Below, one piece after another: positions 1 to 64,000 of a stretch of DNA of 64,000 nucleotides. Position numbers and translations under genes: made by a program. Each line of letters starts with the position of its first letter. The first letter of the stretch is position 1. Source of the stretch: Brevibacillus agri (lineage in GTDB: Bacteria > Bacillota > Bacilli > Brevibacillales > Brevibacillaceae). A model generated the notes under the pieces. It had not been told where the DNA came from and did not search any database. It saw nothing but the letters and a program-made list of their open reading frames with translations. The stretch spans positions 4,673,001-4,737,000 of the forward strand of contig NZ_CP026363.1 in the NCBI RefSeq assembly GCF_004117055.1, read 5' to 3'.

Positions 1-66
1 CTTCGCGGCAAACAATGCTGCGCTTCCACCCGCTGGGCCTGCTCCAACAATCACGATATCAAACAA
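1..66 (-). CDS. FAD/NAD(P)-dependent oxidoreductase, N-terminal fragment
   Basis: Only the first 22 codons are inside the window; the gene runs off the left edge. They encode MFDIVIVGAGPAGGSAALFA, a beta strand followed by the dinucleotide-binding GxGxxG/A turn of Rossmann-type flavoproteins (thioredoxin-reductase-like or monooxygenase-like). The start is a TTG at 66-64 with GGGGAGA a few bases upstream. Substrate and subfamily cannot be told from this fragment. Confidence 0.7.
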   Translation of the reverse strand, partial: MFDIVIVGAGPAGGSAALFAAK

Positions 67-259
67 AGAAATCTCCCCTTTCCAAAATACGTTACACAAC
101 ATAATTATATACTTTGTTTTGAAAAAGAAAAGGGTTGGCGGCAGTAAAAACATTCGCGAACTTTGCGGCAGGTAAAAATAGAAAGGACGCGTGTGCCTTT
201 TTTTAAGAAAACGATAGCCTTTGTCACTGGTAGCGTCTTAATCGCTGGGATTGGCTCAG

Positions 260-784
260 TCACAATGCAATCCAATACCGCCGCACCACATTGCCGTCCG
301 CTTCCGTGAACTCGGATTCCAACACCCCGCCGTTGCCGCGAATTGTTTTTTCCGAGCCGGTATTGTCCCGATCGCACACAACCAGTACCCGCTCCAGGCC
401 AAGCTCTCTCGTCTTGTCCAGCGCGAGCGCGAGAATCGCCGTCGCGTAGCCTTTTCGTCTTTCGCTCGGCCGGATGCCGTAGCCGATATGGCCGCCTGCG
501 TTGTACAAATGCTCGTTCAGGCGATGGCGAATGTTGACTACCCCCAAGATTTTGTCCTCGCCGTTCACCAGCCAGTAGGTTGAGTGCGGAACCCAGCCGG
601 CCGGAATACTTTCTTCGCTTCCCTCGCTGGCAAGAAACGCCAGGTAAGCGCCAAAATCGTGCGGCTCGCGCCCGGCCACCCAAGGGACAAACGGTTCCCC
701 GCTTTGCTTCCATTCTTCGTAATAAGCCAAATACTCCTGCTGTCGCCGGGCGGAAGGCTTGACCAAAGCGAGCTGCTCTGCCAT
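260..784 (-). CDS. GNAT family N-acetyltransferase
   Basis: A protein of about 174 residues with the GNAT layout: a mid-protein strand (LGVVNIRHRLN), then the acetyl-CoA pyrophosphate-binding segment IRPSERRKGYATAIL, matching the R/Q-x-x-G-x-G/A pattern of motif A, and a C-terminal strand RYWIAL. Family members transfer an acetyl group from acetyl-CoA to an amine; the acceptor is unknown. I chose the ATG at 784 because AAAGG lies 10 nt upstream. An in-frame TTG at 814 would add ten residues. It stands alone between the fragment at the left edge and the qox terminator. Confidence 0.8.
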   Translation of the reverse strand: MAEQLALVKPSARRQQEYLAYYEEWKQSGEPFVPWVAGREPHDFGAYLAFLASEGSEESIPAGWVPHSTYWLVNGEDKILGVVNIRHRLNEHLYNAGGHIGYGIRPSERRKGYATAILALALDKTRELGLERVLVVCDRDNTGSEKTIRGNGGVLESEFTEADGNVVRRYWIAL

Positions 785-856
785 ACTCCCACTGCCTTTC
801 GAATGTGCTGTCAATAATTTCCGTCTATCTTAGCACGCTAAACATGACGGAGCAAG

Positions 857-901
857 AAAAAGGCGCGAGACAAGCAACCGATCGCTTGACTCACGCCTTT
901 T
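857..901 (-). terminator. Intrinsic terminator after qoxD
   Basis: A long inverted repeat (AAAAGGCGTGAG pairing with its near-complement) flanked by A and T runs lies 20 bases past the qoxD stop. It could work in both directions and also separates qox from the GNAT gene. Confidence 0.8.
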
Positions 902-923
902 GGCTTTTTCCCTATAATGCTGC

Positions 924-1238
924 TTAGTATTTGTTGAACATCATGATCCAGATGGAACCTGCGATGATCGTAAACACGATCACGAGACCGAGGATCAATG
1001 TCTGTACATTGTAGCGCGGTTTTTCTCCCTCGCGAATGTGCATAAAGAAGAACAGTTGAACAACGAATTGCAAGATGGCCATCACCAAGATCGTGATTAC
1101 GAGAGCCGTTTTTTCGAGCATCTGGTTCATGACCAGCACCAGCGGGATAATGGTCAGCACAATCGAGAGGACGAAGCCGATGACGTACGACTTCAGCGAC
1201 CCGTGATCGTGATTGCCATGATTTTGATGTTGTGTCAT
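924..1238 (-). CDS. qoxD: aa3-type quinol oxidase subunit IV
   Basis: 104 residues with a His-rich N-terminus (HQNHGNHDHG) and three membrane segments, the size and topology of QoxD/CyoD, the small subunit of haem-copper quinol oxidases. It supports assembly and stability of the CuB centre in subunit I and has no redox centre. It is the last gene of the operon and begins one base after the qoxC stop, which suggests translational coupling. A terminator follows. Confidence 0.93.
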   Translation of the reverse strand: MTQHQNHGNHDHGSLKSYVIGFVLSIVLTIIPLVLVMNQMLEKTALVITILVMAILQFVVQLFFFMHIREGEKPRYNVQTLILGLVIVFTIIAGSIWIMMFNKY

Positions 1239-1239
1239 C

Positions 1240-1845
1240 TTACATCACCCCCATCAGATAGACGACTGTGAAGAGGAAGATCCACACAACGTCCAGGAAG
1301 TGCCAGTACAAGCTCAGGTTGGTGATTTTGCGGCGAGTCACCGCATTGATACCGCGGCGCTTCAACTGCATCATCAGCGCGACCATCCAGAACAGACCGA
1401 TGGTTACGTGCAACCCGTGCGTTCCAACCAGGGTGAAGAAGGCGGACCAGTAACCGCTAGTCGCGATGGTTGCTCCTTCATGCGCCAAGTGCGTAAACTC
1501 GTTGATCTCCAGCACGACGAAGGCCAGACCCAGGACGGCTGTAACCGCCAGCCATCCGATCAGTTCTTTTACTTTTCCTTTGTTCATCGCCAGCACAGCA
1601 AGTCCGCTCGTAAAGCTGCTGGTCAACAGGATAAAAGTTGAAGCGATGATCCCAGGCATTTCAAACAGTTCTTTTCCAGTCGGTCCGCCTGCAAAGCTAT
1701 GCATCATTACTGCATAGGTGGCAAACAGCGTACCGAACAAAATGCAGTCCGTAACAACGAAAATCCAGAAGCCAAGAACCTTTAGTTGCTCATGCTCTTC
1801 ATGATGGTCGTGGCCATGACTATGGTCGTGATGATTAGCCATCAT
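1240..1845 (-). CDS. qoxC: aa3-type quinol oxidase subunit III
   Basis: 201 residues with five predicted membrane helices and the subunit III signature near THGLHVTIGLFW; the N-terminus is rich in histidine (NHHDHSHGHDHHEEH). It belongs to the cytochrome c oxidase subunit III family and fits QoxC in length. Its ATG overlaps the qoxB stop by one base (TAATG), with GGAGGG upstream inside qoxB. A second ATG follows immediately and could also serve as the start. The His-rich tails of both QoxC and QoxD may bind metal, but that is speculation. Confidence 0.94.
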   Translation of the reverse strand: MMANHHDHSHGHDHHEEHEQLKVLGFWIFVVTDCILFGTLFATYAVMMHSFAGGPTGKELFEMPGIIASTFILLTSSFTSGLAVLAMNKGKVKELIGWLAVTAVLGLAFVVLEINEFTHLAHEGATIATSGYWSAFFTLVGTHGLHVTIGLFWMVALMMQLKRRGINAVTRRKITNLSLYWHFLDVVWIFLFTVVYLMGVM

Positions 1846-3815
1846 TACAACACCCTCCCCAGTGAAGCCTCCGTGCGACGCACTTCATCCACCGGTACGT
1901 AATAATCCGTATCATATTGGAAGGAGCGTACCCACATGCACACGGCAACTCCGATGAATCCAACTACGGCCATCCATACCCATCCAAAGGTGAATCCAAA
2001 TCCGATCAAGAACCAGAAGGTCGACATGATAATCGGAATACCAGAGTTCTTCGGCATATGAATCGGTTCCAAATGCGCCGGCTCTTGTTTATACGTGCCA
2101 TTTGCTTTTGCTTGTTTTGTTGCCCACCAGTCATCCGCTTCTTTCACATGCGGAACGACGGCGAAGTTGTAGAACGGCGCTGGAGATGGAATCGACCACT
2201 CCAGGGTACGTGCATCCCATGGGTCCCCTGTCGTATCCCGTTCTCCGTGCTTGATGCTGTAAGCGATTTGCCATACTTGGAAAATGAAGCCGATCCCCAT
2301 CATGAACGCACCGACAGTCGATACGAGGTTGAGGTCTTCCCAACCGCGATCCCAGCCGTATGTGTAGTAACGGCGAGTCATACCCATAAAGCCAAGCGCG
2401 TATTGCGGCATGAAGCAAATATAGAAACCGATGTTCCAGAACCAGAAGCCCCAACGTCCCAGCTTCTCATCCAGCTTGAAGCCGAACAGTTTTGGCCACC
2501 AGTAGTAAATACCTGCCAGGTAACCGAACACAACCCCACCGATCAACACTTGGTGGAAGTGGGCGATCAGGAAGTAGCTGTTGTGGTACTGGTAGTCTGC
2601 CGGAGCTACCGCCAGCATGACACCTGTCGCTCCCCCTACGAGGAAGCAAGGAATGAACGCAATGGTCCACAGCATCGGTTGTTTAAAGGATATCCGACCA
2701 CGGAACATCGTAAACAGCCAGTTAAACACCTTCACACCGGTCGGAATCGCAATGACCATCGTCGAGATCGCAAAGAAGGCGATAACGCTGGCGCTTGTAC
2801 CCATTGTGAAGAAGTGGTGAGCCCATGTGAAGAAGGACGCGATCGCAATTGCCATCAAAGCCCACACCATGGATTTGTAACCGAAAATGCGTTTGCGCGA
2901 GAATGTCGCCACAACTTCAGAGAAAATACCGAACGCTGGTACAACTACGATGTACACCTCAGGGTGACCCCACATCCAGATGAGGTTCAGGTACATCATC
3001 GGGTTACCGCCGCCATCCATCGTGAAGAAGTGCGCACCTGCAAAGCGGTCAAGGAACAAAAGTGCGATGGTGACAGTCAAGATCGGGAAAGCAAAAATAA
3101 TCATGATGCTGGACGACAGAACAGACCAGCTAAACAGCGGCATTTTGGTAAGCGTCATACCTGGTGCACGCATTTTGAGAATCGTTACGATAAAGTTGAT
3201 ACCTGTTGCCAAACTACCGATACCGGAGATTTGAATCCCCCAGATCCAGAAGTTTTGTCCTGGTCCCGGACTGAAATCATTTTGCGACAATGGCGGATAA
3301 GACAGCCAACCTGCGTCCGGGGACCCCCCGATAACGAAAGACAGGTTGAACAGCATCGCCCCAAGGAAAAACAGCCAGAAGCTGAGTGCGTTCAAAAACG
3401 GATACGCAACGTCGCGCGCCCCGATTTGCAGCGGAACGACCATGTTGAACAAACCGAACATCATCGGCATCGCCATGAACAAAATCATGATCGTACCGTG
3501 AGTGGTAAAGATCGCGTTATAGTGATCGGCATGCAAAAATTCCAGATTCGGGAATGCCAACTGCAGACGCATCAGCAGGGCGTCAACCCCACCGCGGAAC
3601 AGCATGAGAAGCGATGAAATCAGGTACATGATCCCGATACGTTTATGGTCAACGGTAGTCAGCCATTCACGCCAGAGCCAACCCCATTTTTTATATTTGG
3701 TCAGGACAAACACGATCGCGAGCATTGTCAGCACAATCGATACGTCCGCACCGTAAATCAGTGGGTCACCAGTTACGAAGAACGTGGATGCAAATTCTTT
3801 AATGTCCTCCCACAC
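1845..3815 (-). CDS. qoxB: aa3-type quinol oxidase subunit I
   Basis: 656 residues, typical of QoxB. This is the catalytic haem-copper subunit that reduces O2 to water and pumps protons. Visible ligands include a haem a histidine around residue 106 (HGTIM), the CuB motif HPEVY at about 284-288 with the cross-linked His-Tyr pair, and the CuB pair HH at about 333-334. Roughly 14-15 hydrophobic helices are present. The start is a GTG at 3815 with AGGAGGA upstream. It is the second gene of qoxABCD, 23 bases after qoxA. Confidence 0.96.
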   Translation of the reverse strand: MWEDIKEFASTFFVTGDPLIYGADVSIVLTMLAIVFVLTKYKKWGWLWREWLTTVDHKRIGIMYLISSLLMLFRGGVDALLMRLQLAFPNLEFLHADHYNAIFTTHGTIMILFMAMPMMFGLFNMVVPLQIGARDVAYPFLNALSFWLFFLGAMLFNLSFVIGGSPDAGWLSYPPLSQNDFSPGPGQNFWIWGIQISGIGSLATGINFIVTILKMRAPGMTLTKMPLFSWSVLSSSIMIIFAFPILTVTIALLFLDRFAGAHFFTMDGGGNPMMYLNLIWMWGHPEVYIVVVPAFGIFSEVVATFSRKRIFGYKSMVWALMAIAIASFFTWAHHFFTMGTSASVIAFFAISTMVIAIPTGVKVFNWLFTMFRGRISFKQPMLWTIAFIPCFLVGGATGVMLAVAPADYQYHNSYFLIAHFHQVLIGGVVFGYLAGIYYWWPKLFGFKLDEKLGRWGFWFWNIGFYICFMPQYALGFMGMTRRYYTYGWDRGWEDLNLVSTVGAFMMGIGFIFQVWQIAYSIKHGERDTTGDPWDARTLEWSIPSPAPFYNFAVVPHVKEADDWWATKQAKANGTYKQEPAHLEPIHMPKNSGIPIIMSTFWFLIGFGFTFGWVWMAVVGFIGVAVCMWVRSFQYDTDYYVPVDEVRRTEASLGRVL

Positions 3816-3838
3816 GTGGTATTCCTCCTCCCTTTCGC

Positions 3839-4807
3839 CTAATGTTTCATACTGGAATGATCCATTCCATGCATGTTGCTCATATCAGTCGACTGTTGCG
3901 TCTCTTGCGAAGTTTCTTTTGACTTGTCACCTGTCGGAGCAGGCTGTTTTTTCATCACATGGTCCATATCGTGACCATGGCTGTATCGTTGCACAATCTC
4001 TTCAAACAAGCCTTCCGGGAATGCAGAGTACAGCTTTTTCTCGGACAATCCTTGTTTTTTCAGCTCGTTGTAATCTTCTTTCGTCATTGCTGGGCTCGTG
4101 CCTTTTACTTCTTTGACCCACTGGTCGAACTCTTCTTTCGGCTTCGCTACAACTTTGAACTGCATGTGAGCGAATTTTTCACCGGAGAAGTTGGAGCTGA
4201 ATCCGGCGTATTCGCCCGGCTCGTCAGCTTGCAAGTACAGCTCGGTCGCCATCCCTGCCATCGCGTAAACCTGGCCGCCAAGCGATGGTACCCAGAAAGA
4301 GTTCATTGGCGCTTCCGCAGAAATCTGGAAGTGAACCGGTACGCCAACCGGAATCTCCAGGTGGTTGACCGTCGCAATGTTTTGCTCAGGGTAAGTAAAC
4401 ATCCATTTCCAATCCAACGCGGTCACTTGTACCGTCATTGGAGCTACTTCTTTATTCGGAGACTCTTTCAACACATACGTATCGCGAACGGTAAAGTATC
4501 CCAGGATCGCAATGATGACCACCGGAATCCCCCACCAGATTGCTTCGAGGGCCGTGTTGTGTGCCCACTCTGGCTTGTAAGGTGCCTTGTTGTCCGGTTT
4601 GTCCCGATATCGATAGACGATAAAAGCGGTAAGCGCAAGAACCGGAACGATGATGACAGCGCACAATATAGTGGAAATAATAATGAGATTGTACTGCGTC
4701 TCTGCTACAGGCCCCTTAGGATTCAAGACAAGATACTCACTACCACAGCCTGAAAGCAGGACGGTGGTCAACGCTGCCAAGATCCAAAAGTGGATTTGCC
4801 TCAGCAT
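3839..4807 (-). CDS. qoxA: aa3-type quinol oxidase subunit II (lipoprotein)
   Basis: The N-terminus MLRQIHFWILAALTTVLLSG followed by Cys is a lipoprotein signal peptide. Two transmembrane helices and a cupredoxin-like outer domain follow. The CuA ligands of cytochrome c oxidases (C-x3-C plus His/Met) are absent from the region around FWVPSLGGQVYAMAG, so the electron donor is quinol, not cytochrome c. The ~80-residue C-terminal tail is polar and rich in His and Met, which is long for the family. I chose ATG 4807 (GGAGG 4-5 nt upstream); ATG 4822, with GGAGG 10 nt upstream, is an equally possible start. First gene of the operon. Confidence 0.93.
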   Translation of the reverse strand: MLRQIHFWILAALTTVLLSGCGSEYLVLNPKGPVAETQYNLIIISTILCAVIIVPVLALTAFIVYRYRDKPDNKAPYKPEWAHNTALEAIWWGIPVVIIAILGYFTVRDTYVLKESPNKEVAPMTVQVTALDWKWMFTYPEQNIATVNHLEIPVGVPVHFQISAEAPMNSFWVPSLGGQVYAMAGMATELYLQADEPGEYAGFSSNFSGEKFAHMQFKVVAKPKEEFDQWVKEVKGTSPAMTKEDYNELKKQGLSEKKLYSAFPEGLFEEIVQRYSHGHDMDHVMKKQPAPTGDKSKETSQETQQSTDMSNMHGMDHSSMKH

Positions 4808-4822
4808 TTTTCCTCCACTCAT

Positions 4823-5194
4823 TCTCCTAATCCCTCCTCTTTCACAAAACAACAAGCATCTAAACTGATGGTGCATCCGCTATTCGCGTTCGCCTCCCCT
4901 CTGAGTCTTTCACGCAGAGGATGGAATCCATCTTCGAACAGGACTCAGCAGAGATTTTTTTAACGAAAGTGAACATACCAGATAACCGCATATACATACT
5001 AGCAGAGACGCTCAACTTTTGTACTTGTTTTTTCGGACGTTCAATAATTCGTAGCTTTTCTGTGACAAAGTGTTCACGAAGCAGTCACGAGTTGCTCAAA
5101 TTCTTGTTAGGAATCCCCTCGGATGCACAACCACACCCAAATATGGATATAATATCCAGTTTGATCGCCTCCGTTTTGTGCTTTCAATTTAAAT
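4823..5194. other. Intergenic region upstream of qoxA
   Basis: About 370 bases without a convincing gene. It must hold the qox promoter, but I found no hexamer pair good enough to name. A perfect 13-bp palindrome GGATATAATATCC lies at 5145-5157 and may be an operator or part of a promoter. A direct/inverted TGTGAC...GTCAC-like pair is at about 5061-5091, too widely spaced to be a normal Crp-type site. Confidence 0.4.
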
Positions 5195-5234
5195 AAAAAA
5201 AGCCTTCCTCTTGGACAGCTCCAAAAAGAAGGCT
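5195..5234 (-). terminator. Intrinsic terminator between small membrane gene and qox
   Basis: The minus strand reads AGCCTTC...GAAGGCT with a nearly continuous inner stem (TTTTGGA/TCCAAGA), then seven T. It is the second hairpin terminator within 150 bases (see 5307-5345), and no gene lies between the two. Confidence 0.7.
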
Positions 5235-5306
5235 ACGCCGCGCATTTGCGTAAGCGGTGTTCGGTTTTTCCGCTATTGTTTCCGTTATTTTTCAGCTACA
5301 GGCAAC

Positions 5307-5345
5307 AAAAAACCTCTCATTATATAAGGAAGAAATGAGAGGTTT
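5307..5345 (-). terminator. Intrinsic terminator of the small membrane protein gene
   Basis: A perfect 11-bp stem (AAACCTCTCAT/ATGAGAGGTTT) followed by six T on the minus strand, 25 bases past the stop of the upstream gene. Confidence 0.8.
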
Positions 5346-5370
5346 CCTTTATGGATTTGGCATCGTTTTG

Positions 5371-5583
5371 TTACACTTCTTGTTTGCGCAGATTCATCAA
5401 GCGGAAAACCGTGCTCATGATGAAAATGTTCATGCCTGCGATCAAAAATCCGATGGATACCATCAACGGGAAGTTCTCCGCTCTGAAATCGCTTGCAGTA
5501 AACGCCATCAACAATCCGCCGATTGCAATTGCTGTCCAAGCGATCCATCTCAGCAAGTCAGCAGCTTTTTTATCTGTATTCAT
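5371..5583 (-). CDS. Small two-helix membrane protein, function unknown
   Basis: 70 residues: a charged N-terminus (MNTDKKAADLLR), two hydrophobic stretches (about 12-28 and 39-58) and a basic tail (RLMNLRKQEV). No family is recognised. The ATG has AGGGG about nine bases upstream, a possible promoter at 5642-5670 and its own terminator, so it looks like a real single-gene unit. The topology suggests both ends face the cytoplasm. Confidence 0.7.
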   Translation of the reverse strand: MNTDKKAADLLRWIAWTAIAIGGLLMAFTASDFRAENFPLMVSIGFLIAGMNIFIMSTVFRLMNLRKQEV

Positions 5584-5641
5584 GGTTCAAAACCCCTGTC
5601 GTTTTGGAATTTTACCTTGCGTCGTTTTCTTTGTTGAACTT

Positions 5642-5670
5642 ATTGTAACACAAAATTCACTTTTTGTTCA
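5642..5670 (-). promoter_or_regulatory. Possible SigA promoter for the small membrane gene
   Basis: On the minus strand TGAACA and TACAAT are separated by 17 bases in an AT-rich stretch 60 bases before the start codon. The -35 hexamer is a poor match (4 of 6). Confidence 0.45.
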
Positions 5671-5814
5671 TGTTTTGTTCAAATTTTTATTGAAAATTTG
5701 TCAAAACTTTTTCCACAAACCTATTGAACTAGCGATTGTTACATTTTTCCTTTGTGTCTTAATTGTGAAGCGGCGCTTTTTGTTGATCGGTAGAAGATTT
5801 TTGCTTGTCCCGAT

Positions 5815-5860
5815 AAAAAAAGCCTGCAGCTTCGCTGTTCGCAAACAGGCTGCAGGCTTT
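5815..5860 (-). terminator. Intrinsic terminator after the AbrB-type membrane protein gene
   Basis: A perfect stem AAAGCCTGCAG/CTGCAGGCTTT with a T tract on the minus strand, about 80 bases past the stop at 5942. Confidence 0.8.
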
Positions 5861-5941
5861 CGTATTCGCTTGGTGCTACCGGATTCTGTTATTGCTCATT
5901 GATGCTGCCGGATTTTGTTGCCGCCCTCCGTTTTGCCAACG

Positions 5942-7024
5942 TCAGGCCGTTCTGTCCAAAGTCGCTGCCGCCTCGGCCCGATGCCGTTTTCCCCAGCTAC
6001 GCCCGCCGAAGGAAAACAGCGTGAGCACAAACAGGACGCGAAACAACTGGAAGGCCGTCACGAGCAGCGGATCTGCCCCGATCGACATGGCGGTCAAGCT
6101 CATTTCGGCAATTCCGCCAGGCGCCGTCGCCAAAATGCTCGTCGCCACTTCTATGTTGGCGAAATAGGCCAGGCCCACAGCCATCGCCGTCACCATGCCG
6201 AACAGCAGCAGCGAATGTATGGCGCCGAGCAGGAAAAAACGCTTTTGTTTTCGGATGTTTTCTTTGCGAAAACCAAGCCCGATGCTTACTCCGATCCACA
6301 CTTGCGCGGCTTTGACCAGCCCTCCTGCCAGCGCCGGATTCTCGCCCGTCCACGGTGTATTCAGGGAGACGAGTGCGGCAATCAGCAACGGGCCAAGCAA
6401 ATACGGCGCAGGAATGGAGCAGCGGGTAGCCACCAGCGCACCGATCAGACTGGCTGTGACAAGCAAAATGGTCGGGAGCCACTCCAGCACGTGACCGCCT
6501 GTCGACAGCACCACAGACGAGGCGTGCCCGTCAAACAGCCAGGAGATTAAAAATGGCGTGCACAAAACGATCGTCACCGCACGAATCGAGTGAAAAATCG
6601 AGATCACCTGTTGATTGCCGCCGACAGACTGGCCGATCGTCACCATTTCCGACAGACCGCCGGGAATATTGCTGAAGATCGCCGTAACCCGATCGACCTT
6701 GCCCATTTTGTAAAAAATCCACGCGTTGAGCAGGCTGATTAGCACTGTGAGCAGCGTGGCGATCAGCATCAAACCGATATGATCTGTCATGGTCTGCCAA
6801 ATATCCGGCGTCATGCGCAGGCCAAGCGATATGCCGATCACAATCAGTCCCGCCTGACGGAACCAGCCCGGAATCCACAGCTTTTGCACCCCGAGCATGG
6901 TCGCCGCGACAGTCGCCAGCAAGGAACCGATCAACCACGGCAGCGGGCTGTGAAGCACCTCGGCAAACAGCCAGCCTCCCACTGAACCGAGCAGCAGCGT
7001 GAGCAATATGCGAAGCAAAAGCAT
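5942..7024 (-). CDS. AbrB-family integral membrane protein (ammonia-monooxygenase-like)
   Basis: 360 residues, about ten transmembrane helices, made of two similar halves. Both halves contain the family's repeated motif: IFSNIPGGLSEMVTIGQSVG near residue 117 and ILATAPGGIAEMSLTAMSIG near residue 310. This matches the COG3180/AbrB duplication family, whose members are annotated as putative transporters or regulators of unknown substrate. The ATG at 7024 has GAGGGA upstream; an ORF extension 31 codons further lacks such a site. It is a single gene with a clear terminator. Confidence 0.85.
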   Translation of the reverse strand: MLLLRILLTLLLGSVGGWLFAEVLHSPLPWLIGSLLATVAATMLGVQKLWIPGWFRQAGLIVIGISLGLRMTPDIWQTMTDHIGLMLIATLLTVLISLLNAWIFYKMGKVDRVTAIFSNIPGGLSEMVTIGQSVGGNQQVISIFHSIRAVTIVLCTPFLISWLFDGHASSVVLSTGGHVLEWLPTILLVTASLIGALVATRCSIPAPYLLGPLLIAALVSLNTPWTGENPALAGGLVKAAQVWIGVSIGLGFRKENIRKQKRFFLLGAIHSLLLFGMVTAMAVGLAYFANIEVATSILATAPGGIAEMSLTAMSIGADPLLVTAFQLFRVLFVLTLFSFGGRSWGKRHRAEAAATLDRTA

Positions 7025-7163
7025 GCTGATCCCTCTTTTCTTGTCTGACGTTGCTTTTGTTGCTCTCTTGCTGTACCTCCAGTGTACGCCAGAAAAAGCC
7101 ATCTGAAAAATAGCCATTCGTTATCGCGGGCGATTCCTTGCGCGAATGGCAGAAAAAGAAAAA

Positions 7164-7201
7164 CGCTGCCTTCGAGAAGTCATCCTGTTCTCGAAGCAGC
7201 G
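7164..7201 (-). terminator. Intrinsic terminator after the LysR gene
   Basis: Inverted repeat CGCTGCTTCGAGAA/TTCTCGAAGGCAGCG (one bulge) followed by CGTTTTTCTTTTT on the minus strand. Confidence 0.8.
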
Positions 7202-7232
7202 GTCCGCGGCTGGTCGCCCGCTCTGTTGGCGT

Positions 7233-8105
7233 TTAATACGAATGCGGAAAATCCATGCGCTGCATGAAGTTCACGAAGGCTCTCACATTTTGCAGCTCCA
7301 GGGATGCCTTGTGGTAAAACATCCAGGTGCTGCGCTTGACGGGCTTGTTCGCGGCGTCCTTAATTTCGATCAGGTACAAGTTTTGTTTGCCGTTTGCGAC
7401 CAGGCGGGGGAGAATGGCGTAGCCGAGTCCGTTTGCGACCATTTCGCCGCACGTATCCGCCTTGTCCACTTCCATTCCGATCCGGGGCGGCGAAGAGTAG
7501 TTTTCGGCCCACCAACTGTCCACCAGCGCCTGCAATAGCGGGTCTGTCTTGTAGTCAATGCGCGGCAGGCTCGGCAGGTCGGCTACATCGACGGGGTCTT
7601 TGGAGACGATGCACACGCTCTCCTCAAACAACAGCAGCTTGCCATCCGGCCAATTGTAATTGCCGCGAACAAAACCGACGTGCACATCCTGGTTGTACAC
7701 AGACTGGTACACGTCTTTGCTCCAGCCCGTCACGACCTTGAACTCTACCAGCGGATACTCCTGCTTGAACAGCTTCAACAGACCTGGCAGCTTGTAGTGG
7801 GCAAAATAGTTGGAGACGCCCAGCCGCAGCGTGCCGCTCACCTGCTCGCCCATATTGGCGACGTGCTCCTTGATTTTGCGCAGACGCAAAAGCATTTCAT
7901 CCGCGCAACTCGCCAAATACTCCCCTTCTGGCGTAAAGTGGACGCCTCGCCTGCCGCGCTGGACAATTTGCACGCCAAACTCTTTTTCGATCTGCCGCAG
8001 CCGTTTGGTCAGGGCAGGCTGGGACAAGTACAGACTTTTTGCCGTCCGGGTGATGTTTTGTTCCCGATAAAGCGTCTGGAGAATCGACCAGTCCCGATAT
8101 TCCAT
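7233..8105 (-). CDS. LysR-type transcriptional regulator
   Basis: 290 residues. The N-terminal winged helix-turn-helix is clear: TRTAKSLYLSQPALTKRLRQ at about residues 20-39, followed by FGVQIVQRGRRGVHFTPEG. A substrate-binding-like effector domain occupies residues 90-290. The ATG lies two bases after the terC stop, with GGAG 11 bases upstream, so the two genes are probably co-transcribed. LysR genes are more often divergent from their targets; here co-transcription suggests an autoregulated two-gene unit. The effector is unknown. Confidence 0.9.
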   Translation of the reverse strand: MEYRDWSILQTLYREQNITRTAKSLYLSQPALTKRLRQIEKEFGVQIVQRGRRGVHFTPEGEYLASCADEMLLRLRKIKEHVANMGEQVSGTLRLGVSNYFAHYKLPGLLKLFKQEYPLVEFKVVTGWSKDVYQSVYNQDVHVGFVRGNYNWPDGKLLLFEESVCIVSKDPVDVADLPSLPRIDYKTDPLLQALVDSWWAENYSSPPRIGMEVDKADTCGEMVANGLGYAILPRLVANGKQNLYLIEIKDAANKPVKRSTWMFYHKASLELQNVRAFVNFMQRMDFPHSY

Positions 8106-8107
8106 GG

Positions 8108-8809
8108 CTACAGTGTCTCCGCGTGGTCTTGTGCGACGCGGTCCTCCCCTGATTTTTCACGCTTGCGCTTCAGGTACGTGCCAACAGCAATGACCACCAG
8201 TGCCAAAGCGACCGGCAAAATGATGTGCAGCGCTGGCAACACCCCTTCCAGAAACGCTCCGACTACTTTGTCGCCGACGATCATCTCGCCTGCGGTGTAA
8301 CCGAGCAAAGCCGCCCCCAACAGCACGATGACCGGAAAACGGTTCATCAAAAGCATCAGCAACTGGCTGCCCCAAATAATCAGCGGGATGCTGACGGCAA
8401 GTCCGATGACGACGAGCAGCATGTTTCCGTTCGCAGCCCCCGCCACAGCAATAACGTTGTCCAGACTCATGATGAGGTCGGCAAAAATAATCGTTTTCAG
8501 CGCCTCCAACATGTTCGAGCCGCCGCCAATATGGGTCTCCTCTTCCTCGCCCTTCAGCAGCTTGACGGCAATCCAGATGAGCAAAAGTCCCCCGACCACC
8601 TGAACAAACGGGATCTGGAGCAGCCAAATAGCAATAAAGGTCAGGATGACCCGCAGTCCGATCGCTCCGAAGCCGCCCCAGAAGACTGCTTTCTTTTGCA
8701 ACTCTGGACGCAAGTTGCGACAAGCCAGCGCGATCACGACGGCGTTGTCCCCACTCAAGACCAGATTGACGATGATGATCTGTAGTAAGCTAAGTAAGAA
8801 TTCTGTCAT
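8108..8809 (-). CDS. TerC family (YjbE-type) integral membrane protein
   Basis: 233 residues with seven or so membrane helices. The TerC signature is visible in both halves: NLVLSGDNAVVIALACRNL at about 12-30 and a second acidic motif ADLIMSLDNVIAVAGAANG at about 112-130; intramembrane Asp residues are typical. The YjbE branch is linked to Mn(II) export or metal loading of exported enzymes. I see no yybP-ykoY riboswitch upstream, although these often precede such genes. The ATG at 8809 has GGAGGGGG upstream. Confidence 0.88.
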   Translation of the reverse strand: MTEFLLSLLQIIIVNLVLSGDNAVVIALACRNLRPELQKKAVFWGGFGAIGLRVILTFIAIWLLQIPFVQVVGGLLLIWIAVKLLKGEEEETHIGGGSNMLEALKTIIFADLIMSLDNVIAVAGAANGNMLLVVIGLAVSIPLIIWGSQLLMLLMNRFPVIVLLGAALLGYTAGEMIVGDKVVGAFLEGVLPALHIILPVALALVVIAVGTYLKRKREKSGEDRVAQDHAETL

Positions 8810-8923
8810 GATGGCCCCCTCCAAAGATGATGATAGTGACAATAATAGACCTTTTCATTTTCGCGTGCAGTATTTTTTTCGGATTTGCCTGCACTTTTTT
8901 GCCGTAAGCGTTATCAAAAATAG

Positions 8924-8951
8924 AAAAGGTCTGCCACTCTGACAGACTTTT
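8924..8951 (-). terminator. Terminator-like hairpin after the 113-residue gene
   Basis: AAAAGTCTG...CAGACCTTTT with an imperfect stem on the minus strand, between the hypothetical gene at 9005-9346 and terC. Confidence 0.6.
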
Positions 8952-9004
8952 CTTCTCTTTGCATTTTGGACGTGCCGGGCGAGGCTGGTGCGAGCAGCCC
9001 CCCC

Positions 9005-9346
9005 CTAACTTTGCCCCTTGTATCCGTACACGGAGTAATCCGCCTTCACTTTGCGAATCGCGTGCCAGACGGGCAGCCCTCGCGCAACCCAGCGCAGCGC
9101 GGACATGATGTTTTGCTCGTTTTCAAACTGCTCGACGATGACTACCGTCTTTTCATTTATATACGATTGCAGTTCCTCCCAGCCCATGGACGAATAACGA
9201 TCATTGCCGTACGTGCGAAGCGCCAAAAAGTCTTCGCGCTTCGGCTCCTGCAACTGCAAAAGCTGCCGGATCGCCCTCGCGCACTCGGGATGGACGGCTG
9301 GGCTGGACGCGCCAGTAACACGCTCATTCATTCGCGCATGCCTCAT
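9005..9346 (-). CDS. Conserved-looking hypothetical protein, function unknown
   Basis: 113 residues, soluble, no signal peptide, rich in charged residues and aromatics in its second half (RWVARGLPVWHAIRKVKADY). I do not recognise a family. The ATG at 9346 is the first possible start after an in-frame stop. A strong GGAGG lies 16 bases upstream, which is farther than usual, so the exact start is uncertain. Confidence 0.5.
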   Translation of the reverse strand: MRHARMNERVTGASSPAVHPECARAIRQLLQLQEPKREDFLALRTYGNDRYSSMGWEELQSYINEKTVVIVEQFENEQNIMSALRWVARGLPVWHAIRKVKADYSVYGYKGQS

Positions 9347-9559
9347 TTCTGCTTATAGCTGTCCTCCTAGCATAAGCAATCCCGCCGTTTCCTACAACCC
9401 AATCTGCCTGTTCGCAAACGAAAAGCTCCGTGCAGCCTTCGTTTCCCTTCCGCCAAAAAGCCAGTCCCCGGCCGGCTTTCTTTTTTCACGCTATACCCAT
9501 TCCGAAACAAGCTTCGCCATGAGCGCGGCGGACAAGACGACGGGCTCCCCGTTGCTTGC

Positions 9560-9977
9560 TTACTCTGCCGCTTCCCCGCCAAAGTCCGGAAAACTTTCAT
9601 GCAGCCGTAGCGGCGGGACGATCTGTGCTTCGTCATCGTTTGCTTCAACGAGATCGTTGTTCCTCCCTGATTGGTATGTACAGCGCCTCGGGCGGCACTT
9701 CCTGGATGACTCTTCTCGTCTTGATGCCGATTGCCGAGCTGCCGATCCGGTGCATCTCATCCAGCAGCCGGCAGAGCAGCATTGGCTCGTGGCGAAACGC
9801 GTAGCCTGTCGTGATAATCAGCTCGTTCGGGCGGAGAAACCCTGTCAGATCAGGCATTTCGACGGAGCTTATGTAGTAGATTTCTTTGGAAATTCCTTCG
9901 CGTCCGGCCATGATTTCCGCTCCGCGAAAAACGGGTAGCTGCAGCAGCCGCTAAACGGTAAAGGGAGTGTTTTCCAT
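9560..9977 (-). pseudogene. Decayed PucR-family transcriptional regulator (N-terminal domain only)
   Basis: From ATG 9977 (AGGTGA upstream) the frame reads MENTPFTV, then a TAG stop, then continues without interruption as RLLQLPVFRGAEIMAG...EMPDLTGFLRPNELIITTG...GSSAIGIKTRRVIQEVPPEAL. This is the PucR N-terminal domain (purine catabolism regulator-like, PF07905 type), including the ELIITTG signature. After about residue 110 the frame is lost, and the remaining ~400 residues of a normal PucR protein, with the C-terminal helix-turn-helix, are missing. It is dead by nonsense mutation, frameshift and truncation. Confidence 0.75.
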
Positions 9978-9998
9978 GGATTCACCTCATCGCGCTGG

Positions 9999-10235
9999 CT
10001 ATTGGCTACATGCTATCACAAAACAGGGGACAGAAAAACGGCAACGAAAAAGGCCGTCATCACTTTGCCAGGATAACGACCTCTTGTGCTTTTGCTGATT
10101 CAGTTTTTCCGCTTTGGTCTTCGTCGTCCGCTGCCTCATGTCGGCAAAGGCGAAGATGCTTCTGTTCAGCTCCGGGTTGCGCTTGCCTTCCCGCGCCAGC
10201 TTTTCCCGCTGCTTGCGTGCGTTGCTTTTTGCCAT
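9999..10235 (-). CDS. Small basic YqkK-like protein
   Basis: 78 residues. The first ~50 are highly basic and polar (MAKSNARKQREKLAREGKRN, then SIFAFADMRQRTTKTKAEKL), which resembles the short YqkK-type proteins of Bacillales. AAGGAGTGAG stands 9-10 bases before the ATG. The last ~20 residues are hydrophobic and Cys-containing, unlike the rest, and may be a read-through tail after a small 3' mutation. Function unknown. Confidence 0.6.
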   Translation of the reverse strand: MAKSNARKQREKLAREGKRNPELNRSIFAFADMRQRTTKTKAEKLNQQKHKRSLSWQSDDGLFRCRFSVPCFVIACSQ

Positions 10236-10606
10236 GCTCGCTCACTCCTTTTTCCCCGGCACGCCTGCAGGCTATAGCACTGCAGTTGCCGTCCTTGCTG
10301 CTATCATAGTACGCTTGCCAGTCCGATGCAACAAAAATAGGGGCTTATCTACGCACACTTGTCCACACCATTGCCATGCTGCTGCATACAGTGAAAGGGA
10401 CAGGAGGTGTTGATCTCTATGAAAAAAACGGCGACACGCGTGGAAAATCAAGTGTACTCCAGCCGGGTTCTGCGTTCGGAATTCGATCGAAACTGGCGTA
10501 CTGTCGTATCGAGAAGCGGATACGTCATTTATATCGCAACCGTGAACCGGGCGAAAATCAACGTGCTTTTGGCAGATGGCGCAAGAAAATTGCTCATCTT
10601 CGGCGC

Positions 10607-10636
10607 AAAAAGGCCGGGATCAACCCCGACCTTTTT
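10607..10636 (-). terminator. Intrinsic terminator after the hydroxyacyl-CoA dehydrogenase gene
   Basis: AAAAAGGTCGGGG...CCCGGCCTTTTT, a strong GC stem with T runs on both strands, 16 bases past the stop at 10653. Confidence 0.8.
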
Positions 10637-10652
10637 GTGCCCAGCTTTCGCT

Positions 10653-11588
10653 CTAGCGACTTTTTTTCAGCTTGGCCAAACGGATGAACTGCTCATCTCT
10701 GGCATGCAGCTTTTCTGCGACAGAGGTGCGCTCGTACGCGTAGATGCCCGTTCCGGATTTGGTTCCCAGCTCGCCTTTTTCCACGCGCTCGGCGATGATC
10801 GCCGGAGCCGTTGTGGACTGGTCCAGCTCTGGCGCCAAATTGTCCATAACCCGCTTCCACGTATCGAGGCCGCCGAAGTCCGCCGTTTCGATCGGACCGA
10901 CAAACGCCCAGCGAAACCCGATGCCTTCTTTCATGACCGTGTCGATTTCCTCCGCGTCAGCCACGCCTTCCGCCAGCAAATGAAACGCCTCTCTCATCAG
11001 CGCCGCTTGCAGCCTGTTGGCGATAAAGCCTGGCACATCTTTTTTCAGGAGCACAGGCGCCTTGCCAATCCGCTTCATCAGCTCGACTGTCGCTCTGACG
11101 ACTTCCTCCGCCGTCTTTTCGTGGCGGACAATCTCGACCAGCGGCACGAGCTGCGCCGGGTTGAAAAAGTGGGTGATGATAAAACGGTGCGGCGACTGTG
11201 CTTTTTCAATCAGCCGCGCAATCGAAAACGTCGAGGTGTTGGACGCGATGATCGCCTCCGGCTTCGCGTACTGCTCCAGCGTCGCAAACAACTGCCACTT
11301 CAGCTCGATCACTTCCGGCACCGCTTCTGTAATCACATCGGCATCGGCCACCGCCTGCTGCAAATCGGTAGTCAGCGTAATCCGCTCCAGCGCATTGGAC
11401 TTGTCTTGTCCGGTAATGACTCCCTCTTGTTCCAGCAGCGCCAGACTCTGTTCGATGCTCGCCTTTGCTTTGTGCAGCAATTCTTCCTGCAGGTCATACA
11501 GCGAAACAGGGAAGCCTGCCAGCGCATAAAGCTGGGCGATCCCATGCCCCATAACCCCTGATCCGATAACCGCTACGTGCTTTGTCAT
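10653..11588 (-). CDS. 3-hydroxyacyl-CoA (3-hydroxybutyryl-CoA) dehydrogenase
   Basis: 311 residues with an N-terminal NAD-binding Rossmann fold (VAVIGSGVMGHGIAQLYALAG, residues 4-24) and a C-terminal helical 3HCDH domain. Catalytic elements are visible: SNTSTFSI, the His of ITHFFNPAQLVPLVEIV, and the asparagine of DVPGFIANRLQAALMREA. It interconverts 3-hydroxyacyl-CoA and 3-oxoacyl-CoA with NAD in short-chain fatty acid or butanoate metabolism. The ATG at 11588 has GGGAGG nine bases upstream. No thiolase or enoyl-CoA hydratase neighbour is present, so the pathway is open. Confidence 0.9.
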   Translation of the reverse strand: MTKHVAVIGSGVMGHGIAQLYALAGFPVSLYDLQEELLHKAKASIEQSLALLEQEGVITGQDKSNALERITLTTDLQQAVADADVITEAVPEVIELKWQLFATLEQYAKPEAIIASNTSTFSIARLIEKAQSPHRFIITHFFNPAQLVPLVEIVRHEKTAEEVVRATVELMKRIGKAPVLLKKDVPGFIANRLQAALMREAFHLLAEGVADAEEIDTVMKEGIGFRWAFVGPIETADFGGLDTWKRVMDNLAPELDQSTTAPAIIAERVEKGELGTKSGTGIYAYERTSVAEKLHARDEQFIRLAKLKKSR

Positions 11589-11727
11589 GTGAAGAACCTC
11601 CCGGGAAGTAGGTAAACCGCTCTTTCTTCGAAAAATTTCCACAATCCGCGGCTAAATCCTGCCCGGCGCAGCAGAAAAGCTGTACATCCGGCTATGCCTT
11701 CCACCGGACGTACGGCTTTCTTTCGCT

Positions 11728-13149
11728 TCACAAAAAGCGGCGGTGCACCTTTTTGCCATCGTACGTAAATATCACTTGCCGATCTTCCACTGTCGTCTCC
11801 AGGTGGATATTTTTTCCCCACAGCGTGTAAATGTAGGGCAGCGTCTTCTCCACGTACTTCACGTCCAGCTCCAGTCCTTCAAAGTGATGCTTGAGCAGCA
11901 GCTCGCCAGTCCGCAAGTAGTCTCCATCGTGCACCAGCACATACGGGAAGCCGCCGTTGACCCGCGTGGCAGCAAGCCCGTCGCGCACCTGCTCCCACTG
12001 CTTTTCGGTCACGACCCAGTCGTTGCCCTGCTTGCCGAACATGTACAGGTCCAGATCGCTCACCAGGTCTTTCGTCAGGAAGTTGCGAATGAAGCTGATG
12101 TCCGACTCCAGCTCGCGCACTTCAAAAATTTTCGTCCGTCCCTCTCCCGGCTTGCGTCCGAAGCGCTCCTGCTCTTCTTTTGTCGGATTGTCCCAGCGTC
12201 GTTCAATGTCTTCGAAAATTTTCAAGCCCAAATGATATGGATTAATGCTCGTCGTCGACGGCTGGATGACCGAGGAATGCAGCTTGGCAAATTCAATCGT
12301 CTCCGACTCCGTCAGATCCAGCTCGCGCAAGATGCGCATATGCCAGTAGGTCGCCCAGCCTTCGTTCATGATCTTCGTCTCCAACTGCGGCCAGAAATAG
12401 AGCATCTCGTCGCGGATAATCGTCAGCACATCGCGCTGCCAATCGTCCAGCACATCGCTGTACTCCATGATGAACAGCAGCAAATCTTTTTCCGGCTCGG
12501 GCGGGAATTTGCGCACTTGCTTGGCCGGATCGGCCTCGACTTTTTCTTTGCGGTCCAGGCGCCACAGGTCGTCGTATGGCGAAGTGCGCTCGACCTTGCC
12601 TTTTTTCGTCGGCTCCTCAGACTCCCGCTTCCATCTGAGCTTGGGACGAAGCAGGCCCGGATCAATGTGCTCCTGAATCGCCAGGCTCGCATCCAAAAGG
12701 TTTTCCACCGCTTCCTTGCCGTACTCGATCTCGTACTGGCGAATCCGCTCGCTGCTGGCGGCCATGCTCTCGACCATGTCGCGATTCGTGTTGGAGAAGC
12801 GCATGTTGTTTTTGAAAAAGTCGCAGTGGGCCAGCACGTGGGCTACGATCAGCTTGTTTTGGATCAGCGAGTTGCCGTCGAGCAAAAACGCGTAGCACGG
12901 GTTGGAGTTGATGACCAGCTCGTAAATTTTGCTCAGGTTCAGGTCGTATTGGAGTTTCATGCGGTAGAAGCTCTTCCCGAAGCTCCAGTGCGAAAACCTG
13001 GTCGGCATTCCGTACGCGCCAAACGTATAAATGATATCCGCCGGGCAAATTTCGTATCGCATCGGATAAAAATCAAGGTTGAACCCCTTGGCTATCTCCG
13101 TGATCTCATCAATGGATCGCTCCAGTTCTTTGCGCTCGTCGCCTGTCAT
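11728..13149 (-). CDS. spoVR: SpoVR family protein
   Basis: 473 residues, close to the usual ~470. It matches SpoVR family sequence: [19 protein letters not shown] near the N-terminus, a central conserved segment [17 protein letters not shown] and [15 protein letters not shown] in the middle. In Bacillus SpoVR is needed for normal spore cortex; its biochemical activity is not established. The ATG at 13149 has GGAGGGGGAA upstream. In enterobacteria the gene travels with yeaH and prkA, but neither is adjacent here. Confidence 0.92.
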
Positions 13150-13261
13150 TGTCTTTCCCCCTCCATTCGCCAAAGCCTACTTTATGTATATGGGGCTGAT
13201 GGGGAAAAGACGCCAGCGTTCTTGTGAAAAAACGGTCTTTGTCTGTTTTTGGGAGCAAGAA

Positions 13262-13290
13262 AAAGCGCCCTCACATCAGGAAGCGCCTTT
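13262..13290 (-). terminator. Weak terminator after the 61-residue membrane protein gene
   Basis: AAGGCGC...GCGCTTT stem (one G-U pair) followed by TTTC on the minus strand, about 20 bases past the stop at 13311. Confidence 0.55.
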
Positions 13291-13310
13291 GTTATCGTTT
13301 TGTGTTGTCC

Positions 13311-13493
13311 TTATTTCTGGAACCAGTCGCGCACGCCAGTATAAATAAGTGCGCCCGAGAAGACCAGCATGGTGATGAGGCCAATTCCATCCACAACCGG
13401 ATTCAGCCCATTCAAGAACGTGCCATCCAACGGAGTTTCCAGCAAAGCGTAGCCACCGAGAAGACCACCTGCCAAGGAAAGCCATTTGCTCAT
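13311..13493 (-). CDS. Small membrane protein, function unknown
   Basis: About 60 residues, MSKWLSLAGGLLGGYALLE then a polar turn and a second hydrophobic stretch (GLITMLVFSGALIYTGVRDW). GGGAGGTGACG precedes the start; I chose ATG 13493, while GTG 13499 would add two residues. Two short helices with Gly-rich faces. No family recognised. Confidence 0.65.
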   Translation of the reverse strand: MSKWLSLAGGLLGGYALLETPLDGTFLNGLNPVVDGIGLITMLVFSGALIYTGVRDWFQK

Positions 13494-13693
13494 GTCCACG
13501 TCACCTCCCTAGACAACAGCCTGAAAATGAAGCCGCTGCACTACTTCACTCTATGTCGGAAGCTGACAAGCGGTCTGTACGATTGTCCGGCGTGCTGTTC
13601 ATCAAATTGCAATTGGGCATGGGCCATCGTTGTGCGGTACAATAAAGGTGGACACATGTGCATAATGGAGAACGTAGAAGGAGTGAATCACGC

Positions 13694-14068
13694 ATGAAGC
13701 TGTTTTTGCTGCTGGGCAGTATTAGCGGCTTTCTTTCTGTCGCGCTTGGCGCATTTGGCGCTCACGCCCTGAAAGAAAAGCTGGACGAATATTCACTTGG
13801 CATTTTCCATACCGGGGTGACCTACCAGACGACTCACGCTCTGGCGCTCGTGCTCGTCGCCTTGTTGCTCAAATGGTACCCGGACTCTTCGGGCCTCGTC
13901 TGGGCCGGATGGTGCTTTGCCGCCGGGACGCTGATTTTCTCCGGCAGCCTTTACACGCTGGCGATGACCGGTATCAAGGTGCTTGGCGCGATTACGCCGA
14001 TTGGCGGCGTGCTGTTCCTCGCGGGCTGGGCGCTGCTCGCCATCCATGCCTGGAAAGTTGTCTCGTAA
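13694..14068 (+). CDS. DUF423 family membrane protein
   Basis: 124 residues with four helices. The N-terminus MKLFLLLGSISGFLSVALGA followed by FGAHALKEKL is the hallmark of DUF423 (YwdK-type) proteins, and TYQTTHALALVLVALL and the Gly-rich third helix fit too. Function is unknown. The start at 13694 has AAGGAGTG upstream; the preceding ATG at 13658 has no such site. A terminator follows 20 bases after the stop. Confidence 0.88.
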   Translation: MKLFLLLGSISGFLSVALGAFGAHALKEKLDEYSLGIFHTGVTYQTTHALALVLVALLLKWYPDSSGLVWAGWCFAAGTLIFSGSLYTLAMTGIKVLGAITPIGGVLFLAGWALLAIHAWKVVS

Positions 14069-14089
14069 CCCCTGTCTTGCTGCGCACTT

Positions 14090-14120
14090 ACGCCCAATCC
14101 TCGACGATTTGGGCGTTTTT
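14090..14120 (+). terminator. Intrinsic terminator after the DUF423 gene
   Basis: ACGCCCAAT...ATTTGGGCGT followed by TTTTTCTTTTG on the plus strand. Confidence 0.85.
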
Positions 14121-14246
14121 CTTTTGTTTCAGGAGAGCATGCTGACCAGCACGCCGCTCTGTCCTCTCAGCCCGGCGGCACCCTCGCTGGACGTATGCCA
14201 TATGCTGTAGGGCTGGCACTAACTGAATCGCTAAGGAGAGGAAATC

Positions 14247-14864
14247 ATGACAAAGCCCCCCTACGCGCGTCCCTCCTACTATTACGGCCTGCCTGACATG
14301 TACATGCAGATGGGATACTTTCCTTTTCCCACGCCGCCTCCCCCGGCCCAACTGAGCAGAAACAGCCCTTACGCCCACCCGCTGGCCGATCCGTGCAAAT
14401 CGTACATGGGACAAACGGAAAAAATAGAAGCTTCGGACGGCGAGCACGGCTTCGCTTCCCTGGTCAACCCGCTGCGCTCCAGCGTCCTTTTATACGTAAA
14501 CCAGTGGCTCCTCACCAACTTCTCTCCCGCTCCCCTCGAAGCGCACATCTGGTTTGGCAAAGCGAGCAGCATCGGCAAGGCGAAGACGTCCAGCCAGGTG
14601 ACATCCGGCTACATCCAGCTCGCTGCCTGTCCCGCCGCCCAGGGGCAAATCATGTTCGGCTCAGGCAGCGCTCACGGCGAACGGGATGGCGTATTCGCGT
14701 CCACCCGGATCATCCCGCCGCTGACAACGACAGGCGCCGAGCCGCACGGTCAGTGGGTGATCGGTCCGGGAATGGCGATGGTCGTCCGTGTGCCGGATGC
14801 AGGGGAAAAGTCGTCCTTTTCGTTTTGCGTGAACTGGTGGGAGCAGCCTTTGTATGAGGCATGA
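14247..14864 (+). CDS. DUF6143-like hypothetical protein
   Basis: 205 residues. The N-terminus is rich in Tyr, Met and Pro (YYYGLPDMYMQMGYFPFPTP), followed by a probable beta-sandwich domain (about 70-205) with repeated short strands (SSVLLYVNQWLLTNFS, GQWVIGPGMAMVVRV). The layout resembles DUF6143-type proteins of spore-formers, but I cannot confirm that family by search. TAAGGAGAGG precedes the ATG. The Tyr/Pro-rich N-terminus is reminiscent of spore coat proteins, an inference only. Confidence 0.65.
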   Translation: MTKPPYARPSYYYGLPDMYMQMGYFPFPTPPPPAQLSRNSPYAHPLADPCKSYMGQTEKIEASDGEHGFASLVNPLRSSVLLYVNQWLLTNFSPAPLEAHIWFGKASSIGKAKTSSQVTSGYIQLAACPAAQGQIMFGSGSAHGERDGVFASTRIIPPLTTTGAEPHGQWVIGPGMAMVVRVPDAGEKSSFSFCVNWWEQPLYEA

Positions 14865-14873
14865 CAGTAAAAA

Positions 14874-14896
14874 AGGAAAAAGCCCGATGCTTTTTC
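14874..14896 (+). terminator. Hairpin after the DUF6143-like gene
   Basis: Inverted repeat GGAAAAAGC/GCTTTTTCC with a five-base loop directly after the stop. It can act on either strand. Confidence 0.6.
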
Positions 14897-14943
14897 CCAT
14901 TACATACGTTTTGGTGGGTAGAAGCAGATGTGCGGGATATGGA

Positions 14944-15115
14944 GCAAACGGGCGTGGGGGGCGCAATCGTGCGGGCGCGGTGCAATCCTGCGGACGCGGT
15001 GCAATTGTGCGGGACGGGGCGCATTTGTGCGGACGAGGCCCAATCCTGCGAACGGCGCATTTGTGCGGGCGCGATGCAATCGTGCGGACGAGGCACAAAT
15101 ATGCGCAGGACGAGA
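14944..15115. repeat. Imperfect ~19-bp tandem repeat (minisatellite)
   Basis: Roughly eight degenerate copies of a GC-rich 19-20 bp unit, consensus GCAATCGTGCGGACGCGGT, with substitutions and small length changes between copies. It lies in a 500-base gap between the DUF6143-like gene and helD, flanked by hairpins. No start codon with a ribosome site reads it, and it looks noncoding. The GC content is much higher than the surrounding intergenic DNA. Confidence 0.75.
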
Positions 15116-15180
15116 CCCAGCCCCACAAGCTACACCCTGCCGAGCAGCGACCAACCGCCCCCTTCCCCCAACCCAAACAC

Positions 15181-15219
15181 AAAAAAACGAAGACGCATGC
15201 CTCTCGCACCGTCTTCGTT
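15181..15219 (-). terminator. Terminator hairpin facing the tandem repeat
   Basis: A perfect 10-bp stem AACGAAGACG/CGTCTTCGTT. The T tract (seven T) follows on the minus strand, although no minus-strand gene lies upstream. It would stop minus-strand transcription before the repeat; on the plus strand the T tract is broken. Confidence 0.6.
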
Positions 15220-15251
15220 ATCGACTCCGTTATTTTTTCTACACACGCATG

Positions 15252-15280
15252 TTGAAAATCCAATTCCCGTCTGCTACAAT
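15252..15280 (+). promoter_or_regulatory. SigA-type promoter of helD
   Basis: TTGAAA and TACAAT separated by exactly 17 bases, 125 bases before the helD start. Confidence 0.75.
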
Positions 15281-15404
15281 GGAAATTGGTCTTTAGGTTA
15301 CTTCTCGATATATGTTCACTATAATCCCAATATAATAGTACCACATTGGATTTCATTTGTCAAACCTTCAGATCAAAAATGGGGAATGAAAAAGGAGCGG
15401 TACC

Positions 15405-17771
15405 ATGAGCGCTACTGAGCAAGACAGGCAAAACGAGCAACAACGGGTTGAGACAGTCGTCGCAGAAATCAGCAAACGGATTTCCGAGCTCAAGGAGCAG
15501 GTAAAAGTCGTGAGTGAAGATATTGTCGGAATCCGCAAGCATTTTTGGGACGATGTGACAGTCAACTTCGAGGATGCCACCGAGGCGATCGAAACTTACG
15601 TCAGCATCAAGCAGCAGGCTGAAGTATTGTCCGAGCGGGAGCGCAGCCACCGTCATGCCCTGCATCAGTTGCGTACCATGCAGCGGTTGTTGCACTCTCC
15701 CTATTTTGGCCGAATTGATTTTCGCGAAGAAACGGAGCCTCGCTCCGAACGCATTTATTTAGGCATCGCGTCGCTATTGGACAAAAACGACGAGCATTTT
15801 CTCGTCTACGACTGGCGCGCGCCGATTTCCAGCCTGTACTACGACTATTCGCCGGGCCCTGCCCAGTACGATACGCCAAGCGGAGTCGTTTCCGGCGAGA
15901 TTACGTGTAAACGGCAATACATCATCCGCGACGGGAAGCTGCTCCACATGTTCGATACAGGCGTGACGATTGGCGACGAGCTGCTGCAGGAAGTGTTGGG
16001 TAAACAAGCCGACTCGCAAATGCGCAGCATCGTCGCCACGATCCAGCGCGATCAGAACCGGATCATCCGCAACGAAAAAAGCCGGCTGCTGATCGTCTCC
16101 GGGGCGGCTGGCAGCGGCAAAACGTCTGCGGCGCTGCAGCGCGTCGCCTATTTGCTCTACCGCTACCGCAAGACGTTGACTGCGGAGCAGATCGTCCTGT
16201 TCTCCCCCAACTCGCTGTTCAACAGCTACATCTCGACGGTTTTGCCGGAGCTGGGCGAGGAAAACATGCAGCAGACGACCTTCCAGGAATATGCGGAGCA
16301 TCGGCTTGGCGACGACTTTCGCCTGGAAGACCCGCTGGAACAGATGGAGTACGTGCTTACGGCAAAAGACCAGCCGGATTACGCGGCGCGGCTGGCCGCC
16401 ATCCGCTTCAAATCGTCCACGCTGTTTTTGCAGGTCATGGATCAGTACGCCAAGCGGCTGATGCAGGCCGGCATTGTGTTTCGCCCGATTGTATTCCGCA
16501 ACCGGACGCTTATATCCGCCGCGCACATCCACGAGCTGTTTTATGCGCTGGACACCTCCCTGCCGATTCCAAACCGGATGAGCCTGGTAGCCCGAGCATT
16601 GCTGGCAGAAGTCAAGCAACTGGAGCGGCGTGAACGGACGCAGCCGTGGGTCGAGGACGAAATGGAAATGCTCGACAAAGACGCATTTGCCGCCGCCTAC
16701 CAGCAATTGCGCCGCAAAAAGCAGTTTCGCGAGGACTCGTTCGACGACTTTGACCGCGAACAGGAGCTGTTGGCAAAGCGGATCGTCAAACAGCATTTCC
16801 AGCCGATTCGCGACTTTGTTGCCGCGCTGCAATTTATTGATACGAAGGCCACTTACGAGCAGTTTTATGCCAATCCTCAACTGCTCGGTCAACTGCTGCC
16901 GGACGAACAAAGTCAAATTCCGGAGGCGTGGCCCGCAATCTGCTCCATGACGCTTGCGCAAACCAAACAGGCACAGCTTGCCCAGGAAGACATTCCGCCC
17001 TACCTGTACTTGCAGGAGCGGCTGGAAGGCCAGCAGACGAACAATCTCGTCCGCCACGTTTTCCTCGATGAAGCCCAGGACTACTCTGCCTTCCAGTTTG
17101 CGCTCATCAAGAGCCTGTTTCCGCGCGCCAAAATGACGGTGCTCGGCGACTGGAACCAGGCGATTTACGCGCACGCGTTCCACAACGAGAGCTTCGGCAC
17201 TGTCGCGTCGCTGTTTGAACCGCAGGAGACGGAGACGTTCGTCCTGACGAAAAGCTACCGCTCGACCTTGCCCATCGTCCAGTTCACGCGGCAGTTGGTG
17301 GAAGGCGGCGAGCGGATTGAGCCGTTCAACCGCGCGGGGCTGGTGCCCACTGTGACGAAGGTGCACAACCGCGACGCTCTCGCGAAGCAGATTGAAGAGC
17401 GCATCCAAAAGCTGCTGGCAAACGGGCACAAGACGATTGCCGTCATTACGAAAACGGCAGCAGAAGCCGAGCAAGCCCATGAACGGCTGGCCAGCCGCAT
17501 GCCGATCCGGTTGATTACGACCTCGACCTTGTCCTACGATACCGGCTGTCTCGTCATCCCGGCGTACTTGGCAAAAGGAGTCGAGTTCGACGCCGTCATC
17601 ATTTACGACGCGTCCTCGGCAAGCTACAGCGAGGAAAGCGAGCGCAAGCTGTTTTACACCGCCTGCACGCGGGCCATGCACGAGTTGCACCTGTACTACT
17701 GCCAGGAAAAAACGCCTTTGCTTGCCGCTGTATCTGCCGACAGCTACGAGCATCTGGAGACGGACCAATAA
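15405..17771 (+). CDS. helD: HelD-type superfamily 1 helicase, RNA polymerase recycling factor
   Basis: 788 residues, the expected HelD size. A long N-terminal coiled-coil arm (about 1-100) precedes the ATPase core: Walker A SGAAGSGKTS at about 230-240, a Walker B region VFLDEAQDYS, SF1 motif III (VLGDWNQAIYAHA), motif IV/V elements (LTKSYRST, AKGVEFDAVIIYD) and motif VI ACTRAMHEL. HelD uses ATP to release RNA polymerase from stalled or non-productive complexes; it is not expected to unwind DNA. AAGGAGCGG precedes ATG 15405, and a strong promoter is at 15252-15280. Single-gene unit ending in a shared terminator. Confidence 0.92.
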   Translation: MSATEQDRQNEQQRVETVVAEISKRISELKEQVKVVSEDIVGIRKHFWDDVTVNFEDATEAIETYVSIKQQAEVLSERERSHRHALHQLRTMQRLLHSPYFGRIDFREETEPRSERIYLGIASLLDKNDEHFLVYDWRAPISSLYYDYSPGPAQYDTPSGVVSGEITCKRQYIIRDGKLLHMFDTGVTIGDELLQEVLGKQADSQMRSIVATIQRDQNRIIRNEKSRLLIVSGAAGSGKTSAALQRVAYLLYRYRKTLTAEQIVLFSPNSLFNSYISTVLPELGEENMQQTTFQEYAEHRLGDDFRLEDPLEQMEYVLTAKDQPDYAARLAAIRFKSSTLFLQVMDQYAKRLMQAGIVFRPIVFRNRTLISAAHIHELFYALDTSLPIPNRMSLVARALLAEVKQLERRERTQPWVEDEMEMLDKDAFAAAYQQLRRKKQFREDSFDDFDREQELLAKRIVKQHFQPIRDFVAALQFIDTKATYEQFYANPQLLGQLLPDEQSQIPEAWPAICSMTLAQTKQAQLAQEDIPPYLYLQERLEGQQTNNLVRHVFLDEAQDYSAFQFALIKSLFPRAKMTVLGDWNQAIYAHAFHNESFGTVASLFEPQETETFVLTKSYRSTLPIVQFTRQLVEGGERIEPFNRAGLVPTVTKVHNRDALAKQIEERIQKLLANGHKTIAVITKTAAEAEQAHERLASRMPIRLITTSTLSYDTGCLVIPAYLAKGVEFDAVIIYDASSASYSEESERKLFYTACTRAMHELHLYYCQEKTPLLAAVSADSYEHLETDQ

Positions 17772-17773
17772 AT

Positions 17774-17815
17774 GCAAAAGACCCGGCTGCGCCTTTTCCC
17801 TAGCCGGGTCTTGCT
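17774..17815. terminator. Bidirectional terminator between helD and doxX
   Basis: GCAAAAGACCCGGCT pairs with AGCCGGGTCTTGC. It serves the convergent helD (+) and doxX-type (-) genes and overlaps the last codons of the latter. Confidence 0.85.
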
Positions 17816-18156
17816 TTTGTCTGCTGAAAGCCGACGCAGATCGTGACCGCAAGCAATATCAGGTCCAACTCGTATCCGCCGATAAATCCTTGCTTCCACT
17901 TCACGGTCACAATCGCCCCTGTCATGACCCCCGCCAGCCCCCAGGCCGCGTATTTCGCCCCGATGCCGAGCAGGAAGGCGAGCCCGCCGATCAACTCGAT
18001 CCCCAGCACCAAATAGGCGAGCCACCACGGCAAGCCGAGATCGCCAAACATTTGCGTGACAGCGTCCATCCCCTTTTGCAGCTTCGCCAGTCCGTGCAGC
18101 AAAAACAGCAAGCCTGTTGTCATCCGCAAGACAGTGAACGCCTTTTCGTAGGCCAT
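17800..18156 (-). CDS. DoxX family membrane protein
   Basis: 118 residues with four helices. RMTTGLLFLLHGLAKLQKG (about 11-29) is the DoxX N-terminal motif, and VLGIELIGGLAFLLGIGAKY the second conserved helix. DoxX proteins are often linked to redox or thiol stress, but their activity is unsettled. The ATG at 18156 has GGGGGG about seven bases upstream. The stop lies inside the shared terminator. Confidence 0.88.
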   Translation of the reverse strand: MAYEKAFTVLRMTTGLLFLLHGLAKLQKGMDAVTQMFGDLGLPWWLAYLVLGIELIGGLAFLLGIGAKYAAWGLAGVMTGAIVTVKWKQGFIGGYELDLILLAVTICVGFQQTKARPG

Positions 18157-18200
18157 AGTCGCACCCCCCTCACTTCTACCATATGCCGGACGCTGGACAA

Positions 18201-19067
18201 TCAGTCGCGATTGGAAGGGCGGCGCGCAATCAGCGCAAAGCGCGCATGGCGGCAGCGCGGGCAGCCCTTGCTTTTCAACACTTCGATCGTCGCTACCTGT
18301 TCTCTGGCCCCGACCTTGCTGACGTGGGCGCATTTTTGGCAACGGTACAAACGCTGCGAGCGCGCTTCTTCTCCGGTGTAAAGCGGCTCCGTGAAGGCAT
18401 GCTCCACGATCGGCGCCGTCTGTTCGGTAGTGGCAAGCACGATCATTTGCCCTTTTCCGCCCAGCATTTGCGCCCCTTCGTACTCGTTGAAATGGCTGAT
18501 GACTTCGCGGACGCTCACCCCCGCCTGCACGAACTGCTGCTGCATGCGCAACGCAAAATCAGGAGACTTGTGGGCAAAGGAGAGGAAAATCGGCAGTCCT
18601 TTGCGTTTTTGCAAGCCGCTGATTCCCCGCGACAAAAACAGGGACATCCCTTGCAGCGTATAGGGCGGATCGGTAAAAAAGCAGTCGTATTGCCGGTGCA
18701 ATTTCTTCGGCAGCGGCTGGCGCAAATCGGCGCGATGGCAGCGGATCGGCAAGGCATGCTGCTTCGCCACCCCTGTGATGAATTGCAGGAAGCGCTCGTC
18801 GATATCGACTACCTCGATCCGCCCGGAGGCTACTTCCTTCCCCGGAAACAGCCGTTTGAGCAGCAAGGCAAGCGAGACGCTGACCAAATCGTCGTCGCCC
18901 ACACACAATATTTTTTTGCCGACGAGCGCATGGTTTCGCAGGCAAAGGATCGCCCGGCGCAAACTCGTCTCTGCCGTACACTTCGCCTGGTCGAGCTGCA
19001 CGTTGGCTTGTGGGCGCCGGGACAAAATTTGTCGCAGTTCCTGAGACAGCTCGGGCAGGTGTCGCAC
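18201..19067 (-). CDS. BpsA-type branched polyamine synthase, N-terminally truncated
   Basis: About 288 codons match N4-bis(aminopropyl)spermidine synthase (BpsA): RRPQANVQLDQAKCTAET, the aminopropyltransferase core GDDDLVSVSLALLL, DIDERFLQFI, and the catalytic-site segment TDPPYTLQG. Unlike the archaeal enzymes it ends in a C-terminal zinc-ribbon-like pair (CQKC...CPRC). The N-terminal winged-helix part of the family is missing: only about 15 codons lie between this frame and the pepF terminator. Those codons read CNIKCDTC in another frame, so the loss of one C from a CCCC run would explain the shift to PELSQEL. No ribosome site precedes the GTG at 19067. Probably non-functional, though the core is intact. 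Confidence 0.6.
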   Translation of the reverse strand: MRHLPELSQELRQILSRRPQANVQLDQAKCTAETSLRRAILCLRNHALVGKKILCVGDDDLVSVSLALLLKRLFPGKEVASGRIEVVDIDERFLQFITGVAKQHALPIRCHRADLRQPLPKKLHRQYDCFFTDPPYTLQGMSLFLSRGISGLQKRKGLPIFLSFAHKSPDFALRMQQQFVQAGVSVREVISHFNEYEGAQMLGGKGQMIVLATTEQTAPIVEHAFTEPLYTGEEARSQRLYRCQKCAHVSKVGAREQVATIEVLKSKGCPRCRHARFALIARRPSNRD

Positions 19068-19087
19068 TTGATATTACAATCTGTCGC

Positions 19088-19125
19088 ATAAAAAAGCAAC
19101 CTGTCACCGAAGCAACAGGCTGCTT
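19088..19125 (-). terminator. Intrinsic terminator after pepF
   Basis: AAGCAGCCTGTT...GACAGGTTGCTT followed by TTTTTAT on the minus strand, 40 bases past the pepF stop. Confidence 0.8.
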
Positions 19126-19164
19126 GACTCACCAATCTATACGCAAGGTTTTCTAATTGCTTTT

Positions 19165-20946
19165 TTACGTCAGGCGCAGGAACTCGTCGATGTCTGCCAC
19201 AGCCAGGTCGACTGCTTTTTGCCAAAACTCGACGGTCGTCATGTCTTCGCCCAGATGCTTCTTCGCCAAATCCTCGACCATCAGACGGCCGGTGTCCTGC
19301 AGGAGCGCATCGTATTTTGCCGCGAAGCTCTCGCCTTCTTCCAGCGCACGCGCGTACACGCTTAAGCTGAACAAGTAGCCGAAAGTGTACGGGAAGTTGT
19401 AGAACGGATAGCTCGTGATGTAAAAATGCAACTTGGACGCCCAGAAGTGCGGCTCGTACTCCGCGAGGGCGTCTTTGAACGCCGTCTTTTGCGCCTCTTC
19501 CATGATGCGGTCCAGCTCGGCTGCGCTCACCAGACCTTTTTTGCGCTGCTCGTAGAAGTTTTTCTCGAACAGGAAGCGCGCGTGAATGTTCATGAAGAAC
19601 GCGACGACGGATTGCAGCTTGTCTTCGAGCAGCACGAGGCGCTCTTCGTCGTTGGCCGCGTTTTTCACGGCAGCGTCGGCGAGAATCATCTCGGCAAACG
19701 TCGAGGCGGTTTCCGCTACGTTCATCGCGTAGTTTTGGGCGAGCGGCGGCAAATCCCACATCACCTGCTGGTGGTACGCGTGCCCCAGTTCGTGCGCGAG
19801 CGTGGAGACGTTGCTTGCGCTTCCCGCATACGTCATGAAGACGCGGGACTGCTTGCTCACAGGGAAGCTCGTGCAGAAGCCGCCCGGACGTTTTCCCGGG
19901 CGGTCCTCCGCCTCGATCCAGCCTTCTTCAAACGCCTTTTGGGCGAACTGCGCCATGCTCGGATTGAAACGGTTGAAGTGCTCGACGATCAAGGCAGCGG
20001 CCTCGTCGTACGACACTTTTTTGTGCACGCTTCCGACCGGAGCGGATACGTCAGACCAGCTCAGCTTGTCGATGCCGAGCAGCTTCGCCTTGCGTTCCAG
20101 GTAAGCGACGAGACGGTCTTTGCGATTGTCGATCGCCTGCCACATCGCTTCGAGCGTTTTTTCCTGCATCCGCCCGATGTCGAGCGGCTCGCGCAGCACG
20201 GAATCCCAGCCACGGTGGCGGTACAGGGCGAGACGGAAGCCGCCCAGGTGGTTGAGTGCTTGCGCGCACAGCTCGGTTTCCTTGCCCCATGCTTCTTTCC
20301 ATTTGGCAAATACTTGGCTGCGAACGGCACGGTCCGGATGGCTCATCAGGTTGGAGGCTTGCCCTACGGACAACTGCTTCGTCTCCCCGTCCAGCTCCAC
20401 TTCGATCGTCATCCGGCCCACCACGGCGTTGTACAAATCTTGCCAGGCGTGGTAGCCGTCCACAGCGAGGTCGCTCGCCAGCACTTCCTGCTCCGGCGAC
20501 AGCTTTTCCTGGGCGCGGCGACGGCGCTCGTTCAGCACAAACGCGAGCGGCTGCAGCTCCCCGTCCTCCAGCAAGCTGTTCCATGCCGCTTCGTCGATGC
20601 GCAGCAACTGTTCATCCCAGCGCGTCAGCACGGCGCCGAATGCAGCGGAGATCGTTTTCACCCGTCCGCCGAGCAGCTTGGCTGGTTCGTCCTTCACATT
20701 TTGCGCGGTCAGGCACGAAATGAACGCGCCCGCCTGTCTCATCCGCACCGCGATGCTTTGCACCTCGGAGACAACCTCCAAAAACGCGTCCTTTTCCTGC
20801 AAGGCGAGTGCGGCATCCTCTACGCGGGCTTTCAGTTGCGAAATATCTTTTTCCAACTGCTCCAGAAAAGCCAAAAACGCAGTCGACTCGCTTCCACCGG
20901 GAAATAATACATCCAAATCCCAACGCTGCGGCAATGCTTTCGTCAT
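19165..20946 (-). CDS. pepF: M3 family oligoendopeptidase F
   Basis: 593 residues, typical of PepF. The zinc-binding motif HELGHAYHQQ lies around residue 385 with the downstream glutamate in NVAETASTFAEMIL; the N-terminal helical domain (1-190) and the C-terminal FPYTFGYLFSLSVYA segment complete the M3B fold. It is a cytoplasmic metallopeptidase that cleaves short peptides, useful in recycling of peptides and signal peptides. GGAGGGAT precedes the ATG at 20946. It is followed by a terminator and the damaged bpsA-like gene. Confidence 0.93.
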   Translation of the reverse strand: MTKALPQRWDLDVLFPGGSESTAFLAFLEQLEKDISQLKARVEDAALALQEKDAFLEVVSEVQSIAVRMRQAGAFISCLTAQNVKDEPAKLLGGRVKTISAAFGAVLTRWDEQLLRIDEAAWNSLLEDGELQPLAFVLNERRRRAQEKLSPEQEVLASDLAVDGYHAWQDLYNAVVGRMTIEVELDGETKQLSVGQASNLMSHPDRAVRSQVFAKWKEAWGKETELCAQALNHLGGFRLALYRHRGWDSVLREPLDIGRMQEKTLEAMWQAIDNRKDRLVAYLERKAKLLGIDKLSWSDVSAPVGSVHKKVSYDEAAALIVEHFNRFNPSMAQFAQKAFEEGWIEAEDRPGKRPGGFCTSFPVSKQSRVFMTYAGSASNVSTLAHELGHAYHQQVMWDLPPLAQNYAMNVAETASTFAEMILADAAVKNAANDEERLVLLEDKLQSVVAFFMNIHARFLFEKNFYEQRKKGLVSAAELDRIMEEAQKTAFKDALAEYEPHFWASKLHFYITSYPFYNFPYTFGYLFSLSVYARALEEGESFAAKYDALLQDTGRLMVEDLAKKHLGEDMTTVEFWQKAVDLAVADIDEFLRLT

Positions 20947-21089
20947 ATGTATCCCTCCTCCAAAACTCTTGATAAAATAAATTCTATAAGAAGCAGGTGA
21001 TTCCTTCTAGTTTATGCAGTTCGTCCGGGCGGCTATCATCGCGGCACGTCGCCAGCCATCCCGCGCCTGCCAAAAGCTGCCGCGAGCAG

Positions 21090-21128
21090 TAGAAAGCCTG
21101 GCTGCGCCAAGCCATCGGTGCAACCTTC
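21090..21128. repeat. Copy 1 of a ~40-bp dispersed repeat
   Basis: Begins TAGAAAGCCTGGCTGCGCCA and ends CAACCTTC. It closely resembles 25616-25655 (about three quarters identical by eye). Noncoding, between the pepF and MBL genes. Confidence 0.45.
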
Positions 21129-21174
21129 TTTGCCCTTATACCGGATAAAAATCTTATCAATTCTTATTTGTACG

Positions 21175-21200
21175 AAAAAACGACTGCCCGCAAGCAGTCG
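21175..21200 (-). terminator. Intrinsic terminator after the MBL-fold gene
   Basis: CGACTGC/GCAGTCG stem followed by six T on the minus strand. Confidence 0.8.
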
Positions 21201-21235
21201 CTTCCAACCTTGCTTTTTCACGCAAGCAATCGCTG

Positions 21236-22180
21236 CTATCGCACGGGCAAGGTGAACGTCTCTCCTTGCCGCTCGACGATAATCCGATTTTTTTCCTCGC
21301 CCGCTGCCGCAAGCAAACGCTGCATCGGTTCGTCTACCGGCTCGCGCGAGAGGACGAACGTGTTCCAATGAATCGGCGCCAGCCATTTGCCCCGGCTCTC
21401 CTTGAACATTTGCCACGCCTGCTCGGGCGTGCAATGCGCAGCCTGGTAGGAATCGGGCTTGTAGGCTCCGATCGGCATGAACACGAGGTCAAACTGTCCA
21501 AACTCTTGCGGCAAACTCTCCATCGACATGTAGGCAGTGTCGCCAGGGTACAAAATGCGCACGCCGTTTTTCTCGATGACGTAGCCGTTGTAGCCGTAGT
21601 CATGGTTCCACGGGAAACGGTTGCCCCAGTGTCTGACCGGAATCGCCGTGACGGTCACTCCGTCTTTTGTCGTCGTGGCTTGCCCCGGGGCAAGCTCCTT
21701 GCAGGAGGCAAACGGCATGCGGCGAAGCAGTTTTCCGGTATTGCTGGCCGTGATGACGTGTGTGTACGGATGAGCCAGCCGGCGCAGCGTCGGCAGGTCG
21801 ACATGGTCCATATGGGCATGGGACAATAAAATCAAATCCACGCTGCCGATCTCGTCAAAATCAAGAGCGGGAGGCGTGAAGCGCCTGGGGCCAAAATGCA
21901 GCAGCCCTGCGACGCGAAGTCCCAATTTTTCGCCTAATACCGGGTCAGTCAAGATTTTGGTTCCGTAAATATTCAACAGAATCGTCGAGTGGCCTATCCA
22001 CGTAAACGTCACCTCATCATCAGACCAGTTCTCAGGCGCAGGCTTCGCATCCAGCTCTCGAAACGGCGGCTTCGGAAGCTGTCCCATATGGTACCAGTAA
22101 CGGTACGCCACGTAGCCAAAAAAGCCCACAACGAGCAGTCCGAGCAGGTAGCCAAGCCAGATGAGGATCGTACTTTGCAT
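21236..22180 (-). CDS. MBL-fold metallo-hydrolase, NAPE-PLD/UlaG-like, membrane-anchored
   Basis: 314 residues. An N-terminal helix (ILIWLGYLLGLLVVGFFGYV) anchors a metallo-beta-lactamase-fold domain with the metal motif SHAHMDHVD, further ligands in PVRHWGNR and GDTAY, and the final His in PIHWNTF. The GHSTILLNIYGTKILTDPVL opening is typical of the NAPE-hydrolysing phospholipase D-like/UlaG group (COG2220). The substrate is unknown; the membrane anchor suggests a lipid or phosphoester. ATG 22180 has AAAGGTG upstream. The ORF extends 75 codons further without a ribosome site. Confidence 0.85.
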   Translation of the reverse strand: MQSTILIWLGYLLGLLVVGFFGYVAYRYWYHMGQLPKPPFRELDAKPAPENWSDDEVTFTWIGHSTILLNIYGTKILTDPVLGEKLGLRVAGLLHFGPRRFTPPALDFDEIGSVDLILLSHAHMDHVDLPTLRRLAHPYTHVITASNTGKLLRRMPFASCKELAPGQATTTKDGVTVTAIPVRHWGNRFPWNHDYGYNGYVIEKNGVRILYPGDTAYMSMESLPQEFGQFDLVFMPIGAYKPDSYQAAHCTPEQAWQMFKESRGKWLAPIHWNTFVLSREPVDEPMQRLLAAAGEEKNRIIVERQGETFTLPVR

Positions 22181-22307
22181 CAGAGAACACCTTTTTCCAT
22201 AACGTGATTGTCTCATTATAGCAAACGATTCCGTCTGGAACGCAAGGGCAAAACATGCCGGAAACTGCTGATTTCCACATAAAACGCACCTGTCCACTAC
22301 GCGAAAA

Positions 22308-22341
22308 AGCACCTGCCCTCCCGTCGCGGAAAGCAGGTGCT
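22308..22341 (-). promoter_or_regulatory. Hairpin with T tract in the divergent MBL/crp region
   Basis: A perfect 9-bp stem AGCACCTGC/GCAGGTGCT followed by TTTT on the minus strand, 130 bases before the MBL start and 60 bases before the Crp-family start. It could be an attenuator of the MBL transcript. Confidence 0.4.
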
Positions 22342-22404
22342 GGCAAAGCAGATTGTGATATACTGCTACTGCCGTATGGATCGTTTGAACAAGGAGGAAA
22401 ACCA

Positions 22405-22914
22405 ATGATTTTGCACAAAGGGGAAACGCTGTTCCGCCAAGGCGAGACAGGGCCGCTCTACCATCTGAAAAGCGGCATGCTCAAAATCAACCGGGTGCAC
22501 GCAGACGGGACGCTCACGCTGGTCAACGTCATCGTGCCAGGCGAGACGATCCCGCATCACTCGCTGCTCAGCCCGAATCCTTACTACGGAACAGCCGTCG
22601 CGCTCGTCACCTGTGAGGTCGAAGTGCTGTCCGCGGCCGACTGGTACCGCGAACTGGAAGAAAACCACGAGAAATGCCGGGAGATCGCCTTGCAGTTGCA
22701 AGGAAAGCTGCGCATGATGCAGCAGCGCATCGACCAGTTGTCCGAAGTATCTCCGGCGGAAAGACTGCGCAAGCTGCAACTCTGGTTCCAGTCGTTCGTT
22801 CCCGTCGCTTCCCTGTCCGAAGTGCTGACCCAGGACGAAATCGGCCAGTTCATCGGGCTTCGCCGGGAAACGGTCAACCGCTTACTGCGTGCCCAGTCAG
22901 GCGCCCGCAAGTAA
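22405..22914 (+). CDS. Crp/Fnr family transcriptional regulator
   Basis: 169 residues: a short cyclic-nucleotide-binding-like beta-roll (1-90), a dimerisation helix (about 93-115) and a winged HTH with LTQDEIGQFIGLRRETVNRL. The recognition helix reads RETVNR (154-159), matching the RETVGR of E. coli Crp whose Arg/Glu/Arg contact TGTGA half-sites. There is no N-terminal Cys cluster, so it is not a classical Fe-S Fnr; the signal is unknown. AAGGAGG precedes ATG 22405. It converges with hmp, whose promoter carries TGTGA palindromes. Confidence 0.88.
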   Translation: MILHKGETLFRQGETGPLYHLKSGMLKINRVHADGTLTLVNVIVPGETIPHHSLLSPNPYYGTAVALVTCEVEVLSAADWYRELEENHEKCREIALQLQGKLRMMQQRIDQLSEVSPAERLRKLQLWFQSFVPVASLSEVLTQDEIGQFIGLRRETVNRLLRAQSGARK

Positions 22915-22938
22915 GCGCTGCGAGCTTGCTTCCAGCTC

Positions 22939-24156
22939 TTAGTCCAGCGTTCCGGCAGGACCGAAAAACTCAAAGTGAATGTCCTGCGCAGGCACTCCCC
23001 ACTCCTTCAGGGCACGATTGACTGTTTTCATGAAAGGAACCGGGCCACAGAAATAGAAGCTCGCGTTTTTGTCGGCAATGACGCTTTGCAGCCAAGGCAA
23101 GTCAATGTAGCCCTCTTTGTGAAAGGCTTGCGCTGCCCGATCCTGCTCGGTCGGCTTTTCGTAGCACCAGAACGCTTTTACTTGCGGATGCTGGGCAGCC
23201 AACTCCTCCACACTGTCTCTCATCGCATGCACATTTCCGTTTTGCGCTGCGTGAATGAACGTCACCGGGCGGTTCGAGCCCGTTTTCACCAGCGTTTTCA
23301 GCATGCTCATCATCGGTGTCAGCCCTACGCCGCCACTGATGAGCACGACAGGTCTGTCATCCTGCTGGTCAAGAATGAAGTCGCCTGCTGGCGCGGACAG
23401 AGGCAAAATGTCTCCTTCGTTAACGTGCTCCCACAAGTACACGGATACTTTTCCGGCTGGCTTGTCGCCAATCGCGTCCTCCCGTTTGACGGAGATGCGG
23501 TAGTACGGATTGCCCGGCGCATCCGAGAGGCTGTATTGGCGAATGTGCGTATTTTCCTCTCCCGGGATCTCCATTTTGACGCTTACATACTGACCTGGCT
23601 CGTAGCTCGCAATCTCTTTCCCGTCCTTCGGTACGAGGTAAAAGGACGTGATGACATCGCTCTCTTTTACTTTGCGCTCCACGACAAACTCCCGGAAGTC
23701 GGCCCAGCCGCCTGGCTGATTCTCCGCCTGTTCGTACATTTCCGCCTCCACGCTGATGAACGCGTCTGCGATTACCCCGTACGCTTCCGCCCAAGCCTCG
23801 ATGATCTCGTCTGTCGCGGCATCGCCCAGCACCTCTTTGATCGCACCGAGCAAGTTTTCCCCAACAATCGGATAATGCTCCGGCTTGATGCCCAAGCTGC
23901 GGTGCTTGTGTCCGATCTGTTTGACGACGGGCAAAATCGTTTCCAGCTTGTCGATGTACAGGGCAGCCGCATACACCGCATTAGCCAGTGCCGTTTGCTG
24001 TCTGCCTTGTTTTTGGTTAGCGTGATTGAAAATGTTCAACAACTCTGGATGGTTGGCAAACATCCGTTGATAAAAGCGTTTGGTTATCGTTGTCCCGTGC
24101 ACTTCCAGTACAGGCACGGTGGATTTGATAATATCGATCGTTTTTTGGTTCAGCAT
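22939..24156 (-). CDS. hmp: Flavohemoglobin, nitric oxide dioxygenase
   Basis: 405 residues with the full three-domain layout: a globin domain (1-140, proximal His region VVKQIGHKHRSLGI), an FAD-binding ferredoxin-reductase domain (about 150-255, RQYSLSDAP) and an NAD-binding domain (about 265-405, SGGVGLTPMMSML and FYFCGPVPFM). It oxidises NO to nitrate using O2 and NAD(P)H. AAGGAGGG precedes ATG 24156. The upstream region has two Crp-type palindromes, and a Crp-family gene lies directly downstream on the other strand. Confidence 0.95.
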   Translation of the reverse strand: MLNQKTIDIIKSTVPVLEVHGTTITKRFYQRMFANHPELLNIFNHANQKQGRQQTALANAVYAAALYIDKLETILPVVKQIGHKHRSLGIKPEHYPIVGENLLGAIKEVLGDAATDEIIEAWAEAYGVIADAFISVEAEMYEQAENQPGGWADFREFVVERKVKESDVITSFYLVPKDGKEIASYEPGQYVSVKMEIPGEENTHIRQYSLSDAPGNPYYRISVKREDAIGDKPAGKVSVYLWEHVNEGDILPLSAPAGDFILDQQDDRPVVLISGGVGLTPMMSMLKTLVKTGSNRPVTFIHAAQNGNVHAMRDSVEELAAQHPQVKAFWCYEKPTEQDRAAQAFHKEGYIDLPWLQSVIADKNASFYFCGPVPFMKTVNRALKEWGVPAQDIHFEFFGPAGTLD

Positions 24157-24181
24157 ATTGGCCCTCCTTGAAAAATCAACG

Positions 24182-24243
24182 TGTGATCTATGTCACTAGT
24201 GTACCGGAGCAAAGCTTTTGCCTCCTGTGATTGTAATCACAGG
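24182..24243 (-). promoter_or_regulatory. hmp promoter with two Crp/Fnr-type sites
   Basis: A perfect palindrome CCTGTGATTGTAATCACAGG lies at 24224-24243 (TGTGA-N6-TCACA core). A -10-like TACACT lies at 24203-24198, which would place the palindrome's centre about 42 bases upstream of the transcription start, the classical activator position. A second site, TGTGATCTATGTCACT (24182-24197), overlaps the expected start site and could repress. Confidence 0.7.
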
Positions 24244-24385
24244 AAAAAGAAACGATTTGTGACAACAAAAAAAGAGCTTCCTGCCTGCTGAAGCTGGTTA
24301 ATCATAAAAGTTTTACGAGATTTGGCCCTGTTGCTCCGTCCTGCGCTATAGTAAGATATAACCAAAATTGGAGGGGGTATGCTGC

Positions 24386-25045
24386 TTGACTTTGGAAGAA
24401 TACAAACAACGCGCATCCGAGCAGGATGACTGGGCACCGGGCTGGGACGCGATCGACGAAGTGTTCCATCAGCTTTATCCTGCACAGGAGCCTGCACATT
24501 ATGCGACAAATATGGTGAATCGCGCCATGTTTGGCGGGGACGCCTATTTGGATGGCTTCAGCATTTATCAATCTCCGAACGGCTACAAGCACATTTTGAC
24601 CTACGGCATGACGGAGCTGTACACGGACGAAGAGGCATACGGCGGCGAATGGAGCCGTTGGGGCTATGAGATGACGATCAAGTTAAAGGAAGATTCCAAC
24701 GAGGAATGTATGTGGGCGATCGACATGCTGTCCAACCTGGCGCGCTATACATACACCCAGAAACGGTTTTTCGAGCCTAACCAGTTTGTCGCAGGGAACG
24801 GCACGTCGATTCATATTGGCACAGATTCGGCGATTACGGCCCTGCTCATGGTAGAGGATACAGAAGCAAAAGGAATCGACACCGTCCATGGCAGAGTAGA
24901 GTTTTTGCAACTGGTCGGCATTACGCAAAAGGAACTGGAAGCGTTGAAGGACGACCCTGCGCAGGCGGAGACATTGATTGCAGCGATGAAAAAGGACAAT
25001 CCATACTTGCTGACAGATATGAACAGGGTTCAGTCTTACTTGTGA
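24386..25045 (+). CDS. Suppressor-of-fused (SUFU) domain protein
   Basis: 219 residues from a TTG at 24386 (GGAGGGGG eight bases upstream). The SUFU-like domain is visible from GWDAIDEVFHQLYPAQEPAHY through the strand-rich GFSIYQSPNGYKHILTYGMTEL and WGYEMTIKLKED to DTVHGRVEFLQLVGITQKEL. In bacteria SUFU proteins frequently act as immunity proteins of polymorphic toxins, but no toxin gene is adjacent here. Cytoplasmic, acidic, probably monocistronic. Confidence 0.82.
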   Translation: MTLEEYKQRASEQDDWAPGWDAIDEVFHQLYPAQEPAHYATNMVNRAMFGGDAYLDGFSIYQSPNGYKHILTYGMTELYTDEEAYGGEWSRWGYEMTIKLKEDSNEECMWAIDMLSNLARYTYTQKRFFEPNQFVAGNGTSIHIGTDSAITALLMVEDTEAKGIDTVHGRVEFLQLVGITQKELEALKDDPAQAETLIAAMKKDNPYLLTDMNRVQSYL

Positions 25046-25178
25046 ACAGCCGAAAAAAGCACCGGGTATGACGCGTTCCCCGTCGGCAGTCTGGCAGTCT
25101 GGCAGTCTGCGACTCTATGTTTCTGCAGCACCGTGCGCAAAGCTCTTGTCTCCTGCCATCCGGTTCAACGGGGAAAGA

Positions 25179-25580
25179 ATGGAACTGACATTGAAAATAG
25201 GTTTAGTAAGACATTACAAAGTCAAGCAAGATTATCCAAAAGGTGCGTTCATATGCGGCCGGGACGTGAATGCATGGTTTCAAACGTACGACCTGGCCGA
25301 CATTGAGGCAGGCCGGACCGACCTGAAAGGAATTGAGTGGAGCAGATGCTATTCCAGCTCGCTTTCGCGTGCGGTAAAAACGGCGGAGCTGATCTTTCAG
25401 GGACCGATTACGCAAATGGCCGAGCTAAAGGAAATCGCGCCGCCTGCCTTGCCTGCACGGCTTAGGCTGCCGTTTTTGCTCTGGGCGATTCTGATTCGCC
25501 GAGGCTTCAACGGACCGAAGTTCAAAATTGCGAGCAACGGCGAGCTTTATTTGTTCGAGCGGCAACAGCCTGAGTCGTGA
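25179..25580 (+). pseudogene. Histidine phosphatase with internal deletion
   Basis: The N-terminal half is a normal phosphoglycerate-mutase-like histidine phosphatase: LKIGLVRHYKV with the phospho-accepting His, then CYSSSLSRAVKTAELIF. After LPFLLWAILIRR the sequence jumps straight to GFNGPKFKIASNGELYLFE, which looks like the extreme C-terminus. The region carrying the second catalytic His (usually VSHG) is missing. At 133 residues it is about 60 short. The frame stays open, so a protein may be made, but without full active site. GGGGAAAG precedes ATG 25179. Confidence 0.6.
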
Positions 25581-25615
25581 GTAAACGTTTGGGCCAGTCG
25601 AAACGTTTTGCCTAT

Positions 25616-25655
25616 TAGAAAACCTGGCTGCACCAGGCACTGGCGACAAGCCTTC
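25616..25655. repeat. Copy 2 of a ~40-bp dispersed repeat
   Basis: Begins TAGAAAACCTGGCTGCACCA and ends AAGCCTTC; partner of 21090-21128. Noncoding, just before the terminator at 25671. Confidence 0.45.
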
Positions 25656-25670
25656 GCGGCCCCGATCCAA

Positions 25671-25709
25671 AAAAAGATCATCCCTCGCCTCGGCCGGGAT
25701 GATCTTTTT
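25671..25709. terminator. Bidirectional terminator between the phosphatase remnant and mobB
   Basis: AAAAAGATCATCCC pairs with GGGATGATCTTTTT; T runs on both strands. Confidence 0.85.
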
Positions 25710-25716
25710 GCTTCTA

Positions 25717-26238
25717 TTAAATAATTGGCGGCGCTTCCTCGATCCGCTCTCGCACAAACCGGGCGATGCCGTCTATGTCGTCTACGTGAAAACAGGGCAG
25801 CTCCGCCTGCTTCTGCTCTCCCCAGCTTACCACTCCGACCAGGTTGGACACGGACCGGAGCAATTCAGCATCTTCCGGCCGCCGCAACAGCACGAGCTTG
25901 GGGTAGCCTTCCCGCTTGAAGCCTTCCACGAGGACGAGGTTCGCTCCGGCGGCCGCAAGACGCTGTACGAGTACGGCCAGCTCTTGCGGGCGCTGCTCGA
26001 CGATTGCCGTCTTCGTCCGCGAGGTGATTGCCACGATCGAAGCTCCTGCCTCGCGATAGCGCCACGTGTCTTTTCCAGGCTGGTCCCATTCAAAATCGTG
26101 GCCGCCATCGTGCTTGATGACGCCAACCCGCAGCCCGGCGCCCTCCAGCAGAGGAATGAGCTTCGTCAACAGCGTCGTCTTGCCACTGTTGGAATAGCCG
26201 ACGATTTGCAACACGCACGGCTGTTTGTCCAGGTCCAT
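25717..26238 (-). CDS. mobB: Molybdopterin-guanine dinucleotide biosynthesis protein B
   Basis: 173 residues with an N-terminal P-loop VGYSNSGKTTLLTKL (about 13-27) and the MobB segment GVIKHDGGHDFEWDQPGKDT. MobB is a GTP-binding accessory protein for MobA in attaching GMP to molybdopterin. It follows moeA by only a few bases, has AAGGATAG before its ATG, and is the last gene of the operon. Confidence 0.93.
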   Translation of the reverse strand: MDLDKQPCVLQIVGYSNSGKTTLLTKLIPLLEGAGLRVGVIKHDGGHDFEWDQPGKDTWRYREAGASIVAITSRTKTAIVEQRPQELAVLVQRLAAAGANLVLVEGFKREGYPKLVLLRRPEDAELLRSVSNLVGVVSWGEQKQAELPCFHVDDIDGIARFVRERIEEAPPII

Positions 26239-26241
26239 TCG

Positions 26242-27501
26242 CTATCCTTCCTTCCTCCAGGTCGGGGCCGCATGGGTTAAAACTTCGACCAGCTCGCCCG
26301 CCTGCTTGCCGCTTCCGCCCGGCGGAATGACGATGAAGCATTCGCTGTCCTTGAGCGTTCCGAGATTGCCCGCCTTTTCATTGAAATCAGGCACCGCCAA
26401 AAGTCCGCCGTCTTGTTCCAGCAGCCTGCCGCGCAAATAGCGCGGGAACGGGCACGGCTTTTGATAAGAAACGGCCAGCCTCGCCCGGATTGCGTGCGGG
26501 ACGACTTCTGCCGCCCCGGAAAGGCGCCGGATCGCCGTCCGCGCGAACAGCTCAAAGCCGAGGAAACAGGCTCCGGGATTTCCCGACAGCGCCAAGTACG
26601 GCTTGCCTCCAACGAGCATGCTCGTCGTCGGACTGGCCGGGCGCATCGCTACCCGGTTGAACAAAAGTTCCACGTCCGGCTCGTCCGTCAGGAGCGCGAT
26701 CACATCGAAATCGCCCACTGACACCCCTCCGCTGGACACGAGCACATCCACTTGCTGCATGTATTCGCTGATTTTTTGCTTCGCCACGGCGAGTTCATCG
26801 GGCAGGCCGGAAAAGCAAACAGGGATGCCCCCCGCCTCGGCAATGAGAGCGGTCAGCATCACCATATTGCTGTTGCGAATTTTTCCCGGGACGAGCGGCT
26901 CGTCAATGCCTAACAGCTCGCTGCCCGTCGCCAGAAGGCCGACTCGCGGCCGGCGGAAAACATCGACTTGCGCGTAGCCAAACGTAGCCAGACTGGCGAT
27001 CGTGCCTGCGTTGATCCTCTCGCCAGCCTTGGCGATCACCGTTCCTTTTGCCATCTCCTCGCCGCGGCGGGAGACATTTTCCCCAGGCTGCATCGCCCGC
27101 TTGATCCAGACGGTTTCCGCGTGCTCGCCAGGGTTTTGCGTTTGCTCAAACATAATCACGGCATCGGCGCCTTCCGGCATCATCGCTCCGGTCATGATCC
27201 GCGTAGCGCAGCCTTCCGTCACGGTTCGCTCAGGCACCTGTCCCGCCGCTACGGTTTCGATCACCTTGAGGGCGAGCGGGCTCGCGATCGTAGCCCCGAC
27301 CGTATCCGCCGCCCTTACGGCAAAGCCGTCCAGCGGCGAGCGGTCAAAGTGCGGCAAATCGTACGTTGCGTACAAATCGCAAGCCAAAATTCGCCCGTAA
27401 GCCTCCCCGATGTGCACCCGTTCTGTTTCCAGCGTAGGCAATGCCGCGAGCCATTTGCCCATCGCTTCCTCTACCGAGACTGTTTGTCGCGCAAAACGCA
27501 T
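26242..27501 (-). CDS. moeA: Molybdopterin molybdotransferase
   Basis: 419 residues, the normal MoeA length, with its domains in order: RSPLDGFAVRA near residue 55, the RIMTGAMMPEGADAVI segment, the MogA-like domain with GLLATGSELL and SSGGVSVGDFD, and LSGNPGACFLGFELF. It inserts molybdate into adenylylated molybdopterin. AGGAGG precedes ATG 27501. It lies 43 bases after the oxidoreductase gene, whose cofactor it helps make. Confidence 0.95.
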   Translation of the reverse strand: MRFARQTVSVEEAMGKWLAALPTLETERVHIGEAYGRILACDLYATYDLPHFDRSPLDGFAVRAADTVGATIASPLALKVIETVAAGQVPERTVTEGCATRIMTGAMMPEGADAVIMFEQTQNPGEHAETVWIKRAMQPGENVSRRGEEMAKGTVIAKAGERINAGTIASLATFGYAQVDVFRRPRVGLLATGSELLGIDEPLVPGKIRNSNMVMLTALIAEAGGIPVCFSGLPDELAVAKQKISEYMQQVDVLVSSGGVSVGDFDVIALLTDEPDVELLFNRVAMRPASPTTSMLVGGKPYLALSGNPGACFLGFELFARTAIRRLSGAAEVVPHAIRARLAVSYQKPCPFPRYLRGRLLEQDGGLLAVPDFNEKAGNLGTLKDSECFIVIPPGGSGKQAGELVEVLTHAAPTWRKEG

Positions 27502-27544
27502 CGTCCGTTCCTCCTAATTGTGACCGCCCATCACGCCGTTTTTG

Positions 27545-29893
27545 TCAGCCGACGTTTACTTCCAAATCTTCTATCGGTTTTTCCTTGTATTTCAAATCTT
27601 TATTAGCAGTGAACGAATCCGCCTTTTCGATCTTCACTGCCGTATTGTATTCCGGGATACCCGCGAACGCTTCGTACACGCCTTTTGGAATCAGCACGTT
27701 TCCTTCCGGCCAGTACACCTGGATATTCCCTCTTCTCGTATCTTCAAACTTGGCGCGCCCTTGGTAGGTGCCATAGCTATTATACACGACAATCGTTTCG
27801 CCTTCCGCAATGCGCAGTTCCCGCGCGTCTTCCGGATTGATTAAAATATCGTAGCGATCCGCGTTGTTGAACGGGTCTTTGTTGCTGTAGATCATCGAGT
27901 TGAACTGCTTGCCGCGGCGGGTGGTCACGTAAAAATGCCCTTCCGGCTTGTCAAGCTGCGGAATTTCGATCGGCAGCAGATTCGCTCGGCCGTCTGGCGT
28001 CGGGCACACTCCGTCCTCGCACAGCCAGGCCCCTCCCCATTGAAACACATCTCCGCGTTTTTTCAAATGCTGGATGCCGTCGTAGTTCGGATTCGCCTGC
28101 GCGATTTCCGCACGAATTTCCTCCGCGCTGGCAAAATGCATGAGGTGCTTTTTGTCCGGATGCACGCGCGCAGCCAAATCGACGTAAATCTGCCACTCGG
28201 CCCGCGCCTCTTCAATCCGTGGTCCCTCGATCTCGGCGCTGAAGTACACCATCCGCTCCGTACTGGTCGACGTGCCGCCGCCCGGCTGCTCGTAGCGCGT
28301 CATCGCCGGCAGGACGATTACCTCTTCCTTGGCATCGACGAGGGTAGACGTGTTGAAAATGATGTCCTGATGGACGCGCAGCTCGACATTCTCCAAACAT
28401 TTTTCCATGAAGTCAGGGTCAGGCATCGTCTCCAGGAAGTTGCCGCCGCTCGTGTAAAACAGCCGCGTCTTGCGCTCGTGTCCATCGGGCAGCAGGGCGT
28501 TTTCGAGCGAGATGCCGACAATATCGCCTTGCCATTTCGGGATCGGGAACTTCCACAGCTTTTCGATTCTCGTCCAGTTCTTTTCGTCAAAATCGCCGCC
28601 AGGCAAGCTGAACGGGTCCGCTCCCATCTCCCCGGAGCCTTGCACGCCGGAGTGGCCGCGAATCGGCATCACGCCGCAGTGCTTCCGGCCCAAAAAGCCG
28701 CGCAGAATCGCCAGATTGGCAACGGAGGAAATGTTGTCGGTCCCAAAGCGGTGCTGGGTCAGTCCCATGCTCCATACAAATACGCCTGATTTGGCATTGG
28801 CGAGCAAAAGCGCAAATTCTTTCAGCCGCTCCCTGCTCAAGCCAGAGGATTGCTCGATCTGATCCCACGGCAGATTGGTCACATGCCCCCGCAGCTCCTC
28901 GATGCCGTTTGCATGCTCCCGGACAAACTCGCGGTTGATCGCCGAGCCCGGATTGGCCTCCTCCATCTCAAACCAGTGCTTCATCACGCCGTTCATGAAG
29001 GCGATGTCGCCGCCGATGTTGACCTGGTAAAAATCGTCCGCGAGCTTCGTGCCGAACACAGCGCTCTCCGGCACCGACGGAATCCAGTATTTTTCCATCG
29101 CCGGCTCTTTGTAAGGGTTAATCAGGATGATCTTCGTTCCCGCTTTTTTGGCCGCGTACATGTACTTCGTGGAGACAGGCTGGTTGTTCGCCGGAACCGA
29201 GCCGAAGAAGACGAGCACATCCGTGCCGATCCAGTCCTGGTAGTTGCAGCTCGACGCCCCGATGCCAAGCGACCGCTTCAAGGCTGTCTTGCTCGGCGAG
29301 TGGCAAATGCGGGAGGCGTTGTCGATGTTGTTCGTCCCCAGAAAACGGGCCATTTTTGCCGCCGTATAGTACACTTCGTTAGTAATTCCCCGCGCAGTCA
29401 AGAAAAACGCGAGCTGCTTAGGACTGATGCCTTTGATCTTGTTCGCGATCCGGTCCAGAGCGTCGTTCCAACTGATCCGCGTGAATTTGTTTTCGCCCGG
29501 CTTGCGCGACAGCGGATAAGGAATCCTGCCCAGCTTGCGCAGCTCCACGCTCGACATCTGTTTTAGAGCGCTTACATCTTCGAGCCATTTGTCATCCATG
29601 GCAGGCATTGTATTGAGGCGCAGCACGTTCAGGCGCGTCGTGCACAAATGCGGGCCTGTGAGAGTCTGGTCGTACAGACCGGATACGCCGAGCGCGCAGC
29701 CGTCGCATACTCCCTGGGTCAAAATCCGGTAGGCGTAACCGAGGTTGTCCCGATTGTCATACACGACCTTCATCGTGTCGAGTATGTGATGCGGCTTGAT
29801 TTTGCCAAGTCCCATGGGCATCATGGAAGCCCACAGGGAAGGCTTCAGCGACGTATCCAGCTTGACTGGTCCCTTATGCTTGGTCTTCCCCAT
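27545..29893 (-). CDS. FdhF/YdeP-type molybdopterin oxidoreductase
   Basis: 782 residues of the molybdopterin oxidoreductase superfamily, closest to the YdeP/FdhA-like group often annotated as formate dehydrogenase alpha subunit. N-terminal cysteines (GVCDGCALG, LCTTRLN) could bind an Fe-S cluster; KIKGISPKQLAFFLTARG, WTRIEKLWKFP and the C-terminal dinucleotide-binding domain (MIYSNKDPFNNADRYDILIN) follow. Formate or another substrate cannot be settled from sequence. I chose ATG 29893 (GAGGAG upstream); the frame stays open for 137 more codons upstream, but that stretch overlaps the DUF2294 gene and a terminator. It lies between the DUF2294 gene and moeA. Confidence 0.88.
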   Translation of the reverse strand: MGKTKHKGPVKLDTSLKPSLWASMMPMGLGKIKPHHILDTMKVVYDNRDNLGYAYRILTQGVCDGCALGVSGLYDQTLTGPHLCTTRLNVLRLNTMPAMDDKWLEDVSALKQMSSVELRKLGRIPYPLSRKPGENKFTRISWNDALDRIANKIKGISPKQLAFFLTARGITNEVYYTAAKMARFLGTNNIDNASRICHSPSKTALKRSLGIGASSCNYQDWIGTDVLVFFGSVPANNQPVSTKYMYAAKKAGTKIILINPYKEPAMEKYWIPSVPESAVFGTKLADDFYQVNIGGDIAFMNGVMKHWFEMEEANPGSAINREFVREHANGIEELRGHVTNLPWDQIEQSSGLSRERLKEFALLLANAKSGVFVWSMGLTQHRFGTDNISSVANLAILRGFLGRKHCGVMPIRGHSGVQGSGEMGADPFSLPGGDFDEKNWTRIEKLWKFPIPKWQGDIVGISLENALLPDGHERKTRLFYTSGGNFLETMPDPDFMEKCLENVELRVHQDIIFNTSTLVDAKEEVIVLPAMTRYEQPGGGTSTSTERMVYFSAEIEGPRIEEARAEWQIYVDLAARVHPDKKHLMHFASAEEIRAEIAQANPNYDGIQHLKKRGDVFQWGGAWLCEDGVCPTPDGRANLLPIEIPQLDKPEGHFYVTTRRGKQFNSMIYSNKDPFNNADRYDILINPEDARELRIAEGETIVVYNSYGTYQGRAKFEDTRRGNIQVYWPEGNVLIPKGVYEAFAGIPEYNTAVKIEKADSFTANKDLKYKEKPIEDLEVNVG

Positions 29894-29932
29894 TGGTTTT
29901 TTCGCTCCTCTCTTGTCAAACACCCTGAGACT

Positions 29933-30089
29933 AAAAAACCACCATGAAACCGTCCCTGATTCCCAAAGGAAGAGAGCGTGTTCACGGTGGTTGTCTAAAG
30001 GCAGGTTCGCTACCCAAGTCTCAACGTCGTGTTTGCTTGCGAAGTCCGCTTTGTCTAACCGGTGAACAGGAACGCTGCTTCGCTTAGAC
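29933..30089 (-). promoter_or_regulatory. Leader L2: candidate regulatory RNA and terminator before the oxidoreductase
   Basis: The space between the DUF2294 gene and the oxidoreductase contains AGCGTTCCTG (30076-30067), AGCGAACCTG (30011-30002) and then a hairpin ACCACCGTGAA/TTTCATGGTGGT with six T (29992-29933). Only 40 bases separate the T run from the start codon, too little for a new promoter, so it reads as an attenuator inside the operon. A GTCTAA/TTAGAC stem encloses the first motif. Leader L1 (31853-32045) has the same two motifs with AA and TT exchanged. Confidence 0.5.
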
Positions 30090-30455
30090 TTACGGTTCGT
30101 TTTTCCATTTTTTCTCGATGTCCTGATCGAAAACAAAGATGGACATCCCAAAATCACGTTCAATGTCAATGTCGACGAACAGGTCGACGAGTTTTGCGCC
30201 CAGAAACGCTTCCATGTCAACTGGCTGGTGTTTCCGATACATCTCCTTGACCATTTCGGTTCTGGCAGCTCGTAGTGTCTGCTTTCCATCTTCCGAAGTG
30301 GCAATGAACTTTTCCACCGGCGAAAGATTGCCCTCCATTTCGCAGATCGCCCAGTTTTTGCAAAACGTGGTGCTGATCTTGCTAGGTCCTTTCCCCATAT
30401 GGCGCTTCCGGAAAGCTCTGACCAAATTACTGAACTCTGCTTCGAACTTATTCAT
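30090..30455 (-). CDS. DUF2294 domain protein
   Basis: 121 residues. FEAEFSNLVRAFRKRHMGKG at the N-terminus, VDMEAFLGAKLVDLFVDID and FGMSIFVFDQDIE near the end match DUF2294 proteins, which in Bacillales often lie next to formate dehydrogenase-like genes. Function unknown. AAAGGTGAG precedes the ATG. It lies 52 bases after the MFS gene and upstream of leader L2, in the same apparent operon. Confidence 0.82.
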   Translation of the reverse strand: MNKFEAEFSNLVRAFRKRHMGKGPSKISTTFCKNWAICEMEGNLSPVEKFIATSEDGKQTLRAARTEMVKEMYRKHQPVDMEAFLGAKLVDLFVDIDIERDFGMSIFVFDQDIEKKWKNEP

Positions 30456-30507
30456 CGACGGTACTCACCTTTATTCCAATCATTCTCTACTAAGACTTTA
30501 CCATTGA

Positions 30508-31785
30508 TTAACTAGCCAATTCAACTGACTTTTCTCTTTGTCTGGCTTCTTCCTTCAATTTTTTAATATCCAACCGGATTAAGAGGGAAATAAAGAAGGC
30601 TACAATGAACATCGCAGCGAACACGCTCATCGTTCCTGTGTAGCTTTGCGTCGTCTCGCGCACCCATGCGGCGAAGATCGGGCCTGCCAGCCCTGCCGCC
30701 GCCCATGCGGTCAAAATGTAGCCGTGAATCGCCCCGAGCTGGCGCGTGCCAAACAGGTCGCCAATGTAGGCAGGAATCGAGGCGAAGCCGCCTCCGTAGC
30801 AGGTCATGATGATGAACATCGCGATCATGAACAGCACCGGGTTGCTCATGTTCGGCAACAGGAAGAACAGCACCATCTGGATCGCGAAGAAAGCCGTGTA
30901 CGTATTCGCCCGCCCGATGTAGTCAGACAGCGAAGCCCAGCCGATTCGTCCGCCGCCATTGAACAAGCCGTTCAGGCCCACCATCAGCGCAGCGGTTTGC
31001 ACGGACATGCCGACCATTTCCTGCGCCATCGGCGAAGCGACGGAGATGACAGCAATTCCACAAGTCACGTTGATGAACAGCATCAGCCACAGCCAGTAAA
31101 AACGGCGCGTCTTGATCGCTTCGTTGGCGGTAAGCTGGCACAAGTCTTTTTTGATTTGCTTGTCGCCTGCTGCCCCTTCGGTCGAAAAACCTGCGGGCAC
31201 CCAGCCTTTTGGCGGCGGAGACAAATATTGCGCAGATGCAAACATGACGACGAAATAAATGATACCTAAAATGTAAAAGGTGTTCGCAATGCCGACACTC
31301 TCAATCAGCGCGTTCATGATCGGGCTGGCGATCATCGAAGCGAAGCCAAAGCCCATGATCGCAAGTCCTGTCGCCAGTCCGCGGCGATCCGGGAACCACT
31401 TCACAAGCGTAGACACCGGGGTAATATACCCGACCCCAAGGCCGATTCCGCCCAGCACGCCATAACAAATGTACAAAAGCGGCAAGCTGGCAAGCTGGAT
31501 GGCAAGCCCGGAGCCGACAATCCCGACGCCGAAAAAGATCGAGGCGAGCGTTCCCGCTTTTCGCGGCCCGTGCTTTTCTACGTAGTGTCCGAGAAAAGCC
31601 GCGGACAGCCCGAGAAACAAAATCGCGATGCTGAAAGTGAACTGCACATCGGGCAGTTCCCAGCCAAATTGCTGGGTGATCGGCTTGGTAAATACACTCC
31701 ACGCGTACACCGATCCAATCGAGATGTGGATCCCCACCGCAGCCAGTGCAATCAGCCAACGGTTTTTCACTTGTTGCTCCATCAT
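30508..31785 (-). CDS. MFS transporter, oxalate/formate antiporter (OFA) family
   Basis: About 425 residues with twelve helices. The N-terminus RWLIALAAVGIHISIGSVYA and GVLGGIGLGVGYITPVSTLV match OFA-type MFS carriers, which exchange or take up small carboxylates. Position at the head of a formate-dehydrogenase/molybdenum operon suggests formate or a related anion, an inference. ATG 31785 has AGGAG six bases upstream; ATG 31782 is a near alternative. Transcription must pass leader L1 first. Confidence 0.85.
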   Translation of the reverse strand: MMEQQVKNRWLIALAAVGIHISIGSVYAWSVFTKPITQQFGWELPDVQFTFSIAILFLGLSAAFLGHYVEKHGPRKAGTLASIFFGVGIVGSGLAIQLASLPLLYICYGVLGGIGLGVGYITPVSTLVKWFPDRRGLATGLAIMGFGFASMIASPIMNALIESVGIANTFYILGIIYFVVMFASAQYLSPPPKGWVPAGFSTEGAAGDKQIKKDLCQLTANEAIKTRRFYWLWLMLFINVTCGIAVISVASPMAQEMVGMSVQTAALMVGLNGLFNGGGRIGWASLSDYIGRANTYTAFFAIQMVLFFLLPNMSNPVLFMIAMFIIMTCYGGGFASIPAYIGDLFGTRQLGAIHGYILTAWAAAGLAGPIFAAWVRETTQSYTGTMSVFAAMFIVAFFISLLIRLDIKKLKEEARQREKSVELAS

Positions 31786-31852
31786 GTTCATCTCCTTTAA
31801 AATGGTCTTGGTTGGAATGAAGCCCAATCACTGGTGCGCCACTCCGAAAGCA

Positions 31853-32045
31853 AAAAGAAAAACTGCTGATTTCATCGACACCCCCCGCTTTTTCCGCACA
31901 CACGGAAACAAAGGTATCAATGAAACACAGCAGTTAATCATCAGCAGGAACGCTACGTCAGCATCAACAAGCACGTGCCATCGTATTCAATTGGTGATTC
32001 ACAGCGAGAGATTCGGTGACAGGTTCGCTGTTCCGTGTCTTTTCG
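31853..32045 (-). promoter_or_regulatory. Leader L1: candidate regulatory RNA and terminator before the MFS gene
   Basis: On the minus strand AGCGAACCTG (32029-32020) is followed, 65 bases later, by AGCGTTCCTG (31954-31945), then by a long hairpin: outer arms AACTGCTG/CAGCAGTT (31935-31928 and 31868-31861), inner TTTCAT/ATGAAA and TTTCCG/CGGAAA, ending in TTTTTCTTTTT. A weak TATAGA -10 lies near 32050, placing the transcript start just before the first motif. The motif order AA-then-TT is the reverse of leader L2, as expected if the central bases pair. Confidence 0.5.
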
Positions 32046-32084
32046 CTCTATACGCGCAGGAAGTTACTGAAAGTAGAAAATTTT

Positions 32085-32113
32085 ATGACACTTTCACCCT
32101 CACATAGTATACT
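32085..32113 (+). promoter_or_regulatory. SigA-type promoter of fdhD
   Basis: ATGACA (32085-32090), 17-base spacer, TATACT (32108-32113), 95 bases before the fdhD start. Confidence 0.65.
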
Positions 32114-32207
32114 ACCATGTAAGCGCTCACTCGACAATATTTTCTCTGTCAAAATCTATTCACAACTTGTCATTTCTCCACGCATGAACATGATACGGGA
32201 GGTTCGC

Positions 32208-33005
32208 ATGTCAAAACTGAGCAAAACAACCCGCCTGCGCGTCCTGAAAGTGACGGCTGACCAGCACCACTGGGAAGACGACGAGATCGTCACGGAGTAC
32301 CCGCTCACGATTTTTCTCAATGACGAAGAGTTCGCCACCGTCGTCTGCACGCCAGCCGATCTGGACGAGATGGTGATCGGTTTTCTCGCAGCGGAGGGAG
32401 CCATCCAAAGCTTCGGGGAGATCAGGCAGATCACGATAGACGAGGCAAAAGGGCTGGCCTACGTAGACCTGCACAAAGAAACGATTTTGTCCCAGAGCTT
32501 TTACTCCAAGCGCAGAATTACGTCGTGCTGCGGCAAAAGCAGACAGTCCTTCTACTTTTTCAGCGATGCCCGCACAGCAAAGCCGGCGAGCGGCACCACC
32601 ACCGTCACCTCTGCCCAATGCACCAGACTCATGGACGAGTTGCAAGCCTCCTCCGTTATCCATCAGCAGACAGGAGGCGTTCACAACGCGGCTCTGTGCA
32701 CGCCTGACCAAGTTCTCTTGCAATATTCGGATATCGGACGCCACAACGCGCTGGACAAAATTTACGGGAAGTGCTTGCGGGATAATATCTCGACCGCGGA
32801 CAAGATTCTCGTGTTCAGCGGACGGCTCTCGTCTGAAGTTTTGTTGAAAGCCGCCAAGATCGGCGCAGGCATCATCCTGTCCAAATCGGCTCCGACCGAC
32901 CTCGCCCTGCAACTGGCAGAGGAACTGCAAATCACGGCCGTCGGCTTCATCCGCCAAAACAAAATGAATGTGTACACGCATCCGGAGCGGATCATTTTGC
33001 CCTAG
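32208..33005 (+). CDS. fdhD: Formate dehydrogenase accessory sulfurtransferase
   Basis: 265 residues. The conserved loop ITSCCGKSRQSF carries the two cysteines (about 105) used to pass sulfur from a desulfurase to the molybdenum cofactor of formate dehydrogenase; LNDEEFATVVCTPADLDEMV, TGGVHNAALC and DIGRHNALDKI are further FdhD signatures. GGGAGG precedes ATG 32208. It is divergent from the MFS-oxidoreductase operon, whose enzyme is its likely client, and converges with mobA. Confidence 0.94.
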   Translation: MSKLSKTTRLRVLKVTADQHHWEDDEIVTEYPLTIFLNDEEFATVVCTPADLDEMVIGFLAAEGAIQSFGEIRQITIDEAKGLAYVDLHKETILSQSFYSKRRITSCCGKSRQSFYFFSDARTAKPASGTTTVTSAQCTRLMDELQASSVIHQQTGGVHNAALCTPDQVLLQYSDIGRHNALDKIYGKCLRDNISTADKILVFSGRLSSEVLLKAAKIGAGIILSKSAPTDLALQLAEELQITAVGFIRQNKMNVYTHPERIILP

Positions 33006-33021
33006 CTCCGCTTCTTGCGTG

Positions 33022-33055
33022 AAAAACAGGACAAGCTTACGGCCGTCCTGTTTTT
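33022..33055. terminator. Bidirectional terminator between fdhD and mobA
   Basis: AAAAACAGGAC/GTCCTGTTTTT; it overlaps the last codons of mobA. Confidence 0.85.
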
Positions 33056-33657
33056 CTGCGTTGCTCTTCGCGGATGGCAGCCGCGTACTCTTCCGGAGTA
33101 TTGGCATTGAACAGCGCCCACGGGTCGAGCCAGCCGTCCGGCACTTCCAGGACGGACAGCTTGCGAATCGTATTCATCAGCCGCAGCTCGCCCTGCTCCA
33201 ACGCTTGTTCCCAGACGGGCTGCGTGCTTTTGCGGTACAAGGCGCACAGCGGATGAATCCGCCCCTGTGCCGAAGGAATGACCGCGTCCCAACCGTCTTT
33301 TCCGGCGGCATAGGCGAGCAGGCTTGCGAGCTGCGTCCGGTCCATAAACGGCAAGTCGCAGGAGAGCACGAGCAGCACGTCCTTCCTACACAGGCGAAAC
33401 GCCGTCACCAGGCCGCTCACGGGTCCCGCTGACGGCACCAGATCGGCCGTCACGCTCACGCCGTCTCGTTTGACAAGCTCTGCCGGGATGCGCTCAGGCT
33501 CGTTGCACACGATCAGGCAAGGCATCCCCATCGCCAAAATTTCTGTTCCCAGCTCTGTCACCAAGGTGCCTTCGCGCCATGGAAGCTGGTCTTTCGCGAC
33601 GCCCATCCGGCTGCTTTTTCCGCCAGCCAGAATGACCGCGTGTACGTTTGGCTGCAT
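33037..33657 (-). CDS. mobA: Molybdenum cofactor guanylyltransferase
   Basis: 206 residues. The nucleotidyltransferase motif LAGGKSSRMGVAKDQLPW (about 9-26) is clear, followed by a Mg-binding SCDLPFMD and HPLCALYRKS. MobA transfers GMP from GTP to molybdopterin, the step assisted by MobB. ATG 33657 has AGGAG six bases upstream; ATG 33663 is possible. It is transcribed toward fdhD and separate from moeA-mobB. Confidence 0.92.
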   Translation of the reverse strand: MQPNVHAVILAGGKSSRMGVAKDQLPWREGTLVTELGTEILAMGMPCLIVCNEPERIPAELVKRDGVSVTADLVPSAGPVSGLVTAFRLCRKDVLLVLSCDLPFMDRTQLASLLAYAAGKDGWDAVIPSAQGRIHPLCALYRKSTQPVWEQALEQGELRLMNTIRKLSVLEVPDGWLDPWALFNANTPEEYAAAIREEQRRKTGRP

Positions 33658-33697
33658 AAACATCTCCTGCCGTCTCCAAGATTTTTTCCTGCAAGGG

Positions 33698-33733
33698 TTG
33701 ACAACAATCACTATTAGTTTATAATAATTATAA
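33698..33733 (+). promoter_or_regulatory. dps promoter with PerR box
   Basis: TTGACA (33698-33703) and TATAAT (33720-33725) with a 16-base spacer. TTATAATAATTATAA (33719-33733) is a perfect 7-1-7 palindrome that fits the PerR consensus and covers the -10, so PerR binding would block transcription until peroxide inactivates it. Confidence 0.8.
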
Positions 33734-33769
33734 ATAAGAAATCATTTTAAAAAAGGAGAGGTTACGATT

Positions 33770-34207
33770 ATGGAAAACACTATGTTCAACGTTTTGAATA
33801 AACAAGTGGCAAACTGGACAGTTCTGTACACCAAGCTGCACAACTTTCACTGGAATGTAAAAGGCCCTCACTTCTTCACCCTGCACGCGAAGTTTGAAGA
33901 GCTGTACAACGAAGCTTCGGCGCACATCGACGCATTGGCAGAGCGCGTGTTGGCAATTGGCGGCAAACCTGTAGGCACATTGAGCGCATGTCTGAATACA
34001 GCGAGCATCACAGAAGCGGAAGGCAATGAAACCGCCGAGCAAATGGTGGAAACCGTCGCCCGCGACTTCGCGATCCTCGTCGACGAGCTGAAACTGGCAA
34101 TCGAGGCTGCCGAACAAGCAGACGACGAGGCGACAGCGGACATGCTCCTGGAAATTCGCAGCGGTCTGGAAAAACACATCTGGATGCTCAACGCTTTCCT
34201 GCAATAA
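33770..34207 (+). CDS. dps: Dps family DNA-protecting ferritin-like protein
   Basis: 145 residues. The ferroxidase residues of Dps dodecamers are visible: LHNFHWNVKGPHFFTLH (about 24-40) with the conserved His, then FEELYNEASAHIDALAERV with Asp/Glu ligands. Dps oxidises and stores iron with peroxide and protects DNA. AAAGGAGAGG precedes the ATG. A SigA promoter overlapped by a PerR box lies upstream, so peroxide-induced expression like B. subtilis mrgA is expected. Confidence 0.93.
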   Translation: MENTMFNVLNKQVANWTVLYTKLHNFHWNVKGPHFFTLHAKFEELYNEASAHIDALAERVLAIGGKPVGTLSACLNTASITEAEGNETAEQMVETVARDFAILVDELKLAIEAAEQADDEATADMLLEIRSGLEKHIWMLNAFLQ

Positions 34208-34232
34208 CAGCTTGCCCGTTACCATCCCATAC

Positions 34233-34266
34233 AAAAAGGCGATCGTGCTTGCACGTCGCCTTTTTT
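34233..34266 (+). terminator. Intrinsic terminator after dps
   Basis: GGCGATCGTGC/GCACGTCGCC with a two-base loop, A run before and six T after. Confidence 0.88.
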
Positions 34267-34323
34267 GCTGTGAATCAAGCGGCTACCCAGTCCAAGTCCG
34301 GGCAGGCAAGCCGTCTTTTCTGT

Positions 34324-34788
34324 CTACGCCAGTGAAAAAATCAGCTTTCTTCCATCTTTTCCCACTTTTACCTGAGGCAGATACTTCAATGACTTTTGTA
34401 CGCCGATGTACGGGCTGGCGAACTCTACGTCATGCCGTTCCTTCAAAATCGAACAAAGATCGGCCAGGGACATCGGAGACATGCTTTCCCGCAAGATGTT
34501 CTCGATGTGATTGGCCACTTCCTGATAATTGTGACGAATGTGGGTCTTTCGTACCTTGATCCGCTTCACCATATCTGTCGGAAGCTCCTCAGTCGCCACC
34601 GCTACTTCGTCAGACAGCTCAGTTGCATCAAAGCCTGCCTCGGCATCCATTTCCCGAATCCGGTTCAGAATTTGCTTGATGTCTGCTCCCAACTGCTTGT
34701 CCTGGTCTACGTATTGCCGGCGCAGAGCCATTCGCTGCTCCAGCATGGCCTGCAGTGTCATCTGCAACGCTTTCCGTTCATTAAACAT
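34324..34788 (-). CDS. Rok-like nucleoid-associated repressor
   Basis: 154 residues. It begins MFNERKALQMTLQAMLEQRM, closely like the start of B. subtilis Rok (MFNEREALRLRLEQL), continues as a coiled coil to about residue 55, then a linker, and ends in a winged-helix-like domain (HIENILRESMSPMSLADLCS to GKDGRKLIFSLA). Rok proteins coat AT-rich, horizontally acquired DNA and silence it. The start ATG 34788 has AAAGGGG 13 bases upstream, somewhat far. The AT-rich toxin locus at 40-51 kb is the kind of target expected. Confidence 0.65.
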   Translation of the reverse strand: MFNERKALQMTLQAMLEQRMALRRQYVDQDKQLGADIKQILNRIREMDAEAGFDATELSDEVAVATEELPTDMVKRIKVRKTHIRHNYQEVANHIENILRESMSPMSLADLCSILKERHDVEFASPYIGVQKSLKYLPQVKVGKDGRKLIFSLA

Positions 34789-34911
34789 TGCGCTATGTAT
34801 TCCCCTTTTCACAAAAAGTAGAATTTTATGGAATGTACCCTCAATGATAATATAACTCGTCCCCCTTGAAAACGAGGAATTTAGGCGCACAAACGCTGAC
34901 GACTTTCGCGA

Positions 34912-34980
34912 TAGCCAAAAAAACGAGCTAACTCCCTTATATGAAAATCTCCCCCAAGCATGCCTATACTTAAGGGAGTT
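34912..34980 (-). terminator. Hairpin after the chemoreceptor gene
   Basis: AACTCCCTTA/TAAGGGAGTT arms separated by 31 bases, followed on the minus strand by AGCTCG and seven T. The long loop is unusual for a terminator. Confidence 0.5.
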
Positions 34981-35009
34981 GTCAGTGTCCTACACAAACG
35001 ATTATTTCC

Positions 35010-36689
35010 TCAATACCTGAAATTCGAAACGATCTTCTGCAGTTCTTCGGACATCTTGGACAGAGCCAAAGCTGACGAAGCAATTTCTTCCATGGAAGCC
35101 AACTGCTCTTCCGTAGCAGCAGAAACATTTTGCGTTCCGGCTGCTATTTCTCTGGCTACTTCCCGTATGGTTGCCACCGATTGCACAATGTCTTCCATCG
35201 ACCCTGCGACCCGCTGCGCACTGCCTGACACCGCTTGAATCTGAACAACAACATCGCCCACTGAGCGTTGGATGTGCGCGAAGGAAGTTTCTGCCTGGGT
35301 TGCTACTACCATACCTTCGCTTACTTCGTTTTTCACTTGAGCCATGGAAGCTACCGCTTTTTGCATCTGTTCGCGGATCATCGAAATTAAATCGCTGATT
35401 TTACTTGCCGATCCGGCTGACTGCTCCGCAAGCTTTCTTACTTCCTCTGCAACGACAGCAAATCCCCTGCCGTGTTCCCCTGCCCTTGCCGCTTCAATAG
35501 CTGCATTCAAAGCCAGCAAATTCGTTTGAGCAGCAATGTCGGTAATCACTTGAACAATTTCGCCAATTTCCTCTGAACGATCGCCCAAATCTTGGATTGC
35601 ATTTGCCAGGTCATGCGTCTTGGCGTGAATGGAACCCATTTGTTCGTTTGCGGTTTGGAGCGCCTGATTTCCTTCCTCTGCCACTTGCGCTGCTTGTACG
35701 GCGGAAGCGGATACTTTCTGGGCGTTGGCCGCAATTTTTTCAATTTCTTGCGCCATTTCGTTAAGTGTCTGGGCACTCTGGTCTACGCTGGAGGCTTGTT
35801 GCTCGGAGCCCGAGGCTACTTCTTGCATGATGGAAGCGACTTGCTCGGTGGCTCTGCTTGTTTGTTCAGCGCTTGCCGTTAACTCTTCCGCAGATGCGGC
35901 AACCTGTTCTGCATTGACGCCCACTTGATGTATCAGGGTACGCAAGTTGTTTTTCATGACGGTAAAGGAACGCGCCAGTTCTCCGATCTCGTCCTTGTTC
36001 TTTACCACGATATCTTCCACAGTCAGGTCTCCCGCCGCCATTTTTTGTGCAGAAGAGGCCAACAAGACGACGGGTCTCGCAATCCAGCGCGAGACAAAAT
36101 AGCCAATGCAAAGTGCCAAAACGACTGCGATCGCACTGATGATGAGTCCGGTTGTGATGACGCCGTCTACCCGAATGGAGTTTTCTTGCGAGGCTTGCGT
36201 CATTTGTGCTTGTTCCCGCTCATTGATTTCGTCAGCTACCGCCCGAATGTCCCTGGAAAGCGGAAACAACGTGGTCGTGGCGATTTCCAGAGCCCGGTCG
36301 CTGCTCACGGAGAGAATCTGGTTTTTCACTTCATCGTATTGCTTGTTCAAAGTCTCGATTTTGCCCAGCGCATCCTTGGTCTCTGGCGTTGAGGCGATTT
36401 CCATGGTGGAGGACACGAGAGCAGATAGCTCCTTGCTTGCCTCCTCCATTTTTTTCGCGGCTTCCGGATCTTGCGTCAGCAGGTAATCCCGCAAACTGCT
36501 GTTCATCTGCGTTGCCTGTACCTGAATCGCCTTGGCGTTCAGGAGCACTTTCGCCTGTACGTCTACCAGCTCCGTGTACGAGGTGTCCACTTCCTTCAGA
36601 AAGGCGAACGACAGTCCACTCACGATCACCATAAGCAGAGACACCGCTAAAAATCCGCCAATGATTTTCTTTCTGATTGTCCATTTCAT
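35010..36689 (-). CDS. Methyl-accepting chemotaxis protein
   Basis: 559 residues: signal-anchor helix (about 10-30), an extracellular four-helix-bundle sensor (about 31-190, with a Lys/Glu-rich heptad pattern), a second helix ([20 protein letters not shown]), a HAMP domain ([20 protein letters not shown]) and a cytoplasmic signalling domain whose tip reads [20 protein letters not shown], followed by [20 protein letters not shown]. It relays ligand binding to CheA/CheW. The ligand is unknown. GGAGGG precedes ATG 36689. Upstream DNA contains no CheR or CheA gene. Confidence 0.95.
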
Positions 36690-36903
36690 GCTGTACCCTC
36701 CGATTCGCAAGGAAATACGTTCTTGTTACGAGCAGTCATACTGGTTTCGTTGGCGGCGACGAGCTTGTCGATGGCAAGCCCTTCCTGCCGATTATAAGCA
36801 TACAGGCAGAGTTGGCTTTGTTGCAAGTCGGAGGAAAAAGAGAGAGCGTCAAGAAGTTCGCTTGGCCTCAGCGCTTTAGCGCTTTATGGCAACAAGCGCC
36901 AAG

Positions 36904-36941
36904 AAAAAACCCCAGACGAGCTGCAACAACTCGCCTGGAGT
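36904..36941 (-). terminator. Terminator related to the toxin-locus repeat (divergent copy)
   Basis: Contains AACCCCAGACGAG like the three terminators at 39134, 45156 and 51172, but its other arm is ACTCGCCTGGAGT. It ends the oxidoreductase gene on the minus strand. Confidence 0.6.
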
Positions 36942-36978
36942 CCATCATGGTCAAACGTCATCGAAAAACGCATTTTTG

Positions 36979-37959
36979 TCAGCCAATTTTCGCTACCACT
37001 TTTCCTTTCCCTTTACGAGTAGCCAGTTCAGCCAATGCTGCCGGGACTTCCTCCATTGCAATGATTTTCTCAACAAGCGGATTCAGTTTGCCCTCTTGAA
37101 GAAGGAAGAGCATATGGTTTCCGATTTCTGAGAGTTTTTGCTGTTCACGTACATGACCGGACTGATGCACGCTTCCAAGTGCTACTTGGTGAAAAGACAG
37201 GGGACGTGCAAATGAAATCGCATCATTCACATCAGGAGCTCCGGCAATAAACGCAATTTGTCCGTTAAAAGCAAGAGCCTTCAAAGATTTTTCAGCATTT
37301 TCACGTCCTACTGTATCAAGGACCAAATCTACCCCTCGTCCGTTCGTGATTTCCAAAGCTTTCTCTACAAAGTCTTCTTTTTGGTAGTCGATGGCATAAT
37401 CGGCTCCCAAGCTCTTTACATACGCATGATTCATAGAAGAGGCGGTTGTTAACACCGTCAGTCCTGCGTTTTTCGCCAGTTGAATAGCAAAGCCGCCTAC
37501 TCCGCCTGCTCCTGCATGAACGAGAATCGTCTCCCCTCGGGAAGCTCGCATTTTATGGAACAGGGCTTGATACGCTGTATATCCGGCACATGGAAGAGCA
37601 GCAGCTTCTTCAAAGGACACGCCTTCTGGAATGACCGATACTGTATGAGCGGTTGTCACACCATATTCAGCATATCCGCCTTTTTTCGTCAAATCACTGT
37701 GATAGACAACTCTGTCTCCCGCTTGGATATTTGTTACCTTTTCGCCTACTTCTTCAACCACGCCAGCGGAATCCAACCCCAAAACATGCGGGTATACCCA
37801 ATTGGGATTTCCTCTGATCCCTGTTTGATAGTCTACAGGGTTACATGCAGTAGCTTTTATTTTGACCAGGATTTCACCTGGCTTCGGCGACGGTTTTTCT
37901 ACATCCCCTACTTTCATTTCAAATACGTTTGCTTTTTCTTCGAGCAGTAATGCCTTCAA
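36979..37959 (-). CDS. Zinc-independent NADP-dependent alcohol dehydrogenase / quinone oxidoreductase
   Basis: 326 residues of the QOR-type MDR family: KIKATACNPVDYQTGIRGNP and HVLGLDSAGVVEEVGEKV in the catalytic domain, VHAGAGGVGGFAIQLAKNAG (about 148-168) as the NADP-binding fold. Family members reduce quinones or enones. Catalytic zinc ligands are absent. It lies directly downstream of the broken VOC gene, and both are divergent from the HxlR regulator, a common arrangement for electrophile-responsive operons. Confidence 0.9.
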   Translation of the reverse strand: MKALLLEEKANVFEMKVGDVEKPSPKPGEILVKIKATACNPVDYQTGIRGNPNWVYPHVLGLDSAGVVEEVGEKVTNIQAGDRVVYHSDLTKKGGYAEYGVTTAHTVSVIPEGVSFEEAAALPCAGYTAYQALFHKMRASRGETILVHAGAGGVGGFAIQLAKNAGLTVLTTASSMNHAYVKSLGADYAIDYQKEDFVEKALEITNGRGVDLVLDTVGRENAEKSLKALAFNGQIAFIAGAPDVNDAISFARPLSFHQVALGSVHQSGHVREQQKLSEIGNHMLFLLQEGKLNPLVEKIIAMEEVPAALAELATRKGKGKVVAKIG

Positions 37960-37974
37960 TGTAAGCTCCCCCCT

Positions 37975-38472
37975 TTAATAAGCACCTTGTGAATACGTTA
38001 ACTCATAACTGTGTGTATAAATTTCGAGTACATTCCCGAACGGGTCTTCGCAATACACCATTTTATACGGCTTTTCATTTGGATAATATTCACGAATAGG
38101 CATACGTTGCTTCCCTCCGTGAGCTACCACTTTTTCAACAAGCCCTTCAATATCAGGATCTTGTGCACAAAAATGAAAAATCCCCGTTTTCCAAAATTCA
38201 AAGTTATTTTCAGGAGTTCCATTTGCTGAAAATTCAAATATTTATACACCGACTTTATCAGATGTTGCCAAGTGAGCGATTTTCAATTTTCCCCAGCCCC
38301 TTCCAAATACATCTGTGCACATTTGTCCAATCGGGCTATCGTCTTCTCGAATTTCAGACGGTTTCATAATGGCATACCATCCTAATACCTCTGTATAAAA
38401 CGCAACAGCTTTCTGTACATCCGGAACAGATAATCCAATATGGGAAAATGAACGAGGATATGTGTTCGTCAT
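37975..38472 (-). pseudogene. VOC (glyoxalase-like) family protein, single nonsense mutation
   Basis: The frame starts MTNTYPRSFSHIGLSVPDV and runs to HLATSDKVGV, meets a TAA (38244-38242), and continues in the same frame as IFEFSANGTPENNFEFWKTG, IREYYPNEKPYKMVYCEDPF and GNVLEIYTHSYE to a final TAA. Removing one stop restores a normal ~165-residue VOC-fold metalloprotein (GAA to TAA is the simplest change). The missing half carries the second metal-binding strand. It is the first gene of the unit with the oxidoreductase. Confidence 0.85.
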
Positions 38473-38640
38473 TTTTTCTCTTCTCCTTTTTACCTTTCGT
38501 TCTTTTTCAGTATAATGAAGGACATGTTGGAATGGAAAGTCGGCACTTTCATGTAACCAGGTACCCTAATCGTAACCATCGTTCATGTTTACTTGGCTAT
38601 ATGTGGGCAAAACCAAGAACTTTCACGTGGGGGATCAACG

Positions 38641-38970
38641 TTGACTACGCCAAAATACAATGTACCAGTGGAAGCAACGCTGGAAGTAATCGGAGGAAAA
38701 TGGAAAGTTGTCATTTTATGCCTGTTAAAAGAAGGAGAAAAACGCTTCAGTGAACTGCAAAGAGGCATACCACTGATTACGAAAAAAATGCTTTCCCAGC
38801 AGTTAAGAGAATTAGAGGAAGACGGAATCATCAGCCGGAGAGTTTACGATGATGTTCCCCCTAAAGTAGAGTACTCGCTAACGGAAGAAGGAGAAAGTTT
38901 GCGCGAAATTTTACAGGCAATGTGCGCATGGGGAGACAGAAGAATGGGGAATCAGCCGGATTGCAGGTAA
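38641..38970 (+). CDS. HxlR family transcriptional regulator
   Basis: 109 residues from a TTG at 38641 (GGGGG seven bases upstream). The HxlR winged helix is plain: [40 protein letters not shown] and [16 protein letters not shown]. HxlR proteins sense electrophiles or aldehydes, often by a Cys; the only cysteines here are at about 30 (VILCLL), 98 and near the C-terminus. It is divergent from the VOC/oxidoreductase pair, its likely target. Confidence 0.88.
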
Positions 38971-39133
38971 ACTGGTGCCGAATGCCAAGGATACTTTGTC
39001 AAACTGTATCGTTTCCCTCAATCCTTCTGTTTCACGTTGATAAAGATTAATACGACGAAGAATTTCAAGTCTTGGGAGTCCATACGACTTCTCATTGATG
39101 AATAAAAAGGGTTATTGTAGCCCAACCTCAGAG

Positions 39134-39175
39134 CAAAAAGAAACCCCAGACGAGTAGGTGAATTCGCTTGGGGTT
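39134..39175 (-). terminator. Toxin-cassette terminator, copy A
   Basis: GCAAAAAGAAACCCCAGACG begins this near-identical element; arms CCCCAGACGAGT/ATTCGCTTGGGG, T-rich on the minus strand. It is separated from the cassette A immunity gene by the IS5 insertion. Confidence 0.75.
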
Positions 39176-39186
39176 CAATGCTCTAG

Positions 39187-40042
39187 GATGTGTCTGAAAA
39201 CTCATTATTGAGTTAGTTTAAAGATGGACGCGACATATACAAACGCTAGGAATGATTTGGCCAGCTTGTCGTAACGAGTAGCGATTCGTCGAAAATGTTT
39301 GATTTTATTGAAGAAGCACTCCACCAAGTGCCGTTCTTTATAGCGATACCAATCCACTTTCCAAGGATTTTTATTATTCGCTTTAGGCGGGATGGTGTAC
39401 GCTGCCTGCTTAGCCGTAATCCAATGCCGAATGCCTTCTGAGCCGTAGGCTTTGTCACCAACAATATGGCTTCCCGTAAGATCAAACCCTTGAAGCAAAT
39501 TGATCGCTGGAACGGAATCATAGACGTGCCCCCCCGTGAGAAGAAAAGCGAGGGGATTCCCTAATCCATCGACGACGGTATGAAGTTTGGTTGTCTTTCC
39601 GCCACGGCTGACGCCTATGTGCTGATTTACTTCGTGTCCTTCTGCGTTTTTTTAGCACCCGCACTGTGTTGATGAGCTTTGACCGATGTAGAATCGATGC
39701 TCAAGTTTTCAAAGTCAGGTTCTACGTGAAGAGCTTGGAAGATGGCGACAAGTAATCCGGTATCTCTCCACTTGCAGAAGCGACTGTAGACCGTTTTCCA
39801 TGAACCATAAAGTTCTTCCGGCAAATCTCGCCAAGCCGCACCACTTCGGGCAATCCAAAGAATGGCATTAAACATGGTACGATTACTTAATTTGGACGGA
39901 CGTCCTGTTCGATAGGGGGGGAACATGTCCTGAATTTGTTCCCACTGTTCATCGTTTATTTCGTACCGTCTTTGAATCATGCTCGTTGCTCCATTCGTTT
40001 TTCCTAAATCATACCACATTTTCTTTAGTTTTCAGACACGTC
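39187..40042 (-). mobile_element. IS5-family (IS427-like) insertion sequence
   Basis: An 856-bp element with terminal inverted repeats GATGTGTCTGAAAAC / GTTTTCAGACACGTC, flanked by CTAG on both sides (39183-39186 and 40043-40046), a likely target duplication. It carries one transposase encoded in two frames. Its boundaries show it entered between the 40055-40420 immunity gene and the shared cassette terminator. Confidence 0.88.
39205..39980 (-). CDS. IS5-family DDE transposase (programmed -1 frameshift)
   Basis: Frame 1 starts at ATG 39980 (GGAG upstream): IQRRYEINDEQWEQIQDMFP to LSIDSTSVKAHQHSAGAKK. At seven A (39653-39647; A-AAA-AAC slippery heptamer) a -1 shift continues into NAEGHEVNQHIGVSRGGKTT, LHTVVDGLGNPLAFLLTGGH, VGDKAYGSEGIRHWI and HLVECFFNKIKHFRRIATRY. 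The catalytic triad is D of IDSTS, D of VGDKAYG and E of HLVECFF. Without the shift the product ends after TQKDTK. The element appears intact. Confidence 0.85.
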
Positions 40043-40054
40043 CTAGTTCAACTT

Positions 40055-40420
40055 CTAAATAGTTTTAGCTTCCCATTTTTTAATACTGATTTGCTCCATG
40101 TTGTAAACGTCCATTAAATCTTGGCACAAAAGTTTGAGTTCATCTTTTTCTTTGTCTTTTTTTACATACATTAACTCTGCTTCAAAATAACTGTCTGAAC
40201 CTAAGTAATTTACTAATTTGAAAGGTTTTATTTCCTTACCATTGTCTGTATGATATGACCAATTGTTTAATATAGTCCTTGTTCCGAGTGGACTCCTTTC
40301 AAACTCCTTTAAATCACCTTCCACAGACACCTTAATTTTTACCACTGTACCTTTTTTCACTTCAAAGTTGGGTACAGAGTACACATCGTTGATATTATCC
40401 CAGCTAATGCCCATAGACAA
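40055..40420 (-). CDS. Putative immunity protein of orphan toxin tip A
   Basis: 121 residues, AT-rich codons, no recognised family. A TTG start at 40420 has GGGAG seven bases upstream and lies 13 bases after the stop of the toxin tip, the usual coupling of toxin and immunity genes. The sequence is acidic and mainly beta-strand forming (VKIKVSVEGDLKEFERSPLG). Function is inferred from position only. Confidence 0.55.
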   Translation of the reverse strand: MSMGISWDNINDVYSVPNFEVKKGTVVKIKVSVEGDLKEFERSPLGTRTILNNWSYHTDNGKEIKPFKLVNYLGSDSYFEAELMYVKKDKEKDELKLLCQDLMDVYNMEQISIKKWEAKTI

Positions 40421-40433
40421 GTTCGTCTCCCTT

Positions 40434-41168
40434 CTAAAAACCTGGCGATAGTCTTCTACCAGCTGGAGTTGACTTTAATAAGGCTCGTGCCACAGCTATG
40501 GCTGCCCCAACAGTACTTAAATTTCTTCTCACACCGCCATCACCTTGAGCGTACATTTGATAGCGCGCAACCCCTGCTTCTGGGAAAGTTATCTCCATTT
40601 TTACATTATCAAAAACTGGAATGTTGGTCATGGTTTTTAACTTTTCGCCCTCTTTTAGGTTACCAAGCTTCTTATATAATTCTAGTTGCGCTTTAGGGTC
40701 TTGTCCATTTAGAGGCTTAACCTCCCAAACTTTATTTCCTAAAACAATGTCAGCCTCATAGTATTTATTCTTGAGTCCAAACCATTCTGTTTCTCCTGTG
40801 GCTAATTTTTTCTCGAGTTCGGCATTCTGCCCGTACTTCTGATAAAGTTGTTTTGCTACATTAATCTGTGCAATCTCATGGAAAGGAGTATATAACTCTC
40901 TAAAATTTGGTTCACCAGGATCAGGTGTATCAGTAAAATCCGGTGCCAAAAATGACAATGCACTTGATCCAAATACCATCATAGATGCATCAGCAGCGGA
41001 GAATAGTCCGCTATTGTAACCTTGCGAAATAAGATTTAGAGACCAAGTATAGCTATGACCAGTTGGATCGCTATACCTCAACGGATTGTTTGCGGTATAT
41101 ACATACCGATTCAACGTCAACGGATTCTCCACTTGCCCCTTATACGCATCCTCCATGATAAAGCGCTC
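40434..41168 (-). pseudogene. Orphan Rhs C-terminal toxin tip A (PD-(D/E)xK-nuclease-like)
   Basis: The frame begins inside the conserved Rhs core end, ERFIMEDAYKGQVENPLTLN then RYVYTANNPLRYSDPTGH, and continues for ~205 residues of variable tip. The tip contains EADIVLGNKVWEVKPLNGQD with Asp and E-x-K spaced as in restriction-endonuclease-fold nucleases. The Rhs core and a credible start are missing: a TAA lies just upstream and the ATG at 41156 has no ribosome site. It is a displaced cassette, silent unless recombined onto a full rhs gene. Confidence 0.75.
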
Positions 41169-41183
41169 AATGGATAAAGGTTA

Positions 41184-41209
41184 GGTGGCAACTCGTAAAA
41201 GCTACCACC
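41184..41209 (-). repeat. Terminal hairpin of IS110-type element A
   Basis: GGTGGTAGC...GTTGCCACC just past the transposase stop; element B has GGCGGTAAT...GTTGCCGCC at the same place (46509-46535). It marks the element end nearest the toxin tip. Confidence 0.5.
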
Positions 41210-41216
41210 CTGCTGA

Positions 41217-42452
41217 TTACGCCGCCTGTTCTGTAAGGACTGGCATTTTATACTCCGTCTTGTACTTCATCATGCTGTAGATGACGTTGACCAGTTTCCG
41301 CATGACACAGATGATTGCTTGCCACTTGGTTTTGCCCTCTGCTAGCTTCTTCTCATAGTAAGCATGGTACATTGGATGATTCGGCTTCTTTTCCCCCCTC
41401 GATACGCCAAGCATACGAATAGCGAGGTTGTAGAATATGTCATACAAGCTACGGTTGCCTAGCTTGCTCTTTTTAGCTTTCTGCTTGTTCCCTGAACTGT
41501 GCTGAACAGGTGCGATTCCTGCAAAGTTAGCTAGCTTGTCTGCATTAGAGAAGCGTGAAATGTCGCCAATCTCCGCTATCAACTCCGCCGCCGTTACTGT
41601 ACTGATTCCGTGCATCGTTTCTAGCTTGTAATCGAGTAAAGCCAAATGTTTCTTCAACTCAGCGTCAATCTGGTCTAGCTGATGCTCACGAATGATGATG
41701 TCTCGAACAACATCTTTCACTAGGAAATCATTAGCTTCTTGGTAGTCCTTTGATGTGTCACCGTCCTGTTCCACAAGAGAAAGAATTTCTTCTGCCTTCT
41801 TGGTTGACAGACAGTAATTGCTTTTCTTACGTAGAAATTCGGCTAGTTTCTCCACCCCCACCCCTTTCAAACAGCTTGGGGAAGGATATTTACGCCAAAA
41901 GGCTAATGCTGTTTTCCCATCCACCTGTGAAAAGAACTTCTTGTAGCTTGGGTAATGGTAGCCAAGCTGTTGGTGGAGTTGAAGTTTCAAACCAGTCAAA
42001 ACGCTAACGATATTTGCTCTTCTCGTTACCAGTTGGGAAATTGCATAGTAGAGGTCAAGCGGATTGGCGTCTGGCAAGGTATCCAAGTTGGAAATCAGGA
42101 TACGAGCCACACATTCCGCATCCCAAGCATCTGTTTTCTTGTTGTTTGGACTGCTTCTCCGCATGGATACCGTTAGTGCAGGATTGACAGCTTTTACCTC
42201 ATACTTGTTTTCGATAAGGTACATGGCGAGTCCTCTTCCGTAGCCGCCCACATCTTCCAGACCGAAAACAGGTGTCAGACCTTCCTTCTTGGCAATCTTG
42301 TTTACCTCTTTCAGAAACACAGGGAAAGCGGAAGGCTTGTTTTCAAACTTCAATTCACCCAGTTTTTCATGCAGACAATTCATCATGATGGCTGTGTGAT
42401 GGTTTTTATGCAGGTCTACGCCAATGTAAAGCAATGTCAATTTACGATTCAT
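41217..42452 (-). CDS. IS110-family recombinase A
   Basis: 411 residues. N-terminal RuvC-like DEDD domain: YIGVDLHKNHHTAIM (Asp 13), FGLEDVGGYGRGLAMYL and KTDAWDAECVARIL. C-terminal transposase_20 domain: MHGISTVTAAELIAEIGDIS, FAGIAPVQHSSGNKQ with the nucleophilic serine, then YDIFYNLAIRMLG. IS110 enzymes recombine DNA with the help of a bridge RNA encoded in the element's own noncoding end. It is similar to recombinase B (46552-47787). The element end abuts toxin tip A. Confidence 0.92.
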   Translation of the reverse strand: MNRKLTLLYIGVDLHKNHHTAIMMNCLHEKLGELKFENKPSAFPVFLKEVNKIAKKEGLTPVFGLEDVGGYGRGLAMYLIENKYEVKAVNPALTVSMRRSSPNNKKTDAWDAECVARILISNLDTLPDANPLDLYYAISQLVTRRANIVSVLTGLKLQLHQQLGYHYPSYKKFFSQVDGKTALAFWRKYPSPSCLKGVGVEKLAEFLRKKSNYCLSTKKAEEILSLVEQDGDTSKDYQEANDFLVKDVVRDIIIREHQLDQIDAELKKHLALLDYKLETMHGISTVTAAELIAEIGDISRFSNADKLANFAGIAPVQHSSGNKQKAKKSKLGNRSLYDIFYNLAIRMLGVSRGEKKPNHPMYHAYYEKKLAEGKTKWQAIICVMRKLVNVIYSMMKYKTEYKMPVLTEQAA

Positions 42453-42477
42453 GATTCTTTCCCCCTCATCTTAGTTG

Positions 42478-42588
42478 TTTTCAGTTATCTATGCAAAGAA
42501 TGTCAGCACCCTCCGAACAAGCGTTAATCATATAGATGACCACGCACGGACACGTCAGCTTGTACATTCTCTGTTAGACAACTGAAAA
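42478..42588 (-). ncRNA. Candidate IS110 bridge RNA A
   Basis: Between the serine recombinase and IS110 genes, arms TTTTCAGTTATCTA (42478-42491) and TAGACAACTGAAAA (42575-42588) pair at 13 of 14 positions, with a second inner stem AGAATGT/ACATTCT. The ~60-base centre would be the loop region. Position (directly upstream of the recombinase) and size suit an IS110-group bridge RNA. Confidence 0.4.
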
Positions 42589-42592
42589 GGTT

Positions 42593-43369
42593 CTAAATTA
42601 TCGGTTGGTGAATACCTTGTGATTCGATATGACCGTATGTGTATTGCCCTTTGTAAAATCCCTCACGGTCTAGGATTCGCTTCACTTGCACTTTTGTAAA
42701 TGACTTGCCCTGTGCTGTTCTGTAGCCCTCCACATTAAGCTGTAGAGCCATTCGGGAGAGTGACCAAGTTGGATACTGCTCACGTAACGAAAACAGTCTA
42801 CGAACCGTTTCTGCCTGTTTCTGGTCTATCTGTAAAGCCTTCTGACCTTTTGGTACTGTATAGCCAAAGGTTGCCCTTCCTCCTGCATAGCCGCCTTGTT
42901 GGGCTTTCTTATTCCGCCCCCTTCCAAGTTTCATCGCTATTTCAAGTCGTTGGTATTGGTCAAGCAGTTCCATTAAACCGTTAATCAAGAAATCGCTAGG
43001 GTCTTTCTTGTGGATACTGTACGTGGGCTGTTCAATGCTTCTGACATCTACTCCGTACTTCTTGAACTCCCGATGCACCAATACCTTCACGATGTCAGAC
43101 CGCCATAAACGGCTTGTATTCAACACAACTACGTAATCCACCTGATGAGTAGAGAGGGCGGCTAGCATGTCCTGAAAGCCCTCCCTGTCCACTTCTAGGG
43201 CTTCCTCATCCACTTTTGCCCCTGATATGCCTTCATCGCAGAACATATGCAGGAGATTCCATCCCTGTTCCTTGCAGTATGCTAGAATTTCATCCTGTTG
43301 GTACGCTAGACTGTAGCCGTCTTTTGCTTGTCCTTGCGTAGAAACTCTGACATATCCGATGACGTTCAT
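42593..43369 (-). CDS. Serine recombinase A (resolvase/invertase type)
   Basis: About 258 residues. The resolvase catalytic domain includes GYVRVSTQGQAKDGYSLAYQ (Ser nucleophile) and VVLNTSRLWRSDIVKVLVHR; a recombinase DNA-binding region follows (GGYAGGRATFGYTVPKGQKA to KVQVKRILDREGFYKG). It is shorter than large serine integrases and lacks a zinc ribbon. ATG 43369 has GGGAGG eight bases upstream. Nearly the same architecture as recombinase B (48051-48833). The divergent XRE gene and three operator-like sites lie upstream. Confidence 0.9.
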   Translation of the reverse strand: MNVIGYVRVSTQGQAKDGYSLAYQQDEILAYCKEQGWNLLHMFCDEGISGAKVDEEALEVDREGFQDMLAALSTHQVDYVVVLNTSRLWRSDIVKVLVHREFKKYGVDVRSIEQPTYSIHKKDPSDFLINGLMELLDQYQRLEIAMKLGRGRNKKAQQGGYAGGRATFGYTVPKGQKALQIDQKQAETVRRLFSLREQYPTWSLSRMALQLNVEGYRTAQGKSFTKVQVKRILDREGFYKGQYTYGHIESQGIHQPII

Positions 43370-43403
43370 GGTCATTTCCTCCCCCATCGTTACAGAAATT
43401 GAG

Positions 43404-43521
43404 ATTTACGTAACGCTTAACCGAAACGACATACTCTGATTATATACCGTTTAACCGTAACACACAATGACTTCTTCTTAATGAGATGCTATAATGAGAC
43501 AAGTCTAGTACGCTTAAGCGT
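43404..43521. promoter_or_regulatory. Operator-like sites between recombinase A and the XRE gene
   Basis: A perfect palindrome ACGCTTAAGCGT (43510-43521) and two related sites, ACGCTTAACCGA (about 43413) and ACCGTTTAACCGT (about 43446), consensus ACGSTTAASCGT. An extended -10 TGCTATAAT lies near 43485-43493, just before the last site, so the XRE protein probably controls itself and recombinase A. Confidence 0.6.
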
Positions 43522-43543
43522 TACCTATTCAGGAGGAAATAAC

Positions 43544-43744
43544 ATGGCAATTCGGGTAAAACTGAGAGAGATTCTTGAACAAAGAGGTATCTCTCAACGG
43601 GAATTAGCAAGACTTACAGGGTTAAGAGCAAGCACTGTCAATCATCTTTGTTCTGATAAGGTAGACAGGGTATATTTAGAGACTTTGGAACTTATTTGCA
43701 AGACGCTGAATATCAGCATTGAAGAACTGATTGAGATTGATTAA
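43544..43744 (+). CDS. Small XRE-type DNA-binding protein
   Basis: 66 residues: a single Cro/C1-type helix-turn-helix, REILEQRGISQRELARLTGL then RASTVNHLC, with YLETLELICKTLNISIEELI. AGGAGGAAATAAC precedes the ATG. It is divergent from serine recombinase A and convergent with the Rep-like gene; probably the element's repressor. Confidence 0.85.
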   Translation: MAIRVKLREILEQRGISQRELARLTGLRASTVNHLCSDKVDRVYLETLELICKTLNISIEELIEID

Positions 43745-43747
43745 AGG

Positions 43748-44611
43748 TCAACACGCTTCATCTTTGGCAGTTCTGTTCACCCTTCCACACACTAACGCAC
43801 AGGGGAGCAGTACAGTCTCTTCCCATTGTTCGATTGCTATGCTATCGAAGTCTACGACTTCCTGTGACTTTAGCAATTCAGCAATCGTTCTTTTATGGTG
43901 GGGAGTAAACTCATCCATTGTCATCAAACCGTTTTGAATTGCCAACACGATTGCTCGTTTCTCTGGCTTCAATGGAGTTATGTCATGCAATACCGAGCAG
44001 AAGTATAGTTGATTGAATCTTGGGGGATGTTGAACTAAATCCTCCATTGGGATTTTCTCGTCTGGTTTGTAGACGATTTCCACTCTAGTTAGTTCCCCCA
44101 CCGTATTCTTCCTTTTCCGCTCCTCTTGCTCTTTCCTCTTGTCATAGACCCTACAGTAGCCTGCCTGTTGACGTTTACTTTTTCTACCAAAGTATCTCGT
44201 CCCCTCGTACAGATTCATTCGCCGTCCCGTCTTGGATGAAGTAAACACGTTAGTTATCGGGCTAGGAATATCAAATGCGACATCACAGCGAGCAAACCAT
44301 ATCGAACTTGCGTTCTGATAAAGCGTATCTAATAGGTGCTTGAACTCTGGCAGATAGTCTGGGTGCGTTTCGATACGCAAAGAGTGTTTGAGTGATTTCG
44401 GCTCATGGTATGGCTGATAGGAGATATGTAGGTAGGTCTCATCAGACAATTCGATGTGAAGATGATACTTAAATCCCCAATCTGTCTTTCCAATAGACTC
44501 GGTGATACCGTAGTAGTCGCAGATATTTCGTTTAAATGGATTAAAGAATTTCCAATGCACATCCTTGTATTCAATGACCATCTTATCAATCGACAGCTTG
44601 ATGTTACTCAT
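43748..44611 (-). CDS. Rep_trans-type replication initiator-like protein
   Basis: 287 residues. TRYFGRKSKRQQAGYCRVYD with the YDK catalytic-tyrosine motif, and GELTRVEIVYKP, are typical of Rep_trans initiators (Tn916 Orf20/pT181-like relaxase-initiators), which nick DNA for rolling-circle replication. GGAGGGGGAAG precedes the ATG. With the XRE gene and serine recombinase A it forms a small plasmid- or phage-like mobile unit. No nicking origin was identified. Confidence 0.7.
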   Translation of the reverse strand: MSNIKLSIDKMVIEYKDVHWKFFNPFKRNICDYYGITESIGKTDWGFKYHLHIELSDETYLHISYQPYHEPKSLKHSLRIETHPDYLPEFKHLLDTLYQNASSIWFARCDVAFDIPSPITNVFTSSKTGRRMNLYEGTRYFGRKSKRQQAGYCRVYDKRKEQEERKRKNTVGELTRVEIVYKPDEKIPMEDLVQHPPRFNQLYFCSVLHDITPLKPEKRAIVLAIQNGLMTMDEFTPHHKRTIAELLKSQEVVDFDSIAIEQWEETVLLPCALVCGRVNRTAKDEAC

Positions 44612-45155
44612 TTTCTTCCCCCTCCAAAAATTTTGATGAATTTCTGGCTTAATTAGAGGGGAGGGCGGCTAGCCATTACCACATGACCTTCCCAATTGCT
44701 ATATGTAAACTGGCACGTTACCAGATTTTTTTCCTTACACTCTTCATAGTCGGGACATCATACCCATTAGTTGCAAGATTCCTTTACTTCATGTCCCTCT
44801 GCATCTTAGTAATCGTTCCATCCTTGCGGATTGTTGCAGAAAATTTTTATCCTTTCACCGTCCCTATCGAAATGGGGGATAGGTTAGTTGCGTTCTTATT
44901 GGATTTCCAAAAAACAGGGAGAAAACGAAGATAAGGTTTTTGCGGTAAAAATTGATGGTATCTGGCTATTTTGATGGAATAAACAATGGGGAAGAAAGGG
45001 GAATTAGGGGTACTTTTTGCAACATTGTTTGTCCGAACACAACTTTCATGAAAATAATGTACGGGTATTACAAGGGTTATATTGTCTTTTGGGAGATAAA
45101 GCGGTTCATTCGGCACTGGGTGGGGTCTATCTCAATTGCCGCCCAGTCAAAAAAT
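44612..45155. other. AT-rich gap without a recognised gene
   Basis: About 540 bases between the Rep gene and the cassette B terminator. Short open frames exist on both strands (for example 44683-44934 and 44847-45116), but none has a ribosome site or recognisable sequence. The GGAGGGCGGCTAGCC stretch near 44665 resembles GGCGGCTACCGC near 50862. Confidence 0.4.
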
Positions 45156-45197
45156 GCAAAAAGAAACCCCAGACGAGATTGGTTACTCGTTTGGGGT
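45156..45197 (-). terminator. Toxin-cassette terminator, copy B
   Basis: Arms CCCCAGACGAG/CTCGTTTGGGG, then TTTCTTTTTGC on the minus strand, 13 bases past the immunity gene stop. Near-identical to copies A and C. Confidence 0.85.
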
Positions 45198-45209
45198 AAG
45201 GTATGTGAA

Positions 45210-45767
45210 CTAAATTAAGTTTGCTTCTTTGATTACGTTTATCTCTTCATCAACTAGATTTCGTATTACGAAACCAGAAAATACTTTTTCACTATCAAAA
45301 AGGCAACTTAAATGTTCATTTATTTCTACCTCCATATCACTTTCAATATTTTCAAATAGACAATATAAAGATTTGTCTACGAGATGGAGGCGGAAAGTTC
45401 CCTTTTCCTCATGAAAATATCCATGATGAGTTTCTTGGTTATCCAAACTTAACACTGGGAGTCCGTTTATCTTCTTATGGAAATTAATCCCACATATTTC
45501 TTGAGTAACAGTTTCACTAATAAAGAATCTGATTTCTTTCAATACCCCACCACCATGAGAAATATCATCCCTAAAATCCAACGATACTGCCAACGGTTCT
45601 GCTTCACCATACAGTCTCCATTGAAAACCTCCCCTATAAAGGTATGATTTTTCAGGTGCAGGAATATCTACAGTGATAGTTACAAGAACAAATTTGTCTC
45701 CCATATATTCGATTTCGTGAGAAACAGAAACAAAACTATTGGTAGATGACGTGCTAAGTAATTTCAA
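45210..45767 (-). CDS. Putative immunity protein of orphan toxin tip B
   Basis: 185 residues from a TTG at 45767 (GGGGGAG six bases upstream), beginning 15 bases after the toxin stop. No family recognised: a beta-rich N-terminal half (VSHEIEYMGDKFVLVTITVD), a glycine patch (ISHGGGVLKEIRFF) and an acidic C-terminal part (NIESDMEVEINEHLSCLFD). Immunity role inferred from position. Confidence 0.55.
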   Translation of the reverse strand: MKLLSTSSTNSFVSVSHEIEYMGDKFVLVTITVDIPAPEKSYLYRGGFQWRLYGEAEPLAVSLDFRDDISHGGGVLKEIRFFISETVTQEICGINFHKKINGLPVLSLDNQETHHGYFHEEKGTFRLHLVDKSLYCLFENIESDMEVEINEHLSCLFDSEKVFSGFVIRNLVDEEINVIKEANLI

Positions 45768-45782
45768 AAAACACTCCCCCAA

Positions 45783-46490
45783 TTACTTGAACAATGCGTG
45801 ATATATTACTGCCTCCGTCTCAGTAACATTTATTCCTATCTCCCATTGTCCTATTGTCATGAAGTTTCTTCCAGATTTAAGATTAGGAATTGCTTTCTCA
45901 ACCGCAGTCCTAAAACTAGTCAGCATTGCTTGTTCAATCATCTGCTTGCTCTTCGTGCTAAGGTTAATCACTTCTGGATTTTTCAACATGTATTCAACCA
46001 TATGTTTTGTTGCGTTTGGATGTACCCATAGTTCATGTCCACCTGCTTTTAACCCGTTCAGTACAAACGATTTAGGAATGTTTGTTCCTGCAACTGCGGC
46101 TTGTGTAACTTTAATCGAGTCCCAAACGGTAACAGCCGTTTTTCCTGCCGCCGCCGCTTTCCCTCCCCATAAGAATTTGGGCAATGGAGCAAACAGTAAG
46201 AAGGTGTTGACCTCTAATGCCACATCTTCTCTTGCACCTTCAATGTGCTCGTAGACTCCTGTTATGACACCATTTTCTTTAATAAAGTCATTATCATGCT
46301 TATAATCAGCTTCGAATTTACTTCCCTTGCTGCTGCAACTACCTGCATGTGCCCATTTACCTTCCTTAGATTCGCACCAATGCCCTGTTGGGTCAACATT
46401 GTTGAGAGGATTGTTATGCACATACGTATACCGATTCAAACTAAGCGGATTGTCAACCTGTCCTTTATACGTATCCTAGTTAATAAACCG
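45783..46490 (-). pseudogene. Orphan Rhs C-terminal toxin tip B
   Basis: It begins in the same Rhs core segment as the others: RFIN, a TAG stop (46478-46476) where the main gene has SE, then DTYKGQVDNPLSLNRYTYVH and NPLNNVDPTGHW. The ~200-residue tip ends with GTNIPKSFVLNGLKAGGHEL, WVHPNATKHMVEYMLKNP and GQWEIGINVTETEAVIYHAL, a conserved-looking toxin domain I have seen described at the ends of other Gram-positive polymorphic toxins but cannot name with certainty. No core and no start: a silent cassette. Confidence 0.72.
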
Positions 46491-46508
46491 TTACTTTCGT
46501 AGAGAGAA

Positions 46509-46535
46509 GGCGGCAACTGTTTTCCAATTACCGCC
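46509..46535 (-). repeat. Terminal hairpin of IS110-type element B
   Basis: GGCGGTAATTG...CAGTTGCCGCC, the counterpart of 41184-41209, about 20 bases from the first Rhs-derived base. Confidence 0.5.
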
Positions 46536-46551
46536 AGCTATTCTTATTCTA

Positions 46552-47787
46552 TCATCCTGCTTGTTTCTCTGAAACAGTAGGCATCTCATACGCCGCCTTT
46601 GTTCGCATCAGGTAGTGTATGACGTTGACCAACTTCCTCATAATACAGACGATAGCCTGTTGCTTCGTTTTCCCCGCCTCCAGCTTCTGCTCATAATACG
46701 AGTAGAAATATGGGTTACGTGGCTCTTTCTTTCCTCTCGTAACCGCTATCTGGCGAATGGCTATGCCCTTGATGATCTCGTGCAGGACGCGATTTCCCTG
46801 CTTGCTCTTATAGTTCCTCCCCTTCCCGCCCGAACCTGCAAAGATGGGGGCGATTCCTGCAAAACGAGCCAGTTTTTCGGGGGTGGAGAAGCGGTGAATG
46901 TCGCCAATCTCCGCTACTAACTCTGCCGCTGTTACAAGGTCTATCCCCGTCATCGTTTCAAGTTGAAACCCTAGACCTGCCATCAATTCCTTGATTTCCC
47001 CTTCTATCCTCGCTAACTCAATCTGATTGAAACGGATGTTTCGGACAAGGCTTTGCACGATAAAATCCCGCTTCTCTTGGAAGTCCCTTGTTGTGTCGCC
47101 ATCTTCTTTTATCAGCGCGAGAATTTGAGCCGCTTTTTTGTCGGATAGACAGTAATTGCTCCATTTCCGCAAGTATTGCGCTAATTCCTCTTCGGTCACG
47201 CCTGCCAAGTGGCGTGGGGAAGGGTACTTCTTCCAAAACGAAAGAGCAGTCTTTCCATCTACCTGTGAAAAGAACTGCTTATAACTTGGATAGTGATAGC
47301 TCAACTGCTGATGCAGTTTTTGATTTTGTGCCGTTTGGTTCTTCACCAGCGATCTCCGCTGAGTGACAAGCTGGCTGAGTGCCCAATACAAGTCCATGGG
47401 CTTGGCATCTGGCAACTTCTCTAACTCGTCTCGCAGTACCCGCGCTACACATTCAGCATCCCAGCTATCTGATTTCTGTACCGTCACATGGCTTTTCCGT
47501 CTAGCTGTAGAGAGGACTGGATTCACTTCTTTTACCCAGCAATTGCTTTCCGCCAAGAATACCGCTAACGCTCTGCCGTTCCCGCCGATGTCCTCCAATC
47601 CATAGACGGCTTTCATGCCTTTTTTCGTGTGCTTCTTCACTTCCTGTAAAAGTTTCGGAAAGGCGGCGGGCTTGTTCAGGAATTGAATCTCGCCCAACTT
47701 CCGATTCCGATCATCAATCATTACTGCCGTGTGATGCTCTTTGTGCAGGTCAACGCCCACATAGATCAAATTGTCTTGATAGTCCAT
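46552..47787 (-). CDS. IS110-family recombinase B
   Basis: 411 residues, collinear with recombinase A and roughly half identical by eye. DEDD domain: IYVGVDLHKEHHTAVMIDDR, YGLEDIGGNGRALAVFLAES, KSDSWDAECVARVLRDE. C-terminal domain: MTGIDLVTAAELVAEIGDIH, FAGIAPIFAGSGGKGRNYKS with the catalytic Ser region, HEIIKGIAIRQIAVTRG. It lies in the same position relative to tip B as recombinase A to tip A, which is unlikely by chance for random insertions. Confidence 0.92.
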   Translation of the reverse strand: MDYQDNLIYVGVDLHKEHHTAVMIDDRNRKLGEIQFLNKPAAFPKLLQEVKKHTKKGMKAVYGLEDIGGNGRALAVFLAESNCWVKEVNPVLSTARRKSHVTVQKSDSWDAECVARVLRDELEKLPDAKPMDLYWALSQLVTQRRSLVKNQTAQNQKLHQQLSYHYPSYKQFFSQVDGKTALSFWKKYPSPRHLAGVTEEELAQYLRKWSNYCLSDKKAAQILALIKEDGDTTRDFQEKRDFIVQSLVRNIRFNQIELARIEGEIKELMAGLGFQLETMTGIDLVTAAELVAEIGDIHRFSTPEKLARFAGIAPIFAGSGGKGRNYKSKQGNRVLHEIIKGIAIRQIAVTRGKKEPRNPYFYSYYEQKLEAGKTKQQAIVCIMRKLVNVIHYLMRTKAAYEMPTVSEKQAG

Positions 47788-47805
47788 ATACAGACTCCTC
47801 TCCTG

Positions 47806-47908
47806 TATCGAATGGTTCCTGATGAGCTAGAGTTTGCATCCTCCGATCAAGTAGACATGCTACAAAGATACGCAAGCAAAAATCTAACCCATGAGAAACC
47901 ATTCGATA
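47806..47908 (-). ncRNA. Candidate IS110 bridge RNA B
   Basis: TATCGAATGGTT (47806-47817) and AACCATTCGATA (47897-47908) form a perfect 12-bp stem that extends imperfectly, enclosing ~80 bases, just upstream of recombinase B. A direct repeat CAAAGATACGCAAGCAA (47863-47879) / CAAAGATACGCCAGCAA (47970-47986) has one copy inside and one outside the hairpin. Confidence 0.4.
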
Positions 47909-48050
47909 CCAATGGCATTGAAACGGTGTTTACAGTAAGGTTGCACCCTCAGTTCGAGCGGACAAGCCGCAAAGATACGCCAGCAATCTCTTACTACCGT
48001 CTTTACTTGCTCTATACGAGATCAATGGCTCTCCGTTAAGTAACGAAAAG

Positions 48051-48833
48051 CTAGATTATGGGCTGATGTACCCCCTTGGCTTCGATCTGACCATAGCGAT
48101 ATATCCCCCTGTAAAAGTCCTCGCGGTCTAGGATGCGCTTCACCTGTACTTTGCTGAACGGTTTTCCTTGTACCGTTTTGAAGCCTTGCTGATTGAGTTC
48201 TGCGGCAATCTGCGCCAATGACCACATAGGATGCTGTTCTTTCAACTCAAAGACTCTACGGACAGTCTGTGCCTGTACAGGGTCAACAGAGAGCGTTTTC
48301 TGCCCTTTGGTGGCTTTGTATCCTAAGGCAACCCTGCCACCCGCATAACCGCCCTGCTGGGCTTTCTTTCGCCGTCCTCTGCTCAATTTGAGGGCAATCT
48401 CTAGCCGCTGATACTGGTCGAGCAGTTCCATCATTCCGTTCACCAAAAAGTCGTTGGGGTCGTGTGCATAGATACTGTAATTGGGTTGCTCAATAGCTTT
48501 GACATCCGCTTGATGCCGCTTTAGCTCCCGCTGAATCAGCACTTTGACCATATCCGCCCGCCATAGGCGGCTGGTGTTTAAGACAACGATATATTTCACG
48601 TCTCGCCATTTCAGGTCGGACAGCATTTCCTGTAATCCCTCTCGTTCAATGGTTAATTCATCCTCGTCCACCTTTGCCCCGCTAATCCCTTCATCCTTGT
48701 AGATGTCGAGCAGTTCAAGGTTATGGCGGGCGCAGAATCGCTGAATCTCCTCCACTTGATAAGCAAGCGAGTATCCGTCTTTGACTTGTCCCTGTGTAGA
48801 TACACGAACATAGCCGACAACTCGTGTTTTCAT
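48051..48833 (-). CDS. Serine recombinase B (resolvase/invertase type)
   Basis: 260 residues, close homologue of recombinase A: GYVRVSTQGQVKDGYSLAYQ with the nucleophilic Ser, VVLNTSRLWRADMVKVLIQR, and the C-terminal QVKRILDREDFYRGIYRYGQ. Its ATG overlaps the stop of the upstream 88-residue gene (ATGA), so the two are translationally coupled. Gap to recombinase B's IS110 gene is 263 bases and holds the candidate bridge RNA. Confidence 0.9.
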   Translation of the reverse strand: MKTRVVGYVRVSTQGQVKDGYSLAYQVEEIQRFCARHNLELLDIYKDEGISGAKVDEDELTIEREGLQEMLSDLKWRDVKYIVVLNTSRLWRADMVKVLIQRELKRHQADVKAIEQPNYSIYAHDPNDFLVNGMMELLDQYQRLEIALKLSRGRRKKAQQGGYAGGRVALGYKATKGQKTLSVDPVQAQTVRRVFELKEQHPMWSLAQIAAELNQQGFKTVQGKPFSKVQVKRILDREDFYRGIYRYGQIEAKGVHQPII

Positions 48834-49096
48834 TGCTCTACCCCTCTTTCATGCTGTAGTCGGTTGGTGATAAACGCTTTTTCCAGCCTGATATGATATA
48901 AATCCGTCAGCCATGCGCATTGGAGAGCGCAAACGGCTTTCATGATCTCTTCGATGGCTACAAGATGGTAGTTGTGTCCTTCTTGCTCCGTGTATGCAAA
49001 GATGATAGTCAGATACGCCTCACAGGTTTCCACTTTGCGAATAAGCGTGATTTCCTGATCTGACAGTAGGGCTAGTGTTTGAGCCAAATCCTTCAT
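48830..49096 (-). CDS. Small hypothetical protein coupled to serine recombinase B
   Basis: 88 residues, helical, no signal: MKDLAQTLALLSDQEITLIR then KVETCEAYLTIIFAYTEQEG and a basic C-terminus. GGGGTGA stands eight bases before ATG 49096. No family recognised. The ATGA overlap with the recombinase suggests a directionality factor or regulator, a guess from position. Confidence 0.6.
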   Translation of the reverse strand: MKDLAQTLALLSDQEITLIRKVETCEAYLTIIFAYTEQEGHNYHLVAIEEIMKAVCALQCAWLTDLYHIRLEKAFITNRLQHERGVEQ

Positions 49097-49457
49097 CTGT
49101 TCACCCCGTTTCGCAAATTCCAGTTTTCGTAACGCCCTTGGAATCAATTACTGCCGCCGCGCATCCTGCATACGTCAATCTCGCGGGAGGCGGGGCAGTT
49201 CACAGGCTTCTTTATGCGGTTGTCAAAGGGCGTAATCAAATTGCTGTGGGATTCAGATAGACCATATGACAGGGCGGCGTGTAAAGGGGGTTACAGGCGG
49301 TTTGGATTTATTTTTAAAATGAATCTGCGGACATTCCTTATAACCGCCCCAGTGCCTAGGAAAAGAAAGGACTTCCCTCGCAGGCAGGGGGACGACATGA
49401 TTCCTACGGGAAATTTTCATGGGAAGTTGGTGCGCGGCGGCGGGGAGGGGTAAAAGA

Positions 49458-49492
49458 AAAGAGCCTACCGAATAGGGTAAGCTCCTCGTAAC
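49458..49492 (-). terminator. Terminator downstream of the hairpin-rich noncoding region
   Basis: GAGCTTACCC...GGTAGGCTC followed by TTTTCTTTTACC on the minus strand. It would end a minus-strand transcript starting beyond 50,070. A second GC-rich palindrome (CCCCCGAGCCTAGGCGAGGG) lies at 49496. Confidence 0.7.
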
Positions 49493-49689
49493 GACACCCC
49501 CGAGCCTAGGCGAGGGGATGATAGAATGGGTATTCTTCTATCTGGTTGTTATTCCCTTAATATTATTCTGTTCTAATTTTAGAATATGGAATCAATCTCG
49601 ACAGAAAAATAAACGCTCCCCCTTAACTAGCCCCCGTTCGTTTCGTATAGAGAAAGTAACAGGTCTATCAAGATCGTGAAAATGAATAT

Positions 49690-50075
49690 GGAAGCTCTAC
49701 CCGTGGTCGCAGAAGAACACGTTAAAAAATGCCTCGGCGTTCATCAGCCGAATGTGGTCATGTAAACCTCTTACATGAACGAAGTCGCGTTAAAGGCGGG
49801 ACAGGATAAGTGTGTCCTGTGATGAAGGACGCATTTCCCCAGATTTTCCGTCGTAGTGTCCGTTTGGACAGGGAACCTTGACAGAGTGATGGTTTCAACC
49901 ATCCACGCAGTAAAGCTACACCTGGGTGCGTTTGATGTCATGTAGGCTCTGGATACCTCAACCTCACAGCCTAGTTTGTTCTCCCTCGTAAGAGGGGGAA
50001 CGCTCTGTTGTCCTCCCCTCACATGGATGAACTCCCCGCCCTGCGGAGCGGGGCGGGGGTGAGAAGCAGCGAGCC
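49690..50075 (-). ncRNA. Hairpin-rich no-ORF region, candidate structured RNA
   Basis: About 390 bases with no credible gene and at least eight short perfect stems in series: TCGGC/GCCGA, TCATGTAA/TTACATGA, ACAGGA/TCCTGT, TGTCC/GGACA, GATGGTT/AACCATC, CACC/GGTG, TCCCTC/GAGGGA and CCCCGCCC/GGGGCGGGG. On the minus strand it begins with a GC-rich hairpin and ends before the terminator at 49458. The pattern resembles guide-RNA scaffolds of IscB/TnpB elements (HEARO/omega RNA), but no nuclease gene is present. Could also be an intron relic. Confidence 0.35.
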
Positions 50076-50279
50076 TGCCAAGATATACATATAGATAATC
50101 AACAGAGCATGAACATGGAAACGATCTTCCTAGATAACCAAGAGAGAGCGTGTTCAATGATATAGGAAGAATAAGACTGCCAAAGAATCAGCCTCCCCCG
50201 CCCCCCGATCTAAAAATCGCCTCTAGCCGCACTAAGAAGCCCACACAAAAAGAAAATCCCGCCACATGGCGGGGTTAGG

Positions 50280-50570
50280 TCAACGAAACAACGCATATTT
50301 CTTATAGTAGTCTCTGAAATCATCCGATAGATGCCAGCCGTACTGATTCATGAAGCGAACCACTTTCTCCAATACACTGTTCCTGTAAACGACATCGTTG
50401 TGCTTCGATTTAGCAAGATAACAGGCAAGAGCGTATTCGACATCTTCCGAAGACAGCAAGTCCTTGACATGCTTTCCAAACAGCGCGGCTAGTTGGTCAA
50501 TCTCATTTTGAGCGAGTACCTGCTCCCGCCTCATCAACGTGACGACAATATCCAACGGTAGTCTATTCAT
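50280..50570 (-). CDS. Hypothetical mobile-element protein
   Basis: 96 residues: MNRLPLDIVVTLMRREQVLA, QNEIDQLAALFGKHVKDLLS, ending DFRDYYKKYALFR. GGAGGTGAAGACA precedes the ATG. The start overlaps the end of the 50563-50829 gene, so both form a coupled pair. No family recognised; size and setting suggest phage- or plasmid-derived. Confidence 0.6.
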   Translation of the reverse strand: MNRLPLDIVVTLMRREQVLAQNEIDQLAALFGKHVKDLLSSEDVEYALACYLAKSKHNDVVYRNSVLEKVVRFMNQYGWHLSDDFRDYYKKYALFR

Positions 50571-50829
50571 TGTCTTCACCTCCCTCCTTGCGGGCGGCGG
50601 CGAGGAGTTCTTGCTCCGCTTTCCATTTACGCCATTGTTGATACTGCTTCTGTGCTTCCTGCTCATCATAGCCATGTTGTACTAGAGCGTTTACGATTCT
50701 CGGCGGGATGGCGGGAGTGTGCCCATATAAACAAGCCTTCAATCGTTGAAACGATAAGTCGTGCAACACGGCAAATGATACCTGCGATACTCCCAGCATA
50801 GAGATGCATTCTTTAACTGGATGGTTCAT
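50563..50829 (-). CDS. Hypothetical mobile-element protein, possible DNA-binding
   Basis: 88 residues. HPVKECISMLGVSQVSFAVL then HDLSFQRLKACLYGHTPAIP is faintly like an XRE-type helix-turn-helix with a degenerate second helix; the C-terminus is basic and rich in Gln/Lys. GGGGG eight bases before ATG 50829. An inverted repeat CTATTAG/CTAATAG lies just upstream (50847-50870). Confidence 0.55.
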   Translation of the reverse strand: MNHPVKECISMLGVSQVSFAVLHDLSFQRLKACLYGHTPAIPPRIVNALVQHGYDEQEAQKQYQQWRKWKAEQELLAAARKEGGEDNE

Positions 50830-51171
50830 GAGCATAACCCCCTCTATTAGTTTTTGTCTCTAATAGATTAGGCGGCTACCGCTAGAGGCTAACACATATG
50901 TATACCCACCATTCAGAGAGCAGACAGCAAATCATCCTTAATTTTGTCACATCACTGCTTTGAAAGCCTGAACCTCGGTTCTGCAAATCCTTGTGCAATT
51001 CGGGCGTCATACGTGGCTCTCTACAACACCAAGACACGCCATTTCGCGGCGGGGCGGGTAGTGTTCTGGTATCTCCCTGCCCCCATCCTCAAAATTGTCT
51101 AGCTTCACTTTATCAGGAGCTTATAATTGGCGGTGCGTGTTGCGCTTACGGGCGGGGTTGTGCCAAAAATA
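50830..51171. other. Gap between mobile block and cassette C
   Basis: About 340 bases. Apart from the CTATTAG/CTAATAG inverted repeat near 50850, which may be an operator of the pair downstream, nothing recognisable. Confidence 0.35.
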
Positions 51172-51214
51172 CGAAAAGAAACCCCAGACGAGTTGTTGAT
51201 TACTCGTTTGGGGT
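51172..51214 (-). terminator. Toxin-cassette terminator, copy C
   Basis: Arms CCCCAGACGAGT/ACTCGTTTGGGG, then TTTCTTTTCG on the minus strand, 17 bases past the immunity C stop. Near-identical to copies A and B. Confidence 0.88.
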
Positions 51215-51230
51215 GGGGCTACGTTTACTT

Positions 51231-51518
51231 TCAAATGTTCAATTTACCTACTACTAGCTTTACCATCTCTCTGACGTCCTCTTCTTTATAAAATGCCTTT
51301 GGATCAAGTTTATGATCCTCCTCGAATGGAGAAAATCTTGAAGCGATACCCGCTAGATTACGAAACATTTCACGCTCAAGTTCTGTTAACTCATCATAAT
51401 CGAGATCAATGTTATAGGTATACGAGAATTCATCGCAGAATCTTGGTAATTCAATCTCGTTTTGCTGATATAATTCAATCAACCAGTACAAGCGTTCTTT
51501 AGGGGTTCGTTCTTTCAT
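51231..51518 (-). CDS. Immunity protein of toxin tip C (colicin-D-immunity-like)
   Basis: 95 residues, strongly acidic and helical: LYWLIELYQQNEIELPRFCD, YNIDLDYDELTELEREMFRN, KEEDVREMVKLVVGKL. The pattern of a helical bundle with a conserved EF.../LxxLF region resembles colicin D immunity proteins, which block a tRNase by mimicking RNA. It starts 17 bases after the toxin stop with GGAG sites upstream. Confidence 0.6.
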   Translation of the reverse strand: MKERTPKERLYWLIELYQQNEIELPRFCDEFSYTYNIDLDYDELTELEREMFRNLAGIASRFSPFEEDHKLDPKAFYKEEDVREMVKLVVGKLNI

Positions 51519-51535
51519 GTTCTCCGCCTCACTCC

Positions 51536-54500
51536 TTATTGCTTTGGTATAGCTGGAAGAGGGCCAATAGCCTCCCTTGTATATTGGAAATGATAAACTG
51601 TATTCGTTTTAGCATCGTATAGTACTTCGATATTATATTGTTTGCCGTTTCGATACATAACATCATAATACATCGTGGCATTTGAGCCTCTAGGGTCAGG
51701 TAGTCCTTTACCATACTTAATAACAGCCTGTTGAATTTGAACGGGTACAAATCTTCCAGCCTCGTCCATATGCTGAGCAGCTTTAGCAGCAAAGTTTAAT
51801 CCTTCGTCTAACTTACTAAAGCCTTTCCCCTTGTTAAATAAACTTCCAATAAAGAACGCACCTTTTACTGCGGCGGCTTCTCCTGGGTAATCCCAAATTG
51901 CTTTGCTAAAGTCAGCAATAAATGTAAGCCCTGGAGCAGACTCTCTTGCCATCTTCATTACTTGTTCATCTGGAATCATAGCATCCGAGGGTTGCATTAT
52001 GTCTGACTGGGAATATCCTGCTTTGGTCATTTTTGCTCTAATGTCATTAGCATAATTTCCCCAATACCTTTTTTCTCCAACAGTTTGTGCTAGTGCCCAT
52101 CTATTCTTCGCTTCGTTTATTACCCAGTTAGCGCCAATTTTTTGATCCCAATGCCCTGTCGGGTCAATATAACGTAAAGGGTTGTTTTTGACATACGTAT
52201 ACCGATTCAAACTCAGCGGATTATCCACTTGCCCCTTATACGTATCCTCCGAAATAAACCGCCCTACCTTCGGATCGTAATACCGCGCCCGCAAGTAGTA
52301 AAAACCTGTCTGCTCGTCGTACATTTCGCCGCTGTACAGGAACGGATTGGACATCCCCTCTGTTTTGGAAAGGACATTGCCCCAGGTGTCGTAGTCGTAG
52401 CGGTTCAGCTCCTGGCCGTTTGCGTCTGAGATGGTGACGACATCCCCGTGGCTATTGTAGTGGTAATAGCCGTTTTTGCCGGACGAAGCGTCCTGGCGGA
52501 ACAGCAGTTCGTTGCCCCAGACGTTGCGCGCCTTTAGTTGGTTCGTGCCGTCCAGTTCTTCGATGACTTTGCCGCTCAGGTAGACGTACTTGGTTTGCGC
52601 ACCGTTTTCGGTTTTGGTTGCGCGTAGGCCGTCTCCGAAATACGTGTACGTCGACGTCTCGCCTGTTGTTTCGTTCAAAACGCCGCGCAGGCGGTTGCGC
52701 TCGTCGAAGGTGTAGGTGAAGCTGGCTGAGTCGGTTGGCAAGGTGCCGGCGAAAGCCGAGCGGTTGCCACGGCCGTCATACGAATATTGATTCGTCGTAC
52801 CGGGAACGACTTCCTTGGTCAAACGGTCGATTTTGTCGTATGCGAACTGATGAGTGACGCCGTTGCGCTGGATGGAAACCACGTTGCCAAATTCATACCG
52901 GTTGGTCTCTTGCCAGATCGCGGCCTGGTTTTGCTCGTGCGCCACGGTTTCGACTTGTCCGAAAGAATCGGTCTTGCGCTTGTTGACGCGGCCGTTCGGA
53001 TAGGTCGTCTGTGTTTGCTCTCCGGTGTTGTCCACCGTGTACGCATATGCGATTTTCCCTGTCAGGCTGCTGTTGACTTCCGTGAGACGCCCGGCACGAT
53101 CATAGCGATAGTCCACCTTCGTCCCGTCCGGATACGTCAGCGAATCCATGAGATCGTCGCGATCCGTGTAGCCCAATCGGTACGTGCGGCCGAACACGGT
53201 CTGGCTTTGCAAGCGTTGGAACGCATCGTAGCTGTACGTTATCTCCCGGTAGTGGCTCGCTGTCGGGAAGGTGTCTGCGCCGTTGCTGTTCGTTTCCTTT
53301 TGCACCAGCGACGTGTTCGGAACGTAGTCTTTCGTCTCCAGGTTGGTCACCGTGCCTGCTGCGTTGCGGGTCGTGATGCTTGCCAACTCCCCGAAAGGCG
53401 TATAACTGTACGTATGGCGGTTGCCTGCCTTGTCGGTAAACGTGTTCAGCGTCCCGTTGGGGTTGTAGGCGGACGATTCGGTGGCGCCAGACGGGACATC
53501 CTGCTCGCTCAGCTTCCAGGACAGAGCGTTGTAATGGTTTTTCGTCGTCAGCACCTGGTTTTCCTTGACCGTCACCAGGTTGCCGAGCGCGTCATACTCG
53601 TACTGGTAGTGGTTTTGTTCCGGATCGCGCAAATCGGTGATCTTGCCGTCATTGGTGTAGCGATACGTCCAGGTGCGGCTTTTTCCGGTCTGGTCGGTCT
53701 CCGTTTTTTGGATGACCTGGTCAAACGTGTTGCGGACGAGCTTCGTCGTCAAGCTTTGCGTACCGTCCCCGGTTCGCCGGACTTCTTTTTCCACCTGGCC
53801 GTGGCGGTCGTGGTATTGAACGGTTTGCAAGCCGTTAGGCGCGAGCGTCAGGCGGGTGAGCGCCGGCACGTAGCTGGTTTCGTCGCGGACGGCGTTGGCT
53901 GTCAGGTAGACGGTGGTGCCAACCGGGTCTTTTTGCTGCCAGACGCTGCCGTCTGCATTATAGACGTAGGTCGTCGCCCGATTGTTGTCGGCGTACGGCG
54001 CGCTGGACAACAAATGGTTGCCGTCCAGGGAATACGTGTTGTACAAAAGCGGGCGAACGCTGCCGTCTGTGCCGACCTGTGCTTTGTACTCGACTTCCCC
54101 GTATGGCGTAAACTGCGTGACCTGCTTGCTGCCGTCCGGGAGCGTCATCGTGACTTTGCGCGCGTCATCGTCGTAGGCGTAGGTCGTTGTCCGCGTCTGC
54201 TGTTTGCTCGTCACGCTTTCCTTGGTCCGCCGGCCGAGCAGGTCGTACTCGTACAGGACGACGGTGTTGTCCGGATAGGCGCGGGCTATCAGGCGGCCGA
54301 GTCCGTCGTAGGCAAAAACGTGATGCAAAATGTCCTTCTCCCCAGGTGCGACCTCGACGTCCAGGATGATGTCGGCCGGGTACAAGCCGAGCGCATCGTA
54401 GCGCGAAATGTCTTGCGTGACCGTTTTGGCATCGGGTCCGGTGCTCGTTTCCGTCATCGAGGTGAGCTGCTTTTTGTCGTTGTAGGTGTACGTGCGGTCG

Positions 54501-57025
54501 ACCTGCACTACTTTGGTTCCGGCGCCATCCGGGTACGAGTCGACGATTTTTTCCGTCGCTACCAGGAGATTGCTCCCGTATGTGTACGTCTCGTGATGAA
54601 AATGGTTCGGGTTGTCCGCCGCCGTTTTCTTCACGCTCGATGGAACGCGCAGCCCGGACAGATTGAGGTATTGCCACAGTGTGACGTTGCCTTTCGGATC
54701 GACTTCCTTGGTTACATCGCCGTATTCATTGTAGCGGTACTGGATGATGTGCGCGTAGCGGCCGAGCCTTGCCTGCACCTTGTCCAATCGTCCGGACGTC
54801 GGGGCGAGCAGGAACGCGTACACGTCCGCATCCGCGGTCAAGGAAGACGGGCGGCCGAGGAAGTGGTACACATAGGCGGGTTTGGTGGCACGGTCTTCGT
54901 ACAAGTAGCTCGTGTAGCTCGCGGGCGCATACTGATACGTCTTGCCGTCTTCCGTCACGGAAAGCGCGCCCTGGATCGTGTCGTCATCGGCTCCGTTGCC
55001 GACGTACGTTTTCACCGATTGCAGCACGAAGTTGCGGTCTTCGTTGGCGCGGTACGTCTTGTCTTCACTCGGCAGTCCTGCCTGTACCATCCGCGAAACG
55101 ACGATCGAACCGTCCCGATCCAGCGACTGCTTCGCCAGGCGCCCCGATTGCGACTTCGGCGACTTCCAGATTTCTTTCGTGATGTGCGGGTAGTATTTCG
55201 TGTACGAATACCACTCCGTCGCAGGCTGGTCGGGATGCGGCGTCTTCGCAAAGCGGAAGTTGACCGCCGTGACCGGCAAATAGCTGGTGTACGTCAACGC
55301 TTCCCTGTCGTGATAAATCCGGGTCACCCCCCGGTCGAGAAAGCCCGGCGCATCCGGCTGGTAGATGCTGTACGTATAGGTCATGGACAAGCCTTCCACC
55401 GGATAGGTGACTTGTTTGAGCAGGCGGTAATTGACGGTCGCTTTTCGCGATTGGTCCAGGCTCGTGTACGCCGTCGACTCCAGGCCGCCGTCGTCAAAGG
55501 CGATGACGCCGTCCGGAGCCGGGAAGGTGTAGGCGGGATGCAGGTTGAACTCGGTCGTGCCGTACGTCCGCGGATTGAGGTAGGTGTACTCGGCGATCAC
55601 CTTGCTCTCCCCGCCCGTGACGCTATACTCGATAACCCGGTCCTTGTCGCTCACCGCGACTCCTTTTTCGTATTGCAAATGCTTGAGCAGCTTCGTCTTG
55701 CTGCTGTCCTGGTACACCTTGAGATCAATGTCCCAGTTGCGCTCCAGGACGACCAGGCGACCGACGCTGTCGGTGATTTCGATTGGCTCGTCCCAGTCTT
55801 CGGGAATGCGGTAGCGGATCGTATCTCCGTAGACGTTCGTCTTTTTGACCAGATGGGTCACGTACAATTCTTCGTTCCGGTAGTAACTCTCCTCGCCAAA
55901 TTCATAGGTCATGCCATCCACGGAAAGGGTGACGATATGGTTGTCGCCAAACTCCCCGTAGCGTTTGCGATAGAAATGCATGCCGCCATTTGGCTGATAC
56001 GGCGTGTTTACCCATTCCCCTTTGATGGACGAAGACTCCAGAATCGTCCCGTCTTCCAGCGTGAAAATGTACCGTTTGCCTTCGCCGGACGCCCCGCACG
56101 TATATCTGGATCCATCCGCGCGGAAGCCGCACTTCGCGTCTTCCTTCGAGACTTCCTGAAAGCGGGGAAAATTGTAGCTCCAGCCCGTCGGCAACGGATT
56201 GGGGTCCCCTTGCAGCGGATACGTCTTGTTTTTGCCGGACGAAGACAAGTAAATGTTTTCGGTCATCGCATCGAGCGACGAATAGCGCCGCTCAATGGTC
56301 AGGTCCATGCCGTGCTTGCCTTCCAGGTGGACGTCGACTTCCCGCACGTTGGCTGCCCGATACAGCTCGTCCACCGGATTGTCCGTGTTGGTGCGCTGGT
56401 ATTTGTAAGTCAGGCCTTCGGTTTCAAACATGGCGTCAGGGATGCTTGCCGTCGCGGCCGCGGTTGGCGTCAGGCTATCTGTCGCTTTCGCCTTGCTTGA
56501 CGTGGCAGCTTGATTTTCCGCCGCCGCCTGCTTGCCTTTTTCGTACAAGGCGACGACCTGCGGCACGGACGCTTCCAGTTGCTGTTTCTCGGCAGCGGAC
56601 AGCCCGTCCATTTTCTGCTGGAACGTCTCTCCCTCCCATTGGTACTTGTCGACCTGCTCGTTATGAGACAAAAGTTGATCGACTTGCGGATACACATACG
56701 CCGCAAGTTGCAGCAATTTTCTGTTGCCTGTCTGGTACAACTGCCAGACGCTTTCTGCCGGAAGCGGCGTCCAGTCCCGCTTCATCACCTCTGCTTTGCT
56801 GTAGGTCGGCTTCTCATCCGGCCGTTGTTCCTTTTTCCCCGCTTCCGCCTGCACGGCAGCCTGATAAGCGGAAAGCCATTTCTTGGTCGTGGCGCTTTCG
56901 CCCGAAGCGTAGGAAGCTTGCGGCTTCGCGGGCAGGCTCGCCTCTGCAAAAGCCATGTTCGGCAAAAGCAGCGTGCCGCTCAACACCACGGCTGCCATTT
57001 TCTTCATCCAGCGATTGTATCGCAT
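51536..57025 (-). CDS. Rhs/WapA-type secreted polymorphic toxin
   Basis: 1829 residues. Signal peptide MRYNRWMKKMAAVVLSGTLL (cut after AFA, about 27), an N-terminal helical region (30-170), then a large beta domain and about 20 YD repeats such as YNEYGDVTKEVDPKGNVTLW and YDAFQRLQSQTVFGRTYRLG, forming the shell that encloses the toxin. The conserved end YYLRARYYDPKVGRFISEDT (about 1578-1597) leads to DPTGH near 1621, after which the ~208-residue tip begins. Its last 80 residues (AAQHMDEAGRFVPVQIQQAV, ATMYYDVMYRNGKQYNIEVL, TNTVYHFQYTRE) fit a BECR-fold RNase. GGAGG precedes the GTG/ATG start at 57025. It is the only complete rhs gene in the window. Confidence 0.93.
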   Translation of the reverse strand: MRYNRWMKKMAAVVLSGTLLLPNMAFAEASLPAKPQASYASGESATTKKWLSAYQAAVQAEAGKKEQRPDEKPTYSKAEVMKRDWTPLPAESVWQLYQTGNRKLLQLAAYVYPQVDQLLSHNEQVDKYQWEGETFQQKMDGLSAAEKQQLEASVPQVVALYEKGKQAAAENQAATSSKAKATDSLTPTAAATASIPDAMFETEGLTYKYQRTNTDNPVDELYRAANVREVDVHLEGKHGMDLTIERRYSSLDAMTENIYLSSSGKNKTYPLQGDPNPLPTGWSYNFPRFQEVSKEDAKCGFRADGSRYTCGASGEGKRYIFTLEDGTILESSSIKGEWVNTPYQPNGGMHFYRKRYGEFGDNHIVTLSVDGMTYEFGEESYYRNEELYVTHLVKKTNVYGDTIRYRIPEDWDEPIEITDSVGRLVVLERNWDIDLKVYQDSSKTKLLKHLQYEKGVAVSDKDRVIEYSVTGGESKVIAEYTYLNPRTYGTTEFNLHPAYTFPAPDGVIAFDDGGLESTAYTSLDQSRKATVNYRLLKQVTYPVEGLSMTYTYSIYQPDAPGFLDRGVTRIYHDREALTYTSYLPVTAVNFRFAKTPHPDQPATEWYSYTKYYPHITKEIWKSPKSQSGRLAKQSLDRDGSIVVSRMVQAGLPSEDKTYRANEDRNFVLQSVKTYVGNGADDDTIQGALSVTEDGKTYQYAPASYTSYLYEDRATKPAYVYHFLGRPSSLTADADVYAFLLAPTSGRLDKVQARLGRYAHIIQYRYNEYGDVTKEVDPKGNVTLWQYLNLSGLRVPSSVKKTAADNPNHFHHETYTYGSNLLVATEKIVDSYPDGAGTKVVQVDRTYTYNDKKQLTSMTETSTGPDAKTVTQDISRYDALGLYPADIILDVEVAPGEKDILHHVFAYDGLGRLIARAYPDNTVVLYEYDLLGRRTKESVTSKQQTRTTTYAYDDDARKVTMTLPDGSKQVTQFTPYGEVEYKAQVGTDGSVRPLLYNTYSLDGNHLLSSAPYADNNRATTYVYNADGSVWQQKDPVGTTVYLTANAVRDETSYVPALTRLTLAPNGLQTVQYHDRHGQVEKEVRRTGDGTQSLTTKLVRNTFDQVIQKTETDQTGKSRTWTYRYTNDGKITDLRDPEQNHYQYEYDALGNLVTVKENQVLTTKNHYNALSWKLSEQDVPSGATESSAYNPNGTLNTFTDKAGNRHTYSYTPFGELASITTRNAAGTVTNLETKDYVPNTSLVQKETNSNGADTFPTASHYREITYSYDAFQRLQSQTVFGRTYRLGYTDRDDLMDSLTYPDGTKVDYRYDRAGRLTEVNSSLTGKIAYAYTVDNTGEQTQTTYPNGRVNKRKTDSFGQVETVAHEQNQAAIWQETNRYEFGNVVSIQRNGVTHQFAYDKIDRLTKEVVPGTTNQYSYDGRGNRSAFAGTLPTDSASFTYTFDERNRLRGVLNETTGETSTYTYFGDGLRATKTENGAQTKYVYLSGKVIEELDGTNQLKARNVWGNELLFRQDASSGKNGYYHYNSHGDVVTISDANGQELNRYDYDTWGNVLSKTEGMSNPFLYSGEMYDEQTGFYYLRARYYDPKVGRFISEDTYKGQVDNPLSLNRYTYVKNNPLRYIDPTGHWDQKIGANWVINEAKNRWALAQTVGEKRYWGNYANDIRAKMTKAGYSQSDIMQPSDAMIPDEQVMKMARESAPGLTFIADFSKAIWDYPGEAAAVKGAFFIGSLFNKGKGFSKLDEGLNFAAKAAQHMDEAGRFVPVQIQQAVIKYGKGLPDPRGSNATMYYDVMYRNGKQYNIEVLYDAKTNTVYHFQYTREAIGPLPAIPKQ

Positions 57026-57048
57026 CCTATCCCTCCTCTTTGTGCTGC

Positions 57049-58971
57049 TTATGGATGAATCAGCTTGCGCATGAGATTTCCGTTGCCGTCATACGTAAAC
57101 TCCGCCAAAATTTTGCCGTTTTGCTTGATCTGCACGAGCTGACCTTTGGCGTTGTAGACGTATTCCACGCCCAGGTAACGGGCCGCAAGCCGCGCATGCA
57201 CCGCGCCATTGTCTGCCGCTGACAGGACGAGGTAATAATCCTCTCCCTTTTGCATGGACAGGCTCACCTTGGAAAAAGGCGGCTGATCGCCGTCGTCGTT
57301 GGCCGCCAAAAGCCGCGTGCCTGCGTAATCTTCATAGACGGCAAGCTGCGTATTGCTCGCTCCCTCCGCAGGATTGCCGCCGTAAAAACTCGTAAAAATT
57401 TCGAAGCTGCCCGAAGACGGCGGCGTAAACTTCACGATTTTTTTGCCCCCTGGCTCCAGATGGACATCTTGCGGCGCGTGTATGAAAAAGCTTTCTGTAT
57501 CGGCAAATGCGATGGCAAAAGGACCCGCGATCACATCTGCATCCATCCCGGCCACCTTCGCTTTGGGAATCGTCACGAACAAATTGTCTGCGCTGTGCTT
57601 TTGCTCATGAGCGAGCGCTTTTCCCGCGAACTGAATCGTGAGCCGGGAATCGCTCTCCCTTGTTACCAGTGGCGTCAGTCCGGGCGGCACGTTGCTGACG
57701 GATACCGCGTTTGCCGCATCCGCTGCAAGCATTCCGTTCGTGATCGTGATGGTCTGCTGCTCCGTGACGCTTCCATCGTTGGCGGCGGATTCATGCAGGA
57801 CAGGCGAGGCAACTGCTGCCTGTGTATCCAGCGCGGCAGTCAGTCTGGCGTGAACGCCTTTTGTCTTGTCGTAGGAGGCGACGTAGGCATAATAAGTCAC
57901 CCCTGCCTCAAGCGAAACGTCGATGGCGGAAAAAAGCGAGCCTGGCGTCGCTTCGTCGTTGAAGGTCACGATCTGCTTCAGTTGCTCGTCGCGAGACAGG
58001 AACAGGTAGGTGTCAAACAACGGCCCAAACCCGCCGTACGGACTGGTGTAAATCCGGTACTGGCCTGTGATCGGAGCCGTGAAGCGATACGTGGGGATCT
58101 CCCCGGCAGGCAGGCTGATATCGACAGGCTGATTGAGTCCCAGTACGGCCGTCACTTCGCTGAGGGCGAGCGTGTATTCCGAAGTTTCGCTGTAGTGGCG
58201 ATCCATGCTGAATACGAAAAAATAATACGTCTTGTTCGGCTGGACCTGGAACGTGATGATCTCGTCTTGTCCCAATGCCGAACTCATGCTCGTGCCAAGC
58301 ACCTTGTTCGGGGCCTCGACGACGATCAGGTCATAGTTCACGTCGTTGGGGACGTACAAGGTGACCGTGGCTTGTCCGGCTTGCGCTCCCGAATCGTAGC
58401 GATATCCGTCGATGTCCTCTTTCCAGGTGAGCTTGGAGTTGTACAGATTGCCTCTCGTGATCGGGTAAGCGGTATCGACATCGTCATTCGGCTCGAACGG
58501 ATCCAGGACGGCGCTTGTTGCGCGCAGACTCGTCTGCTTCGCGCTGCTTTTGCTCGTTCGGGCGGCGGACAGTTCTGGCAGAAGTTGCTCCCAGTAAGCG
58601 TCCGCCTTTTCGTTGTACGTACGCAGCAAATCGGCAAGCGGCGCTTTTTGGGCCAACAACTGCTGCTCTACTGCCGCTTGCTGAACAGCCCGCTCCGCCT
58701 CGCCCGATGCTGCCTCGATGTGGTGCAGCTCCTTGGCCTGCCGCAACAGCGCGGACGCTTCCTCGTCTATTTGCTTGGCGAGCGACAGATGATTTTTGCG
58801 CGACGCGACCTCCTGGAAAAAGGCAAACGTCTGCGAAAGCTTCAACAGCTCCTGATCCATTTCATAGATGGCAGCGAGCGGATCTTCTCCTGCTGTAGCC
58901 GTTCGCCCAGGAAAACAAGCAACAGCGAATACAGCCAACAGCAGCAGGAAAACAACCGGTTTTCCTCTCAT
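57049..58971 (-). CDS. Secreted PPC-domain protein with terminal YD repeat
   Basis: 640 residues. An N-terminal signal (PVVFLLLLAVFAVACF; the Cys could make it a lipoprotein), a coiled-coil region (30-150), then three bacterial pre-peptidase C-terminal-like beta domains, each with DPFEPNDDVDTAYPI-like or FDTYLFLSRDEQLKQIVTFN motifs. The last 35 residues (YVYNAKGQLVQIKQNGKILA, FTYDGNGNLMRKLIHP) are a single YD repeat like those in Rhs proteins. It is 23 bases upstream of the rhs gene and co-directional, so the two are an operon; a role in Rhs export, display or encapsulation is likely but unproven. Confidence 0.8.
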   Translation of the reverse strand: MRGKPVVFLLLLAVFAVACFPGRTATAGEDPLAAIYEMDQELLKLSQTFAFFQEVASRKNHLSLAKQIDEEASALLRQAKELHHIEAASGEAERAVQQAAVEQQLLAQKAPLADLLRTYNEKADAYWEQLLPELSAARTSKSSAKQTSLRATSAVLDPFEPNDDVDTAYPITRGNLYNSKLTWKEDIDGYRYDSGAQAGQATVTLYVPNDVNYDLIVVEAPNKVLGTSMSSALGQDEIITFQVQPNKTYYFFVFSMDRHYSETSEYTLALSEVTAVLGLNQPVDISLPAGEIPTYRFTAPITGQYRIYTSPYGGFGPLFDTYLFLSRDEQLKQIVTFNDEATPGSLFSAIDVSLEAGVTYYAYVASYDKTKGVHARLTAALDTQAAVASPVLHESAANDGSVTEQQTITITNGMLAADAANAVSVSNVPPGLTPLVTRESDSRLTIQFAGKALAHEQKHSADNLFVTIPKAKVAGMDADVIAGPFAIAFADTESFFIHAPQDVHLEPGGKKIVKFTPPSSGSFEIFTSFYGGNPAEGASNTQLAVYEDYAGTRLLAANDDGDQPPFSKVSLSMQKGEDYYLVLSAADNGAVHARLAARYLGVEYVYNAKGQLVQIKQNGKILAEFTYDGNGNLMRKLIHP

Positions 58972-59114
58972 GTATTCTCCCCTCTTCCTTTTTTGCTTCC
59001 TGTCTGGTCTTCATCCATGTCCTGCTCTCGCAGCAAATCCGGATCGCTTCTGAAACAGACCATCGGCGTCAGGCACTTGTCCCTCCAAAATGTCTCCCTC
59101 CTTTCGCGCAAAAC

Positions 59115-59244
59115 AGAACAAATGTTCTTGTTTTGTTTATACAAGCATCTTAATGTACAACATTCTTGTATGTCAAATGAAAAAATATAAAAATCACATA
59201 CAACCTTTCCTTCTTGCTTTCACTCTAGTACAATATAGTTGTAC
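59115..59244. promoter_or_regulatory. Divergent control region of the Rhs operon and XRE gene
   Basis: AGAACAAATGTTCT (59115-59128) fits a B. subtilis LexA box except for its first base. Two operator-like inverted repeats, GTACAA-N5-TTGTAT (59155-59171) and GTACAA-N5-TTGTAC (59228-59244), flank it; the second covers a TACAAT -10 for the XRE gene, and the first adjoins TTGACA on the minus strand toward the Rhs operon. Confidence 0.6.
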
Positions 59245-59271
59245 ATATGCAACGGAAGGACTGGCGCGCTC

Positions 59272-59718
59272 ATGCTATCTCAGCGCTTACGCACAGCTCG
59301 CAAGGCAAAAGGTCTGACCCAGGAAGAGCTGGCAGAACGTGTCCGCACGACCAAGGGAACGATCAGCAACTACGAAAACAATCACAGCACCCCTCCCAAT
59401 GACATGCTGATGCAGCTGGCAGACATTTTGGAGGTCACGACCGATTGGCTGCTGGGACGGACCGACGATGGGGCAGCTTATGTCGCGACCGCATCTGCCC
59501 AGGCTGGTCAGCGCTCGCTGGACGAGCTGTTGCAGGAGAAGATCGACGATCCGGATGACTACTACTTTTTGGATGGCTATCTGGAAGCTTCAGAGGAGGA
59601 AAAGAAAGAAATCCGCCGCTACTGGTACGACTTGAAAAAGCAGTGGAAAACGCGCCAGGTGCGCGAGACACGACCTCCTTCCTTGTTCGACATCACAGAA
59701 GAGCTGAAAAAAAACTAA
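59272..59718 (+). CDS. XRE family repressor
   Basis: 148 residues: Cro/C1-type HTH at the N-terminus (LRTARKAKGLTQEELAERVR, TTKGTISNYENNHSTPPNDM), a linker, and an acidic helical C-terminal region (YYFLDGYLEASEEEKKEIRR). Domain layout matches ImmR-like regulators controlled by an ImmA peptidase. ATG 59272 has GGAAGGA upstream. Divergent from the Rhs operon. Confidence 0.88.
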   Translation: MLSQRLRTARKAKGLTQEELAERVRTTKGTISNYENNHSTPPNDMLMQLADILEVTTDWLLGRTDDGAAYVATASAQAGQRSLDELLQEKIDDPDDYYFLDGYLEASEEEKKEIRRYWYDLKKQWKTRQVRETRPPSLFDITEELKKN

Positions 59719-59740
59719 CCCCTTGGCGGGGGTTTTCTTT
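59714..59740 (+). terminator. Intrinsic terminator after the XRE gene
   Basis: AACCCC-TTGGC-GGGGTT followed by TTCTTTT; overlaps the stop codon. Confidence 0.75.
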
Positions 59741-59752
59741 TCGTGACAAAAC

Positions 59753-59766
59753 AGAACGTATGTTCC
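59753..59766 (+). promoter_or_regulatory. LexA-type box before the ImmA gene
   Basis: AGAACGTATGTTCC, preceded by the same AAAAC as the box at 59115. It fits the B. subtilis LexA consensus CGAACRNRYGTTYG at most positions and lies 20 bases before the ImmA start. Confidence 0.6.
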
Positions 59767-59787
59767 AATCATTTCAGGAGGTCCCTG

Positions 59788-60312
59788 ATGCACTTCTCCC
59801 TTTTGCAAGAAATCGGCAAGCCGCAAACATGGCTGGAGAGCCGCGTGTACCTCTTGCTTCGCCATCACGGCATAGAGCTGCCGGAGCAAATCAACCTGAC
59901 ACAGCTTTGCGAAACGTACGGCATCGAAATCCATTTCATCCACGGCCGAAGCCGCGCCCACGCACATCCGACCATGCCGAACCGCTACATCATCGCGGTA
60001 GACGAGCGGCTGGACCCCGCGACGCAGCGGGTCAAAATCGCCCATGAGCTGGGACACCTGCTGCTGCACGAAGGGGTACAGCCCCAATGCAGCGAATGGA
60101 TGATCGACTGGCAGGAATCACAGGCGAACCACTTCGCCGAGCACCTGCTGTTGCCGCTCTACATGATGGGCTCCGTGCTGGCGGATTGCTCGCGCTACCA
60201 GGCACCCGCGCTGTTGGCCACCCGCTTTCAGGTGCCGCTCGCCCTTGCCCGCACCCGGTTTGACCGGATTCTCAGCCGCCTGTACGCCAAAGGGTTTCCC
60301 GTCTACGATTAG
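59788..60312 (+). CDS. ImmA/IrrE family metallopeptidase
   Basis: 174 residues with HELGH at 86-90 (RVKIAHELGHLLLHEG) and the third metal-binding region ANHFAEHLLLP. ImmA-type proteases cleave XRE repressors (ICEBs1 ImmR) after DNA damage or cell-density signals. AGGAGG seven bases before ATG 59788. It has its own LexA-type box and follows the XRE gene; cleavage of that repressor is the expected job. Confidence 0.9.
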   Translation: MHFSLLQEIGKPQTWLESRVYLLLRHHGIELPEQINLTQLCETYGIEIHFIHGRSRAHAHPTMPNRYIIAVDERLDPATQRVKIAHELGHLLLHEGVQPQCSEWMIDWQESQANHFAEHLLLPLYMMGSVLADCSRYQAPALLATRFQVPLALARTRFDRILSRLYAKGFPVYD

Positions 60313-60354
60313 CAGGCCGTTCGTTTTTTGACCATCTTTTCGGAGGCGATTTTC

Positions 60355-60765
60355 GTGAAACGTATTTTCATAGCCGGAGACGCATACAGCCGCCATTTTT
60401 TCGAGCTGCCCCTCGACCAAGACGAGGAGCTGTCGCTGCGGCCGTCGATTGCGGTGGCGAATTACCACGTCGCGCGCTTTGCTCTCATCATGCGCGACGA
60501 CGGTTTGCGCGGCCTCGGCATCTTGCCGGGCGATGCGCTGCTCATTTCCGACTTTTCCGCGGAACCGATTCACAACAGGCCCGTTCTGGTCAGGCAGGAA
60601 GGGCAGTTTCTCGTCCGGATCGCGGCGGACGTCAATCCGGTGGAATGCCTGTTTACGACTACTCGCGCAGAGGACGAGCCGCTGCTGTTGCCATCCGAAA
60701 ACATCCGCATCACCGGCGTCGTATCTGGCATCGTCTCGCTAACGGGCAATGACGTCGGTCAGTAG
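60355..60765 (+). CDS. LexA/S24-like protein lacking the catalytic dyad
   Basis: 136 residues from a GTG at 60355 (GGAGG eight bases upstream). The S24 fold is visible (MRDDGLRGLGILPGDALLIS, NRPVLVRQEGQFLVRIAADV), but the Ser of the GDSM motif is Gly (DGL) and the Lys of the second motif is Arg (LVRIA), so self-cleavage is not expected. Third gene of the XRE-ImmA set. Its last 27 bases overlap the end of the convergent hydrolase gene. Confidence 0.75.
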   Translation: MKRIFIAGDAYSRHFFELPLDQDEELSLRPSIAVANYHVARFALIMRDDGLRGLGILPGDALLISDFSAEPIHNRPVLVRQEGQFLVRIAADVNPVECLFTTTRAEDEPLLLPSENIRITGVVSGIVSLTGNDVGQ

Positions 60766-61482
60766 CCAGTCCTTGATCGCCGCCACGGTCTGCTGCCACT
60801 GCTCCTGGGGAGTGATGGCGGCAGGCTGGTCGCCCTCCTGCGCCCCGTAGCTTCCGAACTGCGCATGATTGCCGCCCTCGATCGACATGTACACCGTGCG
60901 CTCAGGCAAAAATTGCTTGTTCTCTTCGTATTTTTTCCGGTCGATGACTCCATCCCGCGAGCCGAGCAGCGACAGCACGGGGACATCCGCTTCCTTCAAA
61001 TCCCCGCGCTTGTCTGGATACGCCCCCAGGAAAATGACGCCGTCAATCCGCTCGAGCTGGCTGGCTGCGTATCTGGCTGCCATCGCGCCGCCGAGAGAGT
61101 GCCCGCCGATGACGAACGACTGCTGCGGATACGCTTTTAACACTTGATTGGCCCGCTCGACGTCGGTGATCGCCAAATTCAGCGGCATCCGCGCGATGAA
61201 TACCCGATAGCCGGAACCAGCCAGGGTGCGTGCGAGCGGCGCATAACTCTCTGGCGTGACCAGAGCGCCCGGATACAAAATCAAGCCAGGCTCACGCGCT
61301 TCCCCACCTTCAAAAGCAATCCAGTCGCCCGTGTCGATCACCGTGATCCCTTCGCCTCCCTGCATCGCGTCTTTTGCCGCCTGATCGGGCTGATACGGCC
61401 GCAAATACCAGATCGCTGTACAAGCTCCGGCGAGCAACAGCAAGACCAGCACCCTCCACCATCGTTTCCGTTTCCGACTCAT
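60739..61482 (-). CDS. Alpha/beta-hydrolase fold protein (membrane-anchored)
   Basis: 247 residues. An N-terminal anchor (WWRVLVLLLLAGACTAIWYL), then the hydrolase fold with nucleophile motif GGHSLGGAMA, LSLLGSRDGVIDR for the acid and GGNHAQFGSYG for the His. It resembles the alpha/beta-hydrolase 'dienelactone-like' group; substrate unknown. GAGGTGG precedes ATG 61482. Convergent with and overlapping the S24-like gene by 27 bases, without an obvious terminator. Confidence 0.85.
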   Translation of the reverse strand: MSRKRKRWWRVLVLLLLAGACTAIWYLRPYQPDQAAKDAMQGGEGITVIDTGDWIAFEGGEAREPGLILYPGALVTPESYAPLARTLAGSGYRVFIARMPLNLAITDVERANQVLKAYPQQSFVIGGHSLGGAMAARYAASQLERIDGVIFLGAYPDKRGDLKEADVPVLSLLGSRDGVIDRKKYEENKQFLPERTVYMSIEGGNHAQFGSYGAQEGDQPAAITPQEQWQQTVAAIKDWLLTDVIAR

Positions 61483-61602
61483 TCCGCCACCTCGCTTCCG
61501 TTCCCTTGTTGCTTGCTTCTTATTATGTCTCAATCTTCCTTTCCATGTGCGCCATTTGCCCATTCCCGTCAAAAAGCGTGCACATGTATTGACGGCAACC
61601 CG

Positions 61603-61638
61603 TTTTATTAGTAGTACTTTTACATACCACTAATAAAA
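61603..61638. promoter_or_regulatory. Strong AT-rich inverted repeat, probable operator
   Basis: TTTTATTAGTAGTA (61603-61616) and TACCACTAATAAAA (61625-61638) pair at 13 of 14 positions. It lies between two divergent genes and overlaps the -10 position of a TTGACG-N17-TAGTAC promoter reading right. Confidence 0.5.
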
Positions 61639-61763
61639 ATCGTGTCGTTTGCCCTTGGCTGAACAGCTTTCAAACCAATGGGCCAGACCGCTCTTGAACG
61701 CGGAACGTGCGCTGTCGATGCGCCGAAGGACACGATCCAAACAAGAAAGGTTGGGGAACCGTT

Positions 61764-62290
61764 ATGAAGCAAGACGATGTGTTGTACTGCGAAGCTTTGC
61801 TGCGAAAAGTCGGCCAGAGGCTGTTTGCCGAATTTGCGCAGGAGCCAGCCTGCACGAGCAAGCAAGCGATGAACGAACGTTTTCACGCCTTAAATCCGCA
61901 AGCAGAAGAGCTGCTCCGGCACGGTTTGGCGGAGCGCTTTCCCGCGTATCGCTGGTCCGATGCAGAATTTGATGCCTCCCTGCAAAAACAGCCGGAATAC
62001 TCGACCCCGTACTGGATTTGCGATGCCATCGACGGAGCCGTCTACTTTTTGCAAGGCATGCCGATGTGGGCCGTCTCTCTCTGCCTCGTCCGCGACGGTC
62101 AGACGGCCGTTTCCTTTGTGTACGACCCTTGCCGGGATGAGATGTTTACTGCCATTGCAAGACAGGGCGCTTTTTTTGAATGGCAGCAAAATTAGCGTCT
62201 CGGCCAAAACAGCGCTGTCCGAATCCGTCCTGGGCACGCTGTTTGCGTCCTCGGAACCGATGAATCTCTCCGTCGGCAAGCTTACGGCCG
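61764..62290 (+). pseudogene. Inositol monophosphatase family gene, frameshifted and truncated
   Basis: From ATG 61764 (GGGG upstream) the frame encodes the N-terminal half: YWICDAIDGAVYFLQGMPMW is the metal-binding DxxDG region. At seven T near 62171 the frame breaks (AFFEWQQN, stop). One T fewer would give GAFLNGSKISVSAKTALSES and TLFASSEPMNLSVG. After that the gene ends at the next gene; the C-terminal half of the fold is missing. Non-functional. Confidence 0.75.
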
Positions 62291-62295
62291 ATTCC

Positions 62296-62853
62296 TTACT
62301 TTTTCTCCTTTTGCCGCTCCCGAAAACGGCGCACCTTCATGAGATTGCCGCACATTTTGTCATCGCACCAGCGGCGTACCCGATTGCGGCTTTCATCGTA
62401 AAACACCCATCGGCAGTCCTCGTTGTCGCAAATCTTGATGCGCTGCACGTGCTCAGGAAGCAGCAGCGTGGCAAAGGAAGCCGCGATGCGGGCCATCACC
62501 AGCTCCCAGCCGCTGGAGGCGCTGACCAGCTCCTGCTCATACCCGCTCTCCTTGCCCGCAGAGATGACGCGAACGTGAAAAGGCGCCTTCGCGAGCGTCT
62601 GATTCAGCTCCTCCAGTTCCTCCTGCCGCAACGCTTCCCCGCGCACGACCCGCTCCAGCAGACTGCGCATATATTCGCGCAAACGCAACAGCGCCACTGC
62701 ACTCGCCTCATCAATAGGCAATGGGGCGTGCAAAGCGTATTCCCGCAAAAGCTGCTCCAGCCATTCCTGCTTCGCCAGCCGATTTTCCCTGCGGCCAGAC
62801 CCGCGCCAATCGCGCCAATCACTGTTTAAAAAATCAATGCACAGCCAGTTCAC
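62296..62853 (-). CDS. CGNR zinc-finger protein (ABATE domain)
   Basis: 185 residues. The C-terminal zinc finger CDNEDCRWVFYDESRNRVRR followed by WCDDKMCGN is the CGNR motif; the N-terminal ABATE domain (NWLCIDFLNSDWRDWRGSGR) precedes it. These are probable DNA-binding regulators. GTG 62853 with GGGGGA upstream. It begins where the inositol monophosphatase remnant ends. Confidence 0.85.
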   Translation of the reverse strand: MNWLCIDFLNSDWRDWRGSGRRENRLAKQEWLEQLLREYALHAPLPIDEASAVALLRLREYMRSLLERVVRGEALRQEELEELNQTLAKAPFHVRVISAGKESGYEQELVSASSGWELVMARIAASFATLLLPEHVQRIKICDNEDCRWVFYDESRNRVRRWCDDKMCGNLMKVRRFRERQKEKK

Positions 62854-63020
62854 TCCACTCTTCCCCCATCTGCTTTTCGTTTCTTTTGCTTCTTGTATGC
62901 TCAGCCTGTGTATGGTATTCTCTATCCGTAACCAACATAAAATATTTAGGTGGTTACAAGCTGCTTCTTATTGCCATTATAACGTTTCACCAATCTGTTT
63001 GACAGACGAGGAGGAACCAC

Positions 63021-63358
63021 ATGAATCGGATGGAACTGCTTGTTCACGAATGGGAATGCACGTCGGCACGGAATTTATCAATACCGCCGAGACGAACGAC
63101 GACACGTTCCAGCCTTCGGGATCGCCCGACGACGAAGCAGCCTGGCAGGCCACCGTACAGCGGATGGAAACCGTCCATCGCCAAATTCATGAAAAGCTCG
63201 TCGCTCTGTCAGACGAAGCGTTCGACCAGCCGCTTCCGAGCATCCCTGCCGGGCAAAGCGTGATGAGCATTATTTTGCACGACGCTTTTCACACAGGGCA
63301 AATCGTGCAGATCCGCAAGTTGCAAGGCTCCTGGCCTGCACGCCGATCCTTTTTGTAG
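63021..63358 (+). pseudogene. DinB family protein, shortened and frameshifted
   Basis: ATG 63021 (AGGAGGAACCAC upstream) gives MNRMELLVHEW; the rest continues in another frame as MHVGTEFINTAETNDDTFQP, QRMETVHRQIHEKLVALSDE and ILHDAFHTGQIVQIRKLQGS, the DinB C-terminus with its metal-binding HxxxHxxQ. The middle of the helical bundle (about 40 residues) and the frame at the junction are lost. Confidence 0.65.
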
Positions 63359-63401
63359 CAAAACCGCTCCATGCCAATATTTTGCAGCGCAACTTTTTTC
63401 G

Positions 63402-63430
63402 TTGATAAATAACCGTCAATCTTATATAGT
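63402..63430 (+). promoter_or_regulatory. SigA-type promoter of the lysine riboswitch transcript
   Basis: TTGATA (63402-63407), 17-base spacer, TATAGT (63425-63430). Confidence 0.75.
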
Positions 63431-63474
63431 TGATAAATAAATCAATTTCATACATGTTATCCTCATCATTCACG

Positions 63475-63661
63475 GTGAGGGTAGAGGTCGCGGCTTTTAT
63501 GTCATCCTGTACGAGATTCAGAAGAAATCAATGACTCCAGGAAAGGGAAAAGCCGCCGAAGCTCATGGCGTATCTCTGTGCGCATGGGCTGGGGCTGTAC
63601 CCGAAAGGGACAGAACTGTCACGTTTGCTTGCCGGGCAAACGTGGTGTGCTATCTTCAGTG
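63475..63661 (+). promoter_or_regulatory. Lysine riboswitch (L box)
   Basis: Conserved blocks in order: GGTGAGGGTAGAGGTCGCGG, AGGAAAGGGAAAAGCCGCCG with AAGC, TGGGCTGGGG, and TGTGCTATCTTCAG closing P1. These are the L-box core features known from lysC. Lysine binding is expected to favour the terminator that follows, so lysine lowers permease expression. Confidence 0.9.
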
Positions 63662-63685
63662 AAGGCTTGGTGGGGATTGGATCAT

Positions 63686-63724
63686 ACCGCCCTGTGCCGT
63701 TTTTTGGCTATTGGCGGTTTTTTC
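63686..63724 (+). terminator. Riboswitch-controlled terminator
   Basis: ACCGCC/GGCGGT with an inner CC/GG and a T-rich loop, then TTTTTTC. Confidence 0.85.
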
Positions 63725-63773
63725 TTTTCCGACCGACCTTCTCAAATTTTTAGAAAGGTCGTGCAAGCAGCAT

Positions 63774-64000
63774 ATGTCACAGAATCAACTGCAACGTGGT
63801 TTGAAAGCCCGCCATCTGACGATGATCGCCATCGGCGGCTCCATCGGGACGGGCCTGTTCCTGGCAAGTGGAGGCTCGATTCACGAGGCCGGACCGGGCG
63901 GAGCCTTGGTCGCCTACATCGCCATCAGCATCATGGTTTACTTTTTGATGACCAGCCTGGGGGAAATGGCTGCCTTCATGCCTGTATCCGGCTCGTTTTC
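63774..64000 (+). CDS. Lysine-specific amino acid permease (LysP-like), 5' part
   Basis: 76 codons before the window ends. ALKARHLTMIAIGGSIGTGL-like sequence (KARHLTMIAIGGSIGTGLFL) and GPGGALVAYIAISIMVYFLM are helices 1 and 2 of APC-family permeases; MTSLGEMAAFMPVSGSF is the conserved loop 2-3. The lysine riboswitch in front makes lysine the likely substrate. ATG 63774 with AAAGG about 15 bases upstream. Confidence 0.85.
   Translation, partial: MSQNQLQRGLKARHLTMIAIGGSIGTGLFLASGGSIHEAGPGGALVAYIAISIMVYFLMTSLGEMAAFMPVSGSF

Follow-up and report, generated by a model that had tools for sequence, protein, structure and literature searches.

The RAT targets of the LicT/SacY/BglG systems are single hairpins of ~30 nt with internal loops that overlap a terminator, and the regulator gene is found in the same operon. 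The dual-hairpin targets of ANTAR proteins (EutV/NasR/AmiR) consist, according to the excerpts of PMC3369931, of small hairpins that have conserved terminal loops and precede an intrinsic terminator, with the distal hairpin lying at its 5' base; they obey the rule of a hexaloop with A in first and G in fourth position. A riboswitch class is also described upstream of molybdenum-cofactor and Moco-enzyme genes, namely the Moco RNA (RF01055), for which the excerpts of PMC2408646 give five paired elements together with a GNRA tetraloop and its receptor.

The window, i.e. the whole 64-kb stretch of DNA analyzed here, carries on its minus strand an operon in the order MFS, DUF2294/MpsC, FdhF/YdeP-family oxidoreductase, followed by moeA- and mobB-type genes (Table 1). 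The 121-aa product of this operon is a clear member of PF10057 (114.4 bits vs. a gathering cut-off of 23). Leader A, designated L1 in an earlier note on this DNA, lies upstream of MFS, and leader B (L2) precedes FdhF, starting directly 3' of the DUF2294 stop codon. Upstream of leader A, a sequence GAGTGAGCGCTTACAT (32132-32117, minus strand) resembles a CcpA cre box; a near copy is also found ahead of the leader at locus L019. Both leaders resemble conditional terminators, of a type that Rfam does not contain. They share with the RAT systems a hairpin with internal loops overlapping a terminator and a proposed regulator gene in the same operon, but differ in the letters of the hairpin and in that tandem hairpins are common; a Pfam scan of seven neighboring proteins yielded no CAT/PRD-type regulator. 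With the ANTAR targets of PMC3369931 they have in common the small size of the hairpins, their position ahead of an intrinsic terminator with the distal hairpin at its 5' base, and conserved terminal loops, whereas the loop is CGNNC here and the hairpin often single. The gene context recalls that of the Moco riboswitch, unlike the architecture (excerpts of PMC2408646).

Table 1 Genes and predicted RNA structures of the operon and its divergent neighbor (window coordinates)
Feature	Position	Strand	Basis or remark
FdhF/YdeP-family molybdopterin oxidoreductase	27545..29893	(-)	TIGR01701, above cut-off
Leader B intrinsic terminator	29933..29992	(-)	AACCACCGUGAA...GGUGGUUUUUU
Leader B distal hairpin (proposed antiterminator)	29990..30025	(-)	GUUG...GGGUAG[CGAAC]CUGCC...CAAC
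Leader B proximal hairpin	30053..30089	(-)	GUCUAA...GCAG[CGUUC]CUGU...UUAGAC; inner stem from alignment
DUF2294/MpsC (PF10057) gene, 121 aa	30090..30455	(-)	Pfam match; proposed trans-acting RNA-binding antiterminator
MFS monocarboxylate transporter	30508..31788	(-)	NF049980, above cut-off
Leader A intrinsic terminator	31854..31935	(-)	AACUGCUG...CAGCAGUU + T run
Leader A distal hairpin (proposed antiterminator)	31933..31968	(-)	GUUGAU...GUAG[CGUUC]CUGC...AUUAAC
Leader A proximal hairpin	32003..32047	(-)	outer stem AGCGA/UCGCU, CGG/CCG, ACAG[CGAAC]CUGU; alignment + consensus fold
fdhD, divergent neighbor	32208..33005	(+)	TIGR00129

On the minus strand, leader A contains the motifs AGCGAACCTG (32029-32020) and AGCGTTCCTG (31954-31945), which occur in reverse order in leader B (AGCGTTCCTG at 30076-30067, AGCGAACCTG at 30011-30002). 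The earlier note had read these sequences and positions correctly, likewise the flanks TCACCG (L1) and TTCACCG (L2) after the first motif and GT before the second; each leader also ends, where it had placed a terminator, in a strong hairpin followed by a T run. These four motifs are the only exact matches to AGCGWWCCTG in the window, and 22 matches with at most one mismatch compare with 14.1 expected from shuffling (1 of 100 shuffles has as many). Both leaders fold more stably than 200 of 200 shuffled sequences (z -2.7 and -3.3). Aligned, they form two hairpins with the common loop YAG[CGNNC]CUG, the outer stem of the proximal hairpin in leader B being a reading by eye of a stretch that the single-sequence fold pairs differently. 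Distal hairpin and terminator compete for the same nucleotides: in leader A, AAC is common to the terminator and the hairpin 3' strand, and in leader B the terminator 5' arm overlaps the hairpin 3' strand. The mutual exclusivity that protein-dependent antitermination calls for was found at the hairpin base only; the upper part of the distal hairpin coexists with the terminator in the predicted fold of leader B.

Searched with Rfam 15 at the gathering score, the whole window returned only two families, neither of them in a leader: a Lysine riboswitch at 63474-63660 (+; 95.5 bits) and an EGFOA sRNA at 49833-49943 (+; 76.3 bits). Lowering the threshold to E ≤ 10 within 29850-32250 added six chance-level matches, none to a related family and none to RF01055. 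A known Rfam class is ruled out by this outcome, in line with the earlier note, in which no riboswitch class had been recognized.

The structured leader with its terminator recurs in homologous operons. Leader A DNA was found in 25 of 41 genomes, the 25 being from the same genus and none of the 16 genomes from other families being positive. A covariance model (R1), for which leaders had been collected by DNA similarity and independently of DUF2294, located the element in 32 of 39 genomes of the family and in 36 of 398 of the class; a second model (R2), derived from leaders adjoining DUF2294 and run on genomes not chosen for DUF2294, located it in 50 of 398 class genomes at E ≤ 0.01. The element is present in several families of Bacilli. 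Under stricter filters and with few close relatives in the sample, a phylum-wide R2 search hit one of 279 genomes, the window's own. The usual order is leader A-MFS-DUF2294-leader B-FdhF with fdhD nearby, some genomes lacking MFS or FdhF. Other genes downstream of leaders are fdhD (L102 and kin), moeA (L130, L131), moaA (L108; 390.5 bits vs. a cut-off of 284.05) and the alpha subunit of a canonical formate dehydrogenase (L193, over cut-off; a further such frame in L053 scores just under it). Many leaders hold a lone hairpin of ~36 nt with a 5-nt loop, and tandem hairpins are also common. The best-conserved version of the distal unit reads GUUGGYACUUGGYAG[CGNNC]CUGCYAAAGRYUAACC, with the rest of the terminator 5' arm directly after.

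The stems of the distal units covary. Among leader-B units (alignment A7, 51 of 60 distinct units, 12 pairs), 6 pairs are changed on both sides, and 87.7% of cells are paired compared with at most 56.8% in slid controls; among leader-A units (A8, 46 of 54 distinct units), 28 cells are changed on both sides and 95.2% are paired vs. at most 57.5%. None of 500 shuffles reaches either count of double changes, although these shuffles ignore relatedness; near-duplicates and a few odd units had been dropped from both alignments by hand. This behavior is not extended to the loops. The earlier note had proposed that the GAAC and GUUC centers pair with each other and covary between leaders. Such pairing is present in the window but not kept in relatives: the two central pairs are broken in 7 and 11, respectively, of the 17 leaders in alignment A3 (22 were listed), and the two central loop letters vary freely. 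Among the 65 of 82 tandem leaders with 5-nt loops on both sides, 11 have complementary loops compared with a shuffle mean of 9.2 (600 of 2000 shuffles reach 11), and a kissing pair as a conserved feature is rejected on these two comparisons. Because the central pairs fail in relatives and complementarity is at about the shuffled level, the exchange of AA and TT between leaders A and B is, on the compared sequences, most likely chance.

Terminators were evaluated for 134 distal units, with one chance unit (L186:3433) omitted. A T-run terminator candidate follows 133 of them by a lenient rule, which is also passed by 949 of 2000 segments drawn at random from these loci; at -12 kcal/mol or better, 124 of 133 units qualify vs. 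310 of 2000 random segments. The terminator 5' arm starts 5-20 nt past CCUG in 117 of 133 units, compared with 112 of 441 strong background stems, and by a simple rule this arm and the hairpin 3' strand share at least 2 nt in 116 of 133 (less than 2 nt in the other 17). In 125 of 133 units the terminator is more stable than the distal hairpin (mean -25.2 vs. -10.7 kcal/mol). By sequence and predicted folding, the attenuator architecture of both leaders is well supported, and distal hairpin plus terminator is the predicted layout of an antiterminator that needs help. A terminator candidate behind nearly every unit would also be expected from ordinary terminators accompanied by a conserved passive hairpin, serving as RNA processing site or in fixed attenuation with no regulator involved. 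We regard this explanation as very improbable, since the letters of loop and internal loop are conserved across families whereas those of terminator loops are not, and since the element is absent where DUF2294 is absent. The single unit without a terminator candidate belongs to a leader A directly upstream of DUF2294 (L134:4900-5001), for which control may be exerted at translation.

DUF2294 homologues occur in 208 of 398 class genomes, with a gap in identity to the window protein separating a subfamily at 73% or above (47 genomes) from the rest at 55% or below; the alignment of this protein (A9) comprises the window DUF2294 and 58 of 71 distinct relatives. With R2 at E ≤ 0.01, the element was found in 47 of 47 genomes with the subfamily vs. 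3 of 351 without. Two of these three exceptions (G060 and G161) hold a DUF2294 of 47-50% identity in the gene cluster, and the third (G119, not among the genomes with DUF2294 matches) is a 25.5-bit match, about what chance predicts at that threshold. All 36 genomes positive with R1 contain the subfamily, and in each of the other 11 subfamily genomes the hairpin is located in the gene cluster of DUF2294.

Part of this co-occurrence is explained by linkage, because RNA and DUF2294 usually share one operon. Of 80 named subfamily loci, 68 carry the hairpin in their leaders; in the remaining 12, DUF2294 is divergent from fdhD, MFS and an FdhF orthologue are both missing there, and the leader zones contain no hairpin. 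A search of these 12 genomes detected the element in every one, always at an MFS-FdhF operon elsewhere, and wider flanks, fetched for seven of them, contained both leaders in all seven. In Cytobacillus oceanisediminis 2691 and Sporosarcina globispora DSM 4, DUF2294 and element are ~0.75 Mb apart on one contig. The 12 unlinked genomes may reflect one move, as they constitute one related group. Since the element is kept at a distant operon in these genomes, linkage alone no longer explains the pairing of RNA and DUF2294.

The main rival explanation is a true riboswitch, in which the hairpins bind formate, molybdate or Moco directly and DUF2294 is another pathway gene, accessory or enzymatic. Consistent with it, the genes behind the leaders, save MFS and DUF2294, are formate- or Moco-related (FdhF, Fdh alpha, fdhD, moaA, moeA), and the hairpins show conservation of their internal loops, with a fixed sequence in the loop. 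We nevertheless consider a riboswitch unlikely. One hairpin of ~36 nt with a 5-nt loop is small for a metabolite aptamer, and the distribution of the RNA is not that of the enzyme: FdhF orthologues (at least 65% identity) are encoded in 67 genomes, with the RNA in 40 of 40 that have the DUF2294 subfamily and in only 1 of 27 that do not (G161; FdhF upstream regions were also checked by pattern). Conversely, the seven subfamily genomes without an FdhF orthologue all keep the RNA (G011, G022, G042, G044, G045, G046, and G058), and the 12 genomes in which DUF2294 is no longer behind the RNA have retained both. On a tree of 48 FdhF proteins, built by a quick method from 22 of the 40 DUF2294-bearing and 26 of the 27 other genomes (G120 was omitted, its FdhF being in two pieces), DUF2294 presence changes at least nine times; in seven independent pairs on well-supported branches, the RNA changes in the same direction in 6.8 on average and never in the opposite one (median p 0.016, range 0.016-0.031). 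One genome without the subfamily (G106) preserves a relic of the hairpin 5' half directly before the FdhF ribosome-binding site, with 3' half and terminator gone, whereas its congener G092 kept DUF2294 and the full leader; the relic was read by eye and did not line up in the automatic alignment. Of the aptamer-terminator signature put forward in the earlier note, the conserved structured leader with terminator holds. An aptamer for a small molecule is possible but not the preferred interpretation, because the minimal element is a lone ~36-nt hairpin and tracks the DUF2294 gene instead of the formate enzyme.

Another known RNA-binding antiterminator, of ANTAR or BglG/LicT type, or a global factor could likewise bind the hairpins, leaving DUF2294 a merely modulating part. 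Paired hairpins with similar loops before a terminator resemble ANTAR targets, as these are described in the excerpts of PMC3369931, and the window's genome has one ANTAR match, located far away. We judge this alternative improbable: of the 164 loops of 82 tandem leaders, 162 read CGNNC or CGNNNC (the remaining two are TGCTC and TGTTC) and not the A1/G4 hexaloop of ANTAR targets, and the distribution of the RNA follows DUF2294. Moreover, among 10 RNA-bearing genomes, the ANTAR domain PF03861 scores over cut-off in five and below it in one, with no match in the other four. ANTAR control was rejected on the loop rule and on the missing ANTAR protein in several RNA-bearing genomes.

Taken from sequence comparison, the leaders are probably attenuators under protein-dependent antitermination, with DUF2294/MpsC as the trans-acting factor, and their mode of action may be analogous to ANTAR or LicT control. 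By default, the nascent RNA would form the terminator, and RNA polymerase would halt ahead of MFS-DUF2294 in the case of leader A and ahead of FdhF in that of leader B. A protein acting in trans, most probably the DUF2294/MpsC product of the same operon, would recognize the YAG[CGNNC]CUG loop together with the underlying internal loop and stabilize the distal hairpin down to its base, so that the terminator would lose its 5' arm and transcription would continue. The position of DUF2294 behind leader A in most species seen would imply autoregulation, and a signal related to formate or molybdenum cofactor would probably control the activity of the protein. We infer the binding of DUF2294, the direction of its effect (antitermination vs. 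enforced termination), and the signal. If this model is true, the short list of protein-dependent antiterminators gains a new RNA element that has a dedicated protein partner, and a family annotated only as DUF2294/MpsC acquires a testable function; how formate or molybdenum cofactor is sensed in Bacilli then becomes a question to pursue. The model is directly testable with a single small protein and a short RNA.

The structural model of DUF2294 is confident (pLDDT 92.5) and consists of a helix, two strands, three helices, two strands, and a helix. It revealed no recognized RNA-binding fold and no clear relative of known structure: the best E-value was 0.47 in a PDB sequence search and 0.016 in fold searches, where the best Z-score was 7.2 over 88 residues at 3.4 Å (FtsK). 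PF10057 is named after S. aureus mpsC, whose deletion caused no growth defect according to the excerpts of PMC6689103. The literature searched, mostly open-access and in excerpts, yielded neither an RNA role for DUF2294 nor a description of this element, and term look-ups in PMC11109978, PMC8632094, PMC2408646, and PMC12456014 returned no mention of either in the text covered.

More diverged DUF2294 genes, of ~55% identity, are followed in two loci (L111:5744-5776 and L112:5674-5712) by hairpins with other loops and the same GGUU...UAACC base overlapping the terminator; a typed pattern for this hairpin matched 1 of 10 genomes, the source itself. No such hairpin was seen in three loci with DUF2294 at 45-50% identity (L114, L115, and L116), the last being the second, 45%-identical DUF2294 of the window's genome, which adjoins another fdhD and moeA. 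It is quite possible, though somewhat less likely than not, that DUF2294/MpsC is a new RNA-binding antitermination family, in which the subfamily would read YAG[CGNNC]CUG hairpins for formate and molybdenum genes and diverged members would read others; the widespread uncharacterized DUF2294 genes would then be regulators. In G060, two tandem DUF2294 genes are followed by the hairpin, which appears again before an Fdh gene. A tandem pair of DUF2294 genes is also situated ahead of MFS in another locus (L113:5329-6057). In genome G020 (L064:7133-7434), most of the MFS gene and the leader A terminator are apparently deleted, and the DUF2294 frame also seems shortened at its start.
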